In this document: positions 1 through 64,000 of the stretch, one piece after another
Numbering within the stretch: the stretch's first letter is position 1
Layout of the letters: the number at the start of each line of letters is the position of its first letter
Source: Streptacidiphilus melanogenes
Lineage (GTDB): Bacteria; Actinomycetota; Actinomycetes; Streptomycetales; Streptomycetaceae
Direction of reading: 5' to 3'
DNA length: 64,000 nucleotides
Assembly: GCF_000787835.1 (NCBI RefSeq)
Contig: NZ_BBPP01000035.1
Span: 3,673-67,672 of the forward strand
Notes under the pieces: generated by a model
What the model was told of the DNA's origin: nothing
Seen by the model: the letters and a program-made list of their open reading frames with translations, nothing else
The model's database searches: none
Translations under genes and position numbers: made by a program

Positions 1-88
1 GCCCACGCCCCTGACTACGGCGGCCGTCGTGGCGACCTGTGGGGGGCCAAAGCCGGAGCACCGTGCGCAACGTGGGACGATATCCCCC

Positions 89-997
89 ATGTCGACGACC
101 GCCCCCCGCCCCGATGAGCGCGCAGACGCGCGCTACTCGCGGCCCGACGCGTCGATGTCGCTGCTCACGAACGTGGTGGAGCACAGCCTCGACGACGGCT
201 ATGCCGACGAGGCGCGGCGAACCGGCCGCTACGGGAGCAGCCGTCTTCCGACGACGTTGCGCGGCAAGCTGGTCCTCGGGCTGGGGATCGCCCTGGTGGC
301 GACGATCCTGTCCATGGGCGTCAGCCAGGTCCAGCAGAACGCTCCGGTCGCCGCGAAGCAGCGGCAGGAGTTGATCGACCGGATCAACCAGACCACCACG
401 ACGGCGGACGGGGTCCAGCAGCAGGTCGGCCAGCTGGAGTCGCAGCTGGACCAGGCCAGGAGGAACGCGGTCAGCGCGCCGGACACGGCGCAGCTCGACG
501 AGCTGGAGCTCGTCGTGGGGACGACGCCCGTGTCGGGGCCCGGGATCCAGGTGTCGGTCGACGACGCTGCCTCGGCCGGCACGGATCTGAACAACGCGAG
601 CCCGCGGGCCGGGGCCGGGTTCTCGAACACCGGGCGGGTGCGCGACAGTGACCTGCAGCTCGTGGTCAACGCGCTGTGGCAGTCCGGCGCCGAGGCGATC
701 GCGATCAACGGCCAGCGCCTGACCAACCTCTCGGCGATCCGGGCGGCGGGAGACGCGATACTGGTCAACGACCACCCGCTCACGCTGCCGTACGTGCTGC
801 AGGCCATCGGCGGGCCGGGACTGGAGCAGTCGTTCCAGAACAACGCGTACGGCGGGCTGTATCTGGGTCAGTTGAAGCAGAACTACCAGATCCGTTATGG
901 CGTCTCCGCTCAGGGCGGCCTCTCGCTGCCGGCGGCGAGTGTCGGTCCGCTGCTCAATGCTCACCCGTCTCCGTCGGAAGGGACCAAGCGACCGTGA
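89..997 (+). CDS. DUF881 family membrane-anchored protein (first copy)
   Basis: A 302-aa protein with a variable cytoplasmic N-terminus, one transmembrane segment at about residues 61-80, a Gln-rich coiled coil at about 88-125, then an extracytoplasmic DUF881 domain. The domain shows the family pattern of a GPGIQVSVDD stretch, a region ending in IAINGQRLT, and a final YVLQAIGGP stretch. The ATG at 89 is preferred; the frame is open upstream to 29 but that part is unlike the family. It overlaps the next gene by four bases (GTGA). Function is unknown; the family always sits beside Sbp and is assumed to be an envelope or division-associated membrane protein. Confidence 0.9.
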   Translation: MSTTAPRPDERADARYSRPDASMSLLTNVVEHSLDDGYADEARRTGRYGSSRLPTTLRGKLVLGLGIALVATILSMGVSQVQQNAPVAAKQRQELIDRINQTTTTADGVQQQVGQLESQLDQARRNAVSAPDTAQLDELELVVGTTPVSGPGIQVSVDDAASAGTDLNNASPRAGAGFSNTGRVRDSDLQLVVNALWQSGAEAIAINGQRLTNLSAIRAAGDAILVNDHPLTLPYVLQAIGGPGLEQSFQNNAYGGLYLGQLKQNYQIRYGVSAQGGLSLPAASVGPLLNAHPSPSEGTKRP

Positions 998-1326
998 TCG
1001 CCGTACTCGGGCTGGTGCTCGGAGTCGTCGTCGGGCTGTTCGTGCAGCCGGACATCCCTGCTGCCTGGGTTCCGTACCTGCCCATCGCCATCGTGGCCGC
1101 GCTCGACGCGGTCTTCGGGGGCGTGCGCGCGATGCTGGACGGGATCTTCTCCGACAAGGTCTTCGTGGTCTCCTTCCTGTCCAACGTCGTCGTGGCGGCG
1201 CTGATCGTCTTCCTGGGCGACCAGCTCGGCGTCGGTTCGCAGCTGTCGACGGGCGTGATCGTGGTCCTCGGCATCCGGATCTTCTCCAACGCCGCCGCGA
1301 TCAGACGCCATCTGTTCAGGGCCTAG
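994..1326 (+). CDS. sbp: Small basic protein Sbp (DUF1290)
   Basis: A 110-aa integral membrane protein that starts with a GTG overlapping the stop of the preceding DUF881 gene. It has three hydrophobic segments: residues 1-18, 25-42 and 58-75 with continuation to about 95. The YLPIAIVAALDAVFGG and FSDKVFVVSFLSN stretches and the basic C-terminal tail (RRHLFRA) are typical of the Sbp family, whose Bacillus member lies next to cell-division genes. The family has no assigned biochemical role. Position between two DUF881 genes suggests the three products form one membrane assembly (inference). Confidence 0.9.
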   Translation: MIAVLGLVLGVVVGLFVQPDIPAAWVPYLPIAIVAALDAVFGGVRAMLDGIFSDKVFVVSFLSNVVVAALIVFLGDQLGVGSQLSTGVIVVLGIRIFSNAAAIRRHLFRA

Positions 1327-1455
1327 GCCCGGACGTGGTGTCCGTGACGTTCTGTGACAGAACCGGAGTGCAGTGACCGAATACCGGGGTAGTACGGATG
1401 GCAGGATGATCGGCACAAGCCGACAGGCAGGTACGCGAGCGGCAGGAGCAGTACG

Positions 1456-2388
1456 GTGAGCAGCGACGAGGCACCCCGGGGTCCGGAGGACCGGGAGCCC
1501 GAGCGCGCGCCCGAACCGGAGACCGCCGCGGAGCACGCCGGAGAGGGCGTCGGCGGGGACATGCCTGAGACCCCCGCGCACGCCGACGAGGCCGACGCGT
1601 CCGCTGATTCCGACGAGTCGGAGGAGTCCGTCGAGCCCTCGCCCGAGGCGAAGCCGGAGCCGGCGCTCAGCGGACGCCAGCGCCTGGCCGCCGCGCTGTG
1701 GCCGCCTCGGGTCAACCGGGCCCAGCTCGTGGTCGCCCTGCTGCTGTTCGCCCTCGGTCTGGGCGTCGCCTTCCAGGTGCGGGCGAACACCACCCAGAAC
1801 CAGATCCGCGGTGCGCGCCAGGACGACCTGGTCCGCATCCTCGACGAGGTCGACGCCCGGCAGCAGCGCCTGGATCAGGAACGCACGCAGCTGCAGCAGT
1901 CGTTGACCCAGTTGCAGACCAGCTCGAACCAGGCCAAGGAGGCGCAGGCCCAGATCCAGCTGAAGGAGCAGCAGCTCGGCGTGCTCGCCGGGACGGTCGC
2001 CGCGACCGGCCCGGGGGTGACGCTGACCATCAAGGACCCGGGCGGGAACGTCCAGGCGGCTATGCTGCTCAACACGCTGGAGGAGCTGCGCGCGGCAGGG
2101 GCGGAGGCGGTACAGATCAACAATGTCCGGGTGGTGGCGGGTACCTGGTTCTCGGATGCGAACCGGGGGACGGTGACGATCAGCGGCACGACGGTCTCCG
2201 AGCCGTACGTCTTCACGGCCATCGGCAACCCGCAGGATCTCGATACGGCGCTCAACATCCCGGGTGGTGTGGTGCAGTCCGTGGCCAGCGACAAGGGGAC
2301 GGCGACGGTGAAGCGATCGCAGTCGCTGGACGTGACTGCCTTGATCCCTTTGAGCACGCCCGACTACGCTCACACGACGCATCCATGA
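1456..2388 (+). CDS. DUF881 family membrane-anchored protein (second copy)
   Basis: A 310-aa protein with an acidic, disordered N-terminus rich in Glu, Asp, Ser and Pro (residues 1-70), one transmembrane segment at about 90-108, a Gln-rich coiled coil at about 112-170, and a C-terminal DUF881 domain (GPGVTLTIKDPG; VQINNVRVVAGTWF; YVFTAIGNP). The GTG at 1456 has a purine-rich site (GGCAGGAGC) just upstream. Architecture is the same as the copy at 89-997 but the sequences have diverged, so this is an old paralogue. It lies in the same block as Sbp and the FHA/FtsR genes. Function unknown. Confidence 0.9.
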   Translation: MSSDEAPRGPEDREPERAPEPETAAEHAGEGVGGDMPETPAHADEADASADSDESEESVEPSPEAKPEPALSGRQRLAAALWPPRVNRAQLVVALLLFALGLGVAFQVRANTTQNQIRGARQDDLVRILDEVDARQQRLDQERTQLQQSLTQLQTSSNQAKEAQAQIQLKEQQLGVLAGTVAATGPGVTLTIKDPGGNVQAAMLLNTLEELRAAGAEAVQINNVRVVAGTWFSDANRGTVTISGTTVSEPYVFTAIGNPQDLDTALNIPGGVVQSVASDKGTATVKRSQSLDVTALIPLSTPDYAHTTHP

Positions 2389-2494
2389 CGTTCACGACGT
2401 TCACGTTCCGACCAGATCCAGCCGCACCAGTCCTGTCCACGATGGCTCCACCTCGCCCCACGGGCGGGTCCGTGTCACGCAAGGGGTATCGCCC

Positions 2495-3334
2495 GTGAGT
2501 CTGTTCTCGAAGCTGTTCGGCCGGAAGTCCCGCGAGGGCGCCGCGGTCGAGGCGCCCACCGCCCGCCACCGCCGGGCGGACGCCGAGTACGGGGCCGGTG
2601 TCCCGGGCATGCGTGCCCCCGAGGCCGACAACTACACGCCGGCCGGTGAACGACCGCTCTTCCGTGACGAGGACGGCCGACACGCGGGCGTGCCCAGTGG
2701 CGGTCCTATAGCCTCCCAGCCGGTACCCTCAAGCTCAGGTGGAGGGTTTGCGGCCGATCCGTATTCCCAAGGCCAGTCAGGCGATCCGCGACAGGAGGCC
2801 GCAGGCGTGTCGTTGTGCACCCGATGCGGATACAACAACCCCGAGTCCGCCCGCTTCTGCTCCAACTGCGGCGCCCCGCTGCGGGCTCGTACGGGCGGGG
2901 CCGAGCGTCCCTCGGAGACGACGTCCACGATCTCGATCTCGGGTCTGGAGGCTTACGAGCCCGAGACGGCCACCCAGGTCCCCGGCCTCTCGCCGGAGGC
3001 GCAGGCGGCCGTCGACGCGCTGCCGCCGGGCTCGGCCCTGCTGGTGGTGCGCCGTGGTCCGAACTCGGGCAGCCGGTTCCTGCTGGACACCGACCTGACC
3101 ACGGCCGGTCGCCACCCGGAGAGCGACATCTTCCTCGACGACATCACCGTCTCCCGGCGCCACGTGGAGTTCCGGCGCCACCAGGGCGGTGCGTTCACCG
3201 TGGCCGACGTCGGCAGCCTGAACGGCACCTACGTCAACCGGGAGCAGATCGACGAGGTGCCGCTGAACACCGGCGACGAGGTGCAGATCGGGAAGTACCG
3301 GCTGGTCTTCTTCGCCGCCCGCCCGGGGTACTGA
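2495..3334 (+). CDS. Zinc-ribbon and FHA domain protein, GarA/OdhI-like
   Basis: A 279-aa cytoplasmic protein. Residues 1-100 are low-complexity; residues 108-125 hold a zinc ribbon with four cysteines (C108, C111, C122, C125); residues 180-272 are an FHA phosphothreonine-binding domain with GRHPESDIFLDD, VSRRH and SLNGTYVN. Between them, ETTST at 141-145 matches the phosphorylated ETTS motif of mycobacterial GarA and corynebacterial OdhI, where Ser/Thr kinases phosphorylate the Thr pair and the FHA domain then folds back on it. In those species the protein controls 2-oxoglutarate metabolism. The same role here is inferred; the added zinc ribbon and the division-linked context are differences worth noting. 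Confidence 0.88.
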   Translation: MSLFSKLFGRKSREGAAVEAPTARHRRADAEYGAGVPGMRAPEADNYTPAGERPLFRDEDGRHAGVPSGGPIASQPVPSSSGGGFAADPYSQGQSGDPRQEAAGVSLCTRCGYNNPESARFCSNCGAPLRARTGGAERPSETTSTISISGLEAYEPETATQVPGLSPEAQAAVDALPPGSALLVVRRGPNSGSRFLLDTDLTTAGRHPESDIFLDDITVSRRHVEFRRHQGGAFTVADVGSLNGTYVNREQIDEVPLNTGDEVQIGKYRLVFFAARPGY

Positions 3335-3374
3335 GACGCGGTGCCCCGCCCCTGGGAGGAGTGAGTCAACCGTC

Positions 3375-4175
3375 GTGCAAGCTGACAGCGGTATCCCCGG
3401 GGCGGTGGCGCCCTTCGTCCCCACCGGCCGTCGGGCCGGAGCGGTCGCCCTGCGGCCGCAACTGCTCAGCATCGGCGCGGTTCTGACCGAGCTGCAGGCG
3501 GAGTTCCCCGAGGTCACCATCTCCAAGATCCGGTTCCTGGAGGCGGAGCGGCTGGTCGAGCCGCAGCGGACGCCCTCGGGGTACCGCAAGTTCAGCGCCG
3601 CGGACGTGGAGCGGCTGGCGTATGTGCTGCGCATGCAGCGGGACCACTACCTGCCGCTGCGCGTCATCCGCGAGCACCTCGCCGCACTCGACCGCGGCGA
3701 GAACCCGCCCGCGTTGCCCGGCCCGGGCGGACCCGGCGGCCAGGGCGGCCATGGCGGTGCGGGGGAGGAGCCGCAGGACACGGTGACCACGCCCGGTCCC
3801 TCGGTCTCGGGCCCCCGGCTGGGGCGTGCCGAGTTGTTGGCCGCCGCCGGGATCACCGAGCAGCAGCTGACCGACTGGGAGTCCTACGGGCTGGTCGCCG
3901 CGGAGGGGGACGGCGGCTTCGACGGCGAGATGCTGCAAGTGGCGCGCCTCATCGCGGAGTTGGGCCGCTTCGGCCTGGAGCCGCGGCATCTGAGGGCGGT
4001 GAAGGCCGCCGCGGACCGCGAGGTGGGCCTGGTCGAGCAGGTCGTCGCCCCGCTGCGGCGGCACCGTAATCCGCAGACCCGCGCGCACGCCGCGGCGATG
4101 GCCCGCGAGCTGGCCAACCTCTCGGTGCGCCTGCACGCCGCCCTCGTCCAGGTCGGCCTGCGCGCACGGCCATGA
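3375..4175 (+). CDS. ftsR: MerR-family regulator, FtsR-like
   Basis: A 266-aa regulator. An N-terminal winged helix (about residues 28-105, ISKIRFLEAERLVEPQRTPSGYRKFSAADVERL) is the MerR DNA-binding fold; it lacks the usual leading start-of-domain form and has a long Gly/Pro linker (about 113-150) before a C-terminal effector-like domain. FtsR of Corynebacterium glutamicum, which activates ftsZ, has this organisation and lies in the same neighbourhood behind the GarA/OdhI homologue. The GTG start follows a GGAGGA site about 14 bases upstream. The target in this organism is not shown by the sequence. Confidence 0.85.
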   Translation: MQADSGIPGAVAPFVPTGRRAGAVALRPQLLSIGAVLTELQAEFPEVTISKIRFLEAERLVEPQRTPSGYRKFSAADVERLAYVLRMQRDHYLPLRVIREHLAALDRGENPPALPGPGGPGGQGGHGGAGEEPQDTVTTPGPSVSGPRLGRAELLAAAGITEQQLTDWESYGLVAAEGDGGFDGEMLQVARLIAELGRFGLEPRHLRAVKAAADREVGLVEQVVAPLRRHRNPQTRAHAAAMARELANLSVRLHAALVQVGLRARP

Positions 4176-4258
4176 CTGTTGCGCTCCCCTAGCGAAGTGC
4201 GGCTTCTCGCTTGCGTCCCCGAACCATGGAGCAACTGGCCTATCGGCCCAGCGCGCCC

Positions 4259-4270
4259 TAGGGTTGCATT
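4259..4270 (+). promoter_or_regulatory. -10 box of a probably leaderless promoter for DUF151 gene
   Basis: TAGGGT at 4259-4264 is followed by six bases and then the GTG start codon, placing the expected transcription start on or next to the start codon. No Shine-Dalgarno sequence is present. No good -35 hexamer is visible. Confidence 0.5.
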
Positions 4271-4747
4271 GTGAACGAGCTAGACGTCGTGGGCGTCCGG
4301 GTGGAGATGCCGTCGAACCAGCCGATCGTGCTGCTGCGCGAGGTCGGCGGGGACCGCTACCTGCCCATCTGGATCGGGCCCGGCGAGGCCACCGCCATCG
4401 CCTTCGCGCAGCAGGGCATGACACCCGTGCGTCCGCTCACGCACGACCTCTTCCGCAACGTGCTGGAAGCGGTCGGGCAGCGCCTCACCGCCGTGCGGAT
4501 CACGGACCTGCGGGAGGGCGTGTTCTACGCGGAGCTGGTCTTCGCCAGCGGCGTCGAGGTCAGCGCGCGTCCGTCGGACGCGATAGCGCTGGCGCTGCGG
4601 ACGGGTACGCCGATCTACGGCGCGGAGGACGTGCTCGACGAGGCCGGCATCGCGATCCCGGACGAGCAGGAGGACGAGGTCGAGCGGTTCCGCGAGTTCC
4701 TCGACCAGATCTCCCCGGAGGACTTCGGCAGTTCCGGCTCTCAGTGA
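4271..4747 (+). CDS. DUF151 bifunctional-nuclease family protein
   Basis: A 158-aa protein covering the whole DUF151 domain (about residues 1-135): LDVVGVRVEMPSNQPIVLLRE, then LPIWIGPGEATAIAF, then the conserved RPLTHDLF and SARPSDAIALALR segments. The C-terminal tail is acidic. The plant/bacterial family has reported DNase and RNase activity, but its role in actinobacteria is unsettled. The GTG start has no ribosome binding site; a TAGGGT box ends exactly six bases upstream, so the message is probably leaderless. It lies between two MerR regulator genes. Confidence 0.9.
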   Translation: MNELDVVGVRVEMPSNQPIVLLREVGGDRYLPIWIGPGEATAIAFAQQGMTPVRPLTHDLFRNVLEAVGQRLTAVRITDLREGVFYAELVFASGVEVSARPSDAIALALRTGTPIYGAEDVLDEAGIAIPDEQEDEVERFREFLDQISPEDFGSSGSQ

Positions 4748-4860
4748 CTTCAGTAAGGGGAGGGTTTGAGCCGCTCCATTCGAGCGGAGATACCCGGCTC
4801 GGGGACACGCAAAACCACCCACGAGGCTGACGTCACCCGCCATGCCGAGCGTGGCGATCG

Positions 4861-4889
4861 TTGACGCGCTCTTGCCTACTGCCTACCTT
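4861..4889 (+). promoter_or_regulatory. Probable sigma-70-type promoter for the second MerR gene
   Basis: TTGACG (4861-4866) and TACCTT (4884-4889) are separated by 17 bases. The predicted transcript starts near 4896, which rules out the upstream in-frame GTG at 4895 as the start and supports the GTG at 4964. Confidence 0.5.
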
Positions 4890-4963
4890 CGACTGTGAAC
4901 GTCCCGGGTGTGCCACCCCGCACCCCCGCTGCGGCGGTTCCGGAGTCGACAGGACGGAGGGTC

Positions 4964-5611
4964 GTGTTGAGCAGCACGGGTGACAGAACAGCCACAAGCG
5001 GCTCATGCCCCATCCATACCCCGGTCCGGACGCTGCCGCGTGCGGCGCGGTCCGGGTGGGAGGGGATGCCGACGGTGCCGCTGCCGGCGGAACCACAGGA
5101 CGACGTGCTGCCCAGTGCCGAGCTGATCGGCTACCGCGGACCGACCGCCTGCGCGGCGGCGGGGATCACCTATCGCCAGCTGGACTACTGGGCCCGCACC
5201 GGCCTGGTCGAGCCGAGCGTGCGCCCGGCCCAGGGCTCCGGGACGCAGCGGCTCTACGCGGTCCGCGACATCCTCGTGCTCAAGGTGGTCAAGCGGCTGC
5301 TCGACGCGGGCGTCTCGTTGCAGAGCATCCGGACGGCCGTCGACCATCTGGCCCAGCGGCCGGAGGAGGCGCTGCCCGGCATCACGCTGATGAGCGACGG
5401 CGCGACGGTCTACGAGTGCAGTTCCGCGCACCAGGTCGTCGAGCTGCTCCAGCGCGGGCAGGGGATCTTCGGCATCGCCGTCGGAGCGGTGGCGCGCGAG
5501 GTGGAGTCCTCGCTCAGCCGACTGCACGGCGAGCGCGCCGACACCGGGGAGAACGTCCTCGGCTTCGACCCGGCCGACGAACTCGCCCGGCGCCGCAACC
5601 GCGCGGTCTGA
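4964..5611 (+). CDS. MerR-family transcriptional regulator
   Basis: A 215-aa regulator with a MerR winged helix that contains the YRQLDYWARTGLVEPS recognition helix and LYAVRDILVLKVVKRLLDAGVSLQSIRTAV dimer-helix start. The C-terminal part (YECSSAHQVVELLQRGQGIFGIAVG) has no recognised ligand motif. The GTG at 4964 is chosen because a GGAGG site lies eight bases before it and the likely promoter -10 is only 75 bases upstream; the frame is open further up to 4895. It is the second MerR gene within 1.6 kb and follows DUF151, an order I recall as conserved in Streptomyces. Confidence 0.85.
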   Translation: MLSSTGDRTATSGSCPIHTPVRTLPRAARSGWEGMPTVPLPAEPQDDVLPSAELIGYRGPTACAAAGITYRQLDYWARTGLVEPSVRPAQGSGTQRLYAVRDILVLKVVKRLLDAGVSLQSIRTAVDHLAQRPEEALPGITLMSDGATVYECSSAHQVVELLQRGQGIFGIAVGAVAREVESSLSRLHGERADTGENVLGFDPADELARRRNRAV

Positions 5612-5665
5612 GCCGCGCGTCCGCTCCGTCGAAGAGGGAAACGATCGACGGCGGGTGGGGGACGT

Positions 5666-6376
5666 ATGCGGGTGGGGCTGCCACGGTTGCGCCGGTGGGG
5701 CTGGTTGCGCCCGGTGCGCTGGCACGAGCGCAGGACCCGGCGCAGGGCGTTCCAGCTGCTCTGCGCGGCGGCGCTGGCGGTGCTGGTGCCGACGGGCGTG
5801 GTCTGGTTGCAGGGCGGCCCGAGACTGCGGACCGTCGCGGACGCCCCCGCCGAGCCGGTCGTGATGGTCTTCGGCGCGGGGCTCGACGGTGGCAGGCCGT
5901 CCCCGTACCTGGCGCACCGGCTCGACGCCGCACTCGCGCTCTACCGTGAGGGCCGGGTCCGCGCGGTGCTGGTGACCGGCGACAACAGCCGGGTCAGCTA
6001 CGACGAGCCCGACGCGATGCGCGCCTACCTCGTGCAGCACGGAGTGCCGGCCGACCGGGTCGTGCGGGACTACGCGGGGTTCAACACCTGGGACTCCTGC
6101 AGCCGCGCGCACCGCATCTTCGGGGTCACCCGGGCGCTGCTGGTCAACCAGGGCTACGCGGTCCGGCGCGCGGTCGCGCTGTGCGAGGCGGCGGGCATCG
6201 ACGCGTACGGCATCGGCGTCGAGGAGCCGCACGACGTGACCTGGCAGGCGGGCGTGGTGCGGGAGATCGCGTCCATGGACAAGGCCGTGCTGCTCGACGA
6301 GCTGTTCGATCCGAATCCGCACCTGCTCGGGCCCAAGGAGACCTCGCTGGCCTCGGCGGAGGCCGCGGCGCACTGA
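5666..6376 (+). CDS. SanA/YdcF-like (DUF218) membrane-anchored protein
   Basis: A 236-aa protein with basic cytoplasmic N-terminus, one transmembrane segment at about residues 30-50, and an extracytoplasmic DUF218 domain starting VVMVFGAGL and continuing through VLVTGDNS, YDEPDAMRAYLVQHGVP, the DSCSRAH segment and the LLVNQGYAVRRAVALCEAAGID segment. This is the SanA (vancomycin-sensitivity) branch, thought to act in envelope barrier function; the enzymatic activity is not known. It is read in the same direction as the MerR block with only a 54-base gap. Confidence 0.85.
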   Translation: MRVGLPRLRRWGWLRPVRWHERRTRRRAFQLLCAAALAVLVPTGVVWLQGGPRLRTVADAPAEPVVMVFGAGLDGGRPSPYLAHRLDAALALYREGRVRAVLVTGDNSRVSYDEPDAMRAYLVQHGVPADRVVRDYAGFNTWDSCSRAHRIFGVTRALLVNQGYAVRRAVALCEAAGIDAYGIGVEEPHDVTWQAGVVREIASMDKAVLLDELFDPNPHLLGPKETSLASAEAAAH

Positions 6377-6439
6377 CGGAGGGTCGGGCGGCGGCGTCGC
6401 CGCGGCTCCGTTGTCGTACCTGTGCGCGATGATCGGGCT

Positions 6440-7852
6440 ATGCGTCCCGTGCCGTCGATCCTGCACCTCGACATGGACGCCTTCTTCGCCTCGGTGGAGC
6501 AGGCGTCCAAGCCGAGCCTGCGCGGGAAGCCGGTGATCGTCGGCGGCCTGGGCGCGCGGGGCGTCGTCTCGACGGCCTCCTACGAGGCGCGGCGCTTCGG
6601 GGTGCACTCGGCCATGGCGATGGCGCAGGCACGTCGACTGGCGCCCAACGCCGCCTACCTGATCCCGCGCTTCGAGCTGTACCGGCAGGTCAGCGACGAG
6701 GTGATGGCGCTGCTGCGGGAGCTGTCCCCGCTGGTCGAGCCGCTGAGCCTGGACGAGGCCTTCGTCGACCTCGCGGCGGGCCCGTACGGGGAGGCGCTGG
6801 CGACGGAGGGTGCGGAGCTGGCCCGTGCGGTGGCGGAGGACCTGCGGGAGGACATCCGCACCAAGGTGGGCCTCACCGCCTCGGTGGGCCTGTCGACGAC
6901 GAAGTTCCTCGCCAAGATCGCCTCCGAGCAGGCCAAACCCGACGGTCTGGTGCTGATCGAGGCCGGGCGGGAGCGGGAGGTGCTGGACACGCTCTCCGTC
7001 CGCGCGCTGCCGGGGGTCGGCCCGGCCACGGAGGAGACGCTGCGGCGCGCGGGTCTGACGCAGATCCGGGAGGTGGCTGCTCTCCCACAGGAGGAGCTGG
7101 TGCACCTGCTCGGCCGCGCGCACGGCGCGGGCGTCCACGCGCTGGCGCTCGGGCTCGACGACCGCCCCGTGGTGGCGGAGCGGGACGCCAAGTCGGTCTC
7201 CGTCGAGGACACCTTCGAGGTGGACCTGCTCGACCGCGACCACATCGTCACCGAGTTGGAGCGGCTGGCCGACCGCTGCGTGCGCCGGCTGCGGGCCGCC
7301 GGGCGGTCGGGCCGGACGGTCGTCGTCAAGATCCGCCGCTTCGACTTCAGCACGCTGACCCGGAGCGAGACGCTGCCCGCGCCGACGGACGACTCGCTGG
7401 TCATCGCGCAGATGGCCCGTCGCCTGCTGGACTCGGTGGAGCTGCTGGGCGGCATCCGGCTGCTCGGCGTCGGCGTGACGGGGCTCGCCGACTGGACGCA
7501 GGAGGACCTCTTCGCCCAGGCGCTGCGGGAGGGCCTGGAGGAGGACGCGGCGGACGAGGCCGCAGGCGAGGCTGCGGGCGAGGAGGAGGCGCGGGAGGAC
7601 GCGGCGTACGGAGGCCCGGCCGGTCCGCGTGCCTTCCACCCGGGCGGGGAGCCGAAGGCCCGGCGCTGGGCGCCGGGACAGGACGTGGAGCACACGGAGT
7701 TCGGGCACGGCTGGGTGCAGGGCAGCGGCGTGGGCCGGGTCACCGTCCGCTTCGAGACCCCGAACTCGCCGATCGGCCGCGTGCGGACCTTCGCCGTCGA
7801 CGATCCGGCCCTGAGCACGGCCGGGGCCCTGCCGCTGCTGGGCGGCGTGTAG
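6440..7852 (+). CDS. dinB: DNA polymerase IV (Y-family)
   Basis: A 470-aa translesion polymerase. The catalytic motifs are LHLDMDAFFASVEQ at the N-terminus and SLDEAFVDL about residue 105, giving the metal-binding acidic residues; thumb HhH segment ALPGVGPATEETLRRAG and little-finger domain follow. Residues beyond about 365 are an Ala/Glu-rich linker and a C-terminal HTEFGHGWVQGSGVGRVTVRFETP module that is usual in streptomycete DinB and reminiscent of a small beta-barrel. The ATG at 6440 is preferred over the GTG at 6422 because the conserved protein starts near it. No LexA box was seen upstream. Confidence 0.93.
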   Translation: MRPVPSILHLDMDAFFASVEQASKPSLRGKPVIVGGLGARGVVSTASYEARRFGVHSAMAMAQARRLAPNAAYLIPRFELYRQVSDEVMALLRELSPLVEPLSLDEAFVDLAAGPYGEALATEGAELARAVAEDLREDIRTKVGLTASVGLSTTKFLAKIASEQAKPDGLVLIEAGREREVLDTLSVRALPGVGPATEETLRRAGLTQIREVAALPQEELVHLLGRAHGAGVHALALGLDDRPVVAERDAKSVSVEDTFEVDLLDRDHIVTELERLADRCVRRLRAAGRSGRTVVVKIRRFDFSTLTRSETLPAPTDDSLVIAQMARRLLDSVELLGGIRLLGVGVTGLADWTQEDLFAQALREGLEEDAADEAAGEAAGEEEAREDAAYGGPAGPRAFHPGGEPKARRWAPGQDVEHTEFGHGWVQGSGVGRVTVRFETPNSPIGRVRTFAVDDPALSTAGALPLLGGV

Positions 7853-7877
7853 CCGCAACAGGTGGACGACCCGCGTC

Positions 7878-7911
7878 GTGCCCCCGGCCGGAGGCCGGAG
7901 GCCGGGGGCAC
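7878..7911. terminator. Bidirectional terminator hairpin
   Basis: Perfect 12-bp stem GTGCCCCCGGCC / GGCCGGGGGCAC with a 10-base loop, in the 86-base gap between the convergent dinB and PRC-barrel genes. No U-run on either side, as is common in streptomycetes. Confidence 0.75.
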
Positions 7912-7938
7912 GTGGCGCTTTGGCCTTCCGGGCCGGGA

Positions 7939-9381
7939 TCAGGCGCCGAGGGCGTGGCCGGGGAGGTCCGGGTTGCGGCTCGGCCCCATCGGGGTCGCCG
8001 TGCGGAGGGGGCCGCCGGACGACTGGCCGAGTGAGGGCTGCGCGTGCGACGGCTGGGATCCCGAGGAGTGGCCCCCGTTGGCCCCGGTGCCGGCCGGGGT
8101 GACCGGCGTGCCCGCCGGCTTGCTGCCGTCCTGGACCTGGATGTGCTCGCGGTGGAGCTGTTCGCGGACGACCTCCTCCTCGGTGACGCGCTCGGTGACC
8201 AGCCGGATGCGCTCGACGGGGACGACGGTCTTCTTCACCACCAGCCGCTCCTCGTGGAGGGTCACCTCCTCCACGCTCTCCGCGATCTCGGCCTCGGTCA
8301 GCTGCGCGCGCTCCTCCGCGCTGACGGGCACGCGCTCGACGCGGATGCGCTCGCGCACGACCGGCACCCGGCGCTCCACCTGCTCGCTCGTCACGTACTT
8401 GCGCAGCCGCGCCCGGCCGAGGACGTGCCACTCGGTGGTGATGTCGAGGCGCTCCTCCCGGCAGACGATCTCGAGGGGCTCCGGCACCGGGCCCTTCGAG
8501 CCGGCAGAGGCGGCCCCGGCAGCCGGGAGACCGAGACCCGGCAGCGGGTCGGTCAGCGGATCGGGGCGGCGCTGGGTCTGCGGCTCGGAGGCGGCCGAGG
8601 TTCCGGTCACGGCGCCCATGCCCACGCCCATCCCGGCGCCGCCGGCCGGGAACGGTGCGGGAGGCGGCGTCTGCACGGCGGGCGTCTGGACGGTGGGCGC
8701 GCTCGGCGAGGACACCGCGGCCGCGGCCGGAGCCGCCGCCACGGCCTGACCCGCCGTGCCCGGCTGCTGGGACGAGCCGGCGTGCGACGTCGGGGCCGTG
8801 CCGGTCATGAAGGAGGAGGTGCGGCCGTTGGCCAGGGGCTGGACCGTCGGCGTGGTCAGGGTCTGCTCGACCGGCTTCTCGTGCTCCGGCTTGTCATGAC
8901 GTCCCGCCGCCATCCCGGCGGCCGCGCCGCCCGCAGCCCCTGCCGCACCGGCGCTTGCGACGACGGTGGCCGGGGCCCCGTTCGAGCCCGCCGTGCCCAT
9001 GCCCGGCTTCCCGCCCGTCTTCTCACCGGCCTTCACGCCCGGCTCCGCCGCGTGCTGACCGGTGCCGGTCGGGACCTCGAGGCCGTAGTAGCGGTACAGC
9101 TGCAGCTCCTGCGCGGGGGAGAGGTGCTGGCCCACCCCGAAGTCGGGCGAGTCCTTGACCAGTGCCTTCTCGTACGGCACCCGTAGCTCGTCCGAGATGA
9201 ACTCGCTCGTCGTGAGCGGCACGAAGGCGTCGCGGCCGAAGAGTCCGGTGCGCACGGCGGCCCACTCCGGCTGACCGGTGGCGTCGTCGAGGTAGACCTC
9301 GTCCACCGTGCCGATCTTCTCGCCGTTCTTGTCGACGGCCTTGTGCCCGATCAGATCCCTGGGGTCGATCTCGGTCTGCAC
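7939..9381 (-). CDS. PRC-barrel and DUF2382 domain protein
   Basis: A 480-aa protein. Residues 1-110 form a PRC-barrel (DPRDLIGHKAVDKNGEKIGTVDEVYLD; FVPLTTSEFISDELRVPYEKALV), the middle is a long Ala/Pro/Gly-rich linker (about 120-330), and the C-terminus is DUF2382 (EEIVC-like start VCREERLDI; RRVPVVRERIRVERVPV; VTLHEERLVVKKTVVPVERIRLV). PRC-barrels occur in RimM and photosynthetic centres; the fusion with DUF2382 is common in actinobacteria and often stress-related, but no activity is known. The GTG at 9381 lies 11 bases after a GGAGGA site; a GTG nine bases upstream is too close to it. Confidence 0.88.
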   Translation of the reverse strand: MQTEIDPRDLIGHKAVDKNGEKIGTVDEVYLDDATGQPEWAAVRTGLFGRDAFVPLTTSEFISDELRVPYEKALVKDSPDFGVGQHLSPAQELQLYRYYGLEVPTGTGQHAAEPGVKAGEKTGGKPGMGTAGSNGAPATVVASAGAAGAAGGAAAGMAAGRHDKPEHEKPVEQTLTTPTVQPLANGRTSSFMTGTAPTSHAGSSQQPGTAGQAVAAAPAAAAVSSPSAPTVQTPAVQTPPPAPFPAGGAGMGVGMGAVTGTSAASEPQTQRRPDPLTDPLPGLGLPAAGAASAGSKGPVPEPLEIVCREERLDITTEWHVLGRARLRKYVTSEQVERRVPVVRERIRVERVPVSAEERAQLTEAEIAESVEEVTLHEERLVVKKTVVPVERIRLVTERVTEEEVVREQLHREHIQVQDGSKPAGTPVTPAGTGANGGHSSGSQPSHAQPSLGQSSGGPLRTATPMGPSRNPDLPGHALGA

Positions 9382-9570
9382 GTGTTCCACTCCTCCATCG
9401 ACCGCACCGGGTCTGCTCAAAAGACGAACGTGCTCAAGTCATACGAAAAGGCACATTGATGTCTTTGTCGAACGCTTGCGACTCTCCCGGTGTGTCGCTG
9501 CGCCGTACGGGTTGCCCCGGACCCGTCGGACGGATGATCCGCGCTGGTACCCTGGCGATTGACCGTCGAG

Positions 9571-9793
9571 CACGTGCGGGAGAGTCCGATCGCCCCGGAG
9601 GGCGTCGGCGCCGAAGGAGCAACTCCTCCCCGGAATCTCTCAGGCCGAAGTACCGCACTGGCGAGGTCGACTCTGGAAAGCAGGGCCGTGCCACCGGAAC
9701 TCCACGGGGTTCCCCGGAACGGCGCTCACCGACGGTGAAAGCCGATCTCGAGTGGATCGGTGAAGCTCTCAGGTTCCATGACAGAGGGGGAGG
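9571..9793 (+). ncRNA. Tandem glycine riboswitch
   Basis: Two glycine aptamers in series immediately before gcvP. Aptamer 1 (about 9571-9650) shows GCGGGAGAGTCC, CGCCGAAGGAGCAACTCC and the CTCTCAGGC signature. The linker CTCTGGAAAGCAG is at 9671-9683. Aptamer 2 (about 9726-9793) shows CACCGACGGTGAAAGCCG and CTCTCAGGTTCCATGACAGA. This is the classic ON switch for glycine cleavage genes: glycine binding permits expression so that excess glycine is degraded. About 54 bases separate it from the start codon; I could not identify the expression platform with certainty. Confidence 0.93.
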
Positions 9794-9847
9794 CCGCCCG
9801 GGCGCCCCAGCGCGCTCACCCGGTCCGACCAGGAGGCCAGACTCCCC

Positions 9848-12730
<2,883 letters not shown>

Positions 12731-12862
12731 GGGCGCGTAGCGCCCAAGTAGGGGCGCGCGGAACTGCGCGACAAGCCACCAATAAGCAGACGGTCCCGAT
12801 GGAACAGGGCCAACCGCTCAGGGTGGGTTGCTCACGCAGTTCCCCGCGCCCCTTGGTGTTGC
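12731..12862. repeat. Dispersed GGGGCGCGGGGAAC-type inverted repeat, copy 1
   Basis: Left arm GGGGCGCGCGGAACTGCGCG at 12751-12770 pairs with right arm CGCAGTTCCCCGCGCCCC at 12835-12852. A small hairpin GGGCGCGTAGCGCCC lies at 12731-12745. The same arms recur at 35412-35565. This is the abundant intergenic palindrome family of Streptomyces genomes. It sits between the end of gcvP and the minus-strand DUF5999 gene, so it may act as a transcription terminator for both. Confidence 0.8.
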
Positions 12863-12881
12863 AACGAGCCCCTGTGCGGAA

Positions 12882-13073
12882 CTACGCGGCCCCGGCCAGG
12901 GCACGCCTCGGGGCAACCGCGCGGCCGTCGGGGAGGATCTCGCCGGTGTCCTCGAAGACGAGGACGCCGTTGCACAACAGGTTCCACCCCTGCTCCGGGT
13001 GGCTCGCGACGATCACGGCCGCTTCGCGGTCCGGCGAGTCGGCGGACGGGCACTCAGGACGGTGCTGGCACAT
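12882..13073 (-). CDS. DUF5999 family small protein
   Basis: A 63-aa protein starting MCQHRPECPSADSPDREAA, followed by HPEQGWNLLCNGVLVFEDTGEILPDG. This is the DUF5999 pattern found only in streptomycetes and relatives. Three cysteines (residues 2, 8 and 33) and H4 could bind metal, but this is not established. ATG at 13073 has a GAGGG site about ten bases upstream. Function unknown. Confidence 0.85.
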   Translation of the reverse strand: MCQHRPECPSADSPDREAAVIVASHPEQGWNLLCNGVLVFEDTGEILPDGRAVAPRRALAGAA

Positions 13074-13251
13074 AGCTCGTACCCTCGTTTCGGAAACCAG
13101 AGCCGCGGTTGCGGGCGCGGAGGTGTGAAGTGCCTTCTCGCCGGGTAGGACGTTGGGCTTGTTCCGCTGGTTCACAGTCTCCGCGTCCCGAGACCGAACC
13201 GCAGCCATTTGGTGACATGCGTCACGTCCGATCGGACCCGAACAGCAGAAA

Positions 13252-13292
13252 CCACCCGTTGTGACCATGTGCCAAGTGGTCACAACGGGTGG
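13252..13292. terminator. Perfect 16-bp stem hairpin
   Basis: Arms CCACCCGTTGTGACCA (13252-13267) and TGGTCACAACGGGTGG (13277-13292) with a nine-base loop. It lies directly downstream of the minus-strand gene ending at 13313 and upstream of the minus-strand DUF5999 gene, so it is best read as the terminator of the former. Confidence 0.75.
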
Positions 13293-13312
13293 TGCCAGGT
13301 GGTGCCGCGGGG

Positions 13313-13981
13313 TCAGCGTGTGCTGGTGAGCAGTGCTGCCGCGCCGGAGCCGCCCCCGGCCTTCGTCTTGGGCTCGCCCGGCTCGCCGCCGGTGAGCGCG
13401 AGCAGCGCCAGCAGTTCCTCCGCGTGGTGGGGGATGTGGGCGGTCACCCCGAGCGGAGCCGGGACCAAGGGGATCAGCAGGTCCGGCGTCGGCGTGGCGG
13501 TCAGCACGGGGTGCAGCCACAACGCGGTCATGTAGTGGGCCGGCACGGACAGCAGGCGCGGCATGTAGGTGGTGGGGGTGCCGGCCGTGTGCAGGCGGGC
13601 CTGCTGCAGGGCACGGAGCGTCGCCGCCGGGTAGGGGCCCTCGGCGAAGTGCGAGAAGACGTGCGGCTCGCCCGCGCCCAGCTCGTCGGGGCCGCGTTCG
13701 ACGGTGACCGCGGCGGCGACGACCTCCTCGCCGTCCTGGATCAGGAAGCGCCAGCCGGTGCGTCGAGCGCCGGTCAACTGTGCCACGGCGTCGCCCCGAG
13801 CCGGAGCCGACATCGGGTCGAGAAGATGGAGCGGGAGCGGCAGGGCGGGGGTGAGCGGTCCGATGCAGCGTCGCATCGCCGAGGAGCGGACGGGCAGAGC
13901 GCCGGGGGCGTCCGGGTCGTCCAAGGCGTCGAGAACGGCGCGCAGGGCGGCGGCGGGCGGCTGGGGTAGCTGCAGGGACAT
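13313..13981 (-). CDS. Conserved hypothetical protein
   Basis: A 222-aa protein with no signal peptide or membrane segment that I can see. N-terminus [22 protein letters not shown]; middle part GWRFLIQDGEEVVAAAVTVERGPDELGAGEPHVFSHFAEGPY; later ARLHTAGTPTTYMPRLLSVPAHYMTALWLHP. The C-terminus (AEELLALLALTGG then Gly/Ala-rich) is low complexity. Similar proteins occur in Streptomyces as hypotheticals, as far as I recall. GAGAGG nine bases before the ATG supports the start. It may be transcribed from a TAGAAT box at complement 14160-14165. No function assigned. Confidence 0.75.
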   Translation of the reverse strand: MSLQLPQPPAAALRAVLDALDDPDAPGALPVRSSAMRRCIGPLTPALPLPLHLLDPMSAPARGDAVAQLTGARRTGWRFLIQDGEEVVAAAVTVERGPDELGAGEPHVFSHFAEGPYPAATLRALQQARLHTAGTPTTYMPRLLSVPAHYMTALWLHPVLTATPTPDLLIPLVPAPLGVTAHIPHHAEELLALLALTGGEPGEPKTKAGGGSGAAALLTSTR

Positions 13982-14349
13982 GTCGGTTCGCCTCTCGTGG
14001 CAGCAGAGACAGGCGGGACGGGGAATGAGCGTGCGGAGCGAGACGCAGCGCGCAGGCTGAGGGCCCGCGCGGTGCGGGTGACAGCAGATCGTGAGGCAGG
14101 GCAGGCCTCTGGGGCCGGGCGTCCCGGCGGCATCGGGCCATGCGTACCTGTATCTCGCGATTCTATATGAACGGGTGCACGGCGTGACTCTTCTACTACG
14201 CTGCGTGCACGCCCGCAAGGGAGATTTCGGGCAGTTCGTATACCAGGCGCCGTTTTGGCACATGCCTTTTCGCGCATGTGGTCGGAGTGTCGATCACCCC
14301 TTCGGGGCATGCTCCCCGATACCGCCGATCGAGGGAGGGATGGGCGCCC
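13982..14349. other. 368-base divergent intergenic region
   Basis: Lies between the minus-strand hypothetical gene and the plus-strand ligase gene. It is visibly more A/T-rich around 14155-14180 and 14225-14275. On the minus strand TAGAAT (complement 14160-14165) matches the streptomycete housekeeping -10, but only a weak GTCACG is found at -35 distance. On the plus strand a GGGAGGG site precedes the ligase start. No small gene is convincing. Confidence 0.4.
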
Positions 14350-15852
14350 ATGGGGGAGAAGGTGGTCGTCGCCGGCTCAGACCTGGCAGACCGTCAGCTC
14401 TACCGGCACAAACTGCGCCAGTGCGTGGACGCGTTGGAGAGACTCCTCGCCGAGGAGCGCTTCGACCGACCCCGGGCGATGATGGGCCTGGAGATCGAGA
14501 TCAACCTCGCCGACGAGGCGGGGCTGCCTGCCATGCGCAACGAGGCCGTCCTGGAGGAGATCGCGAGTGGGGACTTCCAGACCGAGCTCGGTCGGTTCAA
14601 CATCGAGGTCAACATCGCCCCGCACCGGCTCGGCGGGCGCGTCTTCGAGGAGCTGCGCGAGGAGCTCGCGGTCGGCCTCGCCTACGCAGACCGGCGTGCC
14701 CAGCGCGCCGGGGCGCGGATCGTCACGGTCGGCATCCTGCCGACGCTGACCGTCGACCACGCCGTCCTGGACAACATCTCCGCAGGTGACCGCTACCGGC
14801 TGCTGAACGACCGCATCCTGGCCGCGCGCGGGGAGGACATCAACCTCGACATCGACGGGGTCGAACGGCTGCGGGTCGACGCGGTCTCCATCGTCGCCGA
14901 GGCCGCCTGCACCTCGCTCCAGCTGCACCTGCAGGTGACGCCGCGGCGCTTCGCCAAGCTGTGGAACGCGGCGCAGGCGCTGACCGGCGTGCAGCTCGCG
15001 CTGGGGGCGAACGCGCCGTTCCTGTTCGGGCGGGAGCTGTGGCGGGAGACCCGCCCGGTCCTGTTCGAGCAGGCCTGCGACACCCGTCCCGCGGAGCTCA
15101 AGGCGCAGGGCGTGCGGCCGATCACCTGGTTCGGCGAGCGCTGGATCGACTCGGTCACCGATCTCTTCGAGGAGAACCTGCGCTACTTCCCATCGCTGCT
15201 GCCGATCTGCGACGAGGAGGACCCGCTCAAGACGCTCGCTGCCGGAGGCGTCCCCACCTTGCGTGAGCTGCGGCTGCACAACGGGACGATCTACCGCTGG
15301 AACCGTCCCGTGTACGACGTCGCCGACGGCGTCCCGCACCTGCGCGTGGAGAACCGGGCCCTGCCGGCCGGTCCGACCGTGGTGGACACCCTCGCCAACG
15401 CCGCCTTCTACTACGGGCTGGTGCGCACCCTCGCCGACCAGCCGCGTCCGGTCTGGCAGCGGATGTCGTTCGAACTGGCCACCGAGAACTTCCACGCCGG
15501 GGCCCGGCACGGCATCGACGCCGAGCTGTGGTGGCCGCGTGGCGGTGGACGCCGGGGCGGGGGCGTGGTGCGGGTCCCGGCGCGGGAGCTGGTGCAGCGG
15601 GAGCTCTTGCCGATGGCTTATCAGGGCCTTGACGCCTGGGGTGTCGACGCGGTCGACCGGGACCGGTACCTCGGGATCATCGAGGGCCGGTGCCGCACCG
15701 GGATCAACGGTGCGGCATGGCAGAGCGCGGTCTTCCATGACCAGATGGCACGGCACGGCCTCGACCGCGGCCCCGCGCTGCAGGCGATGACGCGCCGCTA
15801 CATGGAGCTGTCGCGGGCGGGCGAGCCGGTGCACACCTGGCCGCTGCGGTGA
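14350..15852 (+). CDS. Glutamate-cysteine ligase family protein (GCS2)
   Basis: A 500-aa ATP-dependent carboxylate-amine ligase. The family signature MMGLEIEINL is near residue 40, followed by ELGRFNIEVNIAPH (substrate and Mg binding region), and later SLQLHLQVTP and PFLFGRELW. Actinobacteria lack classical glutathione synthesis; this branch is usually annotated as glutamate-cysteine ligase and could feed gamma-glutamyl compounds such as ergothioneine precursors, but no egt genes are adjacent, so the true acceptor is open. The ATG at 14350 follows GGGAGGG by ten bases; the frame is open upstream to 14278. Confidence 0.85.
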   Translation: MGEKVVVAGSDLADRQLYRHKLRQCVDALERLLAEERFDRPRAMMGLEIEINLADEAGLPAMRNEAVLEEIASGDFQTELGRFNIEVNIAPHRLGGRVFEELREELAVGLAYADRRAQRAGARIVTVGILPTLTVDHAVLDNISAGDRYRLLNDRILAARGEDINLDIDGVERLRVDAVSIVAEAACTSLQLHLQVTPRRFAKLWNAAQALTGVQLALGANAPFLFGRELWRETRPVLFEQACDTRPAELKAQGVRPITWFGERWIDSVTDLFEENLRYFPSLLPICDEEDPLKTLAAGGVPTLRELRLHNGTIYRWNRPVYDVADGVPHLRVENRALPAGPTVVDTLANAAFYYGLVRTLADQPRPVWQRMSFELATENFHAGARHGIDAELWWPRGGGRRGGGVVRVPARELVQRELLPMAYQGLDAWGVDAVDRDRYLGIIEGRCRTGINGAAWQSAVFHDQMARHGLDRGPALQAMTRRYMELSRAGEPVHTWPLR

Positions 15853-15933
15853 GGCGGCCCGACGGGAGACGGGCGGGGTGAGTGCGGCAGGTGAGGCGAT
15901 GGTGAGAGGCGGCGGCTGACACAGCCCGCTGTG

Positions 15934-15963
15934 CGATGATCGGGCCAACCCACCCGATCATCG
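15934..15963. terminator. Inverted repeat, probable terminator
   Basis: Perfect 11-bp arms CGATGATCGGG / CCCGATCATCG with an eight-base loop between the ligase gene and the CPBP gene. It ends 25 bases before the CPBP start, so an operator role for that gene is the alternative. Confidence 0.6.
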
Positions 15964-15988
15964 CCACCACCGTCGTCGGAGTCATCCC

Positions 15989-16783
15989 GTGAGCAGCACC
16001 GAGACGCTCCCCACCCTCCCGCAGCCGGTCCGCCTGACCCGCCGCCTGCTCGGTCAGGAGCTGTTGATCGTCCTCGGCCTCTCGCTCGGCGCGAGCGGCG
16101 TCTCCGCGGTGATCAGCTTCGTCGGCTCCCTGACCGCGCACAAGTCGCTCGAGTCGCAGCAGGCGACCCTGAACGGCTCGATCACGCCCGGCCGTCCCTG
16201 GCTGGACCTCACCTGGCACCTGTTCGACATCGCGACCGCGCTGGTGCCGGTCTTCCTCGTCGCCTACCTGCTGCTGCGAGAGGGCTCGTCCCTGCGCGCC
16301 TTCGGCTTCGACCTCTCGCAGAAGTGGCGCGACCTCGGCAAGGGCGCGGTCGTGGCCGCCGTCATCGGCGGCTCCGGTCTGGCCCTGTACCTGGGGGCGC
16401 GCGCCTCCGGCGCGAACCTCACCGTCGTGCCGAGCGGCCTGCCGGACGTCTGGTGGCGCATCCCCGTGCTGATCCTCTCCGCCGCGCAGAACGCCGTGGT
16501 CGAGGAGGTCATCGTGGTCGGCTACATGCTGCGCCGGCTGAACCAGCTGGGCTGGTCCTGGCCGGCCATGGTCGCGGCCAGCGCGCTGCTGCGCGGTTCC
16601 TACCACCTCTACCAGGGCGTCGGCGGCTTCGTCGGCAACGTGGTGATGGGCGTCATCTTCTGCTACCTGTACCGGCGCTGGGGTCGGGTCGCGCCGCTGG
16701 CGATCGCGCACACGCTGATCGACACGGTCGCCTTCGTGGGCTTCGTGCTGCTGGCGGGTCACGTCAGCTGGCTGCCGACGTGA
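15989..16783 (+). CDS. CPBP-family intramembrane glutamic protease
   Basis: A 264-aa membrane protein with about six to seven hydrophobic segments. The CPBP/Rce1 catalytic motifs are present: EEVIVVGYMLRRL (EExxx-R type motif 1), then LLRGSYHLYQG (motif 2 with the FxxxH-like His), and a third HTLIDTVAF. Bacterial members act in self-immunity or membrane protein processing. Starts with GTG. It follows the ligase gene after a hairpin and is convergent with the PhzF-like gene, 16 bases apart. Confidence 0.88.
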   Translation: MSSTETLPTLPQPVRLTRRLLGQELLIVLGLSLGASGVSAVISFVGSLTAHKSLESQQATLNGSITPGRPWLDLTWHLFDIATALVPVFLVAYLLLREGSSLRAFGFDLSQKWRDLGKGAVVAAVIGGSGLALYLGARASGANLTVVPSGLPDVWWRIPVLILSAAQNAVVEEVIVVGYMLRRLNQLGWSWPAMVAASALLRGSYHLYQGVGGFVGNVVMGVIFCYLYRRWGRVAPLAIAHTLIDTVAFVGFVLLAGHVSWLPT

Positions 16784-16799
16784 CCCGGCTCGGCGCGCG

Positions 16800-17639
16800 T
16801 CAGGGCCGGGCGGCCTCGCTCAGCGTGCCGTCGAGCACGGTGACCGCCCTGCCGGTGAGCAGCACCCGGTCGCCCTCCAGGTGCAGCCTGATCGTCCCGC
16901 CGCGTCGGGACACCTGACGGCCGACGAGGGTGTCGCGGTTCAGGTGTGCGGCCCACAGGGGCGTGAGCGCGGTGTGCGCGCTGCCCGTCACCGGGTCCTC
17001 GCCGACGTCGACGCCGGTGCCGAACCAGCGTGAGACGAAGTCGTAGCCGCTCGCCTCCGGATCGTCGGCGCGGGCGGTGACGATGACGCCGCGCGGGATG
17101 CCGACGTCGACCAGCGCCGCCAGGCGGGTGTGGTCGGGGCGCAGTGCGCGCACCGAGGCCTCGTCGATGAACTCGAGCATCAGGTCGCCGAGCGCGCCGG
17201 TCTCCCACACGCCGATCCACGCGTCCGAGCCGAGCGCCTCCGCGAGCGCCTGGGGAGCGCGGCCCGGCTTGGGCGGGTTCGCGGGGAAGTCGAGGGTGAT
17301 GCCGCCGTCCGCGGCGATCCGCGCGCGCAGCGGCCCGCTGTGGGAGTCGAACACCGCCTCCCCGCCGACCGCGACCAGGCCGTCGGCGGCCAGCGCGTGG
17401 GCGGCCGCCAGCGTCGCGTGCCCGCACAGGTCCACCTCGACGGCGGGCGTGAACCAGCGGATCGCCCACCGGCCCGCCTCGACGGGGCGCACGAACGCGG
17501 TCTCCGACAGGTTCATCTCCGTGCCCAGCCGCGCCATCCAGCCCTCGTCCGGCCACGGCCCCTGCGGCAGCAGGCAGACGGCGGCGGGGTTGCCCGCGAA
17601 GGGGGCGTCGGTGAACGCGTCGATGATCCTGATTCGCAT
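16800..17639 (-). CDS. PhzF-family isomerase
   Basis: A 279-aa protein with the diaminopimelate-epimerase-like fold of PhzF. The N-terminus IIDAFTDAPFAGNPAAVCLL carries the family signature, EMNLSETAFV includes the catalytic Glu, and DLCGHATLAAAHAL and DPVTGSAHTAL are the two conserved repeats. PhzF isomerises a chorismate-derived intermediate in phenazine synthesis, but the rest of the phenazine pathway is absent here, so this is one of the common orphan homologues with unknown substrate. Confidence 0.9.
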   Translation of the reverse strand: MRIRIIDAFTDAPFAGNPAAVCLLPQGPWPDEGWMARLGTEMNLSETAFVRPVEAGRWAIRWFTPAVEVDLCGHATLAAAHALAADGLVAVGGEAVFDSHSGPLRARIAADGGITLDFPANPPKPGRAPQALAEALGSDAWIGVWETGALGDLMLEFIDEASVRALRPDHTRLAALVDVGIPRGVIVTARADDPEASGYDFVSRWFGTGVDVGEDPVTGSAHTALTPLWAAHLNRDTLVGRQVSRRGGTIRLHLEGDRVLLTGRAVTVLDGTLSEAARP

Positions 17640-17691
17640 GCCGGGAGCCTATCGAGCGCAGCCGGTGCGCCTTTCGGTGTCAGGCCCCGCG

Positions 17692-18930
17692 TCAGGCCTC
17701 CGCAGCGACGGAGGCGCTGGAGGCTCCGCGCAGGGCCGGGGTGGCGACGGCCACCGCGGCGACCGCGGCGACGCAGAGCAGGCCGCCGCTGACGAGGGAG
17801 AACGTCCCCGACGTCGCCTCGGCGAGCAGGCCACCGCGGAGGTTGCCCAGCTCCGGACCGGCCTGACCGACCAACTGCTCGGCGGCCGAGACCCGCCCGA
17901 GCAGCCCGGGCGGCGTGTGCAGCTGGATGATCGTGCTGCGCGACACCACCGAGACGGTGTCCGCCGCTCCGGCCAGCACCAGGCAGCCGAGGCCCGCCCA
18001 GGCCCCGGGGACGGTGCCGAAGAGGATCAGCGCGCCGCCCCAGGCCGCCGAGCCCGCCGGCATCACCACCCCGGGCCGCGGCAGGCGCGTGAACGTCCCG
18101 GAGAGCGCGGACGCGCCGACGCCGCCCACCGCGATCGCGGTCAGGAAGAGGCCGAGGGTGCGCGGGGCGCCGCCGAACCGTTCGGCGTTCACCAGGGGGA
18201 ACAGGCTGATCGGGAACGACAGCAGGGTCGCCGCCAGGTCCGTCAGCAGCGCGCCGCGGACCACCGGCGTGCGGACCAGGAACGCCAGCCCGTCCGCCAC
18301 GCCGCGCAGCCCAGGCCGCGCGGGCGTCTCGCCGGGCGGCAGCAGCGGCAGGCCGAAGGCGCCGTAGAGGGAGGCCGCGAAGGTGAGCGCGTCGACGAGG
18401 TAGCAGGCGCCGACCCCGAAGCCGCCGACGACCAGGCCGCCGAGCGCCGGTCCCAGCAGCATCGCGGCCTGCCCGGCGATCCGCTTCAGCGCCAGCCCGG
18501 CCGCGAGCTCCCCGGGCGGCAGCAGCACCGGCAGGAACGTCCGCGAGGCGGGACCGCTGCCGGCGCTGAAGCAGGACTGCACCGCGACCAACCCCAGCAC
18601 GCCGGCTGTGGGGAAGGTGCCCAGCCCTCCCTGCGCCGCGAGCAGGAACGAGCAGACCGCCTGCGCGGCGGTGGTCAGCAGGTAGAAGCGGCGGCGCTCC
18701 ACCCGATCGACGAGCGACCCCGTGAACATCCCGAGGGCGACCAGCGGCAGTGCCTGCGCCAGACCGACCGCACCGGTCCACGCCGTGCTGCCGGTCTGCT
18801 GCCATACCTGGGCCATCACGGCGATGAGCGTCATCTGCCCGCCCAGGGCGGAGAACGCCTGTCCGAGCCAGAGCCGCCGGAACCGCGGCGAGGACCGTAT
18901 CGGCCCGGTGTCCAGCAGCGCGAGGCTCAT
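17692..18930 (-). CDS. MFS transporter
   Basis: A 412-aa permease with about twelve hydrophobic segments. It begins RFRRLWLGQAFSALGGQMTLIAVMAQVWQQTGS, the pattern of the ENTS-like/enterobactin-exporter branch, and carries the loop motif GSLVDRVERRRF after helix 2. Its ATG at 18930 overlaps the stop of the upstream marR gene as ATGA; an alternative ATG at 18936 is possible. Co-transcription with a MarR repressor suggests drug or metabolite efflux induced by its substrate (inference). Confidence 0.88.
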   Translation of the reverse strand: MSLALLDTGPIRSSPRFRRLWLGQAFSALGGQMTLIAVMAQVWQQTGSTAWTGAVGLAQALPLVALGMFTGSLVDRVERRRFYLLTTAAQAVCSFLLAAQGGLGTFPTAGVLGLVAVQSCFSAGSGPASRTFLPVLLPPGELAAGLALKRIAGQAAMLLGPALGGLVVGGFGVGACYLVDALTFAASLYGAFGLPLLPPGETPARPGLRGVADGLAFLVRTPVVRGALLTDLAATLLSFPISLFPLVNAERFGGAPRTLGLFLTAIAVGGVGASALSGTFTRLPRPGVVMPAGSAAWGGALILFGTVPGAWAGLGCLVLAGAADTVSVVSRSTIIQLHTPPGLLGRVSAAEQLVGQAGPELGNLRGGLLAEATSGTFSLVSGGLLCVAAVAAVAVATPALRGASSASVAAEA

Positions 18931-19442
18931 CCCCATGCCGGGTCCTCGGCGAGCTTCGCCGCGATGCGGTCGTGGAAGCTGCGGCGCGCCAGCGCCTCCT
19001 GGAGATCCGCGACCACGCGGGAGAGCGGGTAGGGGATCTCCGCCTCCAGCTCCGCCAGGGCCGCCTCGGTGGCCCGCCACTCGGCGGCCAGCCGGCCGAC
19101 GACGGCGCGGCCCTGCTCGGTCAGCGCGACCTTCTTGCTCCGTGCGTCGTCGCCGGGCACGGTCTCGACCCACCCGGCCGCGCGCATCGCGGCGACCTTC
19201 TGGCTGAGCGCGGAGTGGGTCCGCTGGACGGACTCCGCGAGCTCGGTGATGGTCATCGGCCCGCGGGCGTGCAGGCGCAGCAGTTCCATGACGAAGCTGG
19301 GCTTGAGGCCCTCGATCCGGTGGTCCTCGTAGAGGCGGCCGATGTCGGCGTCCATTTCGGCCTGGAGCAGTCGCAGGGGGCGCCACAGACTCTGCTCGCT
19401 CGGGTCGTCGGGGAGCGGTGAGGCGGGGTGGGGAGTCGTCAT
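18927..19442 (-). CDS. MarR-family repressor
   Basis: A 171-aa regulator with a MarR winged helix: LKPSFVMELLRLHARGPMTITELAESVQRTHSALSQKVAAMRAAGWVETVPGDDARSKKVALTEQG shows recognition helix and wing with the DDARS..V.LT signature. It is translationally coupled to the MFS gene. A near-perfect 22-bp palindrome begins 13 bases upstream of its start, so autoregulation of this two-gene operon is likely. Confidence 0.9.
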   Translation of the reverse strand: MTTPHPASPLPDDPSEQSLWRPLRLLQAEMDADIGRLYEDHRIEGLKPSFVMELLRLHARGPMTITELAESVQRTHSALSQKVAAMRAAGWVETVPGDDARSKKVALTEQGRAVVGRLAAEWRATEAALAELEAEIPYPLSRVVADLQEALARRSFHDRIAAKLAEDPAWG

Positions 19443-19454
19443 GCGGGGATTGTA

Positions 19455-19476
19455 ACAGCGCTTATATAAGTGCTGT
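19455..19476. promoter_or_regulatory. Palindromic MarR operator
   Basis: Half-sites ACAGCGCTTAT and ATAAGTGCTGT form a 22-bp inverted repeat with one mismatched pair, 13 bases upstream of the marR start codon (minus strand). Size, symmetry and position fit a MarR dimer site overlapping the promoter. The lacI gene starts 120 bases away on the other side. Confidence 0.72.
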
Positions 19477-19595
19477 CATGTTTTCCCTGGCATGTTTCTC
19501 GTCGTCATGTTCGTCCGCGGGGTTCGGGGAGAATGGGCGGCGGTCGGACCGGGGTGGCGGTTCAGGTCGGCGACGGCGAGGGGACGGCGGCAGGC

Positions 19596-20675
19596 ATGGC
19601 GGACGAACGCGGTGACACCGGTGGCACGGGTCCGGTGACGCTCCAGGACCTCGCCCGGGAGCTCGGCCTGCACGTCTCGACCGTCTCCCGCGTGCTGAAC
19701 GGCTCCACCGGGGCGGGCGCCCGGGCCGCGGCCCCGCAGACGGCGCAGCGCATCCGCGAGTTGGCCGACCGGCTCGGCTACCGTCCCGACCCTTACGCCG
19801 CCAGTCTGCGGACCCGCCGCAGCAACCTCCTCGGGGTGCTCTTCCCGCGCCTGTCCGAGATCGTGGTGGCCACCATCTACGAGGGCATCGAGGAGGAGGC
19901 CGCGGAGCACGGCCTGTCCGTCTTCGTCACCAACACCCGCGACGACCCGGACACCCAGCGGCAGCGCATCGCGATGGTGCTCGGACGCCGGGTCGACGGC
20001 GTGGTCATCGGCGACGCGCATCTCGACGGCGCCGCGCTGGACCACCCGATGCTGCGCGGCACCCCGTACGTCCTGGTCAACCGCCACGCCGGCGCCGAGC
20101 ACCCGGCCGTCACCTGCGACGACCTGCTCGGCGGCCGGCTCGCCGCCGAGCGGCTGCTCGCGCTCGGCCACCGCGACGTGGCCGTCGTGGCCGGCGAGTC
20201 CTTCGCCAGCACCGGCGCGGACCGGGCACGCGGCTTCGCGGACCGCTACCGCGAGGCCGGTCTGCCCCTGCCCGCCCACCGCGTCCGCCCCTGCCGGTTC
20301 GACACCGCGGGCGGCCGCGAGGCCGCGACCGCCCTGCTCGGCGGGCCCGGCCCGCGGCCCACCGCTCTCTTCGCCGTCAACGACCTCGCCGCCATCGGCG
20401 CGATGGGCGCGGCCCGCGACCTCGGCCTGCGTCTGGGCGAGGACCTGGCCCTGGTCGGCTACAACGACACCCCGGTCGCCGCGGAGCTGCCGGTCGCCCT
20501 GACCACGGTCCGCTCGCCGATGGCGGAGCAGGGCCGCGTCGCCGTCCGCGAGCTGCTGCGCACCATCTCCGGCGGTAGGGCCGAGTCCCGGCTGCTCCGC
20601 CCGGAGCTCGTCGTCCGCGCCTCCTGCGGCGGACCCGTCGGGCCCTCACTCGCGTCCGCCCCCGCCCGTTCCTGA
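19596..20675 (+). CDS. LacI-family transcriptional regulator
   Basis: A 359-aa repressor. N-terminal HTH is VTLQDLARELGLHVSTVSRVLNGS, followed by hinge helix region and a periplasmic-binding-protein-like domain (LLGVLFPRLSEIVVATIYEGIEEEA; VDGVVIGDAHLDG; FAVNDLAAIGAMGAARDLGLRLGEDLALVGYNDTPVA). These regulators usually sense a sugar, but no sugar utilisation genes adjoin, so the target is unknown. The ATG at 19596 is chosen as nearest to the HTH; the frame is open to 19470. Confidence 0.9.
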   Translation: MADERGDTGGTGPVTLQDLARELGLHVSTVSRVLNGSTGAGARAAAPQTAQRIRELADRLGYRPDPYAASLRTRRSNLLGVLFPRLSEIVVATIYEGIEEEAAEHGLSVFVTNTRDDPDTQRQRIAMVLGRRVDGVVIGDAHLDGAALDHPMLRGTPYVLVNRHAGAEHPAVTCDDLLGGRLAAERLLALGHRDVAVVAGESFASTGADRARGFADRYREAGLPLPAHRVRPCRFDTAGGREAATALLGGPGPRPTALFAVNDLAAIGAMGAARDLGLRLGEDLALVGYNDTPVAAELPVALTTVRSPMAEQGRVAVRELLRTISGGRAESRLLRPELVVRASCGGPVGPSLASAPARS

Positions 20676-20688
20676 CGACTCGTCCAGG

Positions 20689-20710
20689 CCCCGCCCACGC
20701 CACGGCGGGG
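20689..20710. terminator. Terminator hairpin
   Basis: CCCCGCC / GGCGGGG, seven-base stem and eight-base loop, between the convergent lacI and DUF4232 lipoprotein genes. Confidence 0.6.
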
Positions 20711-20727
20711 CGCGGAGCTGACCGTCG

Positions 20728-21408
20728 TCAGTGCGCGGAGGGGAGGCTGCCGAAGTCGCCGGAGGTCACCGGGTTGATCTCGAGGCTTGAGCAGATGCCC
20801 TGGCGGCCCATCCGGGGCCGGCTCAGGAGGACCGTGTTCGTGGTGCCCGGCGCGGTGACCTCGAAGACCCCGGTGCCCGCCGGGTAGCAGCCGTGGCCCT
20901 CGTTCAGGCGCCACTCGACCACGGCGTAGGCGGTCCCACCGGGGTGCAGGGTGACCAGCGGCGGGCTGCTCAGCGGCGGCTGGTCACCTCTGAAGCCGTT
21001 CAGCACACGGGTCGCGTCGATCACCGTCCCGCTGTCCGCGATCGCCACGCCCGGATAGCCCCGCAGGGTGCACGCGTGCCCGCCGACGTCCTTGAAGACC
21101 ACCGCTGACGCCTGGAGCGGCTGGCCCATACCTCCGTATCCCCAGCTGGTCAGCAGATCGCCGTTCCCGCAGGGCGCAGGACCTTTGGCGACCGCAGGCG
21201 CGGCGACGCTCGGCCTGCCGGGCGACGGCGATGCCATGGTCACGGTCGGTGACGCGGTGGGTGCGGCGGCAGGGCTGTGCGTCGCCTGCCCTGCCGGTCC
21301 GGTGGCCGCGTCGGCGGAGCTGTGGGCGCCGCCGGTGCAGCCGGCCAGTGCCGTGCAGGTGACGGCCAGCAGAGCCGCGCCGGAGACGAACGTACGGGTG
21401 ACAGCCAC
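20728..21408 (-). CDS. DUF4232 lipoprotein
   Basis: A 226-aa exported protein. Signal peptide with lipobox LAGC (Cys24), a Ser/Thr/Pro/Ala-rich linker (about 28-75), then a DUF4232 domain from about 85: APCGNGDLLTSWGY, VVFKDVGGHACTLRGYPGVAI, then AYAVVEWRLNEGHGCYPAG and GICSSLEINPV. Two cysteine pairs probably form disulfides. GTG start at 21408 with AAAGG seven bases upstream. Anchored to the outer face of the membrane; function unknown. Confidence 0.82.
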   Translation of the reverse strand: MAVTRTFVSGAALLAVTCTALAGCTGGAHSSADAATGPAGQATHSPAAAPTASPTVTMASPSPGRPSVAAPAVAKGPAPCGNGDLLTSWGYGGMGQPLQASAVVFKDVGGHACTLRGYPGVAIADSGTVIDATRVLNGFRGDQPPLSSPPLVTLHPGGTAYAVVEWRLNEGHGCYPAGTGVFEVTAPGTTNTVLLSRPRMGRQGICSSLEINPVTSGDFGSLPSAH

Positions 21409-21577
21409 GGCGGTGCCTTTCGCGCGGAACGGAGCGGACACCGGTGCGCTGCCCGCACAGGCAAGCACGCGGCGCCGGGGGCTGTCGGTTGCCGAGCGCG
21501 TGTAACAGGTGGCGCTACGTGATGGTCGAGGGAATGCCATGTTCCGTTGCCGAACGGTCTTGCTCGACGACAGTTAC

Positions 21578-21605
21578 CGATATATCGTTGATGCATCGAG
21601 ATAGT
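21578..21605. promoter_or_regulatory. Putative PadR operator
   Basis: CGATATATCG at 21578-21587 is a perfect ten-base palindrome; ATGCAT and ATCGAGAT follow at 21591-21602. A/T-rich dyads of this kind are typical of autoregulated padR promoters. It lies 55-80 bases before the padR start codon. Confidence 0.5.
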
Positions 21606-21659
21606 CGCAAGACTGTCGGCGATGTACGTTTCATCCATGTCTCACGAAGGAGTTCGATC

Positions 21660-22322
21660 ATGCGAACCCGACACCACTTCGATCCGAGGAACAACAACGG
21701 AAGGACCCCTGGTCGGCCCGCGTTCGGCGAGTTCGGCCCGCCCGGGTTCGGGGGGCCGGGAGGACCGGGGCCGTTCGGGCCCGGGTTCGGGCCCTGGGGG
21801 CACAAGGGCCGCGGCGGCCGCGGGCGAGGCCCCGGTGGCCGGGCGCGGCGCGGGGATGTTCGCGCGTCGCTGCTCGCGCTGCTCAAGGAGCGCCCGATGC
21901 ACGGCTACGAGATGATCCGCGAGATCGCGGAGCGCTCCGGCGGCAGCTGGCGGCCGAGCCCCGGTTCGGTCTACCCCACGCTGCAGATGCTCGACGAGGA
22001 GGGCCTGATCACCAGTGAGGAGAGCGGCGGCAAGAAGCTGTTCTCGCTCACCGAGGCCGGCCGCGCCGAGGCCGAGCAGGGGCCGGAGGCTCCCTGGGAG
22101 GAGGCCGGACAGGGCGAACACTGGGAGACCATCCGGGAGTTCGGCCGGGCCGGCGGCGCGGTCAAGGACGCCCTGCGCCAGGTCGTGATGACCGGCACGC
22201 CCGAGCAGCGGGCCAAGGCGCTGGCCGTCCTCGCGGACACGCGCAAGCGGCTCTACCTCATCCTGGCCGACGCGGACTCGGAGCCGACTCCGACGGACGC
22301 GGCCCCGGAGGACCGGAGCTGA
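21660..22322 (+). CDS. PadR-family regulator
   Basis: A 220-aa regulator. Residues 1-60 are a Gly/Pro/Phe-rich, Arg-containing tail ahead of the PadR winged helix (ASLLALLKERPMHGYEMIREIAERSGGSWRPSPGSVYPTLQMLDEEGLITSEESGGKKLFSLTEAG). The C-terminal dimer helices are short, with a partner-binding WEEAGQGEHWETIREFGRA stretch. ATG at 21660 preceded by GAAGGAG. It overlaps the 3' end of the convergent HAD gene by 65 bases. The likely target is itself and an unidentified transporter. Confidence 0.9.
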   Translation: MRTRHHFDPRNNNGRTPGRPAFGEFGPPGFGGPGGPGPFGPGFGPWGHKGRGGRGRGPGGRARRGDVRASLLALLKERPMHGYEMIREIAERSGGSWRPSPGSVYPTLQMLDEEGLITSEESGGKKLFSLTEAGRAEAEQGPEAPWEEAGQGEHWETIREFGRAGGAVKDALRQVVMTGTPEQRAKALAVLADTRKRLYLILADADSEPTPTDAAPEDRS

Positions 22323-22992
22323 CGCGCGCGGCCCGCGGTGGCCGTGACAGCAGCCGGTCCACGTGGCGACGGCGCAGGCCCTGCCCCGGCTCGACCGGCA
22401 ACAACAGCACATCGCTGCGGTCCGCGTAGCGGCGCAGCAGGCGCGGCGGGATCAGGTCGTCCACCCAGGCGAACGGCCGTCCCGCCGCGTGCCGCATGAT
22501 CGGCGCGAAATCCCCTTCCGGTGCACCGGAGTTGACGCCCCCGCAGGCGACCCACGGCAGGTCGGGGAGCCCGAGCAGCGGCGCGATGCACCGGTTGGCC
22601 CACGCCTCCCAGGTGCTCGCCCACGCCAGTTCGTAGACCTCGGACAGCTCCCGCAGCCATCCGCCGTGCGCCGAACTCAGCAGCACCTCGCTGCGCAGCA
22701 GCCGATGCCGCGTGTAACCGCTGCCCGGCCGTGGACAGACGGGGTTCAGCACGCCGTCCACGTCGAGGTAGAGCAGCGGCTTGGCAGGCGGGGGTGCGGA
22801 GGTCAGCTGACGGCTCCTGGGTCGCTTCGGAGTGCTGGGATCGGTGGCTCGTCCGTGGTGCGCGGAACGGGTGATGACTCCGTGACATGTTCGACGGCCC
22901 GGAGGCCGAGGAGGTTGCAGCCGGACGGGATTGCCGACGGGGAGCGCACGCCTGCGGACACTCCTGCGCGCCCCGTGGCACGCGCCCCACAC
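22258..22992 (-). CDS. HAD-domain protein
   Basis: A 244-aa protein with the HAD motif I LLYLDVDGVLNP (Asp77 and Asp79) and later PFAWVDDLIPPRL, which fits the acidic motif IV. About 70 residues before motif I are Arg/Pro-rich and not family-like, so the true start may be shorter; GTG at 22992 is the first start codon in the frame and no ATG or GTG lies between it and motif I. The tail overlaps padR on the other strand. Substrate unknown. Confidence 0.7.
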   Translation of the reverse strand: MWGACHGARRSVRRRALPVGNPVRLQPPRPPGRRTCHGVITRSAHHGRATDPSTPKRPRSRQLTSAPPPAKPLLYLDVDGVLNPVCPRPGSGYTRHRLLRSEVLLSSAHGGWLRELSEVYELAWASTWEAWANRCIAPLLGLPDLPWVACGGVNSGAPEGDFAPIMRHAAGRPFAWVDDLIPPRLLRRYADRSDVLLLPVEPGQGLRRRHVDRLLSRPPRAARVSSGPPGPRPSESAPSPRRPG

Positions 22993-23279
22993 GCCCCGAG
23001 CGTCGACCCTGGTCAGCCGTCCGGGGTGGCGCGGGGTGGCGCGCGGGTGGCGCGTCCGCCTGGCCTGGCGATGGGAAGATCGTATCTGTGGGTTGACGAA
23101 TGGTCACCCTGCGCAGCAGACTTCCCGGGCGGCCCCTCATCGGACCACGCCCCGGATCCCGCCCGATCGCTGGATCCGACCTGAGCTGCGCACCAACTGC
23201 TGCAACGGCCCGTTCCGGCCGTTCGAGGCCCCTCGCCGGGCCGTGTCGTCCTTCCGCTCGACCTCGTGGTGGAGACCTG

Positions 23280-23798
23280 TTGCGTCCAGAACCCCTCCGC
23301 GCCGCCGTGACCTCGGCGTTCGCGCACCGGGAGGAACCCGCCCTCGTCGGCACGCTCGCCGTGGTGGCGGCGCGCGCCCGACGGCGAGCGCTGCGCGCGG
23401 GGGACCCGGAGGTCGACACCGGCCACCTGCTGCACGCGCTGCTGGAGACCGACGACTCCACGCTGGGCGTTGCGGCGCCGCTGCCGATGCAGGCGACGCG
23501 GCTCATGGGATATCTGGTCCAGCGCAGCATCGGCTTCGGGCGGCTGTGGCGCGTCGGCGAGGGGGTCGCCGACCGCGAGCGCGAGCGTTCGGCGGGGCTG
23601 GCCTGGAGCGCGACCGCCGCGGGCGCGCTCGGGCGCGCGGCGCGAGGCACCGGCGGGTCGGTGCTCGATCTGCTGCGCGAGCTGGCCACGGTCGCGGACT
23701 CCCGGGCGGCGGAGATCCTGCGGGGTGCGGGGATCGACCCCTCGGCGGTGGTCCAGCGCTGCTCCACGCAGGGCGCGGAACGCGCGGGCAACTGGTAG
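23280..23798 (+). CDS. Lone Clp N-terminal (R) domain protein
   Basis: A 172-aa protein with two Clp-N-like repeats: VGTLAVVAARARRRALRAGDPEVDTGHLLHALLETDDS and later LLRELATVADSRAAEILRGAGIDPSAV. There is no ATPase domain. In ClpC the R domain binds adaptors and phospho-arginine substrates; a free R domain could act as a decoy or adaptor (inference). The start is uncertain: TTG at 23280 has GGAG eight bases upstream; the frame is open to 23100 but that part is unlike the family. Confidence 0.75.
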   Translation: MRPEPLRAAVTSAFAHREEPALVGTLAVVAARARRRALRAGDPEVDTGHLLHALLETDDSTLGVAAPLPMQATRLMGYLVQRSIGFGRLWRVGEGVADRERERSAGLAWSATAAGALGRAARGTGGSVLDLLRELATVADSRAAEILRGAGIDPSAVVQRCSTQGAERAGNW

Positions 23799-23877
23799 GG
23801 CAGCTGGTGACGGGTCACTCGTAGGCGAGCAACAGCCGCGGGCCGGCGCCGTCGGAAGGCCGGCCGGGGAACGACGG

Positions 23878-23920
23878 AGCCCCGCCGCCTCGGGTCGTAG
23901 GACCGCGAGGCGGCGGGGCT
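23878..23920. terminator. Strong bidirectional terminator
   Basis: Perfect 15-bp stem AGCCCCGCCGCCTCG / CGAGGCGGCGGGGCT with a 13-base loop, between the convergent Clp-N and antitoxin-like genes. Confidence 0.8.
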
Positions 23921-23932
23921 CCGCCGTGGCCG

Positions 23933-24136
23933 TCAGGTTGGCTGGCCGCCGTCCGCCGGGGGCGTCTGGTCGTCGACGCCGAGTTGCTCCTTGGCCTGGT
24001 CCTGGGCCTTGTCGACCTGGCTGGCGTACTTGCCGCCGGTCTTGTCGTCGATCAGGTCGCCGGCTTTGTCCACGCCCTTCGAGGCCTGGCTCTCGTGGCC
24101 CTTGAGCATGCCTTTGACCTTGTCGAGAACGCTCAT
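23933..24136 (-). CDS. Antitoxin-like small protein (MT0933/Rv0909 family)
   Basis: A 67-aa hydrophilic protein starting MSVLDKVKGMLKGHESQASK and continuing GVDKAGDLIDDKTGGKYASQVD, the pattern of the MT0933-like family annotated as antitoxin from its mycobacterial member. No toxin gene is adjacent (neighbours are Clp-N and a 68-aa unknown), and streptomycetes usually carry this gene alone, so the antitoxin label may be misleading. GGAGG lies about 12 bases upstream of ATG. Confidence 0.85.
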   Translation of the reverse strand: MSVLDKVKGMLKGHESQASKGVDKAGDLIDDKTGGKYASQVDKAQDQAKEQLGVDDQTPPADGGQPT

Positions 24137-24241
24137 GGTGGAAACACTCCTCCCGGATGTGCGGTCCTCCCACCTTGCGACGGGCGGGAGGCCCCCGCCA
24201 CTCGGGTGGCGGTGCGACCAGGTGCGACGCACCCTGTGCTC

Positions 24242-24448
24242 ATGAGCGAAACAGAGCCTCCGGTGCAGGTCGGACCGTATGCGGACGACCACCAGTACCG
24301 GCTGATCTCCTTCTACGGAGCGCATCACGTCCCGATGTCGCGGCGTGAGTTCGAGGAACGGATGGAGGAGGACTATCCGGGCGAGGATCCGTACGACAGC
24401 GAGCTGGTCTCCTGGTTCGATCATCCCGGGCAGTGGCCGGGGGAGTGA
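24242..24448 (+). CDS. Hypothetical 68-aa acidic protein
   Basis: Starts MSETEPPVQVGPYADDHQYR and contains MSRREFEERMEEDYPGEDPYDSE, ending FDHPGQWPGE. No membrane segment or cysteine. Codon use is like the neighbours. There is no clear ribosome binding site, so it may be leaderless. I do not recognise the family. Confidence 0.6.
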   Translation: MSETEPPVQVGPYADDHQYRLISFYGAHHVPMSRREFEERMEEDYPGEDPYDSELVSWFDHPGQWPGE

Positions 24449-24582
24449 CGCGGTTCGCCTGACCCGATCCGTCTGAAATCCGGGTGGCGGCCGACGCGCG
24501 TCCGCTACCCTGTCCGTGTTCAGACAAAGCCTCACCGTCTTCAGGCAAAGGCAGCTGACGGACCGACAGCGAAGGACGCAGC

Positions 24583-25140
24583 GTGAGCCAGGACTTCCTC
24601 GACGCCAAGATCGGCTGGGGCTTCGACCACCTCGACGCCGACGGGGACGGGTGTCTCACCGAGGCGGACCACCGGATCATGGGCCGCTCCGTGGCGGCCT
24701 CCCTCGGGCATCCGGCCGGTGGGGCGGAGGAGGCCCGGATCGTCGACGCCTACCTCGCGATCTGGCGCGACCTCCACGCGCCGCACCTGCCCGACGGCGT
24801 GGACGCCATCACACGCGCGCAGTTCGTCGGCTCGACCGGAATGCTGGCCGACCAGCCGGACGCCGCGCGGGTGCTGCTCGGCGGGCTTGCCTTCGCCTTC
24901 CTGGCCATCGCCGACGAGAACGGCGACGGCCGGGTCGACCCCGAGGAGTACTTCCTCTTCCAGCGCGGCCACTTCGCCGGCTTCACCCGCGAGCAGGCGG
25001 GCGAGGCCTTCGCGAAGCTGGACCGCGACGGCGACGGAAGCCTGGACACCGACGAGTTCGTCGCCGCCATCGTGGAGTTCTGGACCAGCACCGACCCGGC
25101 CGCGCCGGGCAACTGGTGGGCGGGCGAGCCCCGCTTCTGA
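24583..25140 (+). CDS. EF-hand calcium-binding protein (calerythrin-like)
   Basis: A 185-aa cytosolic protein with three canonical EF-hand loops: DADGDGCLTEAD at residues 18-29, DENGDGRVDPEE at 111-122 and DRDGDGSLDTDE at 147-158. The position of the second hand (about 71-82) is degenerate. This is the layout of calerythrin and the Streptomyces CabD-type proteins, small four-hand buffers or sensors of Ca2+. GTG start. The C-terminus APGNWWAGEPRF resembles that of family members. Confidence 0.92.
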   Translation: MSQDFLDAKIGWGFDHLDADGDGCLTEADHRIMGRSVAASLGHPAGGAEEARIVDAYLAIWRDLHAPHLPDGVDAITRAQFVGSTGMLADQPDAARVLLGGLAFAFLAIADENGDGRVDPEEYFLFQRGHFAGFTREQAGEAFAKLDRDGDGSLDTDEFVAAIVEFWTSTDPAAPGNWWAGEPRF

Positions 25141-25182
25141 GGGCCCGCCCGAACCGTTCGCGGCGACCGCCGCGTCAGTGGC

Positions 25183-26406
25183 TCACTGCTCGCGCAGGCC
25201 CCACGGGGAGCCGTACTCGTTCAGCAGGTCCAGGAACGGGCGGGGCGGGAACGCCTCCGGGCCGAGCACACCCTGCCCCGACCAGACGCCGGCCGCCAGC
25301 AGCTCCAGGGCGACGACCGGGTTGATCGCCGTCTGCCAGACCACCGCCTGCGAGCCGTACTCGCGCATCGACCACTGGTTGTCGACCACGTGGTAGAGGT
25401 ACACCTCGCGCGGGGCGCCGTCCTTGGTGCCCTTGACCCAGGTGCCGGCGCAGGTCTTGCCGTGCATGAGCTCGCCGAGCGTCGCCGGGTCCGGCAGCGC
25501 CGCGGCGACCACGTCGCGCGGGGAGATCTCGACCGTTCCCTGCGAGGAGCGGACGGCGAGGGGCTCGGTGCGGTCCAGGCCCAGGGCGTGCAGCGTCTTG
25601 AGCTTGGCGATGAAGTCCTCGCCGAGCCCGTACTTGAAGGTGACCCGCTTCGCCTCCACCCAGCGCGGGACCAGCAGCACCTCCTCGTGCTCGACGTTGA
25701 CGCACTCCACCGGGCCGATGCCCTCGGGGAAGTCGAAGACCTCCGGCTCGCTGAACGGCGGCGTGGTGAACCAGCCCCGGTCCGCCTCGTAGACCACGGG
25801 CGGGTTCAGGCACTCCTCGATGGTGGTCCAGATGCTGAACGAGGGCGCGAACTCGTAGCCGTCGACGGTCAGGTTGGCGCCGTCGCGGATGCCGATCTCC
25901 TCGATCTCGTCGAAGAGCTCGTCGGCGGCGTAGCGGGCGAAGACGTCGGACAGGCCCGGCTCCACGCCGATGCCGACCAGGGCGAGCCGGCCGGCCTTCT
26001 CCCACGCCTCGGCGCGGGCGAACTGCTCGTCGCCCAGCTTGACGCCGGTGAGCGCGTGGGGCTGGTCCGGGTGCGGGCGGGACAGGGACATCGCCATGTC
26101 GAGGTAGTGCGCGTCGGCGGCGAGCGCCGCCTCGAACAGCGGCATCACGAAGCGCGGGTCGGTCGCGTTGAGCAGCACCTCGCAGCGCTCGGCGCGCAGC
26201 AGCGCGGCGACGGCCTCCTGGTCGCTCGCGTCGACGCGAGCGGCACTGAAGCGCTCCGCCTGGTCGGGGCCGAGAGCGGCGACCGCCGCCTCGGCGCGGG
26301 CGAGGTCGTAGTCGGCGACGACCATGTGGCGGAGGAAGGGACGGCGGGCGGCGATCCGCGTGATCGCGGTGCCGACGCCTCCGGCGCCGACGAGCAGCAC
26401 ACGCAT
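25183..26406 (-). CDS. Saccharopine dehydrogenase-like oxidoreductase
   Basis: A 407-aa NAD(P)-binding protein beginning MRVLLVGAGGVGTAITRIAA with the GxGxxG Rossmann motif; VVADYDLARAEAAV and later VGIGVEPGLSDVFARYAADELFDEI follow, then ARKGVEVY-like VYLYHVVDN. It resembles the saccharopine dehydrogenase family in which the catalysed step is often not lysine degradation; carboxynorspermidine and similar reactions are also known. GAGGAGT lies upstream of the ATG at 26406. The divergent tetR gene and the dyad between them suggest it is the regulated target. Confidence 0.85.
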   Translation of the reverse strand: MRVLLVGAGGVGTAITRIAARRPFLRHMVVADYDLARAEAAVAALGPDQAERFSAARVDASDQEAVAALLRAERCEVLLNATDPRFVMPLFEAALAADAHYLDMAMSLSRPHPDQPHALTGVKLGDEQFARAEAWEKAGRLALVGIGVEPGLSDVFARYAADELFDEIEEIGIRDGANLTVDGYEFAPSFSIWTTIEECLNPPVVYEADRGWFTTPPFSEPEVFDFPEGIGPVECVNVEHEEVLLVPRWVEAKRVTFKYGLGEDFIAKLKTLHALGLDRTEPLAVRSSQGTVEISPRDVVAAALPDPATLGELMHGKTCAGTWVKGTKDGAPREVYLYHVVDNQWSMREYGSQAVVWQTAINPVVALELLAAGVWSGQGVLGPEAFPPRPFLDLLNEYGSPWGLREQ

Positions 26407-26490
26407 GAGGGACTCCTCGGTGGTTCGGGCGTGCAGGGAACAGGGCGGTTGAGCGGCCGCTGACCTGATGAAACGCCGCCGCGCCGACAA

Positions 26491-26509
26491 ACGTCAACCG
26501 CGTTGGCGT
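26491..26509. promoter_or_regulatory. Probable TetR operator
   Basis: ACGTCAAC (26491-26498) and GTTGGCGT (26502-26509) form an eight-base inverted repeat with one mismatch and a three-base centre, in the 133-base gap between the divergent dehydrogenase and tetR genes. It is unlike the PaaR-type site at 31601. Confidence 0.6.
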
Positions 26510-26527
26510 AAGGGCGGCGGCTTTGGC

Positions 26528-26539
26528 TAGGCTGGCGGC
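26528..26539 (+). promoter_or_regulatory. -10 box of a leaderless promoter for tetR
   Basis: TAGGCT at 26528-26533, then six bases, then the ATG. No Shine-Dalgarno sequence. TTGGCG at 26503-26508 inside the operator may be the -35. Confidence 0.55.
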
Positions 26540-27259
26540 ATGGCGAAGAACGCGGTCCCCGAGGAAGAGCGGCGCAGGCGCCGCCCCACCAAGCAGGGAA
26601 CGGTGCTGACCCACGACCTGATCGTGGACACCGCGCTGCGGATGCTGCGCGAGCACGGCGCCCAGGGCTTCACGGCGCGCCGCCTCGGCCTCGCGCTGGG
26701 TGCGGACGCCAGTGCGCTCTACCGCTACTTCGCGGGCCTCGACGAACTCACCCGCGCGATCGCGGACGCGCTGATGCAGCGCGCCATGACGGGCTGGACC
26801 CCGGGCGGCGAATGGCGCGCCGACCTGCGCGACCTGGGCCTGCGGATCCACGCGGCCTACCTCGCCCACCCCCAGGCGGCCGTCCTCGCGGCGAGCCGCG
26901 TCAGCGGCCGCGCTCACGAGATCGCCGCCGACGAGGCCATCCTCGGCGTCCTGCGCCGGGCCGGCTTCGCGGACCCCGCGGCGGTCCGGATCTACCACGT
27001 CTTCGTCGACCAGGCCCTCGCCTTCGCGGCCCTGGACGCGGCCTCCCTGGCCCTCCCGGCGGACGCCCGCGAGGCGGACGAGGCGGTCTGGGACGCGACC
27101 TACGCCCGGCTGCCGGCCGAGACCCACCCCAACATCGCCGCCACGTCCCGGCTCCTCGCCGAACGCATGAACGCGAGCGCCTACCCCGCGGCCCTGGACC
27201 TCCTGCTCTCCGCGGCGGCGGCGGAGCGCGCTGCCACAGAGGCCCCGACTCAGCCCTGA
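26540..27259 (+). CDS. TetR-family transcriptional regulator
   Basis: A 239-aa regulator. The HTH is at about residues 24-70 (IVDTALRMLREHGAQGFTARRLGLALGADASALYRYFAGLDEL). The C-terminal ligand domain (VSGRAHEIAADEAILGVLRRAGF; YHVFVDQALAFAALDAA) resembles TetR_C of the family PF02909-like group. Divergent from the saccharopine-dehydrogenase-like gene, with a shared operator. Its stop lies within the 3' end of the convergent 113-aa gene. Confidence 0.9.
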   Translation: MAKNAVPEEERRRRRPTKQGTVLTHDLIVDTALRMLREHGAQGFTARRLGLALGADASALYRYFAGLDELTRAIADALMQRAMTGWTPGGEWRADLRDLGLRIHAAYLAHPQAAVLAASRVSGRAHEIAADEAILGVLRRAGFADPAAVRIYHVFVDQALAFAALDAASLALPADAREADEAVWDATYARLPAETHPNIAATSRLLAERMNASAYPAALDLLLSAAAAERAATEAPTQP

Positions 27260-27591
27260 GCCGGGGCCTGGTCGACCGTGTCGGCGGGGGTTTCGCCGAG
27301 GGCCTGCCGGAGTTCGCGCTGGGCCGCGTCGAGGTGGCGCCGGGCCACGGCCAGGCGGTCGGTGTCCGGCTCGTTGAGGTGCCAGCCGATTTCGTGCAGG
27401 GCTTCGACGACGCCGGCGAGGGCACGCAGCGCCGGACCGTTCGCGGCCATTGTCGTGCGGTCGGTGTTGAGCAGCAGCCAGTTCGACCCGGCGACGAGGT
27501 TGGTGAGGTAGATGCGCCGCCGCAGCGGCTCCTCGTCCTCGGGGGTGTCGTGGTGTTCGATTTCCTTGCTGCGGTGTGCGTCGTCGGTCAT
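27250..27591 (-). CDS. Hypothetical 113-aa protein
   Basis: Contains MTDDAHRSKEIEHHD, RRRIYLTNLVAGSNWLLLNTD, and ALAGVVEALHEIGWHLNEPDTDRLAVARRHLDAAQRELRQALG, a helical C-terminal half. No membrane segment. The 3' end overlaps that of the convergent tetR by ten bases. Similar helical hypotheticals occur in streptomycetes, but I cannot name the family. Confidence 0.7.
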   Translation of the reverse strand: MTDDAHRSKEIEHHDTPEDEEPLRRRIYLTNLVAGSNWLLLNTDRTTMAANGPALRALAGVVEALHEIGWHLNEPDTDRLAVARRHLDAAQRELRQALGETPADTVDQAPAQG

Positions 27592-27680
27592 GACAGCACA
27601 CCCTAGATCGATCCCGCCACCGGGCGGTGATCTTCTGCGTTCGCCCTTTCCGCGCAGGCGATTTGACGCACACTTGGGAC

Positions 27681-27911
27681 ATGGCGCAGACGACTCCGGA
27701 CCCGGGCAAACCGTACGGCGGCCTGTGGACGCCACCTGAGAAGTACCTCGCGCCCGGTTGCAAGGGAGTGGAGCCGGGCGAGTCGCACACCTGCGCGGTC
27801 GGAGTCCGCGTGATCGGCGGCAAGCTGCACGGCTGTGAGCACGAGTGCCACGACGTGGAGGTGGCCCGGCTCAAGGACATCTCCCGCCGCTTCGGGGAGA
27901 TCATCACCTGA
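27681..27911 (+). CDS. Hypothetical 76-aa protein with conserved cysteines
   Basis: Sequence runs YGGLWTPPEKYLAPGCKGVE, SHTCAVGVRVIGGKLHGCEHECHD and VARLKDISRRFGEIIT. Four cysteines and three histidines in the middle third suggest a small metal-binding fold (inference). CACACT lies six bases before the ATG, so a leaderless start is possible. Convergent with the sugar porter gene; the stops are eight bases apart. Confidence 0.6.
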   Translation: MAQTTPDPGKPYGGLWTPPEKYLAPGCKGVEPGESHTCAVGVRVIGGKLHGCEHECHDVEVARLKDISRRFGEIIT

Positions 27912-27918
27912 ACCGGCC

Positions 27919-29253
27919 TCAGCCCATCTCCTCCAGGGCCTTGCCCTTGGTCTCGCGGATGCAGAAGTAGACGAACGGGATCGACAGCAGCGCGAAGCAG
28001 GCGTAGATCACGTACGTCGCCGACAGGTTCCAGTCCGCCATGGTCGGGAAGCTCACCGTGACGAGCCAGTTGGCGAGCCACTGCGCGGACGCGGCCACCG
28101 AGAGGGCCAGTGCGCGGATCTTGTTGGGGAACATCTCGCCCAGCAGGACCCAGACCACCACGCCCCAGGAGAAGGCGAAGCAGAGCACGTAGAGGTGCGC
28201 GGCGACCAGCGCGACCGTCGCCTGTGTGTCGGCCAGGTACGCGGACGTGCCCGTGCCGACGCGGTAGGAGAAGGCCCAGGCGGCCATGCCCAGCGTCACC
28301 GCCATGCCGGCCGAGCCGACCAGCGCGAGCGGGCGGCGTCCGACGCGGTCGACCAGGACCACGGCGATCACCGTGCCCACGATGTTGACCAGTGAGGTGG
28401 ACACCGAGATCAGCAGCGAGTTGCTCGCGTTGATGCCGACCGACTGCCACAGCAGCGACGAGTAGTAGAAGATCACGTTGATGCCGACGAACTGCTGGAA
28501 CACCGAGGCGCCGATGCCGATCCAGACGATCGTCTGGAGCCCGAAGCGGCCGCCCAGCAGGTCCTTCAGCCGTGGTTTGTGCTCGGTCGCCATGACGTGC
28601 TGGATCTCGTTGATCCGGGCGTCGATGTCGACGCCGGGCGCCTCGACGTCGGTCAGCACCTTCTTGGCGCGCGGCAGGTCGCCGGAGGCGATCAGGTAGC
28701 GCGGGGACTCCGGGATGGCGAGCGACAGCAGGCCGTAGATGAGGGCCGGGATAGTCTCCGCGCCGAGCATCCACTGCCATGCCTGGATGCCGGCCAGATG
28801 GTCGTTGGGGTTGCCGCCGGCCGCCTGGTTCAGCGCGTAGTTGACGAGCTGTGAGATGAAGATGCCCAGCACGATCGCCGCCTGCTGGAACGAGGCCAGC
28901 CGCCCGCGCACGGCCGGCGGCGCGACCTCGGCGATGTAGGCGGGGGCGACCACGGACGCGATGCCGATGGCGATGCCGCCGACCACGCGCCAGGCGCCGA
29001 GGGCCACGATGTCCGGCGGGAACATGGTGCCGAGCCCGCTCGCGAAGAACAGGACGGCCGCCAGCTGCATCACCCTGATGCGACCGAGGTGGTCGGCCAG
29101 CCACCCGGCGCTGACGGCGCCGGCCGCCGAGCCGAGCAGCGCTGCCGAGACCACCAGCGAGGTCTCGCCGTTGCCGACGCCGAAGTGGTGTTGGATGCCG
29201 GTCACCGCGCCGTTGATGACGGCGCTGTCGTAGCCGAAGAGGAACCCGCCCAT
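27919..29253 (-). CDS. Sugar porter (MFS) family transporter
   Basis: At least 444 aa with twelve hydrophobic segments. Sugar-porter motifs are GWLADHLGRIRVM after helix 2, PESPRYLIASGD after helix 6, QQFVGINVIFYY in helix 7 and VDRVGRRPL after helix 8. It resembles XylE/GalP H+-symporters. The ATG at 29253 falls within helix 1; in homologues about 25 residues precede it. The frame continues upstream as HLGHVVFIAAAAAMGGFLFGYD with no ATG or GTG, but a CTG at 29334 could start a full-length 471-aa protein. No sugar genes adjoin. Confidence 0.85.
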   Translation of the reverse strand: MGGFLFGYDSAVINGAVTGIQHHFGVGNGETSLVVSAALLGSAAGAVSAGWLADHLGRIRVMQLAAVLFFASGLGTMFPPDIVALGAWRVVGGIAIGIASVVAPAYIAEVAPPAVRGRLASFQQAAIVLGIFISQLVNYALNQAAGGNPNDHLAGIQAWQWMLGAETIPALIYGLLSLAIPESPRYLIASGDLPRAKKVLTDVEAPGVDIDARINEIQHVMATEHKPRLKDLLGGRFGLQTIVWIGIGASVFQQFVGINVIFYYSSLLWQSVGINASNSLLISVSTSLVNIVGTVIAVVLVDRVGRRPLALVGSAGMAVTLGMAAWAFSYRVGTGTSAYLADTQATVALVAAHLYVLCFAFSWGVVVWVLLGEMFPNKIRALALSVAASAQWLANWLVTVSFPTMADWNLSATYVIYACFALLSIPFVYFCIRETKGKALEEMG

Positions 29254-29487
29254 GGCGGCTGCCGCGGCGATGAAGACGACGTGCCCGAGATGGCCTTCGG
29301 CGGCGGCGGTCGAGGTCGGTCGCGTGTTGGACAGTGGGGGGCTCCCGAGGTGCGCGGCGCGGTGATGGTCCGTCTGGGCAGCCTAGGGAGCAGGGATGGA
29401 GATCCGGGGCAGGCGGAGCCCGCCCCGGTACGACAATCACCCGGCCGGCCCAGCCGCTCCCCCCGTGCGGCCGGGCCGGACGGGAGC

Positions 29488-30120
29488 TCAGTCGCGCCCC
29501 TCGCGTTCCAGGCGCGCCGCGACGGCGGCGTCCTGGGGGAGGGCGCGGTCGCGCAGGCCCTCCCGGACGCGGGCGACGAGGGCGTCGTCCTTGTGGTCGT
29601 CGTACTTGGCCTTCGCGCGCACCTCCTCGACGTCCAGGCGCAGGAACCGGATGGAGGAGAGCATCCGGCCGAAGGGCGGCTCGCCGGGCACGATCGGGCC
29701 CGCCGCCGACCGGGGCTGGAAGCGGGCGTACTGACGGCTCATCAGCGCCGCCTTCTCAGCCGGGTCGTCGATCACCGTCCCGGTGCCGAGCAGGTGCACC
29801 GAGGTGTAGTAGCTGGTCGGCACGCCATGGTCGGGGTCGGTCTCGGGGGCGGCCCGCCAGGTCCCGGGGACGAACGCGTAGTCGTCGGTGACGGCGAGGG
29901 TCAGCCGCGGGTCGGCGTCGAGCGCCTCCCAGAAGGGGTTCGGCCGGGCGAGGTGGAGGACGACCTGGTCGCCGCCCTCCTGCGTGTACAGGAAGTGGGT
30001 GGGGACCAGGAGGGGAGGGCCGCCGTCCACGCCGTTCGCGGCCAGGGTGCCGAAGTCGCGGGCCGCCAGCCACGGCCGCCAGGCGGACTCGTCGGCGAGG
30101 TCCCACGGATGGATCAGCAT
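29488..30120 (-). CDS. PaiB-like FMN-binding split-barrel protein
   Basis: A 210-aa protein of the FMN-binding negative regulator/PaiB group. It begins MLIHPWDLADESAWRPWLAARDFGTLAANG, then PTHFLYTQEGGDQVVLHLARPNPFWEALD, the usual HLARANP-type motif of the family, and VPTSYYTSVHLLGTG. PaiB in Bacillus affects protease and sporulation genes, but many members simply bind FMN. GGGAGAG precedes the ATG. Divergent from a MocR regulator 79 bases away, its probable controller. Confidence 0.87.
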   Translation of the reverse strand: MLIHPWDLADESAWRPWLAARDFGTLAANGVDGGPPLLVPTHFLYTQEGGDQVVLHLARPNPFWEALDADPRLTLAVTDDYAFVPGTWRAAPETDPDHGVPTSYYTSVHLLGTGTVIDDPAEKAALMSRQYARFQPRSAAGPIVPGEPPFGRMLSSIRFLRLDVEEVRAKAKYDDHKDDALVARVREGLRDRALPQDAAVAARLEREGRD

Positions 30121-30170
30121 GGCGGCTCTCCCTGGCGGTGCGGAGTGGCTGGGCGGTGAGGAGTGGTGCG

Positions 30171-30199
30171 CGAGTTTGAACTAGTGCATAATTTCCTTT
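30171..30199. promoter_or_regulatory. A/T-rich MocR control region
   Basis: The 79-base gap between the divergent genes contains TTGAACTAG and GTGCATAAT, a clearly A/T-rich island. CATAAT (30187-30192) lies seven bases before the mocR GTG, suggesting a leaderless message. The CTAGTGC and GTGCTAG words recur around 30181 and 30200 and may be MocR half-sites. Confidence 0.4.
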
Positions 30200-31549
30200 G
30201 TGCTAGGAGATTATCGGATCACGGCACGGCGTGCCAATGACATCGCGGCGGAGATCGAGACGCTGGTGGCCGACGGCGCACTCACGCCGGGCGCCGCGCT
30301 GCCGCCGCTGCGCGATCTCGCCGTCGAGCTCGGCGTGAACCCGAACACCGTCGCGGCCGCCTACCGCATGCTGCGCGAACGCGGCGTCATCGAGACGGCG
30401 GGACGTCGTGGCAGTCGCGTGCTGCCGCGTCCCGCGCTCACGCCGCGCGACTACGCGGCCCTGGAGGTCCCCGAGGGCGTGCGCGACCTCGCCGACGGCA
30501 ACCCCGACGCCCGGCTGCTGCCCGATCCCGCGCCCGCCCTCGCCGCCGCGGGTCGCGGCCCGGATCCGGCGGCGGGACGGTACGGCGGGCCGGAGCTCGA
30601 TCCGGGACTGCTCGCCGTCGCGCGCCGGTCCCTCGCGGAAGACGGGGTGCCCGTCGACGCCGTCGGCGTCGCCTCGGGCGCGCTGGACGCGCAGGAGCGG
30701 ATCTTCCAGGCGTGGTTGCGGCCGGGCGACGCGGTGGCGGTGGAGGACCCCGGCTGGGGCAGCCTCTTCGACCTGCTGCCGGCCCTCGGGCTCAGGCTCC
30801 AGCCGATGCCGGTCGACGACGAGGGCCCCACGGTGGACGGCCTGCGCGCGGCGCTGGCGGCCGGCGTCCGCGCGGTCGTGGTCACCGTGCGCGCCCAGAA
30901 CCCGACCGGGGCGGTGGTCGGCGCGGAGCGGGCGTCGCAGTTGCGAGCGGTGCTCGCGGAACACCCGGACGTGCTGCTGGTCGAGGACGACCACGGGCAC
31001 GGGATCGTCGACCAGCCGTACCCCGCGCTGTGCGTCGAGCCGGGGCGCGAGGGGTCCGTCGTGCGGCACTGGGCCGTGGTGCGGTCGGTCGCGAAGTCCC
31101 TCGGCCCGGACCTGCGGGTCGCCGTCTTCGCCGGGGACCGGGAGACGGTCGACCGCGTCCGCGGACGCCAGCGGCTCGGTGCGGGCTGGGTCAGTCACCT
31201 GCTCCAGCGCACCGCCGCCGCGCTGTGGGAGGCGTTCGACCCGGCCCCGACCGCCGCCTCCTACCGTGCCCGGCGTGAGGCTCTGCTCTCGGGCCTGGCC
31301 CGCCACGGCATCGCTGCGCACGGCCGCAGCGGACTCTACGTCTGGATCCCCGTCGCGGACGAGACGTCGGCGGTCGCCGGTCTGCTGCAGCGCGGGTGGG
31401 CCGTGTCTCCGGGGGCGCGGTATCGCCTGCAGACCGGCCCCGGCCTGCGACTCACCGTCTCCGGGCTGGATCTGGAGGACTGCCCGCGCCTGGTGGACGA
31501 CGTCGCCGCGGTGCTCCGGCGCCGGTCGGCGACGGCGCGCGGAGCCTAA
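30200..31549 (+). CDS. MocR/GntR-family regulator with aminotransferase domain
   Basis: A 449-aa protein. The N-terminal GntR winged helix is at about residues 10-75 (IAAEIETLVADGALTPGAALPPLRDLAVELGVNPNTVAAAYRMLRERGVIE). Residues 100-445 form a fold-type I aminotransferase-like domain: VEDPGWG, RAQNPTGAVV, VLLVEDDHGHGIV and the PLP lysine in VRSVAKSLGPDLRV. Members such as PdxR sense PLP. The divergent PaiB-like FMN protein is the probable target, suggesting a B6- or flavin-related role (inference). Confidence 0.9.
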   Translation: MLGDYRITARRANDIAAEIETLVADGALTPGAALPPLRDLAVELGVNPNTVAAAYRMLRERGVIETAGRRGSRVLPRPALTPRDYAALEVPEGVRDLADGNPDARLLPDPAPALAAAGRGPDPAAGRYGGPELDPGLLAVARRSLAEDGVPVDAVGVASGALDAQERIFQAWLRPGDAVAVEDPGWGSLFDLLPALGLRLQPMPVDDEGPTVDGLRAALAAGVRAVVVTVRAQNPTGAVVGAERASQLRAVLAEHPDVLLVEDDHGHGIVDQPYPALCVEPGREGSVVRHWAVVRSVAKSLGPDLRVAVFAGDRETVDRVRGRQRLGAGWVSHLLQRTAAALWEAFDPAPTAASYRARREALLSGLARHGIAAHGRSGLYVWIPVADETSAVAGLLQRGWAVSPGARYRLQTGPGLRLTVSGLDLEDCPRLVDDVAAVLRRRSATARGA

Positions 31550-31560
31550 GCCCCCAGCGA

Positions 31561-31580
31561 CCCCGCCGGGTGGGGCGGGG
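31561..31580. terminator. Terminator after mocR
   Basis: CCCCGCC / GGCGGGG, seven-base stem with six-base loop, ten bases after the mocR stop and before the paa promoter. Confidence 0.6.
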
Positions 31581-31589
31581 CTTCGGCTC

Positions 31590-31619
31590 TTGTGTACCCG
31601 ACCGACCGTTCGGTAGCCT
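31590..31619 (+). promoter_or_regulatory. paa operon promoter with PaaR-type operator
   Basis: TTGTGT (31590-31595), 18-base spacer, TAGCCT (31614-31619). The spacer contains ACCGACCGTTCGGT (31601-31614), an exact match to the ACCGNNCGNNCGGT core of the operator reported for the TetR-type repressor PaaR of Corynebacterium glutamicum. A repressor bound there would block RNA polymerase; phenylacetyl-CoA is the known inducer in that system. No paaR gene is visible nearby. Confidence 0.72.
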
Positions 31620-31651
31620 GAAGGCACCACGGACCCGGAGGGGTGGCTGCC

Positions 31652-32644
31652 ATGACCGTTACCGACGGCGCGGGCGGGTCGGACAGCGCGACCGCACTGC
31701 CCGAGCTCTCCGCGCATTTCGACGCGACGATCGCGCACGACCAGCGCATCGAGCCGCGCGACTGGATGCCCGAGGGCTACCGCGCCACGCTGGTGCGGCA
31801 GATCGCCCAGCACGCGCACTCCGAGATCATCGGCATGCAGCCGGAGGGGGAGTGGATCACCAAAGCCCCCTCCCTGCGCCGTAAGGCGATCCTCTTCGCC
31901 AAGGTGCAGGACGAGGCCGGCCACGGTCTCTACCTCTACTCCGCCGCCGAGACCCTCGGCATCGACCGAACCGAGCTGACCGAGCGGCTGCTCGCCGGGC
32001 GGCAGAAGTACTCCTCGATCTTCAACTACCCGACCCTGAGCTTCGCCGACGTCGGCGTCATCGGGTGGTTCGTCGACGGCGCCGCCATCTGCAACCAGGT
32101 GCCGCTGTGCCGCTCCAGCTTCGGGCCCTACGCCCGCGCGATGGTGCGGATCTGCAAGGAGGAGTCCTTCCACCAGCGCCAGGGCTACGAGCTGCTGCTG
32201 ACGATGATGCGCGGCACCGAGGCCCAGCGTGCCCAGGTGCAGGACGCCGTGGACCGCTGGTGGTGGCCGTCGCTGATGATGTTCGGCCCGCCGGACGACG
32301 ACTCGCCCAACAGCGCGCAGTCCATGGCCTGGAAGATCAAGCGCCACAGCAACGACGAACTGCGGCAGCGCTTCGTCGACATGACCGTCCCTCAGGCCGA
32401 GCGTCTGGGCGTCACGCTGCCCGACCCGGAGCTGCGCTGGAACGAGGAGCGCGGCCGCCACGACTTCGGCACCCCTGACTTCGCCGAGCTGATGCGGGTC
32501 ATCAAGGGCGACGGTCCGTGCAACGCGCAGCGGATGGAGCGGCGCACCAAGGCCCACGAGGACGGCGCCTGGGTCCGCGAGGCCGCCGCGGCACACGCGG
32601 CCAAGAACCACGCACGTCCTGAAAAGGAAGGAACGGCGGCATGA
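31652..32644 (+). CDS. paaA: 1,2-phenylacetyl-CoA epoxidase, catalytic subunit A
   Basis: A 330-aa diiron protein, the catalytic subunit of the epoxidase that attacks the ring of phenylacetyl-CoA. The helix [29 protein letters not shown] holds the ExxH ligand set (E..GH), and [19 protein letters not shown] holds the second. The ATG at 31652 follows GGAGGGG by eight bases; a GTG at 31643 is too close to that site. First gene of a tight paaABCDE operon; ATGA overlap with paaB. Confidence 0.96.
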
Positions 32645-32946
32645 GCACCGAAGCGCCGCGCGGCAGCGCGGGTTGGCCCCTGTACGAGGTGTTCGTGCGC
32701 GGCAAGCGCGGCCTCAACCACGTGCACGTCGGCTCGCTGCACGCGGCCGACGAGCGGATGGCCCTGACCAACGCCCGCGACCTGTACACCCGCCGCAACG
32801 AGGGCGTCAGCATCTGGGTGGTCCGCTCCGACGCGATCACCGCCTCCACGCCGGACGAGAAGGACCCGTTCTTCTCCCCGAGCGGCGACAAGGTCTATCG
32901 CCACCCGACCTTCTACGCCATCCCCGACGACGTCCCGCACATCTAG
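32641..32946 (+). CDS. paaB: Phenylacetyl-CoA epoxidase subunit B
   Basis: A 101-aa protein with the PaaB signature [50 protein letters not shown]. It bridges the A-C subcomplexes. The ATG overlaps the paaA stop. Confidence 0.96.
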
Positions 32947-32963
32947 TAGGAGCCGGAACTTCC

Positions 32964-33803
32964 ATGAGCAGCGACGACGACCACGTCTACCTCTCGCTCG
33001 CCGAGGGGCACGGCGACGACGCGCGTTGGGCCTTCGGGACCGGCTTCGAGGACCCGCTGCACGGCGTCGACACGACCCTGCCCGAGGACGTCGAGGCCGG
33101 GGCGCACGCCGCGTTCTGCCTCGCGCTCGCCGACGACGCGCTCGTCGCGGCCCAGCGACTGGCCCAGTGGATCACGCTGGCACCGGAGTTGGAGGAGGAG
33201 GTGGCGCTCGCCAACATCGGCCTCGACCTGCTCGGCCAGGCCCGCCTGCTCTACGCCCGCGCCGGGCAGGCGGAGGGCGCCGGCCGCGACGAGGACGCGC
33301 TCGCCTACTTCCGCGACCCGGCGGAGTTCCGCAACGTCATCCTCGCCGAGCTCCCCAACGGCGACTTCGCGCACAGCATGGTCAAGCTGCTGCTGCTGTC
33401 CAGCTGGCGGCTCGCGCAGCTGACCCGGCTGGCCGAGCACCCCGACCCGGTCCTCGCCGCCGTCGCCCGCAAGGGCGTCAGCGAGCTGACCTACCACCGC
33501 GACCACGCCGCGCAGTGGGCGATCCGCCTCGGTGACGGCACCGAGGAGTCGGCCCGCCGGATGCGCGAGGCGCTCGCCGAGCTGTGGCCCTACCGGGCCG
33601 AGCTGTACGCGGCGGCCCCGGAGACGCGCGACGAGGTCGAGGCCGTGCTCGCCCAGGTGCTGGACGCCGCCCGGCTGGAGGCTCCCGCCGAGACGCCCGT
33701 CTCGATGGGACGCGGCCGCGACGGCCAGCACACCGAGCACCTCGCCGAGCTGCTCGCGGAGCTGCAGAGCGTCGCCCGCGCGGACCCGGAGGCGACGTGG
33801 TGA
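32964..33803 (+). CDS. paaC: Phenylacetyl-CoA epoxidase subunit C
   Basis: A 279-aa structural subunit that pairs with PaaA. APELEEEVALANIGLDLLGQARLLY, YFRDPAEFRNVILAELPNGDFAHSMVKL and KGVSELTYHRDHAAQWAIRLGDGT are conserved in PaaC. GTAGGAGCC lies upstream of the ATG. Its TGA is part of the GTGA that starts paaD. Confidence 0.96.
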   Translation: MSSDDDHVYLSLAEGHGDDARWAFGTGFEDPLHGVDTTLPEDVEAGAHAAFCLALADDALVAAQRLAQWITLAPELEEEVALANIGLDLLGQARLLYARAGQAEGAGRDEDALAYFRDPAEFRNVILAELPNGDFAHSMVKLLLLSSWRLAQLTRLAEHPDPVLAAVARKGVSELTYHRDHAAQWAIRLGDGTEESARRMREALAELWPYRAELYAAAPETRDEVEAVLAQVLDAARLEAPAETPVSMGRGRDGQHTEHLAELLAELQSVARADPEATW

Positions 33804-34330
33804 GCGCCGTGACCGCCCTCGACCCGCGGCTGGGCGCGGCGCGCGCTGCGGCGGCGGCCGTGCGCGACCCCGAGCTGCCCATGCTGACCCTCGCCGACCT
33901 CGGCGTGCTGCGCGAGGTTCGGGTGGGCGAGGACGGCGTCACGGCGGTGCTCACCCCCACCTACACCGGCTGCCCGGCCCTGGCCGAGATGCGCGCCGAC
34001 GTCGCCGCGGCGCTGCGCGAGGCGGGCTTCGGCGAGGGGCAGGTGCACGTCGAGACGCAGCTGAGCCCCGCCTGGAGCACGGACGACATCACCGCCGAGG
34101 GCCGTCGCAGGCTCGTCGAGGCCGGTATCGCCCCGCCCGGCGCCGCGCCGAAGCGCGCCGCGGGCCCCGTCCCGCTGACGCTCGGCCCGACCAGGTCCGC
34201 CGTCGTCCACTGCCCGCACTGCGGCTCCGCCGACACCGAGGAGACGAGCCGCTTCGGCGCCACCGCCTGCAAGGCGCTGCGCCGCTGTCGTGCCTGCCGC
34301 GAACCCTTCGAGCAGGTCAAGGAGATCTAG
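33800..34330 (+). CDS. paaD: Phenylacetate degradation protein D (DUF59)
   Basis: A 176-aa MIP18/DUF59-type protein: VRDPELPMLTLADLGVLREVRV and LTPTYTGCPALAEMRADV. The C-terminal 50 residues hold a zinc-ribbon-like motif with CPHCG and later C-x2-C (CRAC). Thought to assist Fe-S or diiron assembly of the epoxidase. GTG at 33800 overlaps the paaC stop. Confidence 0.94.
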   Translation: MSAVTALDPRLGAARAAAAAVRDPELPMLTLADLGVLREVRVGEDGVTAVLTPTYTGCPALAEMRADVAAALREAGFGEGQVHVETQLSPAWSTDDITAEGRRRLVEAGIAPPGAAPKRAAGPVPLTLGPTRSAVVHCPHCGSADTEETSRFGATACKALRRCRACREPFEQVKEI

Positions 34331-35397
34331 TGCTGCGCACCAGCTTCCATCCGCTGACGGTGGCCTCCGTCGAGCCGCTGTGCGACGACGCCGCGGCGAT
34401 CACCTTCGCCGTCCCGGACGAGCTCGCGGAGCGCTACGCCTTCCGGGCCGGCCAGTCCCTCACGCTGCGCCGTCTGGTCGACGGCCGCGACGAGCGCCGC
34501 TCGTACTCGCTGTGCGCGCCCGAGGGCGGCCCGCTGCGGATCGGCGTCCGTGAGGTCCCCGACGGCCTCTTCTCCTCCTGGCTGGTCCGCGACCTGCGGC
34601 CCGGCGACGTCGTGGAGACCCTCCCGCCGCTCGGCACCTTCGTCCCCGACCTCTCCGCCCCCGCGCACCACGCGCTGATCGGCGCGGGCTCGGGCATCAC
34701 GCCGCTGCTGTCCATCGCGGCGACGGCCCTGGCCGACCCCAAGGCGCGGGTGACCCTGCTGTACGGCAACCGCCGCAGCGACTCCGTCATGTTCGTCGAC
34801 GAGCTGGCGGACCTGAAGGACCGTTACCCCGACCGCTTCCACCTCGTCCACGTGCTCTCCCGCGAGCCGCGCGAGAGCGAGCTGCTGAGCTGCCGCCTGG
34901 ATGCGGAGCATCTGCGCGCGGTGCTGAGCGGGCTGGTCGACGTGCCCGGCGTGGACCACTGGTGGCTCTGCGGCCCGCTGGGCATGACGGAGGACGCGCG
35001 CTCGGTGCTGACCTCGTTCGGGGTCCCCGCGGAGCGGGTGCACCGCGAGCTCTTCTACGCCGAGGACGAGGAGCCGCCGACGCCCGTGACGCACGCGGAC
35101 GCGTCCGTCGACGGCCCCAGCGCGGAGGTCGAGCTGACGCTCGACGGCCGCGTCACCACCCTCACCATGCCGCTGAGCGGCACCACCGTCCTCGACGCGG
35201 CGCAGCGCGCCCGCCCGGACCTCCCCTTCGCCTGCAAGGGCGGCGTCTGCGGCACCTGCCGCGCCCTCGTCTGCGACGGCGAGGTCCGCATGCGCCGCAA
35301 CTTCGCCCTCGAGGACTCGGAACTCTCCGCCGGCTACGTCCTCACCTGCCAGTCGGAACCGGTCACGGAACGAGTCGCCCTCGACTTCGACTCGTAG
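34330..35397 (+). CDS. paaE: Phenylacetyl-CoA epoxidase reductase subunit E
   Basis: A 355-aa ferredoxin-NADP reductase type protein that supplies electrons to PaaA. FAD-binding RSYSL is near residue 57, NAD(P)-binding GAGSGITPLLSIA near 118, and the C-terminal plant-type 2Fe-2S domain has CKGGVCGTCRALVC plus a later Cys in YVLTCQSEP. GTG overlaps the last base of the paaD stop; AAGGAG upstream. Last gene of the cluster here; paaK and ring-cleavage genes are not in the window. Confidence 0.96.
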   Translation: MLRTSFHPLTVASVEPLCDDAAAITFAVPDELAERYAFRAGQSLTLRRLVDGRDERRSYSLCAPEGGPLRIGVREVPDGLFSSWLVRDLRPGDVVETLPPLGTFVPDLSAPAHHALIGAGSGITPLLSIAATALADPKARVTLLYGNRRSDSVMFVDELADLKDRYPDRFHLVHVLSREPRESELLSCRLDAEHLRAVLSGLVDVPGVDHWWLCGPLGMTEDARSVLTSFGVPAERVHRELFYAEDEEPPTPVTHADASVDGPSAEVELTLDGRVTTLTMPLSGTTVLDAAQRARPDLPFACKGGVCGTCRALVCDGEVRMRRNFALEDSELSAGYVLTCQSEPVTERVALDFDS

Positions 35398-35411
35398 AGC
35401 ACCCGCAGGCC

Positions 35412-35565
35412 GTTGCACGACTCAGGGGCGCGGGGAACGGCGCGAAAATCCCCGGCCTTCGGCCGGGAGGTACCCCCGTCCGGTGAGCGGATGGTCCTCA
35501 ATGAGCAGGGCCATCCGCACGCCGGTGGGTTCTCGCGCAGTTCCCCGCGCCCCTGGTGGTGCAAC
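35412..35565. repeat. Dispersed GGGGCGCGGGGAAC-type inverted repeat, copy 2
   Basis: Arms GGGGCGCGGGGAACGGCGCG (35425-35444) and CGCGCAGTTCCCCGCGCCCC (35534-35553), with outer flanking GTTGCAC / GTGCAAC at 35412-35418 and 35559-35565. Inside are a CCCGGCC-TTC-GGCCGGG hairpin (35451-35467) and an ATGGTCCT / AGGGCCAT stem (about 35491-35514). Same family as the copy at 12731-12862. It separates paaE from the convergent DUF5302 gene. Confidence 0.82.
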
Positions 35566-35593
35566 TGGCTGGGGGAGCGGACCGCCTGGCTTG

Positions 35594-35818
35594 TCAGCCG
35601 CTCTTGCGGCGGAAGCTGCGTTGGCCGCCGGACTTGCCGTGGGTGCCGTGGATCTTGGACGGGTCCGTCCCTCTGCCGGAGGCGCCTTCGGACTGGGGAC
35701 CGCGGCGGCGGGCCAGCGCCTCGCGGAACTTGCGCTTGAGGTCGTCCTCGGGGCCGCTGTGTTCGGCGTCGGCCGGCTGGCCGGGCTCGCCTTCGGGGGA
35801 CGCGGCTTGGTCCGCCAT
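35594..35818 (-). CDS. DUF5302 family small protein
   Basis: A 74-aa hydrophilic protein: acidic N-terminus MADQAASPEGEPGQ, then DDLKRKFREALARRRG, and the basic C-terminus SKIHGTHGKSGGQRSFRRKSG. This is the DUF5302 pattern common in streptomycetes. Probably nucleic-acid or ribosome associated by charge, but no function is known. Confidence 0.85.
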   Translation of the reverse strand: MADQAASPEGEPGQPADAEHSGPEDDLKRKFREALARRRGPQSEGASGRGTDPSKIHGTHGKSGGQRSFRRKSG

Positions 35819-35880
35819 GAGTGCCTCCATCGGGTGTGAGGTGCGATGACAGTGTGTCATGGCACGGGCCGCCCCCGCGA

Positions 35881-36357
35881 TCAACATTCCTGTGCGACCC
35901 CCGCCGCGTCCAGCCGGTCCGTCAGGCGGCCCAGCAGGCCGCGCAGTTCCCGCATCTCGGCGACGTCGAATCCGGTCCGGCGGGCGACCTCCAGCGGCAC
36001 CTCCGTGGCCTGCTCGCGCAGCGCCGCGCCGCTCGCGGTCGCGCTGACCAGGACCGAGCGCTCGTCCTGCGCGCTGCGCTCCCGCTTGACCAGGCCCGCA
36101 GCCTCCAGTCGTTTCAGCAGCGGCGACAGCGTGCCCGAGTCGAGGCGGAGCAGTTCGCCGAGGCGCTTGACGCTGAGCTCGCCGTGCTCCCACAGCGCCA
36201 GCATCGCCAGGTACTGGGGGTAGGTGAGCCCCAGGTCCTTCAGGGCGTCGCGGTAGATCGCGCCGAACGCGCGGCTCGCGTTGTGCAGGGCGAAGCAGAC
36301 CTGGTGCTCCAGGCGGAGCAGGTTCTCGGCGTCGGTCGGCTGCGAGGTGGCGGTCAT
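35881..36357 (-). CDS. ohrR: MarR-family peroxide-sensing repressor, OhrR-like
   Basis: A 158-aa regulator. LLRLEHQVCFALHNASRAF near the N-terminus contains the reactive cysteine (about residue 21) of OhrR, oxidised by organic hydroperoxides. YPQYLAMLALWEHGELSVKRLGELLRLDSGTLSPLLKRLEAAGLVKRER and DERSVLVSATASG form the winged helix. Divergent from ohr, with a shared operator region. Ends with a C-terminal Cys (QEC). Confidence 0.92.
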   Translation of the reverse strand: MTATSQPTDAENLLRLEHQVCFALHNASRAFGAIYRDALKDLGLTYPQYLAMLALWEHGELSVKRLGELLRLDSGTLSPLLKRLEAAGLVKRERSAQDERSVLVSATASGAALREQATEVPLEVARRTGFDVAEMRELRGLLGRLTDRLDAAGVAQEC

Positions 36358-36358
36358 G

Positions 36359-36420
36359 CCGACAAGTCTACTACTGAGTTGTGCGCAACTGAATTGTGTG
36401 CTCTTATATTGCTTGTCGGA
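36359..36420. promoter_or_regulatory. OhrR operator/promoter region
   Basis: AGTTG-TGCG-CAACT at 36377-36390 is a perfect five-base-arm dyad. It is flanked by CCGACAAG (36359-36366) and CTTGTCGG (36412-36419), also inverted. TATATT at 36405-36410 fits a -10 for ohr. This A/T-rich region lies between the divergent ohrR and ohr genes. Confidence 0.6.
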
Positions 36421-36461
36421 GTTCACGACCAACGGAACGAACGAGACGAGGCATCGCACTC

Positions 36462-36875
<414 letters not shown>

Positions 36876-36959
36876 CACACCGGAAGTCGCGGAACGGCGA
36901 CGGAACGCGAAAACGACTGGTCGCGCAGCACCGATCCGCAGACAGTGCGCATGTAGGGT

Positions 36960-36983
36960 GGGGCCCGCAGCATTGCGGGCCCC
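36960..36983. terminator. Hairpin between ohr and lgt
   Basis: Perfect ten-base stem GGGGCCCGCA / TGCGGGCCCC with GCAT loop. A TAGGGT box (36954-36959) lies immediately before it, so if that is a promoter the hairpin falls in the lgt 5' region rather than ending ohr. Confidence 0.6.
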
Positions 36984-37034
36984 GTGCGTTTCGGGCGCGG
37001 TCGCCCGCCCGGTCTCTCGAGGGAAGCGGCCCCG

Positions 37035-38096
37035 ATGGAACTCGCGTACATCCCCAGCCCGTCGCAGGGCGTCTGGCACCTGGGTCCGGTGCCGATCCGC
37101 GCGTACGCGCTGTGCATCCTGGCCGGGATCGCGGCCGCCCTCTGGCTGACCCGCAAGCGGTGGATCAAGCTCGGCGGCAACCCCGAGGACGTCTTCGACG
37201 TCGCTCTGTGGGCCGTCCCCTTCGGGATCGTCGGCGGCCGGCTCTACCACGTGATCACCGACCCGGAGCTGTACTTCAAGGCCGGTGAGCAGCCCATCCG
37301 GGCCCTCTACATCTGGGACGGCGGCCTCGGCATCTGGGGCGCGGTCGCGCTCGGCGCCGTCGGCGCGTGGATCGGCTGCCGCCGCAAGGGCATCCCGCTT
37401 TCCGGCTTCGCCGACGCGTTGGCACCCGGCCTGATCCTGGCTCAGGCGATCGGCCGCTGGGGCAACTGGTTCAACCAGGAGCTCTACGGCAACCCGACCA
37501 AGCTGCCCTGGGGCCTGGAGATCAACAAGATCAACGCGGACGGCAGCGTCGTCCACGGCGTCTTCCAGCCGACCTTCCTGTACGAGTCGCTGTGGGACCT
37601 GATGCTGGTCTTCGTGCTGCTCTACGCGGACCGCCGCTGGAGCATGCACAACGGGCGCCTGTTCGCCCTCTACGTCTCCGGCTACACCCTCGGCCGCTTC
37701 TGGATCGAGGCGCTGCGCAGCGACCACGCCAACCGCTTCCTCGGCCTGCGCCTCAACGACTGGACGTCGCTGCTGCTCTTCGTGGCCGGTGTGGTCTACC
37801 TCTACGTGACCCGGAACAAGCCCGCCCCGGACAACCCCATCGGGGCCTCCCGGATCGAGCCTCCGGCGGTCGACGGGGAGAACCCGGCCGAGCCGGGCGC
37901 GCCGACCGCACCGGTTGACGAGGACGCCGAGACCGGCGCTGTCGCGGAGACCGCCGAGTCGGCGGAGGACGTCCGGAGCGAGGACACCGCTGAGGACGCG
38001 GTCCGGGCCGCGGGCCCGGAGGCTGTCCGACGCCGCGCAGCCAACGGCTCCACGGCCAGCGGCTCCGCGAACGCGGGCCCCAAGCAGCGCGCCTGA
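37035..38096 (+). CDS. lgt: Prolipoprotein diacylglyceryl transferase
   Basis: A 353-aa membrane enzyme with seven transmembrane segments that attaches diacylglycerol to lipobox cysteines. Lgt signature GRWGNWFNQELYG, preceded by GGRLYHVITD and WDGGLGIWGAV. The last 80 residues are an Ala/Glu-rich extension typical of actinobacteria. ATG at 37035. It has lost the usual streptomycete trp neighbours in this window. It would process the lipoproteins at 20728 and 52059. Confidence 0.96.
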   Translation: MELAYIPSPSQGVWHLGPVPIRAYALCILAGIAAALWLTRKRWIKLGGNPEDVFDVALWAVPFGIVGGRLYHVITDPELYFKAGEQPIRALYIWDGGLGIWGAVALGAVGAWIGCRRKGIPLSGFADALAPGLILAQAIGRWGNWFNQELYGNPTKLPWGLEINKINADGSVVHGVFQPTFLYESLWDLMLVFVLLYADRRWSMHNGRLFALYVSGYTLGRFWIEALRSDHANRFLGLRLNDWTSLLLFVAGVVYLYVTRNKPAPDNPIGASRIEPPAVDGENPAEPGAPTAPVDEDAETGAVAETAESAEDVRSEDTAEDAVRAAGPEAVRRRAANGSTASGSANAGPKQRA

Positions 38097-38118
38097 CAAC
38101 AGCGGAGACGTTTTTTGC

Positions 38119-38141
38119 AGCGGAAGTTCCGGCCTTCCGCT
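38119..38141. terminator. Hairpin after lgt
   Basis: Eight-base stem AGCGGAAG / CTTCCGCT, followed by TAGCAT at 38145-38150 which may be the -10 of the DMT gene. A T-run (38111-38116) precedes the stem. Confidence 0.5.
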
Positions 38142-38220
38142 GGGTAGCATGCCCACAGGAGCCGATCAATCGGTTCGGCCGGCGTCCAGCCGGTGGCGGG
38201 GGCGGAACCGTGGGAGCGAC

Positions 38221-39216
38221 GTGTCTGTGACGGCGGTGCTGTCGGTGGTGTTCGCGGTGTGCGCCGCGATCAGCAACGCCATGGGCACCGTGCTGCAGCG
38301 GCGGGCGGCGCTGATCGTGCCGCGCTCGCAGGGCTTCCGCATCGGGCTGATGTGGGATCTGCTGCGCACGCCCGTGTGGCTCTTCGGGATACTCGGCGTC
38401 GTCTTCGCCGCCGCCTTCCAGGGCCTGGCGCTCGCCACCGGTCCGCTGGCGGTCGTCCAGCCGATCTTCGTTCTGGAGCTCCCGGCCGCGCTGATGATCG
38501 GCGGCATGGTCTTCCACCGCCGGATGCCGACGTTGGCCTGGATCTGGGTGGCCTGCCTCGTCGGGGGCCTCGGTCTCGCACTCGGCGCGGCGGCACCGAG
38601 CGGAGGATCGCTCCAACCCGGCGTCGGCCTGTGGGTGCTCGCGCTGGCCAGCTGCGGCGGAGCGATGGTGCTGCTCTGCCTCGCCGCGCTGCGCCGCGGC
38701 GTCGGCGGCGCCCGCGCCGTCTGCCTCGGCCTCGCGGCGGCGATCGGCTACGCGCTGACCGCGGCGCTGATGAAGTCGGCGACCGACACCCTCGACCACC
38801 AGGGCGTGGCGGCGTTCTTCACCTCCTGGCAGACCTACGGCTTCGCCGCCGTCGGCGTGTGCGCACTGTTCCTGCTGGAGAACGCCATGCAGGCCGGCCC
38901 GCTGGTCGCCTCGCAGCCGGCGCTGACCCTCGGTGACGCGCTGGTCAGCCTCTCGCTGGGCGTGACGCTCTACAACGAGACCGTCCGGACGGGATGGTGG
39001 CTGGTCCCGGAGATCATCGGCGTGCTGCTCGTCGCGCTCGGCGCGATCGGGCTGTCGCGGTTGCAGATGCGACCGCAGGAGGGCGAGCACGGCAAGGGCC
39101 GCGACCAGGATCCGGTGCCGGGGTCCGGTGCGAGCCCGAGTTCGGGCTTCGGTCCCGACGACGGCGGTCCCCGCGGCGGCGCTCCCGCACGAACGGCGGC
39201 ACCGCCGAAGGGCTGA
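38221..39216 (+). CDS. DMT-superfamily transporter (EamA-like)
   Basis: A 331-aa permease with about ten transmembrane helices in two EamA-like halves: VFAVCAAISNAMGTVLQRRAA, FQGLALATGPLAVVQPIFVLELPAALMIGG, and in the second half ALTAALMKSATDTL and LVASQPALTLGDALVSLSLGVTLYNE. This is the DMT group common in actinobacteria; substrate unknown. GTG at 38221 or 38227 (GGGAG is four and ten bases upstream respectively). The C-terminal 50 residues are hydrophilic Gly/Pro-rich. Confidence 0.82.
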   Translation: MSVTAVLSVVFAVCAAISNAMGTVLQRRAALIVPRSQGFRIGLMWDLLRTPVWLFGILGVVFAAAFQGLALATGPLAVVQPIFVLELPAALMIGGMVFHRRMPTLAWIWVACLVGGLGLALGAAAPSGGSLQPGVGLWVLALASCGGAMVLLCLAALRRGVGGARAVCLGLAAAIGYALTAALMKSATDTLDHQGVAAFFTSWQTYGFAAVGVCALFLLENAMQAGPLVASQPALTLGDALVSLSLGVTLYNETVRTGWWLVPEIIGVLLVALGAIGLSRLQMRPQEGEHGKGRDQDPVPGSGASPSSGFGPDDGGPRGGAPARTAAPPKG

Positions 39217-39568
39217 CCGGGGCGGCGGCACCCCGCGCGCGCATCGCAGCGCCGCGGAACCGCTGAACGGCGGGGCGGAGCCGCGCTTCCGGGGCCGGGT
39301 CGCTGCGAGCTTCGGCGCCGGTGACGGCGACTGCCGGGGCGCGCCCGCCTGCATCGCGGCAGCAACCTCGCCTTCGCGGACGCGTTCCTCGCGCGGAGTT
39401 CCGTCGCGCTGGCCCTTGGCGGTGACGAGCGTGCACAGCCCCGGCCTGCGCGCGGCCTGCGACGCCCGGCCCGCTGATCTGCCGAGCAGCGCGGCGGAGA
39501 CGGCGGCCGGGACTTCGCCGTGCCACCCGCCCAACGGCCCTGCCGGCCAGGCGGCTCGGCCGCAGGGT
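39217..39568. other. 352-base convergent intergenic region without a gene
   Basis: Between the DMT transporter and the FMO gene, stops facing each other. The sequence is GC-rich with several Ala/Arg-type open frames, all of which look like shadow reading frames without start sites or family signatures. No hairpin as strong as the others in the window was found. Confidence 0.5.
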
Positions 39569-40687
39569 TCAGTGGGCGGAGGCGAGAGCCGCCGGCGCTG
39601 CGGTCGACGTGAGGTAGCGGTCGACGGCGACGGCCGCCGCGCGGCCGGCGCGGTTGGCGCCGATGGTGCTGGCCGACGGGCCGTAGCCGACGAGGTGGAT
39701 GCGTGGGTCGCGGGCGGCCTGGGTGCCGTCCATGCGGATGCCGCCGCCCGCCTCGCGCAGTCCCAGCGGGGCGAGGTGGCCGATGGCGGCGCGGAAGCCC
39801 GTGGCCCAGACGATCACGTCGACGAGCTCTTCGTGGCCGTCGGGCCAGACCACGCCGTGCTCCGTGATGTGTTCGAACATCGGCAGCCGGTGCAGCGCGT
39901 CGCGCTCGCGCGCCAGCAGCAGCGCCGGGGAGGGCGGCAGGCCCGTCACCGACACCACGCTCCTCGGCGGCAGGCCCGCGCGCACGCGCTCCTCGACCAT
40001 GGCGACGGCGGCGCGGCCCAGCTCCTCGGGGACGAAGGGGTCGTCGCGGAAGACCGGCGGGCGCCTGGTGACCCAGAGCGTCCGGGCGACGGCGGCTGTC
40101 TCCGCGAGGATCTGGACGGCCGACGCGCCGCCGCCCACGACCAGGACGGTGCCCGTGCCGCCGAACTCCTCGGGGCCCCGGTAGGCGGAGCTGTGCAGCA
40201 TCCGGCCGCGGAAGCGCTCCGCACCGGGGTAGCGCGGAACGAACGGACGGGTCCACGTTCCCGTCGCGTTGATCAGGGCCCGCGTGGACCACACCCGACC
40301 GCCGTCGCCCTGTACCAGCAGCCGCGCGTGCGGGTCGGCCGACTCGGACCGCACGGAGGTGACGGTGACCGGGCGCAGGACGGGCAGCTCGTGGTCGCGC
40401 TCGTAGGCGGCGAAGTAGTCGGGCAGCACGTCCCGTGCGGGGAGCTGCGGGGCGAGCGGAGGCAGCGGGGAGTCGGGCAGTTCGTGGAAGCCGTGGACCA
40501 TCGCCATGGTCAGCGATGACGGCCGGTGCTGCCAGGCGCCTCCCGGTGCGGGGTCGGCGTCGAGAACGACGAAGTCGTCGAACGGCCGCAGCCCACGCCG
40601 CCGCAGGTGGTGGGCGGCGGACAGCCCTGCCTGCCCCGCGCCGATGACGACCACGTCGACCTCTGTTGTTGCAGTCTCAACACTCAC
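39569..40687 (-). CDS. Flavin-containing monooxygenase
   Basis: A 372-aa FAD/NADPH protein. FAD-binding VVVIGAGQAGLSAAHHL begins near residue 10, GGAWQHR follows, and the NADPH-binding VLVVGGGASAVQILAE is near 170. The C-terminal WATGFR and DPRIHLVGYGPSASTIGANRAGR are typical of the ArsO/CzcO-like YnfN branch. Substrate unknown. The GTG at 40687 is inferred from the position of the Rossmann motif; the frame is open upstream to 40813. Divergent from the USP gene. Confidence 0.88.
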   Translation of the reverse strand: MSVETATTEVDVVVIGAGQAGLSAAHHLRRRGLRPFDDFVVLDADPAPGGAWQHRPSSLTMAMVHGFHELPDSPLPPLAPQLPARDVLPDYFAAYERDHELPVLRPVTVTSVRSESADPHARLLVQGDGGRVWSTRALINATGTWTRPFVPRYPGAERFRGRMLHSSAYRGPEEFGGTGTVLVVGGGASAVQILAETAAVARTLWVTRRPPVFRDDPFVPEELGRAAVAMVEERVRAGLPPRSVVSVTGLPPSPALLLARERDALHRLPMFEHITEHGVVWPDGHEELVDVIVWATGFRAAIGHLAPLGLREAGGGIRMDGTQAARDPRIHLVGYGPSASTIGANRAGRAAAVAVDRYLTSTAAPAALASAH

Positions 40688-40811
40688 ATACGTGAAACAT
40701 CCGCGCGGAGCCCGGACTTCCCCGGAACCCTGGCCCGCGCGTGTTGCAGCCGGTCGGCCGCCGGAGGGGATGAGAGCGTGGCCATGCGTGGACGAACAGG
40801 GAGGAGGGCCC

Positions 40812-41270
40812 ATGGCTCAGAGCGGCGGGCGCGCGCCCGACGTGATCGTGGTGGGCGTGGACGGCTCGCAGCACGCCGGTGAGGCGTTGCGGGCCGCGAT
40901 CCGGCAGGCGGAGCTCACGGACAGCCTGGTGCACGCGGTGCTGGCGTGGGAGTGGCCGAGCATCTTCTCCGTGCCGGAGCCGGTGCCCGGGCAGGAGGGG
41001 CTCACCTTCGAGGAGCAGGCGCAGCTCCGACTCGACGCGGCCGTCGAGGCCGTCGCGGGGCCGGGTCCGCACCCGCGGATCCGCAAGCGGGCGCTGCAGG
41101 GGAGTCCGACGCAGGTGCTGCTCGACGCCGCCCGGGACGCCGTGCTGCTGGTCGTCGGCAGCCGTGGCTACGGCGGCTTCAAGGGGATCATGCTCGGTTC
41201 GGTCAGCCACCACCTGGCGCAGTACGCGCCGTGCTCGGTGCTGATCGTCCGTGCCGACGAGACGCGCTGA
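40812..41270 (+). CDS. Universal stress protein
   Basis: A 152-aa single UspA domain. VIVVGVDGSQHAGEALRAAIRQAE at the N-terminus and the ATP-binding GSRGYGGFKGIMLGSVSHHLAQYAPCSVLIV at the C-terminus (G-x2-G-x9-G-S). GAGGAGG lies nine bases before the ATG. Divergent from the monooxygenase. Confidence 0.94.
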   Translation: MAQSGGRAPDVIVVGVDGSQHAGEALRAAIRQAELTDSLVHAVLAWEWPSIFSVPEPVPGQEGLTFEEQAQLRLDAAVEAVAGPGPHPRIRKRALQGSPTQVLLDAARDAVLLVVGSRGYGGFKGIMLGSVSHHLAQYAPCSVLIVRADETR

Positions 41271-41290
41271 GGCCCGCGCCCGGCGGGTCC

Positions 41291-41614
41291 TCAGGCCTGG
41301 CCGGTCTCGAAGCGGCGGACGTGGCCGTCCTCGACGTCGAAGCGCCAGACGGTGCTCATCTCCCCCCAGGTGTCGTTGCGGAACCTCGCCAGCAGGGTCT
41401 GCCCGCCGTTGGACTCCTTCTGGACGTCCATCCGGCCGCCCGCGTCGAAGATCTCGCGGTCGATCCATTCCTGGAGGTTCCGGTCCGAGCCGTCGTCCGA
41501 CATGGTCGCGTCCGAGGTGAGCAGCCCGAGGAAGGCGTCACGGTCGTGGGCGTTGATCGCCTCGACCATGCGGCGGACGACGGGGTCGGAGAGTTTGGCG
41601 GTGGCAATCGTCAT
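41291..41614 (-). CDS. NTF2-like/SnoaL-like small protein
   Basis: A 107-aa protein: VRRMVEAINAHDRDAFLGLLTSDATMSDDG and EWIDREIFDAGGRMDV, ending WRFDVEDGHVRRFETGQA. The alpha helix followed by a curved sheet is the nuclear transport factor 2 fold; ligand or reaction unknown. Start at internal ATG 41614; the frame opens to 41650 but no family match there. Confidence 0.82.
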   Translation of the reverse strand: MTIATAKLSDPVVRRMVEAINAHDRDAFLGLLTSDATMSDDGSDRNLQEWIDREIFDAGGRMDVQKESNGGQTLLARFRNDTWGEMSTVWRFDVEDGHVRRFETGQA

Positions 41615-41727
41615 GCCCTCCAGCGAACACCGGGGCGTCCGGCGTCGCACCGCACGGGCCGCCGTTCAGGGTACGGCGGCCGCGGGCGCACGGGAGAAGA
41701 AGGTGCACCGGCTGGGCGAGCCGGTGC

Positions 41728-42486
41728 TCAGCCCTGCGCCGATCCTTGGACGCCGCCCGCCCGCGCGTCCGCGCGGCGAAGTGCGTCCGCGACGATGTCG
41801 TTGAGGCCGTCCTGGTGGGCGCCGCGCCAGTAGGCACGGCCGCAGGCGGTGCAGAGCGCGAAGGTGTCGTAGGAGCGTTCCGTCCCGGGGCGCAGCTGCG
41901 GGCGGACCTCGTCCAGCGTCGCCGGGCGCAGCTCTCCGTTGCAGGCGGTGCAGCGGGTCCACGGCGCGAGCGGCGGCGCGAAGCGCTCCAGCACGTCGGT
42001 CAGCTGCTCCTCCGGGCGGTGGCTGTAGACGTACGCCCCGGCCCACAGCTCCCGGCGGTGCAGCAGGCCCCGGTCGCGCGACAGAATGACCCGCTGCTCG
42101 CGGGCGGACTGTGCGGCCAGCGCCGCGTCGCCGATGTCCAGCCGCTCGTAGGCCGCGTCCACGCCGAGCAGCCGCAGGCGGCGGGCGAGGGTGCCCAGGT
42201 GCACGTCGAGCAGGAAGCGCGGGGGGCCGGGCAGCGGCTGCGGCCGGGTGACGGGGGAGACGTGGATGCGCTCGTCGGCCGTCGGCACGTGCGAGGCCTC
42301 GCTCGCGCGTCCGTCCACGGTCAGGCTGCCGACCTCGGTCAGCGGCACGCCGAGGGACTCCACGACGTGGCCCAGCGAGGACGCGCCGTCGGTCCGCACC
42401 CGGGCGCCCTCCTCGGCGCGCCGCGCCGCGGCGACGAAGACGTGCAAGTCGGGGTCGAAGCTGACGATGATCTCCGGTCCGTCCAC
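41728..42486 (-). CDS. Ubiquitin-like plus Mut7-C RNase domain protein
   Basis: A 252-aa protein. Residues 1-80 are the ubiquitin-like Ub-Mut7C region (VSFDPDLHVFV; SLGHVVESLGVPLTEVGSLTVDGR). Residues 90-235 are a Mut7-C PIN-like nuclease domain: RFLLDVHLGTLARRLRLLGVDA with the conserved acidic Asp, VILSRDRGLLHR, and a zinc ribbon formed by CTAC (about 177) and CTACGRAYWRG (about 212). GTG start. Role in RNA turnover is assumed from the family. Confidence 0.88.
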   Translation of the reverse strand: MDGPEIIVSFDPDLHVFVAAARRAEEGARVRTDGASSLGHVVESLGVPLTEVGSLTVDGRASEASHVPTADERIHVSPVTRPQPLPGPPRFLLDVHLGTLARRLRLLGVDAAYERLDIGDAALAAQSAREQRVILSRDRGLLHRRELWAGAYVYSHRPEEQLTDVLERFAPPLAPWTRCTACNGELRPATLDEVRPQLRPGTERSYDTFALCTACGRAYWRGAHQDGLNDIVADALRRADARAGGVQGSAQG

Positions 42487-42583
42487 GCGGTCAGCATGTC
42501 ACCGGCGCGTTGTCCGAGGCCAGCGGTTTCCGACCGGTCGCGATCGCTTGTGCGGTTCCGACCCGGTTGTCGGTGGCGGGGGC

Positions 42584-42595
42584 TAGCGTGTGGCC
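42584..42595 (+). promoter_or_regulatory. -10 box of a leaderless promoter
   Basis: TAGCGT at 42584-42589, six bases, ATG at 42596. No ribosome binding site and no clear -35. Confidence 0.5.
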
Positions 42596-43006
42596 ATGCG
42601 AACCAACGGCACGTTCTCGGTCGTCTCCATGCAGCCCGTCTCGGCCGAGGAGTTCTCCGGCAAGGTGGGCACGGGCCTCACCACGGGCGTCGCGACCATG
42701 GAGAAGCACTTCGCCGGGGCCGTCGAGGGCCGCTCCGAGACGCTGTTCACCTCTGCCTACGACATCGGGCGCGGGGTCGGCACGTACGTCGCCATGGAGT
42801 CCTTCGAGGGCACGGTCGACGGCTGCTCCGGCACGTTCAACTTCGCGCACTCGGCCACGACGGACGGCGACAACCGGCGGGACGAGTTCTTCGTCCTCGT
42901 GCCCGGCAGCGGCACGGGCGAGCTCGCGGGCATAGCCGGCACGGGCGGGCTGACCGTCGAGCCCGACGGCACCCACCGGATCTGGCTCGACTACACGCTG
43001 GGCTGA
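42596..43006 (+). CDS. DUF3224 family protein
   Basis: A 136-aa protein resembling the allene-oxide-cyclase-like barrel of DUF3224: VGTGLTTGVATMEKHFAGAVEGRSETLFTSAYD, GTYVAMESFEGTVDGCSGTFNFAHSAT, and ELAGIAGTGGLTVEPDGTHRIWLDYTLG. Function unknown. Its last 16 bases overlap the 3' end of the convergent SpoIIE-type gene. Confidence 0.9.
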   Translation: MRTNGTFSVVSMQPVSAEEFSGKVGTGLTTGVATMEKHFAGAVEGRSETLFTSAYDIGRGVGTYVAMESFEGTVDGCSGTFNFAHSATTDGDNRRDEFFVLVPGSGTGELAGIAGTGGLTVEPDGTHRIWLDYTLG

Positions 43007-45444
43007 GTCTTCTTCCCGTTCCCGCCGGGCGCGCCGTCCTTCTCGGTCATCTCGAACCAGACGAGCTTGCCCTCGCCGCTCGGGCGCACACCCCAGCGGT
43101 CGGCGAGCAGGTCCAGCAGGACCAGGCCGCGCCCGGAGGAGGCCATCTCGCCCGGGGAGCGGAGGTGTGGCAGCTCGTCGCTGCCGTCCGAGACCTCGAT
43201 GCGCAGCCGGCGTTCGCCGGGCGGCCCGGAGAGCTCCGCCAGCAGCGCGCCCTCCTGGTCGGTGTGCAGCAGCACGTTGGTGAGCAGTTCGGAGACGAGC
43301 AACACGGCGGCGTCGGCGTCGTCGGGGCAGTTCCAGTCCTGGAGGATGCCGCGCAGTTCGCGGCGGGCGGAGGCGACGCGCGCGGGTTGCCCCTGGCCGA
43401 CGGTCACGACGAGGCGGCGGCCGACGGGCCTGGGCGCGCCGTCGATCGGGTCACGGCGGAGCAGCAGCAGGGCGATGTCGTCCTCGCGGCGGTCGGCCAG
43501 CCGCCCGGCGCCGGCGTGCGAGCCGGGTCCGTGCACGGCGCGGATCAGCGCGTCGGCCATGCCTTCCAGGTCGGAGGCGGGGCCGGGGGCCACCACGTCC
43601 CGCACCCGGACCCAGCCGCTGAACATGTCGTGCCCGCCGGTCTCGATCAGGCCGTCGGTGCAGACCATCAGCACCTCGCCGACCTGGAGCTCCAGCGCGG
43701 TGACGGGGTAGTCCTCGCCCTCGGGGGCGAGGCCGAGCGGCAGGCCGCCGTCGACGTGGCGGATGACGGTGGTGCCGTCGGTCATCCGCAGCACCGGGTG
43801 CGGGTGGCCGGCGCGCGCGATCTCGAGGCGTCCACGCGCGGGGTCGGCCTCGATGTAGAGGCAGGTGGCGAAGCGGTCCGCGTCGAGGCTGGCCAGAAAG
43901 CGGGAGGCCCGGGCCATGACGGCGTCGGGCCGGTGGCCCTCGACGGCGTACGCGTGCACGGCCGTGCGCAGCCGGGACATCACTCCGGCGGCGTGCACGT
44001 CGTGGCCCTGCACGTCGCCGACGACCAAGGCGATCCGGCCGCCGGGCAGGTCGACGACGTCGTACCAGTCGCCGCCGACGAGCAGTCCGCCGCCGGTGGG
44101 GATGTAGCGGGCGGTCATGGTCAGACCGTCGATCTCGCGCGCCGAGTCGCCCATGCTGCGGCGCAGGCCGCGCGAGAGGGCCCGCTCCGCCTCGTTGGTG
44201 TGCGCGCGCTCAAGGGCCTGGGAGAGCATCCGGGCCACAGTGGAGAGCACCGCTCGCTCGTCCGGGGTGAACGCGACGGTCGTCTCGAACGCGGCCAGCC
44301 AGGTGCCGGTGGTGCGGCCCGCGGTCACCAGCGGCAGAAAGGCCCACGACCGGCGGTGGAACGGCTCGGCGAGGGGCCAGGTCGCGGGGAAGTGCCGCTG
44401 GTACTCGGCAGGGGAGGACAGGTAGATCGGTCGGCCGGTCCGCACCACCTGCGCCGCCGGGTACTCGGTGTCCAGCGGCATCTCGAAGGCGCCGGTCTGC
44501 GTGGGGGTGTGTCCGTGCTGGCCGACGACGGTGAGCTTGGTGCCCTTCACCCCGAACACGGCCTGGGCGTCAGGGGAGAAGCCCGGCATGGCCAGAGTCG
44601 CGGCGACCCGCAGCACCTCGCTGGTGGTGCCCGCCTCGGCCAGGGCCCGGCCCGCGTCCAGCAGGAAGGCCTCGCGCGAGCGGCGCAGGTCGGCGGCGGG
44701 CAGCCGCGGCGCGGTCGTGGGCAGCGTGTTGAGCTCGTGGATCTGGCGGCGTTCGCGTTCCGCGTCGGCGGCGTGAGCCGCCGGTTGGGCGGCGGCAGCG
44801 GGCTGGGGAGGCCGCGCCTCGCGTGGGGCGGCGCCGTCGTCGGCGTCGTCGACCGGCGGGTGCGGCGCGGCGTTCGGGTCGGGGCCCGGCACGCGGCTGC
44901 GGCCGTCGAGGACGGTCCCTTGCAGGCTGTACGGGCTGTTCGCCGGGCCGGGGGATATCTGGAGGTGGAGTGTGCGCAGCAGGCGGCCGTCCGGGGTCAC
45001 CACCCGGACGCGGACCTCGCCCGGGCGGGCCTCGCTCGCGATCAGCTGGGAGAGCGCACTGAGGCGCACGAAGTCCTCGCCGTGCAGGCGGGCGCGGATC
45101 GTGGCGGCGTTCGGCATCGGCCCGTCGAGGGGGAGGCCGAGGAGTTCGCGGGTGCGGGCGTCGGCCTCGACGATCCCCCGGGCGCGGTTCCAGCGCCACA
45201 CGCCGATGCCGGCGGAGCCGAGGACGGCCGCGCTGAGCTCGTCGGGGGTGAGCTCGCCGGGGGTGAGCTCGCCGGTGAGGTCGGCCGGTCCGGGTTCGGC
45301 GGTCGCGCGGCCGTTGCCGGTGGGCTCGTCGGCCGGCCCGGGGGAGCCGGGGCGCGCGGCCGATCGCGTGGCCGAGGGCGAGCCCGCCTGCGCTGCCGGA
45401 GGCGCGGCTGCTGAGCGCGCGACCGGGTCTGATGCGCTGGCCAT
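42991..45444 (-). CDS. PAS-GAF-SpoIIE phosphatase with ATPase domain (first copy)
   Basis: An 817-aa multidomain protein. N-terminal 60 residues are low complexity and include the short repeat GELTPGELTPDEL. A PAS-like fold is at about 70-180 (LGSAGIGVWRWNRARGIVEADARTRELLG), a GAF domain at about 255-420, a PP2C/SpoIIE domain at about 435-660 with GGDWYDVVDLPGGRIALVVGDVQGH and CTDGLIETG and DDIALLLLRR, and an HATPase (RsbW-like) domain at about 700-805 with VSELLTNVLLHT and GRGLVLLDLLADRWG. Such fusions act on anti-sigma-antagonists in partner-switching pathways. No antagonist or sigma gene is adjacent. Confidence 0.92.
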   Translation of the reverse strand: MASASDPVARSAAAPPAAQAGSPSATRSAARPGSPGPADEPTGNGRATAEPGPADLTGELTPGELTPDELSAAVLGSAGIGVWRWNRARGIVEADARTRELLGLPLDGPMPNAATIRARLHGEDFVRLSALSQLIASEARPGEVRVRVVTPDGRLLRTLHLQISPGPANSPYSLQGTVLDGRSRVPGPDPNAAPHPPVDDADDGAAPREARPPQPAAAAQPAAHAADAERERRQIHELNTLPTTAPRLPAADLRRSREAFLLDAGRALAEAGTTSEVLRVAATLAMPGFSPDAQAVFGVKGTKLTVVGQHGHTPTQTGAFEMPLDTEYPAAQVVRTGRPIYLSSPAEYQRHFPATWPLAEPFHRRSWAFLPLVTAGRTTGTWLAAFETTVAFTPDERAVLSTVARMLSQALERAHTNEAERALSRGLRRSMGDSAREIDGLTMTARYIPTGGGLLVGGDWYDVVDLPGGRIALVVGDVQGHDVHAAGVMSRLRTAVHAYAVEGHRPDAVMARASRFLASLDADRFATCLYIEADPARGRLEIARAGHPHPVLRMTDGTTVIRHVDGGLPLGLAPEGEDYPVTALELQVGEVLMVCTDGLIETGGHDMFSGWVRVRDVVAPGPASDLEGMADALIRAVHGPGSHAGAGRLADRREDDIALLLLRRDPIDGAPRPVGRRLVVTVGQGQPARVASARRELRGILQDWNCPDDADAAVLLVSELLTNVLLHTDQEGALLAELSGPPGERRLRIEVSDGSDELPHLRSPGEMASSGRGLVLLDLLADRWGVRPSGEGKLVWFEMTEKDGAPGGNGKKTQPSV

Positions 45445-45535
45445 CGGCGGGGCCCCTTCGACTACGGATTTATGTGATCACCCTACGGCCCGATGCCCCC
45501 TCAGGTCGCGACGACAATCAAGATCATCCGTGCTT

Positions 45536-45560
45536 TTGCCTCTGGGGCAAGAAACTTGCC
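45536..45560. promoter_or_regulatory. Putative operator of the XRE-cupin gene
   Basis: TTGCC (45536-45540) and GGCAA (45546-45550) form an inverted pair with five-base spacer; a second TTGCC follows at 45556-45560, exactly 20 bases after the first, so sites sit on one helix face. It lies between divergent SpoIIE-type and XRE-cupin genes, 30-55 bases before the XRE start. Confidence 0.5.
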
Positions 45561-45591
45561 TACCTGGCCGCAGCGGGTGTCCACTGGGGTC

Positions 45592-46191
45592 ATGGACGCA
45601 GACGCCACCGGAACGGGGCTCGGGCCCGAGGACCTCCCGGGCCTGGGAGCCCGCCTCCGCGAGCGCCGCCTGCGCAGCGGCCTGACCCTCGAGGCCGCCG
45701 CCGCGCGCGTCGGTCTCTCCCCGGCCCACCTCTCCCGGCTGGAGACCGCCAAACGGCAGCCCTCCTTGCCGTTGTTGCTGGGCCTGTCCCGAGCTTACGC
45801 CGTTCCCCTCGACGTACTGCTCGGGGAGGCCCCCGCGGCGCCGACCGCAGTGATCCGCGGCGGCGCCGCGGAGCCCAGCCTCGCCGGAGGCTGGACCTAC
45901 CGGGCCGCGGGAGCGCCCGGCCGGGCGATGCAGGCGCTGCGCGTGCACGTACCGCCGGACATCCAGGACGCGGTCGTGCGGGTACACCCCGGCGAGGAAT
46001 GGCTGTACGTGCTCAGCGGCCGTCTCGTACTGACCCTCGACCGCGAGCGCCACCTGCTGGAGCCGGGCGACTCCGCCCACTTCGACTCCATGCGTCCCCA
46101 CCGCCTGGCGGCGGACACGCCGACCGGCACCGATCTGCTCTTCCTGCACACGCTGCTGCAGAGCCCGACCTCGGAGTTGTGCCTTGGCTGA
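45592..46191 (+). CDS. XRE-cupin transcriptional regulator
   Basis: A 199-aa regulator. HTH of Cro/CI type at about residues 16-70 (GARLRERRLRSGLTLEAAAARVGLSPAHLSRLETAKRQPSLPLLLGLSRAY) and a single-domain cupin at about 115-190 (VVRVHPGEEWLYVLSGRLVLTLDRERHLLEPGDSAHFDSMRPHRL). The cupin likely binds a small ligand; HP.EEW.YVL.G is the conserved cupin strand. The next gene starts inside its stop region, so the two are translated together. Confidence 0.93.
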   Translation: MDADATGTGLGPEDLPGLGARLRERRLRSGLTLEAAAARVGLSPAHLSRLETAKRQPSLPLLLGLSRAYAVPLDVLLGEAPAAPTAVIRGGAAEPSLAGGWTYRAAGAPGRAMQALRVHVPPDIQDAVVRVHPGEEWLYVLSGRLVLTLDRERHLLEPGDSAHFDSMRPHRLAADTPTGTDLLFLHTLLQSPTSELCLG

Positions 46192-46387
46192 CCACATCCA
46201 CACCCTGCCCGCCGGTCCCCTCCCCACGGCCCCCGCCGCGGAGTACGTCCCCGCCGGCCCCGTCGAGGACGGCGCGAAGCGGACGGCGCGCCGCGTCAAC
46301 ATCCGCGTCTTCATCTACGTGATCGGCCTGCACGTCTTCGCGGGCTTCGCCATGCTCCTCTTCTACGCCGCCGGCCACCGCAGCTGA
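46184..46387 (+). CDS. DUF6126 family tiny membrane protein
   Basis: A 67-aa protein starting at a TTG inside the end of the XRE gene (eight-base overlap). A Pro/Ala-rich leader and the basic KRTARRVNIR precede one strong hydrophobic segment, VFIYVIGLHVFAGFAMLLFYAAGH. The RVFIYVIGLHVFAGFAMLLFY pattern is what I know as DUF6126, found after XRE-cupin regulators in streptomycetes. Function unknown; possibly a membrane sensor or transport accessory for the coupled regulator. Confidence 0.85.
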   Translation: MADHIHTLPAGPLPTAPAAEYVPAGPVEDGAKRTARRVNIRVFIYVIGLHVFAGFAMLLFYAAGHRS

Positions 46388-46415
46388 CCGCCCCTCGCCC
46401 GCGGCCCCCCAGGGC

Positions 46416-47024
46416 TCACGGCAGGCGGGCGATCAGCTCCGCCGAGGTCTGCGGAGTCGAGAACATCGGGAAGTCGTAGGTGATGGCGTTCTCGTGCTCC
46501 TCCTTGGAGACCGCGGCCGTGCAGTCCGTCAGGGTGATCACCCGGTAGCCGTTCTCGTAGCCCGTGCGCATCGTCGACTCCACGCAGCAGTTGGTGAGGA
46601 AGCCGCCGATGACCAGCGTGGTGATGCCCTTGCTGCGCAGGATGAAGTCCAGGTTGGTGCTGGCGAAGGTGTCCAGCCCGCGCTTGCCCTCCACCACGAT
46701 GTCGCCCGCCTGCGGGGCCAGCACGTCCGCGATCTCCGCGCCCCAGGTGCCCTTGACGAACGCGTTGCCGTCCACGACGCCCTTGAGGATGCCGTAGGGG
46801 TGGCGGGTGATCTCGTGGTAGCCCGGCGCGAAGGAGATCGGGGCGTGCACGACCGTCACCCCCGCCCGGCGGGCGGCCGCGACCAGCTGCCGGGTGTTGT
46901 CCAGCATGCCGGTGGCCTCCATGACCGGGCGCACGGCCTCGTGCAGCACCCCGCCGTCGGAGACGAACTCGTTCTGAAACTCGATCAGGAGCAGCGCCGT
47001 GGTGCCGGGATCCAGAGTCGTCAT
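46416..47024 (-). CDS. Isochorismatase-family cysteine hydrolase
   Basis: A 202-aa protein. Catalytic triad regions: ALLLIEFQNEF where family members usually have an Asp in the LLVIDMQ position, the KG lysine region around GILKGVVDGNAF, and the Cys in GGFLTNCCVESTMRTGYENG. FSTPQTSAEL ends it. Substrate cannot be inferred. Start at ATG 47024; a GTG at 47033 is in frame. Divergent from nothing close; minus-strand neighbour ends at 47100. Confidence 0.85.
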   Translation of the reverse strand: MTTLDPGTTALLLIEFQNEFVSDGGVLHEAVRPVMEATGMLDNTRQLVAAARRAGVTVVHAPISFAPGYHEITRHPYGILKGVVDGNAFVKGTWGAEIADVLAPQAGDIVVEGKRGLDTFASTNLDFILRSKGITTLVIGGFLTNCCVESTMRTGYENGYRVITLTDCTAAVSKEEHENAITYDFPMFSTPQTSAELIARLP

Positions 47025-47099
47025 GGCACTCACTCAAGCACGCGCCACCCACCCTGACGAGACCGCCTACGGGTGACACGCGTCCGGGCCGGGGCGGCG

Positions 47100-47828
47100 T
47101 CAGGTCTGCGGCACGCCCTCCTCGCGCAGCAGCCGGAGGAACGCCCGGATGCCGTTGATGACCTCCTGGTTGTCGGTCAGGCTGCCGAGGGTGTCCTCGA
47201 ACTTGCGGCCCAGCGCGTGGATGCGCGCCTCCAGCTGGTCGTCGCGCCGGCGCGCCAGCACCGCGAGGCGGTCCAGCTCCTGAGCCAGGCGACGGGTCTC
47301 CGCGTCCAGGCCCGCGACACCGGCCTCCGCGGTGTCGAGACGGTCCTTGAGGGCGATGATGTCGTCGCGGGGGAAGCTCGCCTCCTCGCGCAGCACGCCG
47401 ATCCGGGTACGCAGATGGCGCAACCAGGCCTCGGCGGGGCGCAGCACGGTGGCGATCAGGTAGAACGCGCAGAACCAGTAGCCGACGGCCTGCCCCGACA
47501 CCGCCGCGACCACCCCGATGACGAGGGCCGAGACCAGGTGCGCACCGACCGCGGACCGCAGCAGGCGGGCCGCGATCCGCTCCGCGTCCAGCTCACGGCC
47601 CGCGGCGATGTCGAGCCCGGCCGCCCGGCCCTCGGCGATCTCCTGACGTGCCGTGTGCGCCTGGAAGTACAGGTTCCATGGCACCGTCAGCAGCACGGCC
47701 AGCCACATCAGACAGACCGCGCCCGCACCGAACCCGAGCAACACCGACGTCGACACGTGCGCGACGAAGTGCAGCAGCACGCCGAGGACGGCGGCGCCGA
47801 CCACGACGATCCCCAAGAAAGCACCCAT
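47100..47828 (-). CDS. Hypothetical membrane protein with coiled coil
   Basis: A 242-aa protein with two hydrophobic segments at residues 1-25 and 27-50, another pair at about 92-128 (HLVSALVIGVVAAVSG; YWFCAFYLIATVLRP), and a C-terminal cytoplasmic coiled coil at about 150-225 (DIIALKDRLDTAEAGVAGLDAETRRLAQELDRLAVLARRRDDQLEARIHALGRKFEDTLG). I do not recognise the family. Confidence 0.7.
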   Translation of the reverse strand: MGAFLGIVVVGAAVLGVLLHFVAHVSTSVLLGFGAGAVCLMWLAVLLTVPWNLYFQAHTARQEIAEGRAAGLDIAAGRELDAERIAARLLRSAVGAHLVSALVIGVVAAVSGQAVGYWFCAFYLIATVLRPAEAWLRHLRTRIGVLREEASFPRDDIIALKDRLDTAEAGVAGLDAETRRLAQELDRLAVLARRRDDQLEARIHALGRKFEDTLGSLTDNQEVINGIRAFLRLLREEGVPQT

Positions 47829-47954
47829 GACTCGATCTTGGAGCGACGGGGCGCGGCGGACCAGGGTGTTCCTACTCAGGACCGTCTGGGGGAATCAGCC
47901 TGGTGCGCACCAGGGCGGACGAGTTCCCGCCGACCCGGCCCCGACGACGAGGGC

Positions 47955-48302
47955 TCACCCGTTCGCGCGGGGGTGGCTCGGTTCGTAGAGGGCCAGGTCG
48001 CCCCCGCCCGGCAGGCGCAGGCCGGTGAGCAGCCCCCAGGCGAGCTGCTCCACGGGGCGGGTGAACTCCACGCCCTTCGCCTGCAGTTCGGCCATGGTCC
48101 CGATCAGGTCCTCGCACATCAGCATCAGTTCGTGCGAGTGGACGGACGTGGCCGGGTGGAAGGCGATCTCCGCGGGCGGGGCCTTGAAGATCAGCCAGCC
48201 GCGACCGGCGTCGACGCAGGGCATGCCGAGCACGTCGCGGAAGAAGACACGGTCGGCCTCGGCGTCGCTGCTGTAGATGACCACATGCGCACCATTGATC
48301 AC
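47955..48302 (-). CDS. VOC-family protein (glyoxalase/dioxygenase superfamily)
   Basis: A 115-aa single beta-alpha-beta-beta-beta module: HVVIYSSDAEADRVFFRDVLGMP, LIFKAPPAEIAFHPATS, and LLTGLRLPGGGDLALYEPSHP. The HVVIYS His and the LALYEP Glu are the usual metal-binding residues of the half-barrel. GTG start. Nine bases from the stop of the kinase gene, so possibly co-transcribed downstream of it. Confidence 0.87.
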   Translation of the reverse strand: MINGAHVVIYSSDAEADRVFFRDVLGMPCVDAGRGWLIFKAPPAEIAFHPATSVHSHELMLMCEDLIGTMAELQAKGVEFTRPVEQLAWGLLTGLRLPGGGDLALYEPSHPRANG

Positions 48303-48311
48303 GATTCGACG

Positions 48312-49754
48312 CTACGGCGCTCCGGCCCCGGCGGCAATCCCGGACGGGCGGGAGACGGACAGCGCCACCACCGCGCCCGGCCGGAGCACCGCGCCGGCCA
48401 CCGGGTCCTGGGAGCAGACGGTGTGCGGCGCGGCCTTGGTCCCCGTGCAGGAGCCGAAGGAGAGGTGGCCGATCCGGAGGCCGGCTGCCTGCAGTTCGCG
48501 TCTGGCGCGGGCGAGGCTCTGACCTGTCAGCTGCGGCACAGCGTGGGTTCCGGCGCCGGGCGCCGCGTGGCCGGAGGCGAGCCAGCCGCCGACCGAGACC
48601 ACGCCGGCCACCGCGACAGTCACCACGGTCGCGCCCACGAGCCGTCGCCGTCCGCGTCGCCGGGGACGGGGCCGGGAGTCCCCGCTCGGCTCGGCCCCGT
48701 TTTCGGGTTCCGTCTCGGCTGCGGTCGCGGAGTCGGCAGCGGCCCAGCTGCCGGATGCGCCCGACGTGCCCGACGTGGCTGAGGGGGAGCGCAGCGGCAG
48801 GGTCGCGTCCGTGCCGGGCCAGGGCGACGGGGGCAGTTCGGCGAGCGTGGGAGCGTACCCCACCGGGGTGTGCGGCGTCGCCGCAGCAGGTTCGGCGTCC
48901 AGGACCGCGCGCAGCGCCGCGCCCATCGCGGCGGAGTCCGGGTAACGCTCGGAGGGCTGGCGGGACAGCGCGCGCAGCACGAGCGCGTCCACCTCGGGGG
49001 CGAGTGACGGCGCGAGCAGCGACGGCGGCTCGGGGTCCTCGTGCAGGCGACGCCAGACCGTGTTCAGCGGGGTGTCCGCGGTCAGCGGCAGGAGGCCCGT
49101 CAGCAGCTCGTGCAGCAGGCAGCCGACCGCGTACAGGTCGCTGCGCGCGTCGGCGGCCTCGCCGCGCGCCTGCTCGGGGGAGAGGTAGTCGGCGGTGCCG
49201 ATGACCGTCCCGGCGGCCGTCAGCGCCTGCTCGGCGGCTGCCTCGCCCCGGCCGAAGCTGCGCGCGATGCCGAAGTCCATCAGCTTGACCGCGACGGTGC
49301 CGTCCTCGACGACCATCACGTTGGCCGGCTTGACGTCGCGGTGGACCATGCCGTGCCGGTGCGCGTGGTCGAGGGCGTCCAGGATCTCCGCGACGACGCG
49401 CAGCGCCTGACGCGCGGGCAGCGGCCCGTCGTCGGCGAGGACCTGCGCCAGGGTCCGGCCCGGCAGGTACTCCATCACCAGGTAGGGCAGGTCGAGGTGC
49501 GGTCCGGCCCCCTCGCCCGAGTCGAAGACGGCGACGATGCCCGGGTGGTTGAGCGAGGCGGCGGCGCGCGCCTCGCGGCCGAAGCGCACGCGCTGCACCG
49601 GGTCGGCGGCCAGCTCGGGCCGTAGCACCTTGACCGCCACGGCGCGGTCCAGCCGCAGGTCGCGGGCACGGTAGACCTCGGCCATGCCGCCGCTGCCGAG
49701 CAGTTCGCACAGCAGGTAGCGGTCGCCGAGGGCGGGAGGCTGCAGGGTGTCCAC
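48312..49754 (-). CDS. Ser/Thr protein kinase with one PASTA domain
   Basis: A 480-aa eukaryotic-type kinase. Kinase domain residues 10-285: [10 protein letters not shown] loop, Lys42 in [15 protein letters not shown] with Asp140, DFG at 160-162, and GTADYLSPE. Juxtamembrane Ala/Ser/Pro linker to 370, transmembrane 372-390, one extracellular PASTA at about 405-470 ([24 protein letters not shown]). PknB-type kinases normally carry four PASTA repeats; one is few. GTG at 49754 has no Shine-Dalgarno, and only 137 bases containing the tandem repeat separate it from the sugar operon. Confidence 0.92.
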
Positions 49755-49764
49755 GACGCGATGC

Positions 49765-49891
49765 TGGCCCGGTTCTTTGTGGGAATCATGTGATCCCCAC
49801 AGAAGAACCGGGCCAGGGCGCCGGCCTGATCGTGGGAATCATGTGATCCCCACAGAAGAACCGGGCCAGGGCGCCGGCCTGACCGTGGGAG
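49765..49891. repeat. 53-bp tandem repeat with embedded dyad
   Basis: Unit 1 (49779-49831) and unit 2 (49832-49884) differ at one base, and a third partial copy starts with GTGGGAGTC at 49885. Each unit contains the dyad GTGGG..CCCAC. In addition, unit 1 pairs with the preceding TGGCCCGGTTCTT (49765-49777) to give a long hairpin closed by AAGAACCGGGCCA (49802-49814). It lies between the 3' end of the sugar ABC operon and the 5' end of the kinase on the minus strand, so it must hold the operon terminator and perhaps the kinase promoter. Confidence 0.85.
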
Positions 49892-51235
49892 TCAGGCGCG
49901 GCCGGAGGACTTCTGCGTGCGGCGGGACAGCGAGTCGACGACCACCGCGGCCAGAAGCACGCCACCAGTGATCATGTACTGGATGTCCAGGGTCAGGCCG
50001 AGCATGAACAGCCCGGCGTTGATCGACTCGATGACCAGGATGCCGAGGAGGGCGGACCAGACCCGGCCGCGGCCACCGAAGAGCGAGGTGCCGCCGATGA
50101 CGGCCGCGGCGATGGCCATCATCAGGTTGTTGGGGTCCGCGCCCGCCTGCCCGGCGGCGTTGGTGGTGGCCGCGATGGCCAGACCGCCGAGCGCGGCGAA
50201 GGTCCCGGAGATCGCGTAGACCGAGATCCGCACCATCGGGACGCTGATACCGGCACGCCGGCTCGCCTCGATGTTGCCGCCGACCGCGAACACCTTGCGG
50301 CCGTAGGTGGTGCGGCGCAGCACGAAGTCGCAGATCACCAGCAGGGCCAGGAAGATGACCACGTTGTTCGGCACGCCCGAGGCCCGGTTGAGGATCCACG
50401 CGACCAGGAACGCCCCGACGGCCAGCACCACCGTGCGCGCGATCAGCTCGGCGGTGGGGCGGGCCGGCACGCCGGCCGCCTTCCGTCGGCGCTGCTCCAG
50501 GAAGCCGCTGGCCGCGAAGCCGACCACCGCGATGCCGGCCAGGATGTAGGCGCCGGCGATGTCGCCGCCCAGGAAGTACGAGTTGCCGGAGAACAGCGCG
50601 TTCAGCGCCTTCGGTTCCAGGTTGATCGTGCCGGTCGAGCCGAGCAGCCAGAGCATGACACCCTGCCAGGCCAGGAAGCCGGCCAGGGTGACCACGAAGG
50701 CCGGCACACCGATCTTGGCGAAGATCCAGCCCTGCGCCGCGCCGATCGCCATGCCCGAGAGCAGCGTGACGATGACCGCCAGCCAGGCGTTCCAGTTGTG
50801 CTCGACGGACAGCACCGCGTAGATCGCCGCCGCCAGGCCGCTCACCGAACCGACCGACAGGTCGATCTCGCCGAGCAGCAGCACGAAGACCAGGCCGACG
50901 GCGAGCATGCCGAGGCCGACCATGTAGTAGACGATGAACTCGGCGTTGGCGGCGCTGAAGTACTGGCTGTTCTGCAGACTGAAGATCAGCCAGATGATGA
51001 TCAGGCCGATGACGACCGGCAGCGAGCCCAGCTCACCGCCGCGCACCTTGCGCTTGAACTCGTCGACATAGCCCCGCAGGCCCTCCTGGCGGACCAGCAG
51101 GCGCGGGTCGACGGGCGGCGCGATGGCGGCCGACGGCGTCGGGTCGAGGCCCGGCGGCGGCTCCAGCGGGTTGAACCCGCCCAGCGGATCGGACGGGTCG
51201 GGGGAGCCGGAGGGACGAGTGGGGGGTGTGCTCAC
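49892..51235 (-). CDS. xylH: Sugar ABC transporter permease, XylH-like
   Basis: A 447-aa permease with about ten helices in the BPD_transp_2 family. LLLGEIDLSVGSVSGLAAAIYAVL, PAFVVTLAGFLAWQGVMLWLLGS and the cytoplasmic loop ASRRAGISVPMVRISVYAISGTFAALGG are typical; GGTSLFGGRGRVWSALLG follows. The long N-terminal 55-residue Pro-rich tail is cytoplasmic. Third gene of the operon; its start overlaps the ATPase stop by four bases. Xylose specificity is inferred from family resemblance, not proved. Confidence 0.88.
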   Translation of the reverse strand: MSTPPTRPSGSPDPSDPLGGFNPLEPPPGLDPTPSAAIAPPVDPRLLVRQEGLRGYVDEFKRKVRGGELGSLPVVIGLIIIWLIFSLQNSQYFSAANAEFIVYYMVGLGMLAVGLVFVLLLGEIDLSVGSVSGLAAAIYAVLSVEHNWNAWLAVIVTLLSGMAIGAAQGWIFAKIGVPAFVVTLAGFLAWQGVMLWLLGSTGTINLEPKALNALFSGNSYFLGGDIAGAYILAGIAVVGFAASGFLEQRRRKAAGVPARPTAELIARTVVLAVGAFLVAWILNRASGVPNNVVIFLALLVICDFVLRRTTYGRKVFAVGGNIEASRRAGISVPMVRISVYAISGTFAALGGLAIAATTNAAGQAGADPNNLMMAIAAAVIGGTSLFGGRGRVWSALLGILVIESINAGLFMLGLTLDIQYMITGGVLLAAVVVDSLSRRTQKSSGRA

Positions 51236-52062
51236 GCCTCTCCTTCCGGACGCGGCCAGGTGGCGCGCGCCGCGCGCCGGGTGACCGCGTTGTCGGTGGC
51301 GCCGGTGATCGCGGCGATGATCGTCTCCTGGGTGGTGCCGGCCATCGGGAACGTGCCGTTGTTCCGCCCGAGCCGAAGCACCGCGACGGTGTCGGCCACC
51401 GCGGCCACGTCGACCATGTTGTGACTGATCAGGATGACGCCGAGGTCCCGGCCGCGCAGCCGCTCGACCAGGTCCAGGACCTGCGCGGTCTGCTCGACGC
51501 CGAGGGCGGCCGTCGGCTCGTCCAGGATGACGACCTTCGGGTCGCCGATCAGCGAGCGGGCGATGGCGACCACCTGCCGCTGACCACCCGACAGGCTCGC
51601 CACCGGGATGCGCACGCTCGGGATGCGGATCGACAGCGTGTCCAGCAGCTCCTGGGCGCGCTTCTCCATGGCCACCTCGTCGAGGGTGCCGTGCGTCGTC
51701 AGCTCACGGCCGAGGAAGAGGTTCGCGACCACGTCGAGGTTGTCCGCGAGCGCGAGGTCCTGGTAGACGGTCGCGATGCCCAGGTGCTGGGCGTCCTGCG
51801 GCCGGTGGACGGAGACCGGCCGCCCCTCCCACTCGATCTGGCCGTCGTCGATGGTGTGCACCCCGGCGATGGACTTGACCAGGGTGGACTTGCCGGCGCC
51901 GTTGTCGCCGACCAGCGCCACCACCTCGCCCTGGTGGACCTCCAACTCCACGTCGGTCAGGGCCTGCACGGCGCCGAAGCGCTTGGAGATGCCGCGCAGG
52001 GCCAGGACCGGTTCGCCGTCGGCCAGGGCCGAGGCGTAGGAACGGGAGACGGGGTCGGTCAC
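51232..52062 (-). CDS. xylG: Sugar ABC transporter ATPase, XylG-like (single domain)
   Basis: A 276-aa single-domain ATPase. Walker A GDNGAGKST, Q-loop near TVYQDLALADNLDVV, signature LSGGQRQVVAIARSL, Walker B VVILDEPTAALGVEQTAQVLDL, and H-loop LISHN. Classical XylG/AraG ATPases have two such domains (about 500 aa), so this is the shorter streptomycete form. GTG start overlaps the binding-protein stop. Confidence 0.92.
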   Translation of the reverse strand: MTDPVSRSYASALADGEPVLALRGISKRFGAVQALTDVELEVHQGEVVALVGDNGAGKSTLVKSIAGVHTIDDGQIEWEGRPVSVHRPQDAQHLGIATVYQDLALADNLDVVANLFLGRELTTHGTLDEVAMEKRAQELLDTLSIRIPSVRIPVASLSGGQRQVVAIARSLIGDPKVVILDEPTAALGVEQTAQVLDLVERLRGRDLGVILISHNMVDVAAVADTVAVLRLGRNNGTFPMAGTTQETIIAAITGATDNAVTRRAARATWPRPEGEA

Positions 52063-53192
52063 GTCAGCCCCGCGGACTTGCAGGCGGCCTCGTACTGCGG
52101 GGTGCAGATCTGCGCGACGGTGTAGAGGCCGTCGGCGACGACCGTCTGCTTGATGTTGCTCGTGTTGACCAGGACCGGGGTCAGCAGGTCGGACGAGACG
52201 GTGTTGCCGGAGCCGTTCACCTTGGTCGAGCTCGCGATCGAGGTGATCGGCGCCCCGGTGAGCAGGTTCACGGCGATCTGGGCCGCGGCGTCGGCCTCGG
52301 GCTTGTAGGCCTTGTAGATCGTGAAGGACTGGGTGCCGGACACGATCCGCTGGATCGCGTCGAGCTGGGCGTCCTGGCCGGTGAGCGGCAGGTGGCTGAG
52401 CCCGGCGTTCTTCATCGAGGTCGCGATACCGGCGGCCATGCCGTCGTTGGCGGAGTAGAAGGCCGCGATGTTCGACGCGCCGAGCTGGTTGATCGCGGCG
52501 GTGGCCTTCTGGGCGGCGACGTCGGGCTTCCACAGGCCCGAGGCGTCGTAGGCGATGTCGACGTGGCCCTTGACCGCGCTCTGGAAGCCGGCCTTGAAGT
52601 CGCCGGCGTTGGGGTCGGCCGAGTCGCCGTCGATCTCGACGATCTTCGCGGACGGCGTGGCCTTGGAGCCCATGACGGCGAGCAGCCCGGTGCCCTGGAG
52701 GTGGCCGACCTTGACGTTGTCGAACGACACGTAGGCGTCGACCGGGCCCTGCGCGAGGCGGTCGTAGGCGACGACCTTGATGCCCTTGGCCTTGGCGGCC
52801 TCGACCGAGGACTTGATCTGCGCGGAGTCCTGCGCGTCGACGACGAGCACCTTGACGCCGGAGTTGATCATCGTGGTGGCCTGCTGTGCCTGCGTCTGGG
52901 CGCTGCCGCCCGCGTTGGCGTACTTGACGGTGACGTTGGGCGCGAGCGCCTTGACCTCGGCCTCGAACAGCGGCTTGTCGAACTGCTCGTAGCGGGTCGT
53001 GGTGTTCTCCGGCAGCAGCAGGCCGATGCTTCCGGTCGCGTTGGCCGCCGCCGCCGTACCCCCGGCCCCCGAGGCTGCGGGGGAGGACGAAGAAGAGGAG
53101 GAGCTCCCCGCCTTCCCGCACGCCGCCGCGGCCAGAACCAGCGAGACGACAGCGGTGGCGGTGACGGCGCTCTTGAGAGGGTGCTTGTTCAC
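52059..53192 (-). CDS. xylF: Sugar ABC substrate-binding lipoprotein, XylF-like
   Basis: A 377-aa periplasmic-binding-protein family 1 lipoprotein. Signal peptide with lipobox ending at Cys25 (AAACGKAG), Ser-rich linker 30-50, then IGLLLPENTTTRYEQFDKPLFEAEVKAL, INSGVKVLVVDAQDS, VAYDRLAQGP, VEIDGDSADPNAGDFKAGF and GQDAQLDAIQRIVSGTQSFTIYK, the XylF pattern. GTG at 53192 with AGGAAGG eight bases upstream. First gene of the operon; promoter lies in the 485-base gap upstream. Confidence 0.9.
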   Translation of the reverse strand: MNKHPLKSAVTATAVVSLVLAAAACGKAGSSSSSSSSPAASGAGGTAAAANATGSIGLLLPENTTTRYEQFDKPLFEAEVKALAPNVTVKYANAGGSAQTQAQQATTMINSGVKVLVVDAQDSAQIKSSVEAAKAKGIKVVAYDRLAQGPVDAYVSFDNVKVGHLQGTGLLAVMGSKATPSAKIVEIDGDSADPNAGDFKAGFQSAVKGHVDIAYDASGLWKPDVAAQKATAAINQLGASNIAAFYSANDGMAAGIATSMKNAGLSHLPLTGQDAQLDAIQRIVSGTQSFTIYKAYKPEADAAAQIAVNLLTGAPITSIASSTKVNGSGNTVSSDLLTPVLVNTSNIKQTVVADGLYTVAQICTPQYEAACKSAGLT

Positions 53193-53677
53193 GTGACGGC
53201 CTTCCTGGAACGGACTGCTTGATCTGAAACGCAGTACGGCCTTCCGATTGAAAGCCTCGCGCGCGAGGGCCCCTTCCGACACGCCCGGGCACGGGGTGAT
53301 ATTCGCCCGTTCGGCGTATTCATGTTCATGGCGACGTGTGCTTCCACCCTGGTGAAGGCCTTGATCGACGTCATCCAGCTCTGAAGGAGCCCACTCGGGG
53401 CCGCTCGCGGGCCGCCCGAGGCCGTCGGCCTCCGGGCGGGACGGGCGACGCGTCGGGAGCCTTCCCCGGCGCGCCGCCGGGGCTCGGGGGTGTGCGCCGG
53501 ATCCCCTGCGGGGCATCCCTGACGTGACGCCAGATTTTCCCTCATGGGTCGTCAAAGGCCGCAGAATCTCCGGTCGAAGGCCGTCTGCGCCATAGACATG
53601 ACACCTGTCGGGCCGTTAGTTTCCGGGTGGCCACGTCGTGGCTGGACTCCAGGTGACTGACCCCCGAGGGGATCACT
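53193..53677. other. 485-base divergent intergenic region
   Basis: Holds the promoters of the minus-strand xylF operon and of the plus-strand secreted protein. A near-perfect hairpin with a one-base bulge is at about 53412-53439 (CCGCCCGAGGCC / GGCCTCCGGGCGG). An A/T-richer patch at about 53300-53340 (ATATTCGCCCG, ATTCATGTTCATGG) is a candidate control region for the sugar operon. No open frame has a start or family match. Confidence 0.5.
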
Positions 53678-54634
53678 GTGCACATACGCATGTCCGGAAA
53701 CGTCGTCCGCGGCCTCGTCGCCCTCTCGCTCGCCGCCCTCGGCGCGGCCGGCCTCGCGACCGGAGCCGACGCGGCGCCCGCCCCCACGGCCCACGCGGCC
53801 GCCCCGCACCTCGGCATGAAGCCGATCGCCAAGGGATCCGTGCGCGTCGCCGCGAAGGCGAGCAGCTCGAACACCCTCACCGTGCGCTCCGCCGGCACTC
53901 AGGGCGTGGTCTCCCCGACGCCGCAGGTGTACCTGGTCTTCTGGGGTTCTCAGTGGGCCAGTGACCCGGCGGGCGTCGCGCCGGACCTCCAGGCGATGTT
54001 CAAGGGCCTGTACGGCAGCGCCGACACCTGGGGGACGATCCTCACCCAGTACTGCGAGGGCGTCGCGAAGGGCACCGCCACCTGCGGCAGCGGCGGCACC
54101 CACATCACCCACCCCGCCACCAGTCCGCTCGCCGGCGTCTGGTTCGACAACGCCAGCGCCGAGCCGTCCAGCCCGACCGCCGCGCAGATCGCCTCCGAGG
54201 CCGGCAAGGCCGCCGCGCACTTCGGCAACACGACGCAGACGCCGAACCTCAACGCGCAGTACGTCGTCGTCTCCGCGACCGGCACCCACCCGGACGGCTT
54301 CCCGAACTCGGGCTTCTGCGCCTGGCACGACAAGACGTCGAGCAGCTACGGAAACCTGGCCTACACCAATCTCCCCTACGTGCCCGACCTGGGCGTCGAC
54401 GCGTGCACCACGCTCACGGACGGCCGCATGCTCTCCGGCATCGAGTCGACCGAGACCCACGAGTACGCGGAGACCGTCACCGACTTCTGGCCCAGCATCG
54501 GCTGGAACGGAAGGAACGGGGAGGTCGGCGACGAGTGCGAGAACATGGACGCCTTCGTCCCGCTCAGCACCGGCAGCTTCGACCTGCAGGGCCTCTGGTC
54601 CAACAAGGCCAACGCCTGTGTGACCAAGGGCTGA
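53678..54634 (+). CDS. Secreted protein resembling EXORDIUM/Phi-1 family
   Basis: A 318-aa exported protein. Signal peptide (basic RMSGNVVR, hydrophobic 10-25, cleavage near Ala32-Ala33), disordered linker to about 80, and a folded part with VYLVFWGSQW (84-93), TWGTILTQYC (117-126), QYVVVSATGTHPDGF (194-208), FCAWHD (213-218), then DGRMLSGIESTETHEYAETVTD (248-269) and GEVGDECEN (281-289), ending LWSNKANACV. Six cysteines (126, 136, 214, 243, 287, 314) could form three disulfides. Spacing and motifs (VYL..WGS; DGM-type-S-x-HE-x-AE-x-T; final NACV) match the plant EXO/Phi-1 family as I remember it. HEYAE may bind metal. Confidence 0.75.
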   Translation: MHIRMSGNVVRGLVALSLAALGAAGLATGADAAPAPTAHAAAPHLGMKPIAKGSVRVAAKASSSNTLTVRSAGTQGVVSPTPQVYLVFWGSQWASDPAGVAPDLQAMFKGLYGSADTWGTILTQYCEGVAKGTATCGSGGTHITHPATSPLAGVWFDNASAEPSSPTAAQIASEAGKAAAHFGNTTQTPNLNAQYVVVSATGTHPDGFPNSGFCAWHDKTSSSYGNLAYTNLPYVPDLGVDACTTLTDGRMLSGIESTETHEYAETVTDFWPSIGWNGRNGEVGDECENMDAFVPLSTGSFDLQGLWSNKANACVTKG

Positions 54635-54695
54635 TCCCGGGCTGATCCCGGCGCCGGGCCCATGCGCTCGAGCGCGTGGACGCACGGACATGCGG

Positions 54696-54740
54696 GGGAG
54701 ACTCTGGGCCATTCAGAGTCTCCCTGCGGCTCTCTAGCGT
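54696..54740. promoter_or_regulatory. Perfect 11-bp inverted repeat overlapping a promoter
   Basis: GGGAGACTCTG (54696-54706) and CAGAGTCTCCC (54714-54724) with a seven-base centre. TTCAGA (54712-54717) and TAGCGT (54735-54740) are 17 bases apart and would be a promoter overlapped by the right arm. It is either the operator of the quinone oxidoreductase-araC operon or the terminator of the preceding gene. Confidence 0.55.
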
Positions 54741-54790
54741 GGATCGGGTCGACGGAACGGACCGTCGGCCCGACTCCCGGGGAGAGAACG

Positions 54791-55714
54791 ATGCGTGCAG
54801 TGATCCAGCAGTCCTTCGGCGGTCCCGAGGTGCTCCGCGTGGTGGAGACCGAGCGGCCGAAGCCGCGCTCGGGCGAGGTTCTGGTGCGGGTGCGGGCCAG
54901 CTCCGTCAACCCCGTCGACCTCGCGGTGCGTTCCGGCGCCTTCCCGTTGCTCGGCGAGCCGCCCTTCGGCGTCGGCTGGGACGTCTCCGGCGAGGTCGTC
55001 GAGGCCGGGCCCGGCGCCCGTTACGAGGTGGGCGAGGAGGTCTACGGGATGCCGTTCTTCCCGCGGGCCGCGACCGGCTACGCCGAGTACCTCGCCGCCC
55101 CCTCGCGGCAGTTCGCCCGCAAGCCCGCCACGATCGACCACGTGCACGCGGCCGCCCTGCCGCTGGCCGTGCTGACGGCCTGGCAGGGCCTGGTCGACGG
55201 GGCCGGGTTGGGGGAGGGCGACCGCGTCCTGATCCACCGCGCGGCAGGCGGAGTCGGCCACCTCGCGGTCCAGGTCGCCAAGGCGCGCGGCGCCCACGTC
55301 ATCGCCCTCGGCAGCGAGGAGCGGCGTGAGTTCCTGACCGGGCTGGGTGCGGACGAGGTGATCGACTACCGCTCGGTCGACTTCGCCGAGGCCGTCCGTG
55401 ACGTCGACGTGGTCTTCGACTCCACCGCGCAGGGCGACCGCTCGCTCGCGGTGCTGCGCCCCGGCGGGACGCTGGTCAGCATCCTCGAGCACGGCGACGC
55501 CGCTCTCGCGGAGCGGGTCAAGGCGGCGGGCCACCGCTTCAAGGGTGTCTCGGTGGAGCCGGACTACGCCGCGCTGGAGGCCGTCGCCGCCCTGGTGGAC
55601 GCCGGGCGGATCCGGCCCTTCGTCCAGCAGACGTTCCCGCTCGAGGACGCGGCGAAGGCGCACGAGGCTGTGGCCACCGGACACGTCCAGGGCAAGATCG
55701 TCCTGACGGTCTGA
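54791..55714 (+). CDS. Zinc-independent quinone oxidoreductase (MDR superfamily)
   Basis: A 307-aa medium-chain dehydrogenase-like protein. MRAVIQQSFGGPEVLRVVE start, SSVNPVDLAVRSGAFP, then cofactor-binding HRAAGGVGHLAVQVAKARGAHVIALGS with the AxxGxxxxA Rossmann pattern. No structural zinc ligands. Acts as NADPH:quinone or enone reductase. ATG with GGAGAG upstream. AraC gene follows 44 bases later in the same direction. Confidence 0.92.
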   Translation: MRAVIQQSFGGPEVLRVVETERPKPRSGEVLVRVRASSVNPVDLAVRSGAFPLLGEPPFGVGWDVSGEVVEAGPGARYEVGEEVYGMPFFPRAATGYAEYLAAPSRQFARKPATIDHVHAAALPLAVLTAWQGLVDGAGLGEGDRVLIHRAAGGVGHLAVQVAKARGAHVIALGSEERREFLTGLGADEVIDYRSVDFAEAVRDVDVVFDSTAQGDRSLAVLRPGGTLVSILEHGDAALAERVKAAGHRFKGVSVEPDYAALEAVAALVDAGRIRPFVQQTFPLEDAAKAHEAVATGHVQGKIVLTV

Positions 55715-55758
55715 GACCGGCCCCGCCCGGGGTCCGCAAGGCGATCAGGAGCAACGCG

Positions 55759-56703
55759 ATGGACATCCTCACCGAGGCGCTCGCCTCCATGCGGACCGCG
55801 AGCCCCGCGTCCGTGCGGACGGACGGGCGGGCGCCCTGGGCGTTGCGCCTGCCGCCCGTGGCCGGAGCAGGGTTCCACGTGGTGCTGCACGGCACCTGCT
55901 GGCTGCTGCCGGCCGACGACAGCCGGAGCGCGTATCCGCCGATCGCGCTCGGGCCGGGGGACGTGATCTTCCTGCGGGACGGACGGGCGCACGTGCTCGC
56001 CGACGATCCGGCGACCACGCCCACCACCCCGACGCCCGCGCAGGTCGAGGCGTCCACGCCGATCGGGAGGGTGCGACTCGGCGGGGACGGGGCCGAGGCG
56101 AGCCTGCTGTGTGGGAACTACCACCTGGACCAGGTGCGGCCGCACCCGATGCTCGCGCACTTTCCTGAGGTGATCCACCTTCCGGCCAGACCGGGCCGCC
56201 ACCCGGAGCTCGCCGCCGCCGTCCAGCTGCTCGGGGCGGAGCTGGAGCGGCCGCGGATCGGTTCGGACGGCATCGTGCCCGCCCTGATCGACTCGCTGCT
56301 CCTCTACATCCTGCGGGCCTGGTTGGACGAGCAGCCCCCCGCGGAGGCGCGTGGCTGGATCGCGGCGCTCTCCGATCCCGGCGTGGCGCCGGTTCTCGCC
56401 GCGATGCACGGCTCCCCGGCGGAGGGCTGGACGGTCCAGTCGCTCGCCGAGGTGGCCGGGCTCTCCCGCGCCGCGTTCGCACGCCGGTTCACCACGATGG
56501 TCGGCGAGCCGCCGCTCGCCTATCTGACCCGCTGGCGGATGACCCGTGCGGCCGCCCTGCTCCGGGAGGGCGACCTGCCGCTCAGTGCGGTGGCGGCGCG
56601 CACCGGCTACGGCAGCGAGTTCGCCTTCGGCAAGGCGTTCAAGCGCGAGTTCGGCCGGGCGCCGGGGGTCTACCGAAGGGAGGCGTTGACGGCAAACAAC
56701 TAA
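55759..56703 (+). CDS. AraC-family regulator with cupin domain
   Basis: A 314-aa regulator. The N-terminal cupin-like domain (about 25-175) starts FHVVLHGTCWLLP and has GPGDVIFLRDGRAHVLAD; the C-terminal HTH_18 (about 215-312) has WTVQSLAEVAGLSRAAFARRFTTMVGEPPLAYLTRWRMTRAAALLREGDLPLSAVAARTGYGSEFAFGKAFKREFG. AGGAG precedes the ATG. Likely controls the quinone oxidoreductase upstream. Confidence 0.92.
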   Translation: MDILTEALASMRTASPASVRTDGRAPWALRLPPVAGAGFHVVLHGTCWLLPADDSRSAYPPIALGPGDVIFLRDGRAHVLADDPATTPTTPTPAQVEASTPIGRVRLGGDGAEASLLCGNYHLDQVRPHPMLAHFPEVIHLPARPGRHPELAAAVQLLGAELERPRIGSDGIVPALIDSLLLYILRAWLDEQPPAEARGWIAALSDPGVAPVLAAMHGSPAEGWTVQSLAEVAGLSRAAFARRFTTMVGEPPLAYLTRWRMTRAAALLREGDLPLSAVAARTGYGSEFAFGKAFKREFGRAPGVYRREALTANN

Positions 56704-56707
56704 GCGC

Positions 56708-56720
56708 GCATACTAAATGC
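56708..56720. promoter_or_regulatory. Leaderless promoter and possible MarR half-site
   Basis: GCATACTAAATGC: inverted GCAT/ATGC with five-base centre, ending at the base before the ATG. CATACT within it lies six bases before the start codon, matching the leaderless arrangement seen elsewhere in the window. Confidence 0.45.
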
Positions 56721-57176
56721 ATGCTGACTCTCGGGCGTACGACGCAGATCTCCAGCGCGGCTCCGGCCGCCTTCTTCGACCGCTGGGCCGACATGGCCAC
56801 CTGGCCCGAATGGAACGCGGACACCGAGTGGGTCCGCCTCGACGGGCCGTTCGCGGCCGGAAGCACGGGCGTGCTGAAGCCCAAGGGCGGCCCGAAAACG
56901 AAGTTCGTCATCACCGAGCTCACCGACCGCGTGTTCGTCGACGTCTCGCTGCTGGCCGGCGCACGGCTGACCTTCCATCACGCCATCGCGCCCACCGCGG
57001 CCGGCGGCAGTGAGGTCAGCGTGACGGTGACCCTGGGCGGGCCGCTGGCGCGCCTGTGGAACCTGATCCTCGGCAAGGGCATCGCGGCGTCCCTCGACCG
57101 GGACCTGGCCGCGCTCGCCCGGGTGGCCGAGGCGGCCCTGGCCGGGGGTTCGCGCGCGACGACGGACGCGGCGTGA
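56721..57176 (+). CDS. SRPBCC-family protein
   Basis: A 151-aa START/Bet v 1-like protein: ISSAAPAAFFDRWADMATWPEWNADTEWVRLDGPFAAGSTGVLKPKGGPKTKFVITEL. Such proteins bind hydrophobic ligands or act as cyclases. No Shine-Dalgarno; leaderless start likely. Its stop overlaps the marR start as GTGA. Confidence 0.9.
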   Translation: MLTLGRTTQISSAAPAAFFDRWADMATWPEWNADTEWVRLDGPFAAGSTGVLKPKGGPKTKFVITELTDRVFVDVSLLAGARLTFHHAIAPTAAGGSEVSVTVTLGGPLARLWNLILGKGIAASLDRDLAALARVAEAALAGGSRATTDAA

Positions 57177-57634
57177 GCCGCGAGGGTCTGCAGACGCGCT
57201 TCGGCTCCGCGGAGGAGAGCCCCGGGCTGCTGCTGTGGCAGGTCACCAACCGCTGGCAGGCGGCCCAGCGGGCGGCGCTGAAGCCCTACGGCCTGACGCA
57301 TGTGCAGTTCGTGCTGCTGGCGGCGCTGACCTACCTGGCAGCGGACGGTCCGGTGACCCAGAAGGCGCTGGCGGACCAGGCGGCGACCGACCCGATGATG
57401 ACGTCCCAGGTGCTGCGCGCGCTGGAGGGACAGGGGCTTGTCCGGCGGCTGGCCCACCCCCACGACAAGCGGGCGCGCGCCCTGGAGGTCACCGAGGAGG
57501 GGCGCGCGCTGGCCAACCGGGCCGTCCAGGCGGTCGAGGCGTGCGACGCCGAGTTCTTCGCCGTGCTGGGGGAGCAGGGCAAGGGAGCTCCGGACGCGTT
57601 CACCCGGGCCCTGCGCGCGCTGTCCGGCCGCTGA
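57173..57634 (+). CDS. MarR-family regulator
   Basis: A 153-aa regulator: LLLWQVTNRWQAAQRAALKPYGLTHVQFVLLAALTYLAADGPVTQKALADQAATDPMMTSQVLRALEGQGLVRRLAHPHDKRARALEVTEEGRALA has the full MarR winged helix with D-KRAR wing. GTG start within the SRPBCC stop. It probably represses its own operon by way of the dyad at 56708. Confidence 0.92.
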   Translation: MSREGLQTRFGSAEESPGLLLWQVTNRWQAAQRAALKPYGLTHVQFVLLAALTYLAADGPVTQKALADQAATDPMMTSQVLRALEGQGLVRRLAHPHDKRARALEVTEEGRALANRAVQAVEACDAEFFAVLGEQGKGAPDAFTRALRALSGR

Positions 57635-57720
57635 GGCGGTCCGCCGGACGGTTCACGGGCCTCGATCGGCTCTGATCCGAGCCGGGCGGACGCCGGCCGT
57701 CGTCCCCGCCTGTCCCCGAT

Positions 57721-57758
57721 CGTCGTCTCAAAGCCCAGGTCAGAGGTGTGAGACGACG
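57721..57758. terminator. Inverted repeat, probable terminator
   Basis: Perfect ten-base arms CGTCGTCTCA / TGAGACGACG with an 18-base loop, between convergent marR and the XRE/DUF2690 gene. Confidence 0.55.
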
Positions 57759-57889
57759 GCATGGGCGTCTCACCGGCCCTTCGGGGGCGAGCGCCCCCTC
57801 GAAACTCGTGCAGAGTGGTCCACGACGCGGGACGTCCGGGCAGCACGGGGGTACTGCCCGGGCGCCGCGCTTCGATGCCGGCCCGCCGC

Positions 57890-58834
57890 TCACGACGTGG
57901 GGGCGGTGAACTCCGGGGTGCACACGGCGACGTGGAGGTTGCTCTGCGGGGTGCCGCAGACCTTGAGGCCGATGGTCGAGTCGCTCGCGTCGACCATCAT
58001 CGAGTAGTTGTCGTAGCCCCAGTGGACCAGGGCCTGCTGCCGCTCGCCGCTGGTCGTGATGATGGTGGCGAAGTCCCCGGGCCCGGCGTTGGTCAGGGCG
58101 CCCCAGGCGGCGTGGCAGCGCGCGCTGTAGTGGAGATAGATGATGATCTTGCCCACATGGCCGGTGGTCAGTGTCTTGTCGTCCTTCACGCAGCCGGTCG
58201 ACTGGGGGTCCCTGCCGGAGCAGCCGGAACCCGTGCACGGCGGCAGGGTGGAGGCCGCCGACGGCGTGCGGGTCCCGGTGGACTGGGAACCGGGCGCGGC
58301 GACGTACGCGCCGACCGCCGCGCCCACCAGCGCCGAGAGCGCGGACACGAGCGCGGTGCGCAGGTGACGCCGCCAGCCTCCGGTGCGGACCGGATCGGGC
58401 CCGGGCGCGGGGGCCGCCGGTTCCGCGGTCATGGGTGACACCGGCACAGCCGCGACGGCCGGGGCGGCAACGACGGGGGCAGCGGCCGGGACGGCGGCGG
58501 GAGCGGCCGGGGCGCTGACGGCCGCCGGTTCGACCAGGAGCGGCGCGTCGGTCTCCGTCTCGCGCAGCGCCTGCTCCAGCAGCGGCCTGAGCAGGCGGGC
58601 GTTCTCGTCGACCGCGACGGCGAGACTCTCCAGCGCCTGCTCGGTGATCAGCCGCTTGCCGTTGAACCAGCGCTCCCACGACGCCTTGCTGTAGTGCGTG
58701 CGCGCGCCGACCTGAGTGAGCGACAGCCCGCTGCGGTCCTTGATGGCGCGCAACTCCTCGGTCAGCCGCCGAGAGTTGCCGCGCACATCATCCGGTATCG
58801 GCCGCCAGTTCCCGCCCACGGTCGACTCACTCAC
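57890..58834 (-). CDS. Membrane-anchored XRE regulator with DUF2690 domain
   Basis: A 314-aa protein. Cytoplasmic HTH at about residues 20-75 (LTEELRAIKDRSGLSLTQVGARTHYSKASWERWFNGKRLITEQALESLA), Ala/Pro linker to 155, transmembrane 158-180, and an extracytoplasmic DUF2690 (200-305) with six cysteines (200, 205, 215, 240, 293, 305) and the GKIIIYLHYSARCHAAWG core. It joins a DNA-binding domain directly to an outside sensor through one membrane helix. What it senses is unknown. Confidence 0.9.
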   Translation of the reverse strand: MSESTVGGNWRPIPDDVRGNSRRLTEELRAIKDRSGLSLTQVGARTHYSKASWERWFNGKRLITEQALESLAVAVDENARLLRPLLEQALRETETDAPLLVEPAAVSAPAAPAAVPAAAPVVAAPAVAAVPVSPMTAEPAAPAPGPDPVRTGGWRRHLRTALVSALSALVGAAVGAYVAAPGSQSTGTRTPSAASTLPPCTGSGCSGRDPQSTGCVKDDKTLTTGHVGKIIIYLHYSARCHAAWGALTNAGPGDFATIITTSGERQQALVHWGYDNYSMMVDASDSTIGLKVCGTPQSNLHVAVCTPEFTAPTS

Positions 58835-58915
58835 TTTCCAGTTTGAAGGGGACGCAACAGTCTCCCACAGCCGGAACGTGCGACAGCGTGACCAGGGGAC
58901 TCCGGCCGGTTCGGG

Positions 58916-59938
58916 TCAGACGGGGCTGAGCGCGTCGACGTGGCCGCTGCCGCGCGCCGACATGGCCAGCTCGCCGAGCCCCTTGGCGGTGCAGTTCTCC
59001 GGGCTGTCCGCCGCCTGGACCGGCAGGCCGAGGCGCCGCTCCAACTGGGCGCACAGCCAAAGGTCGCGGGCGCCGCCGCCGGTCAGCACCAGTCCGTGGT
59101 CGGTGATGTCGGCGCTCAGTTCCGTGGGACAGCGGGTCAGCAGGCCGCCCATGCCCTGCACGATGGCCTCGACCACCGGGAGGACGGCCGCGTGCACCTC
59201 CGCGGCGGTGAACCGCGCCAGCACGGGCGTCCCGAACTCGGTGCGCCGCCCCTTCACCTCGACGGAGTCGGCCTCGGGGTGCCCGGCCGCGATCCGCAAC
59301 TGCTCGGCGGCCACCGGACCGAGGTCGATCCGCCGGCTCCGGCGCGCCCAACTGGTCAGCGCGCGGTCCAGGGCCAGGCCCGCGACCGGGAGCGAGGTGG
59401 CGCTGACGATCCGTCCGAACGCGAAGACGGCCATGTCGGTGGTGCCGGCGCCGAGGTCGACGACCATGCTGCCGCTCTCCCGCCCGATCTCGATACCGGC
59501 GCCGACCGCCGCCGCCAGCGGCGCCGGGACGGTCACGGTCCGGGCCGCGCCCGCCTGCACCACCGCCTGCTCCAGCGCCTTCAGGTGGATGCCGTGGCTC
59601 TCCACGGGAACGGCCGTAGCCACGCTCGGGCGCAGCGCGAAGCGGCTCGGCCGGGCCGTGTCGATCGCGTGGCGGGCCAGTACCCGGGCCGCCTCGAAGT
59701 CGGTGACCGCACCGGCGTGGATCGGACTGACCGTGTCCATCCCCGGCGGGGTGCGGCCGGTCATCTTCTGGGCGTTCTCGCCGAAGGCGAAGGCGACCCC
59801 GCGGTTCAGGTCGTAGGCGACCACTGACGGCTCGTCGAAGACGACACCCTGGCGGGGCCGCCACACACGGACCCGGGAGGTGCCCAGGTCCAGGGCGATC
59901 AGACGGTCCGCCACGGCGCGGCTGACGGCATTGCTCAC
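58916..59938 (-). CDS. MreB-like actin-family protein
   Basis: A 340-aa actin-fold protein. Phosphate-1 IALDLGTSRVRVW near residue 15, connect/phosphate-2 MVVDLGAGTTDMAVFAFG near 160, and adenosine motif LVLTGGGARDLWL near 290. Streptomyces MreB and Mbl act in spore-wall synthesis; this is a third, divergent form, outside any mre cluster (no mreC, mreD or pbp2 nearby). GTG at 59938 follows GAGGGG. Divergent from a SpoIIE-type phosphatase across 297 bases. Confidence 0.85.
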   Translation of the reverse strand: MSNAVSRAVADRLIALDLGTSRVRVWRPRQGVVFDEPSVVAYDLNRGVAFAFGENAQKMTGRTPPGMDTVSPIHAGAVTDFEAARVLARHAIDTARPSRFALRPSVATAVPVESHGIHLKALEQAVVQAGAARTVTVPAPLAAAVGAGIEIGRESGSMVVDLGAGTTDMAVFAFGRIVSATSLPVAGLALDRALTSWARRSRRIDLGPVAAEQLRIAAGHPEADSVEVKGRRTEFGTPVLARFTAAEVHAAVLPVVEAIVQGMGGLLTRCPTELSADITDHGLVLTGGGARDLWLCAQLERRLGLPVQAADSPENCTAKGLGELAMSARGSGHVDALSPV

Positions 59939-60235
59939 AACGACCCCTCTTCTGCATCCGCGGCTGCTGCCACGGCCGCTTGGGCGTGGACATGGCTTCG
60001 GCCGACATCGGAACGGCCGCCGGGGGACGGTCCTCGGCGAAACAGCTGAGCGACCGTCAGATCGGCGTTTCTCCTCCATCCAGCGGCCTGCGTGCCGCGG
60101 CTGCATCCCGGGGCCGCTGAACGAGGGAGCCGGGCCCCGCCGGGGGCCTCCCGGGCCCGTGGCGCAAGTCGCCGACCGGGTGACGGGGTCCGCCGAACAG
60201 TGGCGTCCGGCGCCCGACCGCGTGATGATCGGATC

Positions 60236-62494
60236 ATGTCCGCAGCGCGCTCCGAGGAGCCCCCCGGCGACGGTCCGTCCTGGGCGGGCTCGCTGAGCGA
60301 GCGAGCCTTCGAGCAGTCGCCGGTGCCGTGGATGCTCTGCGCGCCCGACGGGCGGCTGCTGCGGATCAACGAGGCGATGAAGGAACTCGCCGGCCTGTGG
60401 GAGGGGGAACTGCGCGGACGCCTCCCGACCGAACTCGGGCAGGACGACGACGCGCCGATCAACCGGGTGGACTCCTCCGTCTTCGAGGAGTCCACCCGCC
60501 TGATCCGGGAGGTCGGCTCCACCGGCCTGCCGCAGACCATGGAGACCTACGTGCGGGTCCCCGGCGAGCTCGAGACCCGGGCCTGGGAGGTCCGCTACAC
60601 CCCCGTCCGGGGCGCGGACGGCGAGCTGGAGGCGGTCGCCCTCACCGCCGTCGACTTCACCGAGCAGTTCGCCGCCCGGCAGCGCCTCGGCCTGCTGAAC
60701 GCGGCCACGGCCGGCATCGGCGCCTCCCTGGACGTCACCCGTACCGCTCGGGACCTGGTCGACGTCTCCGTCCCCGTCTTCGCCGACTTCGTCGCCGTCG
60801 ACCTGCTCGACGGCGTCTTCCACGGCGAGGAGCCGGCCGCCGGCCCGCTGCCGGGACCGGTCCTGCTGCGCCGCGCCGCCCAGGCACGCAGCGGCGCCGA
60901 TCCCGACGCGGCACAGCAGGGCGACACGGTCGCGACGCGGGAGCGTTACACACCGGGTGTCGTGGAGGAGGGCGAACGCGGCAGCTACCCCCTCGACTCC
61001 CCGCCCGCCCGCTGCCTGGCCACCGGCCGCTCCGGCCGCTACGCCGCCGGCGACCCCGAGCTGGAGGCCTGGTTCGCCGCCGACACCGCGCGCGGCGCCT
61101 GGGCGCGCCGCCACGGCATGGTCTCGATGCTGACCGTTCCCGTCACCGCGCGGGAGACCACGATGGGCGTGGTCATCCTCTGCCGTCTCGGCGCCGCCGC
61201 TCCGTTCACCGCCGACGAGCAGTCGATCGCCGAGGAGCTCGTCGCGCACGCGGCGATCTGCCTCGACAACGCCCGCCGCTACACGCGCGAGCGGACCACC
61301 GCGCTCACCCTCCAGCACAGCCTGCTCCAGCAGCGGCCCCCGAGACAGGCCGCCGTCGAGGTCGCCACCCGCTACGTCCCGGCCAGCGGCCAGGCCGGCG
61401 TCGGCGGCGACTGGTACGACGTGATCCCGCTCTCCGGCACCCGGGTGGCGCTCGTCGTCGGCGACGTCACCGGCCACGGTCTGCAGGCCTCCGTCACCAT
61501 GGCCCGCCTGCGCACCGCCGTGCGCACCCTCGCCGACGTCGACCTGCCCCCCGACGAGCTCCTGTCCCACCTCGACGACCTGGTCATCAGCCTGAACGCG
61601 GAGGCCGGGGCGTACGGTCCCGAGGACAGCGGCTTCGGCGGCGCGGGCCCGGGGACGGACCCGCCGCCGGGCGCGTCCGTGCTCGGCCCCTCGGCCTTCT
61701 TCGACGGGCAGGTCTTCGGCGACATCGGCGCCACCTGCCTCTACGTCGTCTACGACCCGATCGCCTGCCGCGCCGCGCTCGCCCGCGCGGGGCACCCCGT
61801 CCCCGCGGTGCGGCTGCCGGACGGCGACGTGGAGTTCCTCGACGTTCCGGCCGGCCCCCCACTGGGCCTCGGCGGCCTGGCCTTCGAGACCGTCGAGGTG
61901 GAGCTGCCGGCGGGCAGCCTGCTGGCGCTCTTCACGGACGGACTGATCGAGTCGCGCCACCGCGACCTGGACGAGAGCCTGCGTCTGCTGGCCGCGGCGC
62001 TGTCCGGCGCGGGCCCCGATCTGCTCGCCGTGAGCGAGCGGGTCCTCGGCGCGCTCACCCGGCACCGCCCCGAGGACGACGTCGCCCTCCTCCTCGCCCG
62101 CACCCGCACCCTGGGCGCGGACCAGGTCGCCGACTGGGAGATCACCCCCGACCCCGCGTACGTCGCCGACGCACGCCGCCTCGCCGCGCGGCAGCTGGCC
62201 CACTGGGGCCTGGACGAGCTGGTCTTCGTCACGGAACTGGTGGTCAGCGAGCTGGTCACCAACGCGATCCGGCACGGCCGTCCCCCGATCCGGCTCCGCC
62301 TCATCCGCGACTCCGCGCTGACCTGCGAGGTCTCCGACTCCAGCAGCACCGCGCCCCACCTGCGGCGCGCCCGCACCATGGAGGAGGGCGGCCGCGGCCT
62401 GATGCTCGTCGCCCAGTGCGCGACCCGCTGGGGCACCCGCCACAGCTCCGACGGCAAGACCATCTGGGCGGAACAGGCCCTGCCCACCCACTGA
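60236..62494 (+). CDS. PAS-GAF-SpoIIE phosphatase with ATPase domain (second copy)
   Basis: A 752-aa protein with the same domain order as the one at 42991-45444: PAS (about 20-125; QSPVPWMLCAPDGRLLRINEAMKELAG), GAF (about 145-360), PP2C/SpoIIE (about 375-620; GGDWYDVIPLSGTRVALVVGDVTGHG and FTDGLIESR and DDVALLLAR), HATPase (about 640-745; VVSELVTNAIRHG and GRGLMLVAQCATRWG). ATG at 60236; the frame opens to 60092. Sequence differs enough that the two copies probably serve different partners. Confidence 0.92.
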   Translation: MSAARSEEPPGDGPSWAGSLSERAFEQSPVPWMLCAPDGRLLRINEAMKELAGLWEGELRGRLPTELGQDDDAPINRVDSSVFEESTRLIREVGSTGLPQTMETYVRVPGELETRAWEVRYTPVRGADGELEAVALTAVDFTEQFAARQRLGLLNAATAGIGASLDVTRTARDLVDVSVPVFADFVAVDLLDGVFHGEEPAAGPLPGPVLLRRAAQARSGADPDAAQQGDTVATRERYTPGVVEEGERGSYPLDSPPARCLATGRSGRYAAGDPELEAWFAADTARGAWARRHGMVSMLTVPVTARETTMGVVILCRLGAAAPFTADEQSIAEELVAHAAICLDNARRYTRERTTALTLQHSLLQQRPPRQAAVEVATRYVPASGQAGVGGDWYDVIPLSGTRVALVVGDVTGHGLQASVTMARLRTAVRTLADVDLPPDELLSHLDDLVISLNAEAGAYGPEDSGFGGAGPGTDPPPGASVLGPSAFFDGQVFGDIGATCLYVVYDPIACRAALARAGHPVPAVRLPDGDVEFLDVPAGPPLGLGGLAFETVEVELPAGSLLALFTDGLIESRHRDLDESLRLLAAALSGAGPDLLAVSERVLGALTRHRPEDDVALLLARTRTLGADQVADWEITPDPAYVADARRLAARQLAHWGLDELVFVTELVVSELVTNAIRHGRPPIRLRLIRDSALTCEVSDSSSTAPHLRRARTMEEGGRGLMLVAQCATRWGTRHSSDGKTIWAEQALPTH

Positions 62495-62723
62495 GCTGCC
62501 ACAGGGCGCGGGTCTGGGGTGGGGCTCCTGCCGGCCCGTCGGGTCCGTAGGCCGGACGGGCCCGTCCCGAGCCGAGCCGCCCGGCGCCGGTGCGGGGCAG
62601 GTGGGGCCGCCTCACGCGAAAGCCCGGCCCGCGCGCCGGTGAGGGCCCCTGGGGCTCCCGGGGGACGCGGTCCCGCCTTCGGGCGATGGCTGGGGGGCGG
62701 GTGGCGGCTCGGCCGCGTGGGGG

Positions 62724-64000
62724 CTACTCGCTGGGGAAGGCGGCCGCCGCCTCTGCGGCGAAGGTGCGGGCGTGGTGGAGGACGGCTGCGGTGCGTTCGG
62801 TGTTGCCGAGGTCGCGGTAGTAGGCGAGGGCTTCGGCCAGGGCGCGGGCGGAGCCCGCGTAGTCCTGGGTGGCGCGGAGCACCTGGCCGAGTTCGTGCAG
62901 GCTGCGCGCCGCGCCCACCGGCTCGGCGTGGGTGCGGTAGGTGTCGCTGACCAGCGTCAGCAGCCGCGTCGCCTCGGTGAGCTCGCCCTGCGACCAGCGG
63001 ACCAGCGCCAGGTCGTGACTGGCCAGCGTGGTGCCGTGGATCTGCCGCAGCTCCTCGAAGATCCGTAGCGACGCCTCCAGGTTGTCCACCGCGGCGTCCC
63101 ACTCCTCCAGGCGGCGCTGCAGCCGCCCGAGGCTGTGCAGCGCGTTGGCCTCGCCCACCCGGCTGCCCAGCACGCGGTAGGCGTCGAGGGCCTGTTCCAG
63201 CAGCCGTGCGGACGCGGCGAACTCGCCGCGTCCCTCGGCGAGACGGCCCAGGTCCCACAGGGCGTTCGTGGTGCCGAGGCGGTCGCCCAGCCGACGGTAG
63301 AGCGTGAGGGCCCGCTCGGCCATCGCGTTGGCGCCGTCGGCGTCGTCCTGCATCCGCAGCGCGCGCCCCAGCGCCCACGTGGCGTTGGCCTCGCCGCGCC
63401 CGTTGCCGAGCTCCCGGTAGAGCGCGAGCGCCTCGCGGTGCAGCGCGGCGGCCGCCGCGTGCTTGTTGTCCATGTGGCGGGCGCGGCCCTGCTCCCACAG
63501 CGCCTCCGCCTCGCCGAGCCGGTCGCCCAGCGACCGGTGGCACCGCAGTGCCTGTTCGTGCAGCGCGCAGGCCGTCGCGACCTCGCTCGTCATCAGCCGG
63601 ATCCGGCCCAGCTCCAGCAGCGCCGCGCCCTCCGCGGCCACGTCGCCCCGGGCGCGGGCGTCGGCGAGGGCGCGGTCGTGCAGGACGAGCGCCTGCGCCC
63701 AGTGGCCCTCGCGTTCCATGAAGGTCCCCAGGACGGGCGAGAAGACCGCGAGTGCGTCCGGTCGGCTGCGCACCGTCTCCGGCGCGGCGGCGCAGGCCCA
63801 CAGGTTCGGCCAGTCGGCGCGCAGCCAGGTGAGCGCGCTCTCGAGGTCGCCCGGTTCGGCCGCCGGGAGCGGCGCCGGGGCCGGGGCGATCGGCGGTGCG
63901 GGGAGGCTGCGGCGGGAGATCAGGTCGTTCGCGGCTCCGGCCGCGTGGAGGTAGTAGTCGACCAGGCGTCGCCGCGCCGGCTCGACCTCGGCCTCCGCCG
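62724..64000 (-). CDS. C-terminal TPR part of an AfsR/SARP-type or NB-ARC regulator (cut by window end)
   Basis: Open frame of 425 codons running off the 3' end of the window, stop at 62724. The piece nearest the edge, RRRLVDYYLHAAGAANDLI then LTWLRADWPNLWACAAAPETV, matches the junction after the NB-ARC domain in AfsR-like regulators. The rest is seven or more TPR-like repeats of about 40 residues (ALYRELGNGRGEANATWALGRA; ALTLYRRLGDRLGTTNALWDLGRL; ALDAYRVLGSRVGEANALHSLGRL). An in-frame GTG at 63773 is internal, not the true start. Upstream DNA-binding and ATPase domains lie outside. Confidence 0.82.
   Translation of the reverse strand, partial: AEAEVEPARRRLVDYYLHAAGAANDLISRRSLPAPPIAPAPAPLPAAEPGDLESALTWLRADWPNLWACAAAPETVRSRPDALAVFSPVLGTFMEREGHWAQALVLHDRALADARARGDVAAEGAALLELGRIRLMTSEVATACALHEQALRCHRSLGDRLGEAEALWEQGRARHMDNKHAAAAALHREALALYRELGNGRGEANATWALGRALRMQDDADGANAMAERALTLYRRLGDRLGTTNALWDLGRLAEGRGEFAASARLLEQALDAYRVLGSRVGEANALHSLGRLQRRLEEWDAAVDNLEASLRIFEELRQIHGTTLASHDLALVRWSQGELTEATRLLTLVSDTYRTHAEPVGAARSLHELGQVLRATQDYAGSARALAEALAYYRDLGNTERTAAVLHHARTFAAEAAAAFPSE

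Follow-up and report, generated by a model that had tools for sequence, protein, structure and literature searches.

The window analyzed here is the whole 64,000-nucleotide stretch of Streptacidiphilus melanogenes DNA, part of contig C73 in a genome of 8.77 Mb, and it carries on its forward strand a gene for a putatively secreted HExxE protein of 318 amino acids (positions 53678..54634; GTG start, TGA stop). A Shine–Dalgarno-like GAGGGG (53666..53671, forward strand), recognized from the sequence, lies six bases upstream of the GTG, and the N-terminus resembles a signal peptide (residues 1–32; 53678..53773, forward strand), with a possible cleavage site after ADA according to a by-eye reading of the translation. 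The open reading frame is a real gene with coding-type substitutions: in a pairwise comparison with its nearest named orthologue, at 94%, from Streptacidiphilus anmyonensis (locus L049), differences at codon positions 1, 2, and 3 number 12, 8, and 38, and the codon changes comprise 38 synonymous and 17 non-synonymous ones. The motif strings quoted by the first-pass annotation are all present in the 318-residue translation and occur in the order given there.

Open reading frames resembling a sugar-binding protein and an ABC ATPase, recognized by eye, adjoin the gene on the opposite strand (window positions 51232–53555, reverse strand). The neighborhood comprises a sugar-type ABC system (opposite strand; named by eye), an ADH-like oxidoreductase, and a cupin/AraC regulator. 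Neither these neighbors nor any other result of the analysis supports the interaction with plants or roots that had been proposed for the protein. Matches of at least 150 bases to the flanking DNA were confined to the Streptacidiphilus loci L049–L053 and were partial in L050, L052, and L053. An operon or partner gene was considered and rejected, given that the match in loci L054–L076 consists of the gene alone, with a further family copy in L071. No promoter or terminator patterns were found near the gene.

The protein belongs to a large bacterial family, represented by 8 copies in the S. melanogenes genome and matched in 31 of the 61 genomes searched (this genome and 60 relatives). Within the genus, 12 of 14 genomes, the present one included, contain a match, and copy numbers range from 0 to 18. 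Profile A2, built from 10 window-family sequences and including none of the bridging proteins described below, matched 15 of the 396 genomes drawn from the phylum at E ≤ 1e-10, and the wider profile A5 matched 19 of the 396 at E ≤ 1e-5. Searches of phages and plasmids yielded no match to the family. A scan of named genomes returned 318 relatives, 80 of which, picked via the patterns HEYAET[VLI]T and [YF]TN..PY, were kept as loci; these originate from Streptacidiphilus, Kitasatospora, Streptomyces, Catenulispora, Dyella, and Oleiagrimonas and from metagenome-assembled genomes labeled Ferrovum, Dormiibacterota, Acidimicrobiaceae, and others. We take many of these genera to be inhabitants of acid places. 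Streptacidiphilus is referred to, in a passage of one paper, as a group of acidophilic actinobacteria (PMC7601586), and the family may, if such a link exists at all, be associated with acid habitats.

Scans of the window protein against Pfam and NCBIfam provided no usable model, and the family is without a domain model in these two libraries. A single NCBIfam row (aminotransferase, E = 0.027) and a PDB row at E = 0.25 were taken as chance matches. Among the 61 members of alignment A3, the Pfam scan detected PF04674 in 6 and no other family in more than 4 (best E = 0.0039), and an NCBIfam scan of 6 relatives gave 2 matches, both outside the domain and below the cut-off. When 10 long relatives were scanned, He_PIG exceeded the cut-off in 6 (L086, L092, L109, L004, L025, and L032), with fn3 and other Ig types also present in L086 and InhA-like_MAM in L092; PKD was found in L102, TIG in L095, and MBG together with Big_3_5 in L128, and L104 had no domain above the cut-off. 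A carbohydrate-binding domain was above the cut-off in none of the 10, the one lectin match (L086) lying below it. A further relative, L040, bears fn3 repeats. Secreted bacterial enzymes commonly carry Ig-type domains behind the catalytic one, and the long relatives with Ig-type or InhA-type MAM domains behind the same domain may represent targeted versions of the single-domain protein encoded in the window.

The first-pass annotation had likened the protein to the plant EXORDIUM/Phi-1 growth regulators (EXO/Phi_1; PF04674). A profile search did not bear this out directly, as the Pfam scan of the window protein returned no family, and hence no PF04674, at E ≤ 10 (curated cut-off, 25 bits), and a PF04674 search of the S. 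melanogenes genome at the same threshold produced a single hit, at an unrelated place, and missed all 8 family copies. What holds is a remote homology through bacterial bridging proteins. Searched against the open reading frames of the fetched loci, profile A2 found L046 (E = 9e-23), L039 (1.1e-17), and L047 (3.4e-17), and the same 3 loci match PF04674 at 1.9e-32, 7.3e-31, and 7.4e-28, respectively; in a single blastp comparison, the window protein itself aligned to L046 with 27% identity over 181 residues (E = 1e-6). Because A2 finds bacterial PF04674 members, the sequence comparisons make it almost certain that the window family is homologous to EXO/Phi_1 over most of the domain. Such actinobacterial PF04674 members are rare: 2 of 396 genomes were above the cut-off, an additional draw of 296 gave 2, seemingly the same ones, and the class of G148, the genome of L039, gave 4 of 247, with G148 counted again there.

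For comparison with the plant protein we used a putative Arabidopsis EXO sequence that is not a database record. Aligned to profile A2 by hhalign, it gave E = 0.09 with a probability of 0.6%, the EXO segment TVTNPF meeting the window-family TVTDFW. This weak direct comparison, the missing PF04674 match of the window protein, and the restriction of PF04674 matches at E ≤ 1 to just 6 of the 61 A3 members, the bridging ones (the same 6 match in single scans), would all fit a coincidental motif order, with bridges that match both families through short stretches and no real relation to EXO. We regard such a coincidence as highly improbable, since the matches are not short: A2 is covered over positions 8–320 in L046, 10–317 in L039, and 8–318 in L047, nearly the whole domain, PF04674 is covered over at least 230 of its 276 positions in all 3, and in genome G148 one and the same gene, that of L039, is found by both A2 (E = 1.2e-14) and PF04674 (6e-30). 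The homology is accompanied by a CxxH motif kept in the bacterial PF04674 members and by probable secretion on both sides.

Conservation within the family is concentrated in one region. In alignment A1 (16 sequences, no motif-picked locus), 13 columns are invariant (G153, C214, H217, P233, H261, E262, E265, D269, W276, E282, D285, C287, and Q304), and 8 of these fall within residues 261–287, which account for 26 of the 246 tested columns (hypergeometric, 4.8e-6). Alignment A3, whose 61 sequences include relatives with as little as 18% identity to the window protein, retains 11 invariant columns, 8 of them in the same region (27 of 271 columns; 4.6e-7), 37 of its 61 rows stemming from motif-picked loci; such loci also supply 29 of the 48 rows of A5 and none of A1 or A2. 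The region contains HExxExxxD (H261, E262, E265, and D269; 54458..54484, forward strand), on and just beyond a predicted helix (residues 253–268), followed by the stretch from W276 to C287 with an invariant ExxDxC (E282, D285, and C287; 54503..54538, forward strand) in a predicted turn after the helix. Upstream lies CxxH (C214 and H217; 54317..54328, forward strand), invariant in A1 and in all 61 rows of A3. Cysteines C126 and C136 (54053..54085, forward strand) occur together in 53 of the 61 A3 rows and are jointly missing from the other 8. They probably form a disulfide, and C214 and C287 possibly form another.

With the motif-picked loci included, the motif occurs in 127 of 130 open reading frames, a figure that is therefore partly circular. 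We thus relied on the loci that had not been motif-picked, whose 81 rows, 9 of them without the region, reduce to 64 distinct sequences after removal of duplicates: HExxE is present in 64 of 64, D at +8 in 63 of 64, and HExxH in none. Conservation of HExxExxxD and ExxDxC is near-strict. A side branch (L154, L143, L141, L142, and L156) reads HEHREMIND, HEHREMTND, or HEHRESIGD, with CAYH at the CxxH position, so that H, E, E, and D are constant and the positions separating H from E variable. The gene at L144:1300–3840 has HEYAEAVTN, with N instead of D at +8, the residue also present in the putative plant TNP form, together with CSDH and GEVADYC. The HExxE region is probably a metal site.

Structure prediction suggests that this motif lies on an active-site-type helix of a metzincin-like fold. 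The window model (mean pLDDT 85.1, pTM 0.82) has H261, E262, and E265 in helix 253–268, with the HE in the second half of the helix as in metzincins, and the model of the PF04674 member L039 (pLDDT 76.1, pTM 0.74) shows a similar order of elements; the two are not independent, A3 and A5 sharing most rows. With Foldseek, neither model had a match at E ≤ 0.001, the best values being 0.15 (window protein) and 0.0032 (L039). For the window model, the first 21 rows consist entirely of zinc proteases (E = 0.15 to 2.0), 15 of them fragilysin, ulilysin, or ADAMTS-4 and 6 the glycopeptidases Amuc_1438 or OgpA, with lower rows mixed. For L039, gephyrin ranks best (E = 0.0032), and gephyrin or Cnx1E, neither of them a protease, occupies 8 of the first 10 rows, with fragilysin at 0.011 and ADAMTS4 at 0.014.

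VIA, a re-ranking of Foldseek's own candidates, lists for the window model 50 metzincins in 50 rows (venom, ADAM, and ADAMTS proteases; Z 8.0 to 6.5), the best at Z 8.0, rmsd 4.2, and 160 aligned residues. By the notes of the tool, models that lack a clear match typically reach a best Z of 7–8, and Z values of this size may reflect just a common arrangement. All 50 rows listed for L039 are metzincin-type by title (Z 9.1 to 7.6; best, Z 9.1, rmsd 3.5, 155 aligned), 3lmc being titled merely zinc-dependent peptidase, and gephyrin is not among them. The metzincin-like fold is favored because both predicted models agree on one superfamily (adamalysins/ADAM, ADAMTS, fragilysin, ulilysin, and archaemetzincin) and not by any single score. 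At the sequence level the two groups differ: the window family has HExxE where metzincins have HExxHxxGxx(H/D), a zinc motif that is absent here, and no profile link emerged. A PDB sequence search with A3 returned nothing at E ≤ 10, and hhalign against the metzincin families M7 and M43 gave E values of 0.17–0.48, inside the span of controls obtained by reversal and permutation (0.04–0.84), although M7 and M43 find each other at 2.4e-5 (13 of 14 M7 loci and 8 of 9 M43 loci, L173 and L179 having been dropped by the motif filter). A search of a viral structure library gave no match at E ≤ 0.001. The metalloprotease likeness suggested earlier is supported by the listed VIA rows, whereas Foldseek scores are weak and sequence comparison adds no link.

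Taken as a whole, the gene product would be a secreted protein of one domain, from a large bacterial family related to PF04674, and we give an even chance to its being a HExxE metal-dependent hydrolase, probably a peptidase; peptidase activity taken by itself we place just short of even. In the mechanism we propose, H261 and E265 would bind the metal together with a further carboxylate (D269, E282, or D285), E262 would serve as the general base, and an extracellular substrate would be hydrolyzed, most likely at peptide bonds. CLCA was set aside as a precedent for a HEXXE site, since excerpts of two papers differ, one giving HEXXE for CLCA1 (PMC6851300) and the other HExxH for CLCA (PMC3650047).

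A secreted protein with a protease-like fold need not be an enzyme, and the HExxE could bind a structural metal such as calcium, or simply hold the fold, in a protein that serves binding or adhesion. ADAM22 is an inactive metzincin homologue, and it heads the VIA ranking for the L039 model, with 5y2z at the top; as in ADAM22, the classical zinc motif of the window family is incomplete. Many relatives bear adhesion-type Ig domains, and the putative EXO sequence has lost the site, yet the family persists in plants. Unlike a decaying site, which would drift, the altered motif of the window family is conserved over divergent members, H, E, and E being kept in all 64 distinct relatives from loci that were not motif-picked, very divergent ones included, and E262, at the usual position of the base, has no obvious structural role. 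A non-catalytic role appears somewhat unlikely to us.

An enzyme whose substrates are glycans or other wall polymers that are not peptides, dependent on a metal or on carboxylates and sharing with metzincins an arrangement only, is an improbable reading. EXO is presented, in part of a 2009 paper, as a secreted mediator of cell expansion (PMC2661892), at least 3 invariant acids could serve acid–base catalysis, the Foldseek and VIA scores are weak, and sequence comparison did not tie the family to peptidases, all of which would suit such an enzyme. Yet the VIA rows listed for both models consist of metzincin-type proteases only, and none of the 10 long relatives has a carbohydrate-binding domain above the cut-off, the lectin match of L086 included. 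We retain the metal-dependent hydrolase, probably a peptidase, as the working interpretation.

The plant protein looks different at the site. The putative Arabidopsis EXO sequence scores 402 bits against PF04674 (E = 1.4e-120, whole profile), so that it should be close to a real member; at the columns of the bacterial H, E, E, and D it reads T, L, N, and N. In the motif order that had been said to follow plant EXO proteins, HEYAE thus departs from the putative EXO sequence at that place. We scored single changes in L046 against PF04674 relative to the unchanged sequence (115.0 bits). Replacing the first H gave 113.8 (A) and 114.7 (T) bits, the first E 114.6 (A) and 115.1 (L), the second E 113.2 (A) and 114.5 (N), and the D 114.3 (A) and 118.8 (N). 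In 2 plant-type fragments, one putatively EXO-like and the other putatively EXO, HExxE outscored TLxxN by 0.7 bits (102.3 versus 101.6 and 140.0 versus 139.3, respectively). By these scores, the PF04674 profile looks mixed at the HExxE columns, where it barely prefers H or E, and appears to prefer N over D at the fourth. Because of this mixed appearance, we infer that some members of the EXO/Phi_1 family keep HExxE, EXO itself being without it, and EXO may be a dead-site descendant. The description of the bacterial site as degenerate may accordingly be the wrong way round, since H, E, and E are kept in the bacterial relatives and absent from the putative EXO sequence.

In a broader and more tentative proposal, which we think possible but would sooner expect to fail than to hold, the whole EXO/Phi_1 superfamily would derive from secreted enzymes of bacteria that had a metzincin-like fold and a HExxE metal site new for that fold; the bacterial proteins, and perhaps some plant EXO-like proteins, would be active hydrolases, and EXO an apoplast pseudo-enzyme without the site. 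EXO promotes plant growth under brassinosteroid control, as stated in the 2009 paper, which found one bacterial relative only, in Solibacter (PMC2661892), and a passage of a 2013 paper describes EXO as having no similarity to other known domains beyond the PHI1 region and a targeting sequence (PMC3691544). Among the matches listed for the open-licence literature, as far as the excerpts extend, none tied EXO to a protease fold; one paper in which EXORDIUM and a metalloprotease co-occur was discarded, the metalloproteases in the relevant excerpt being FtsH, unrelated to EXO (PMC8018971). A distant bacterial cousin of EXORDIUM with a predicted protease-like fold offers a testable lead on a poorly understood family. 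Should the bacterial proteins turn out to be active metallo-hydrolases, what EXO does biochemically would become directly testable, and a protease-like fold would gain a HExxE site. Within a single genus, the family reaches 18 copies per genome.

Several loci show peculiarities of their own. The gene in L031, from a genome listed as 76% complete, is seemingly frame-broken, with pieces of the domain in three reading frames. A phylum search centered on the genome of L079, a metagenome-assembled genome titled Acidobacteria, returned genes whose contig positions and scores equal those from the actinobacterial genomes G148 and G264, and the title may be a mislabel. In L028, L071, L098, L099, L105, and L154, 2 family genes lie close together, which suggests local duplication.
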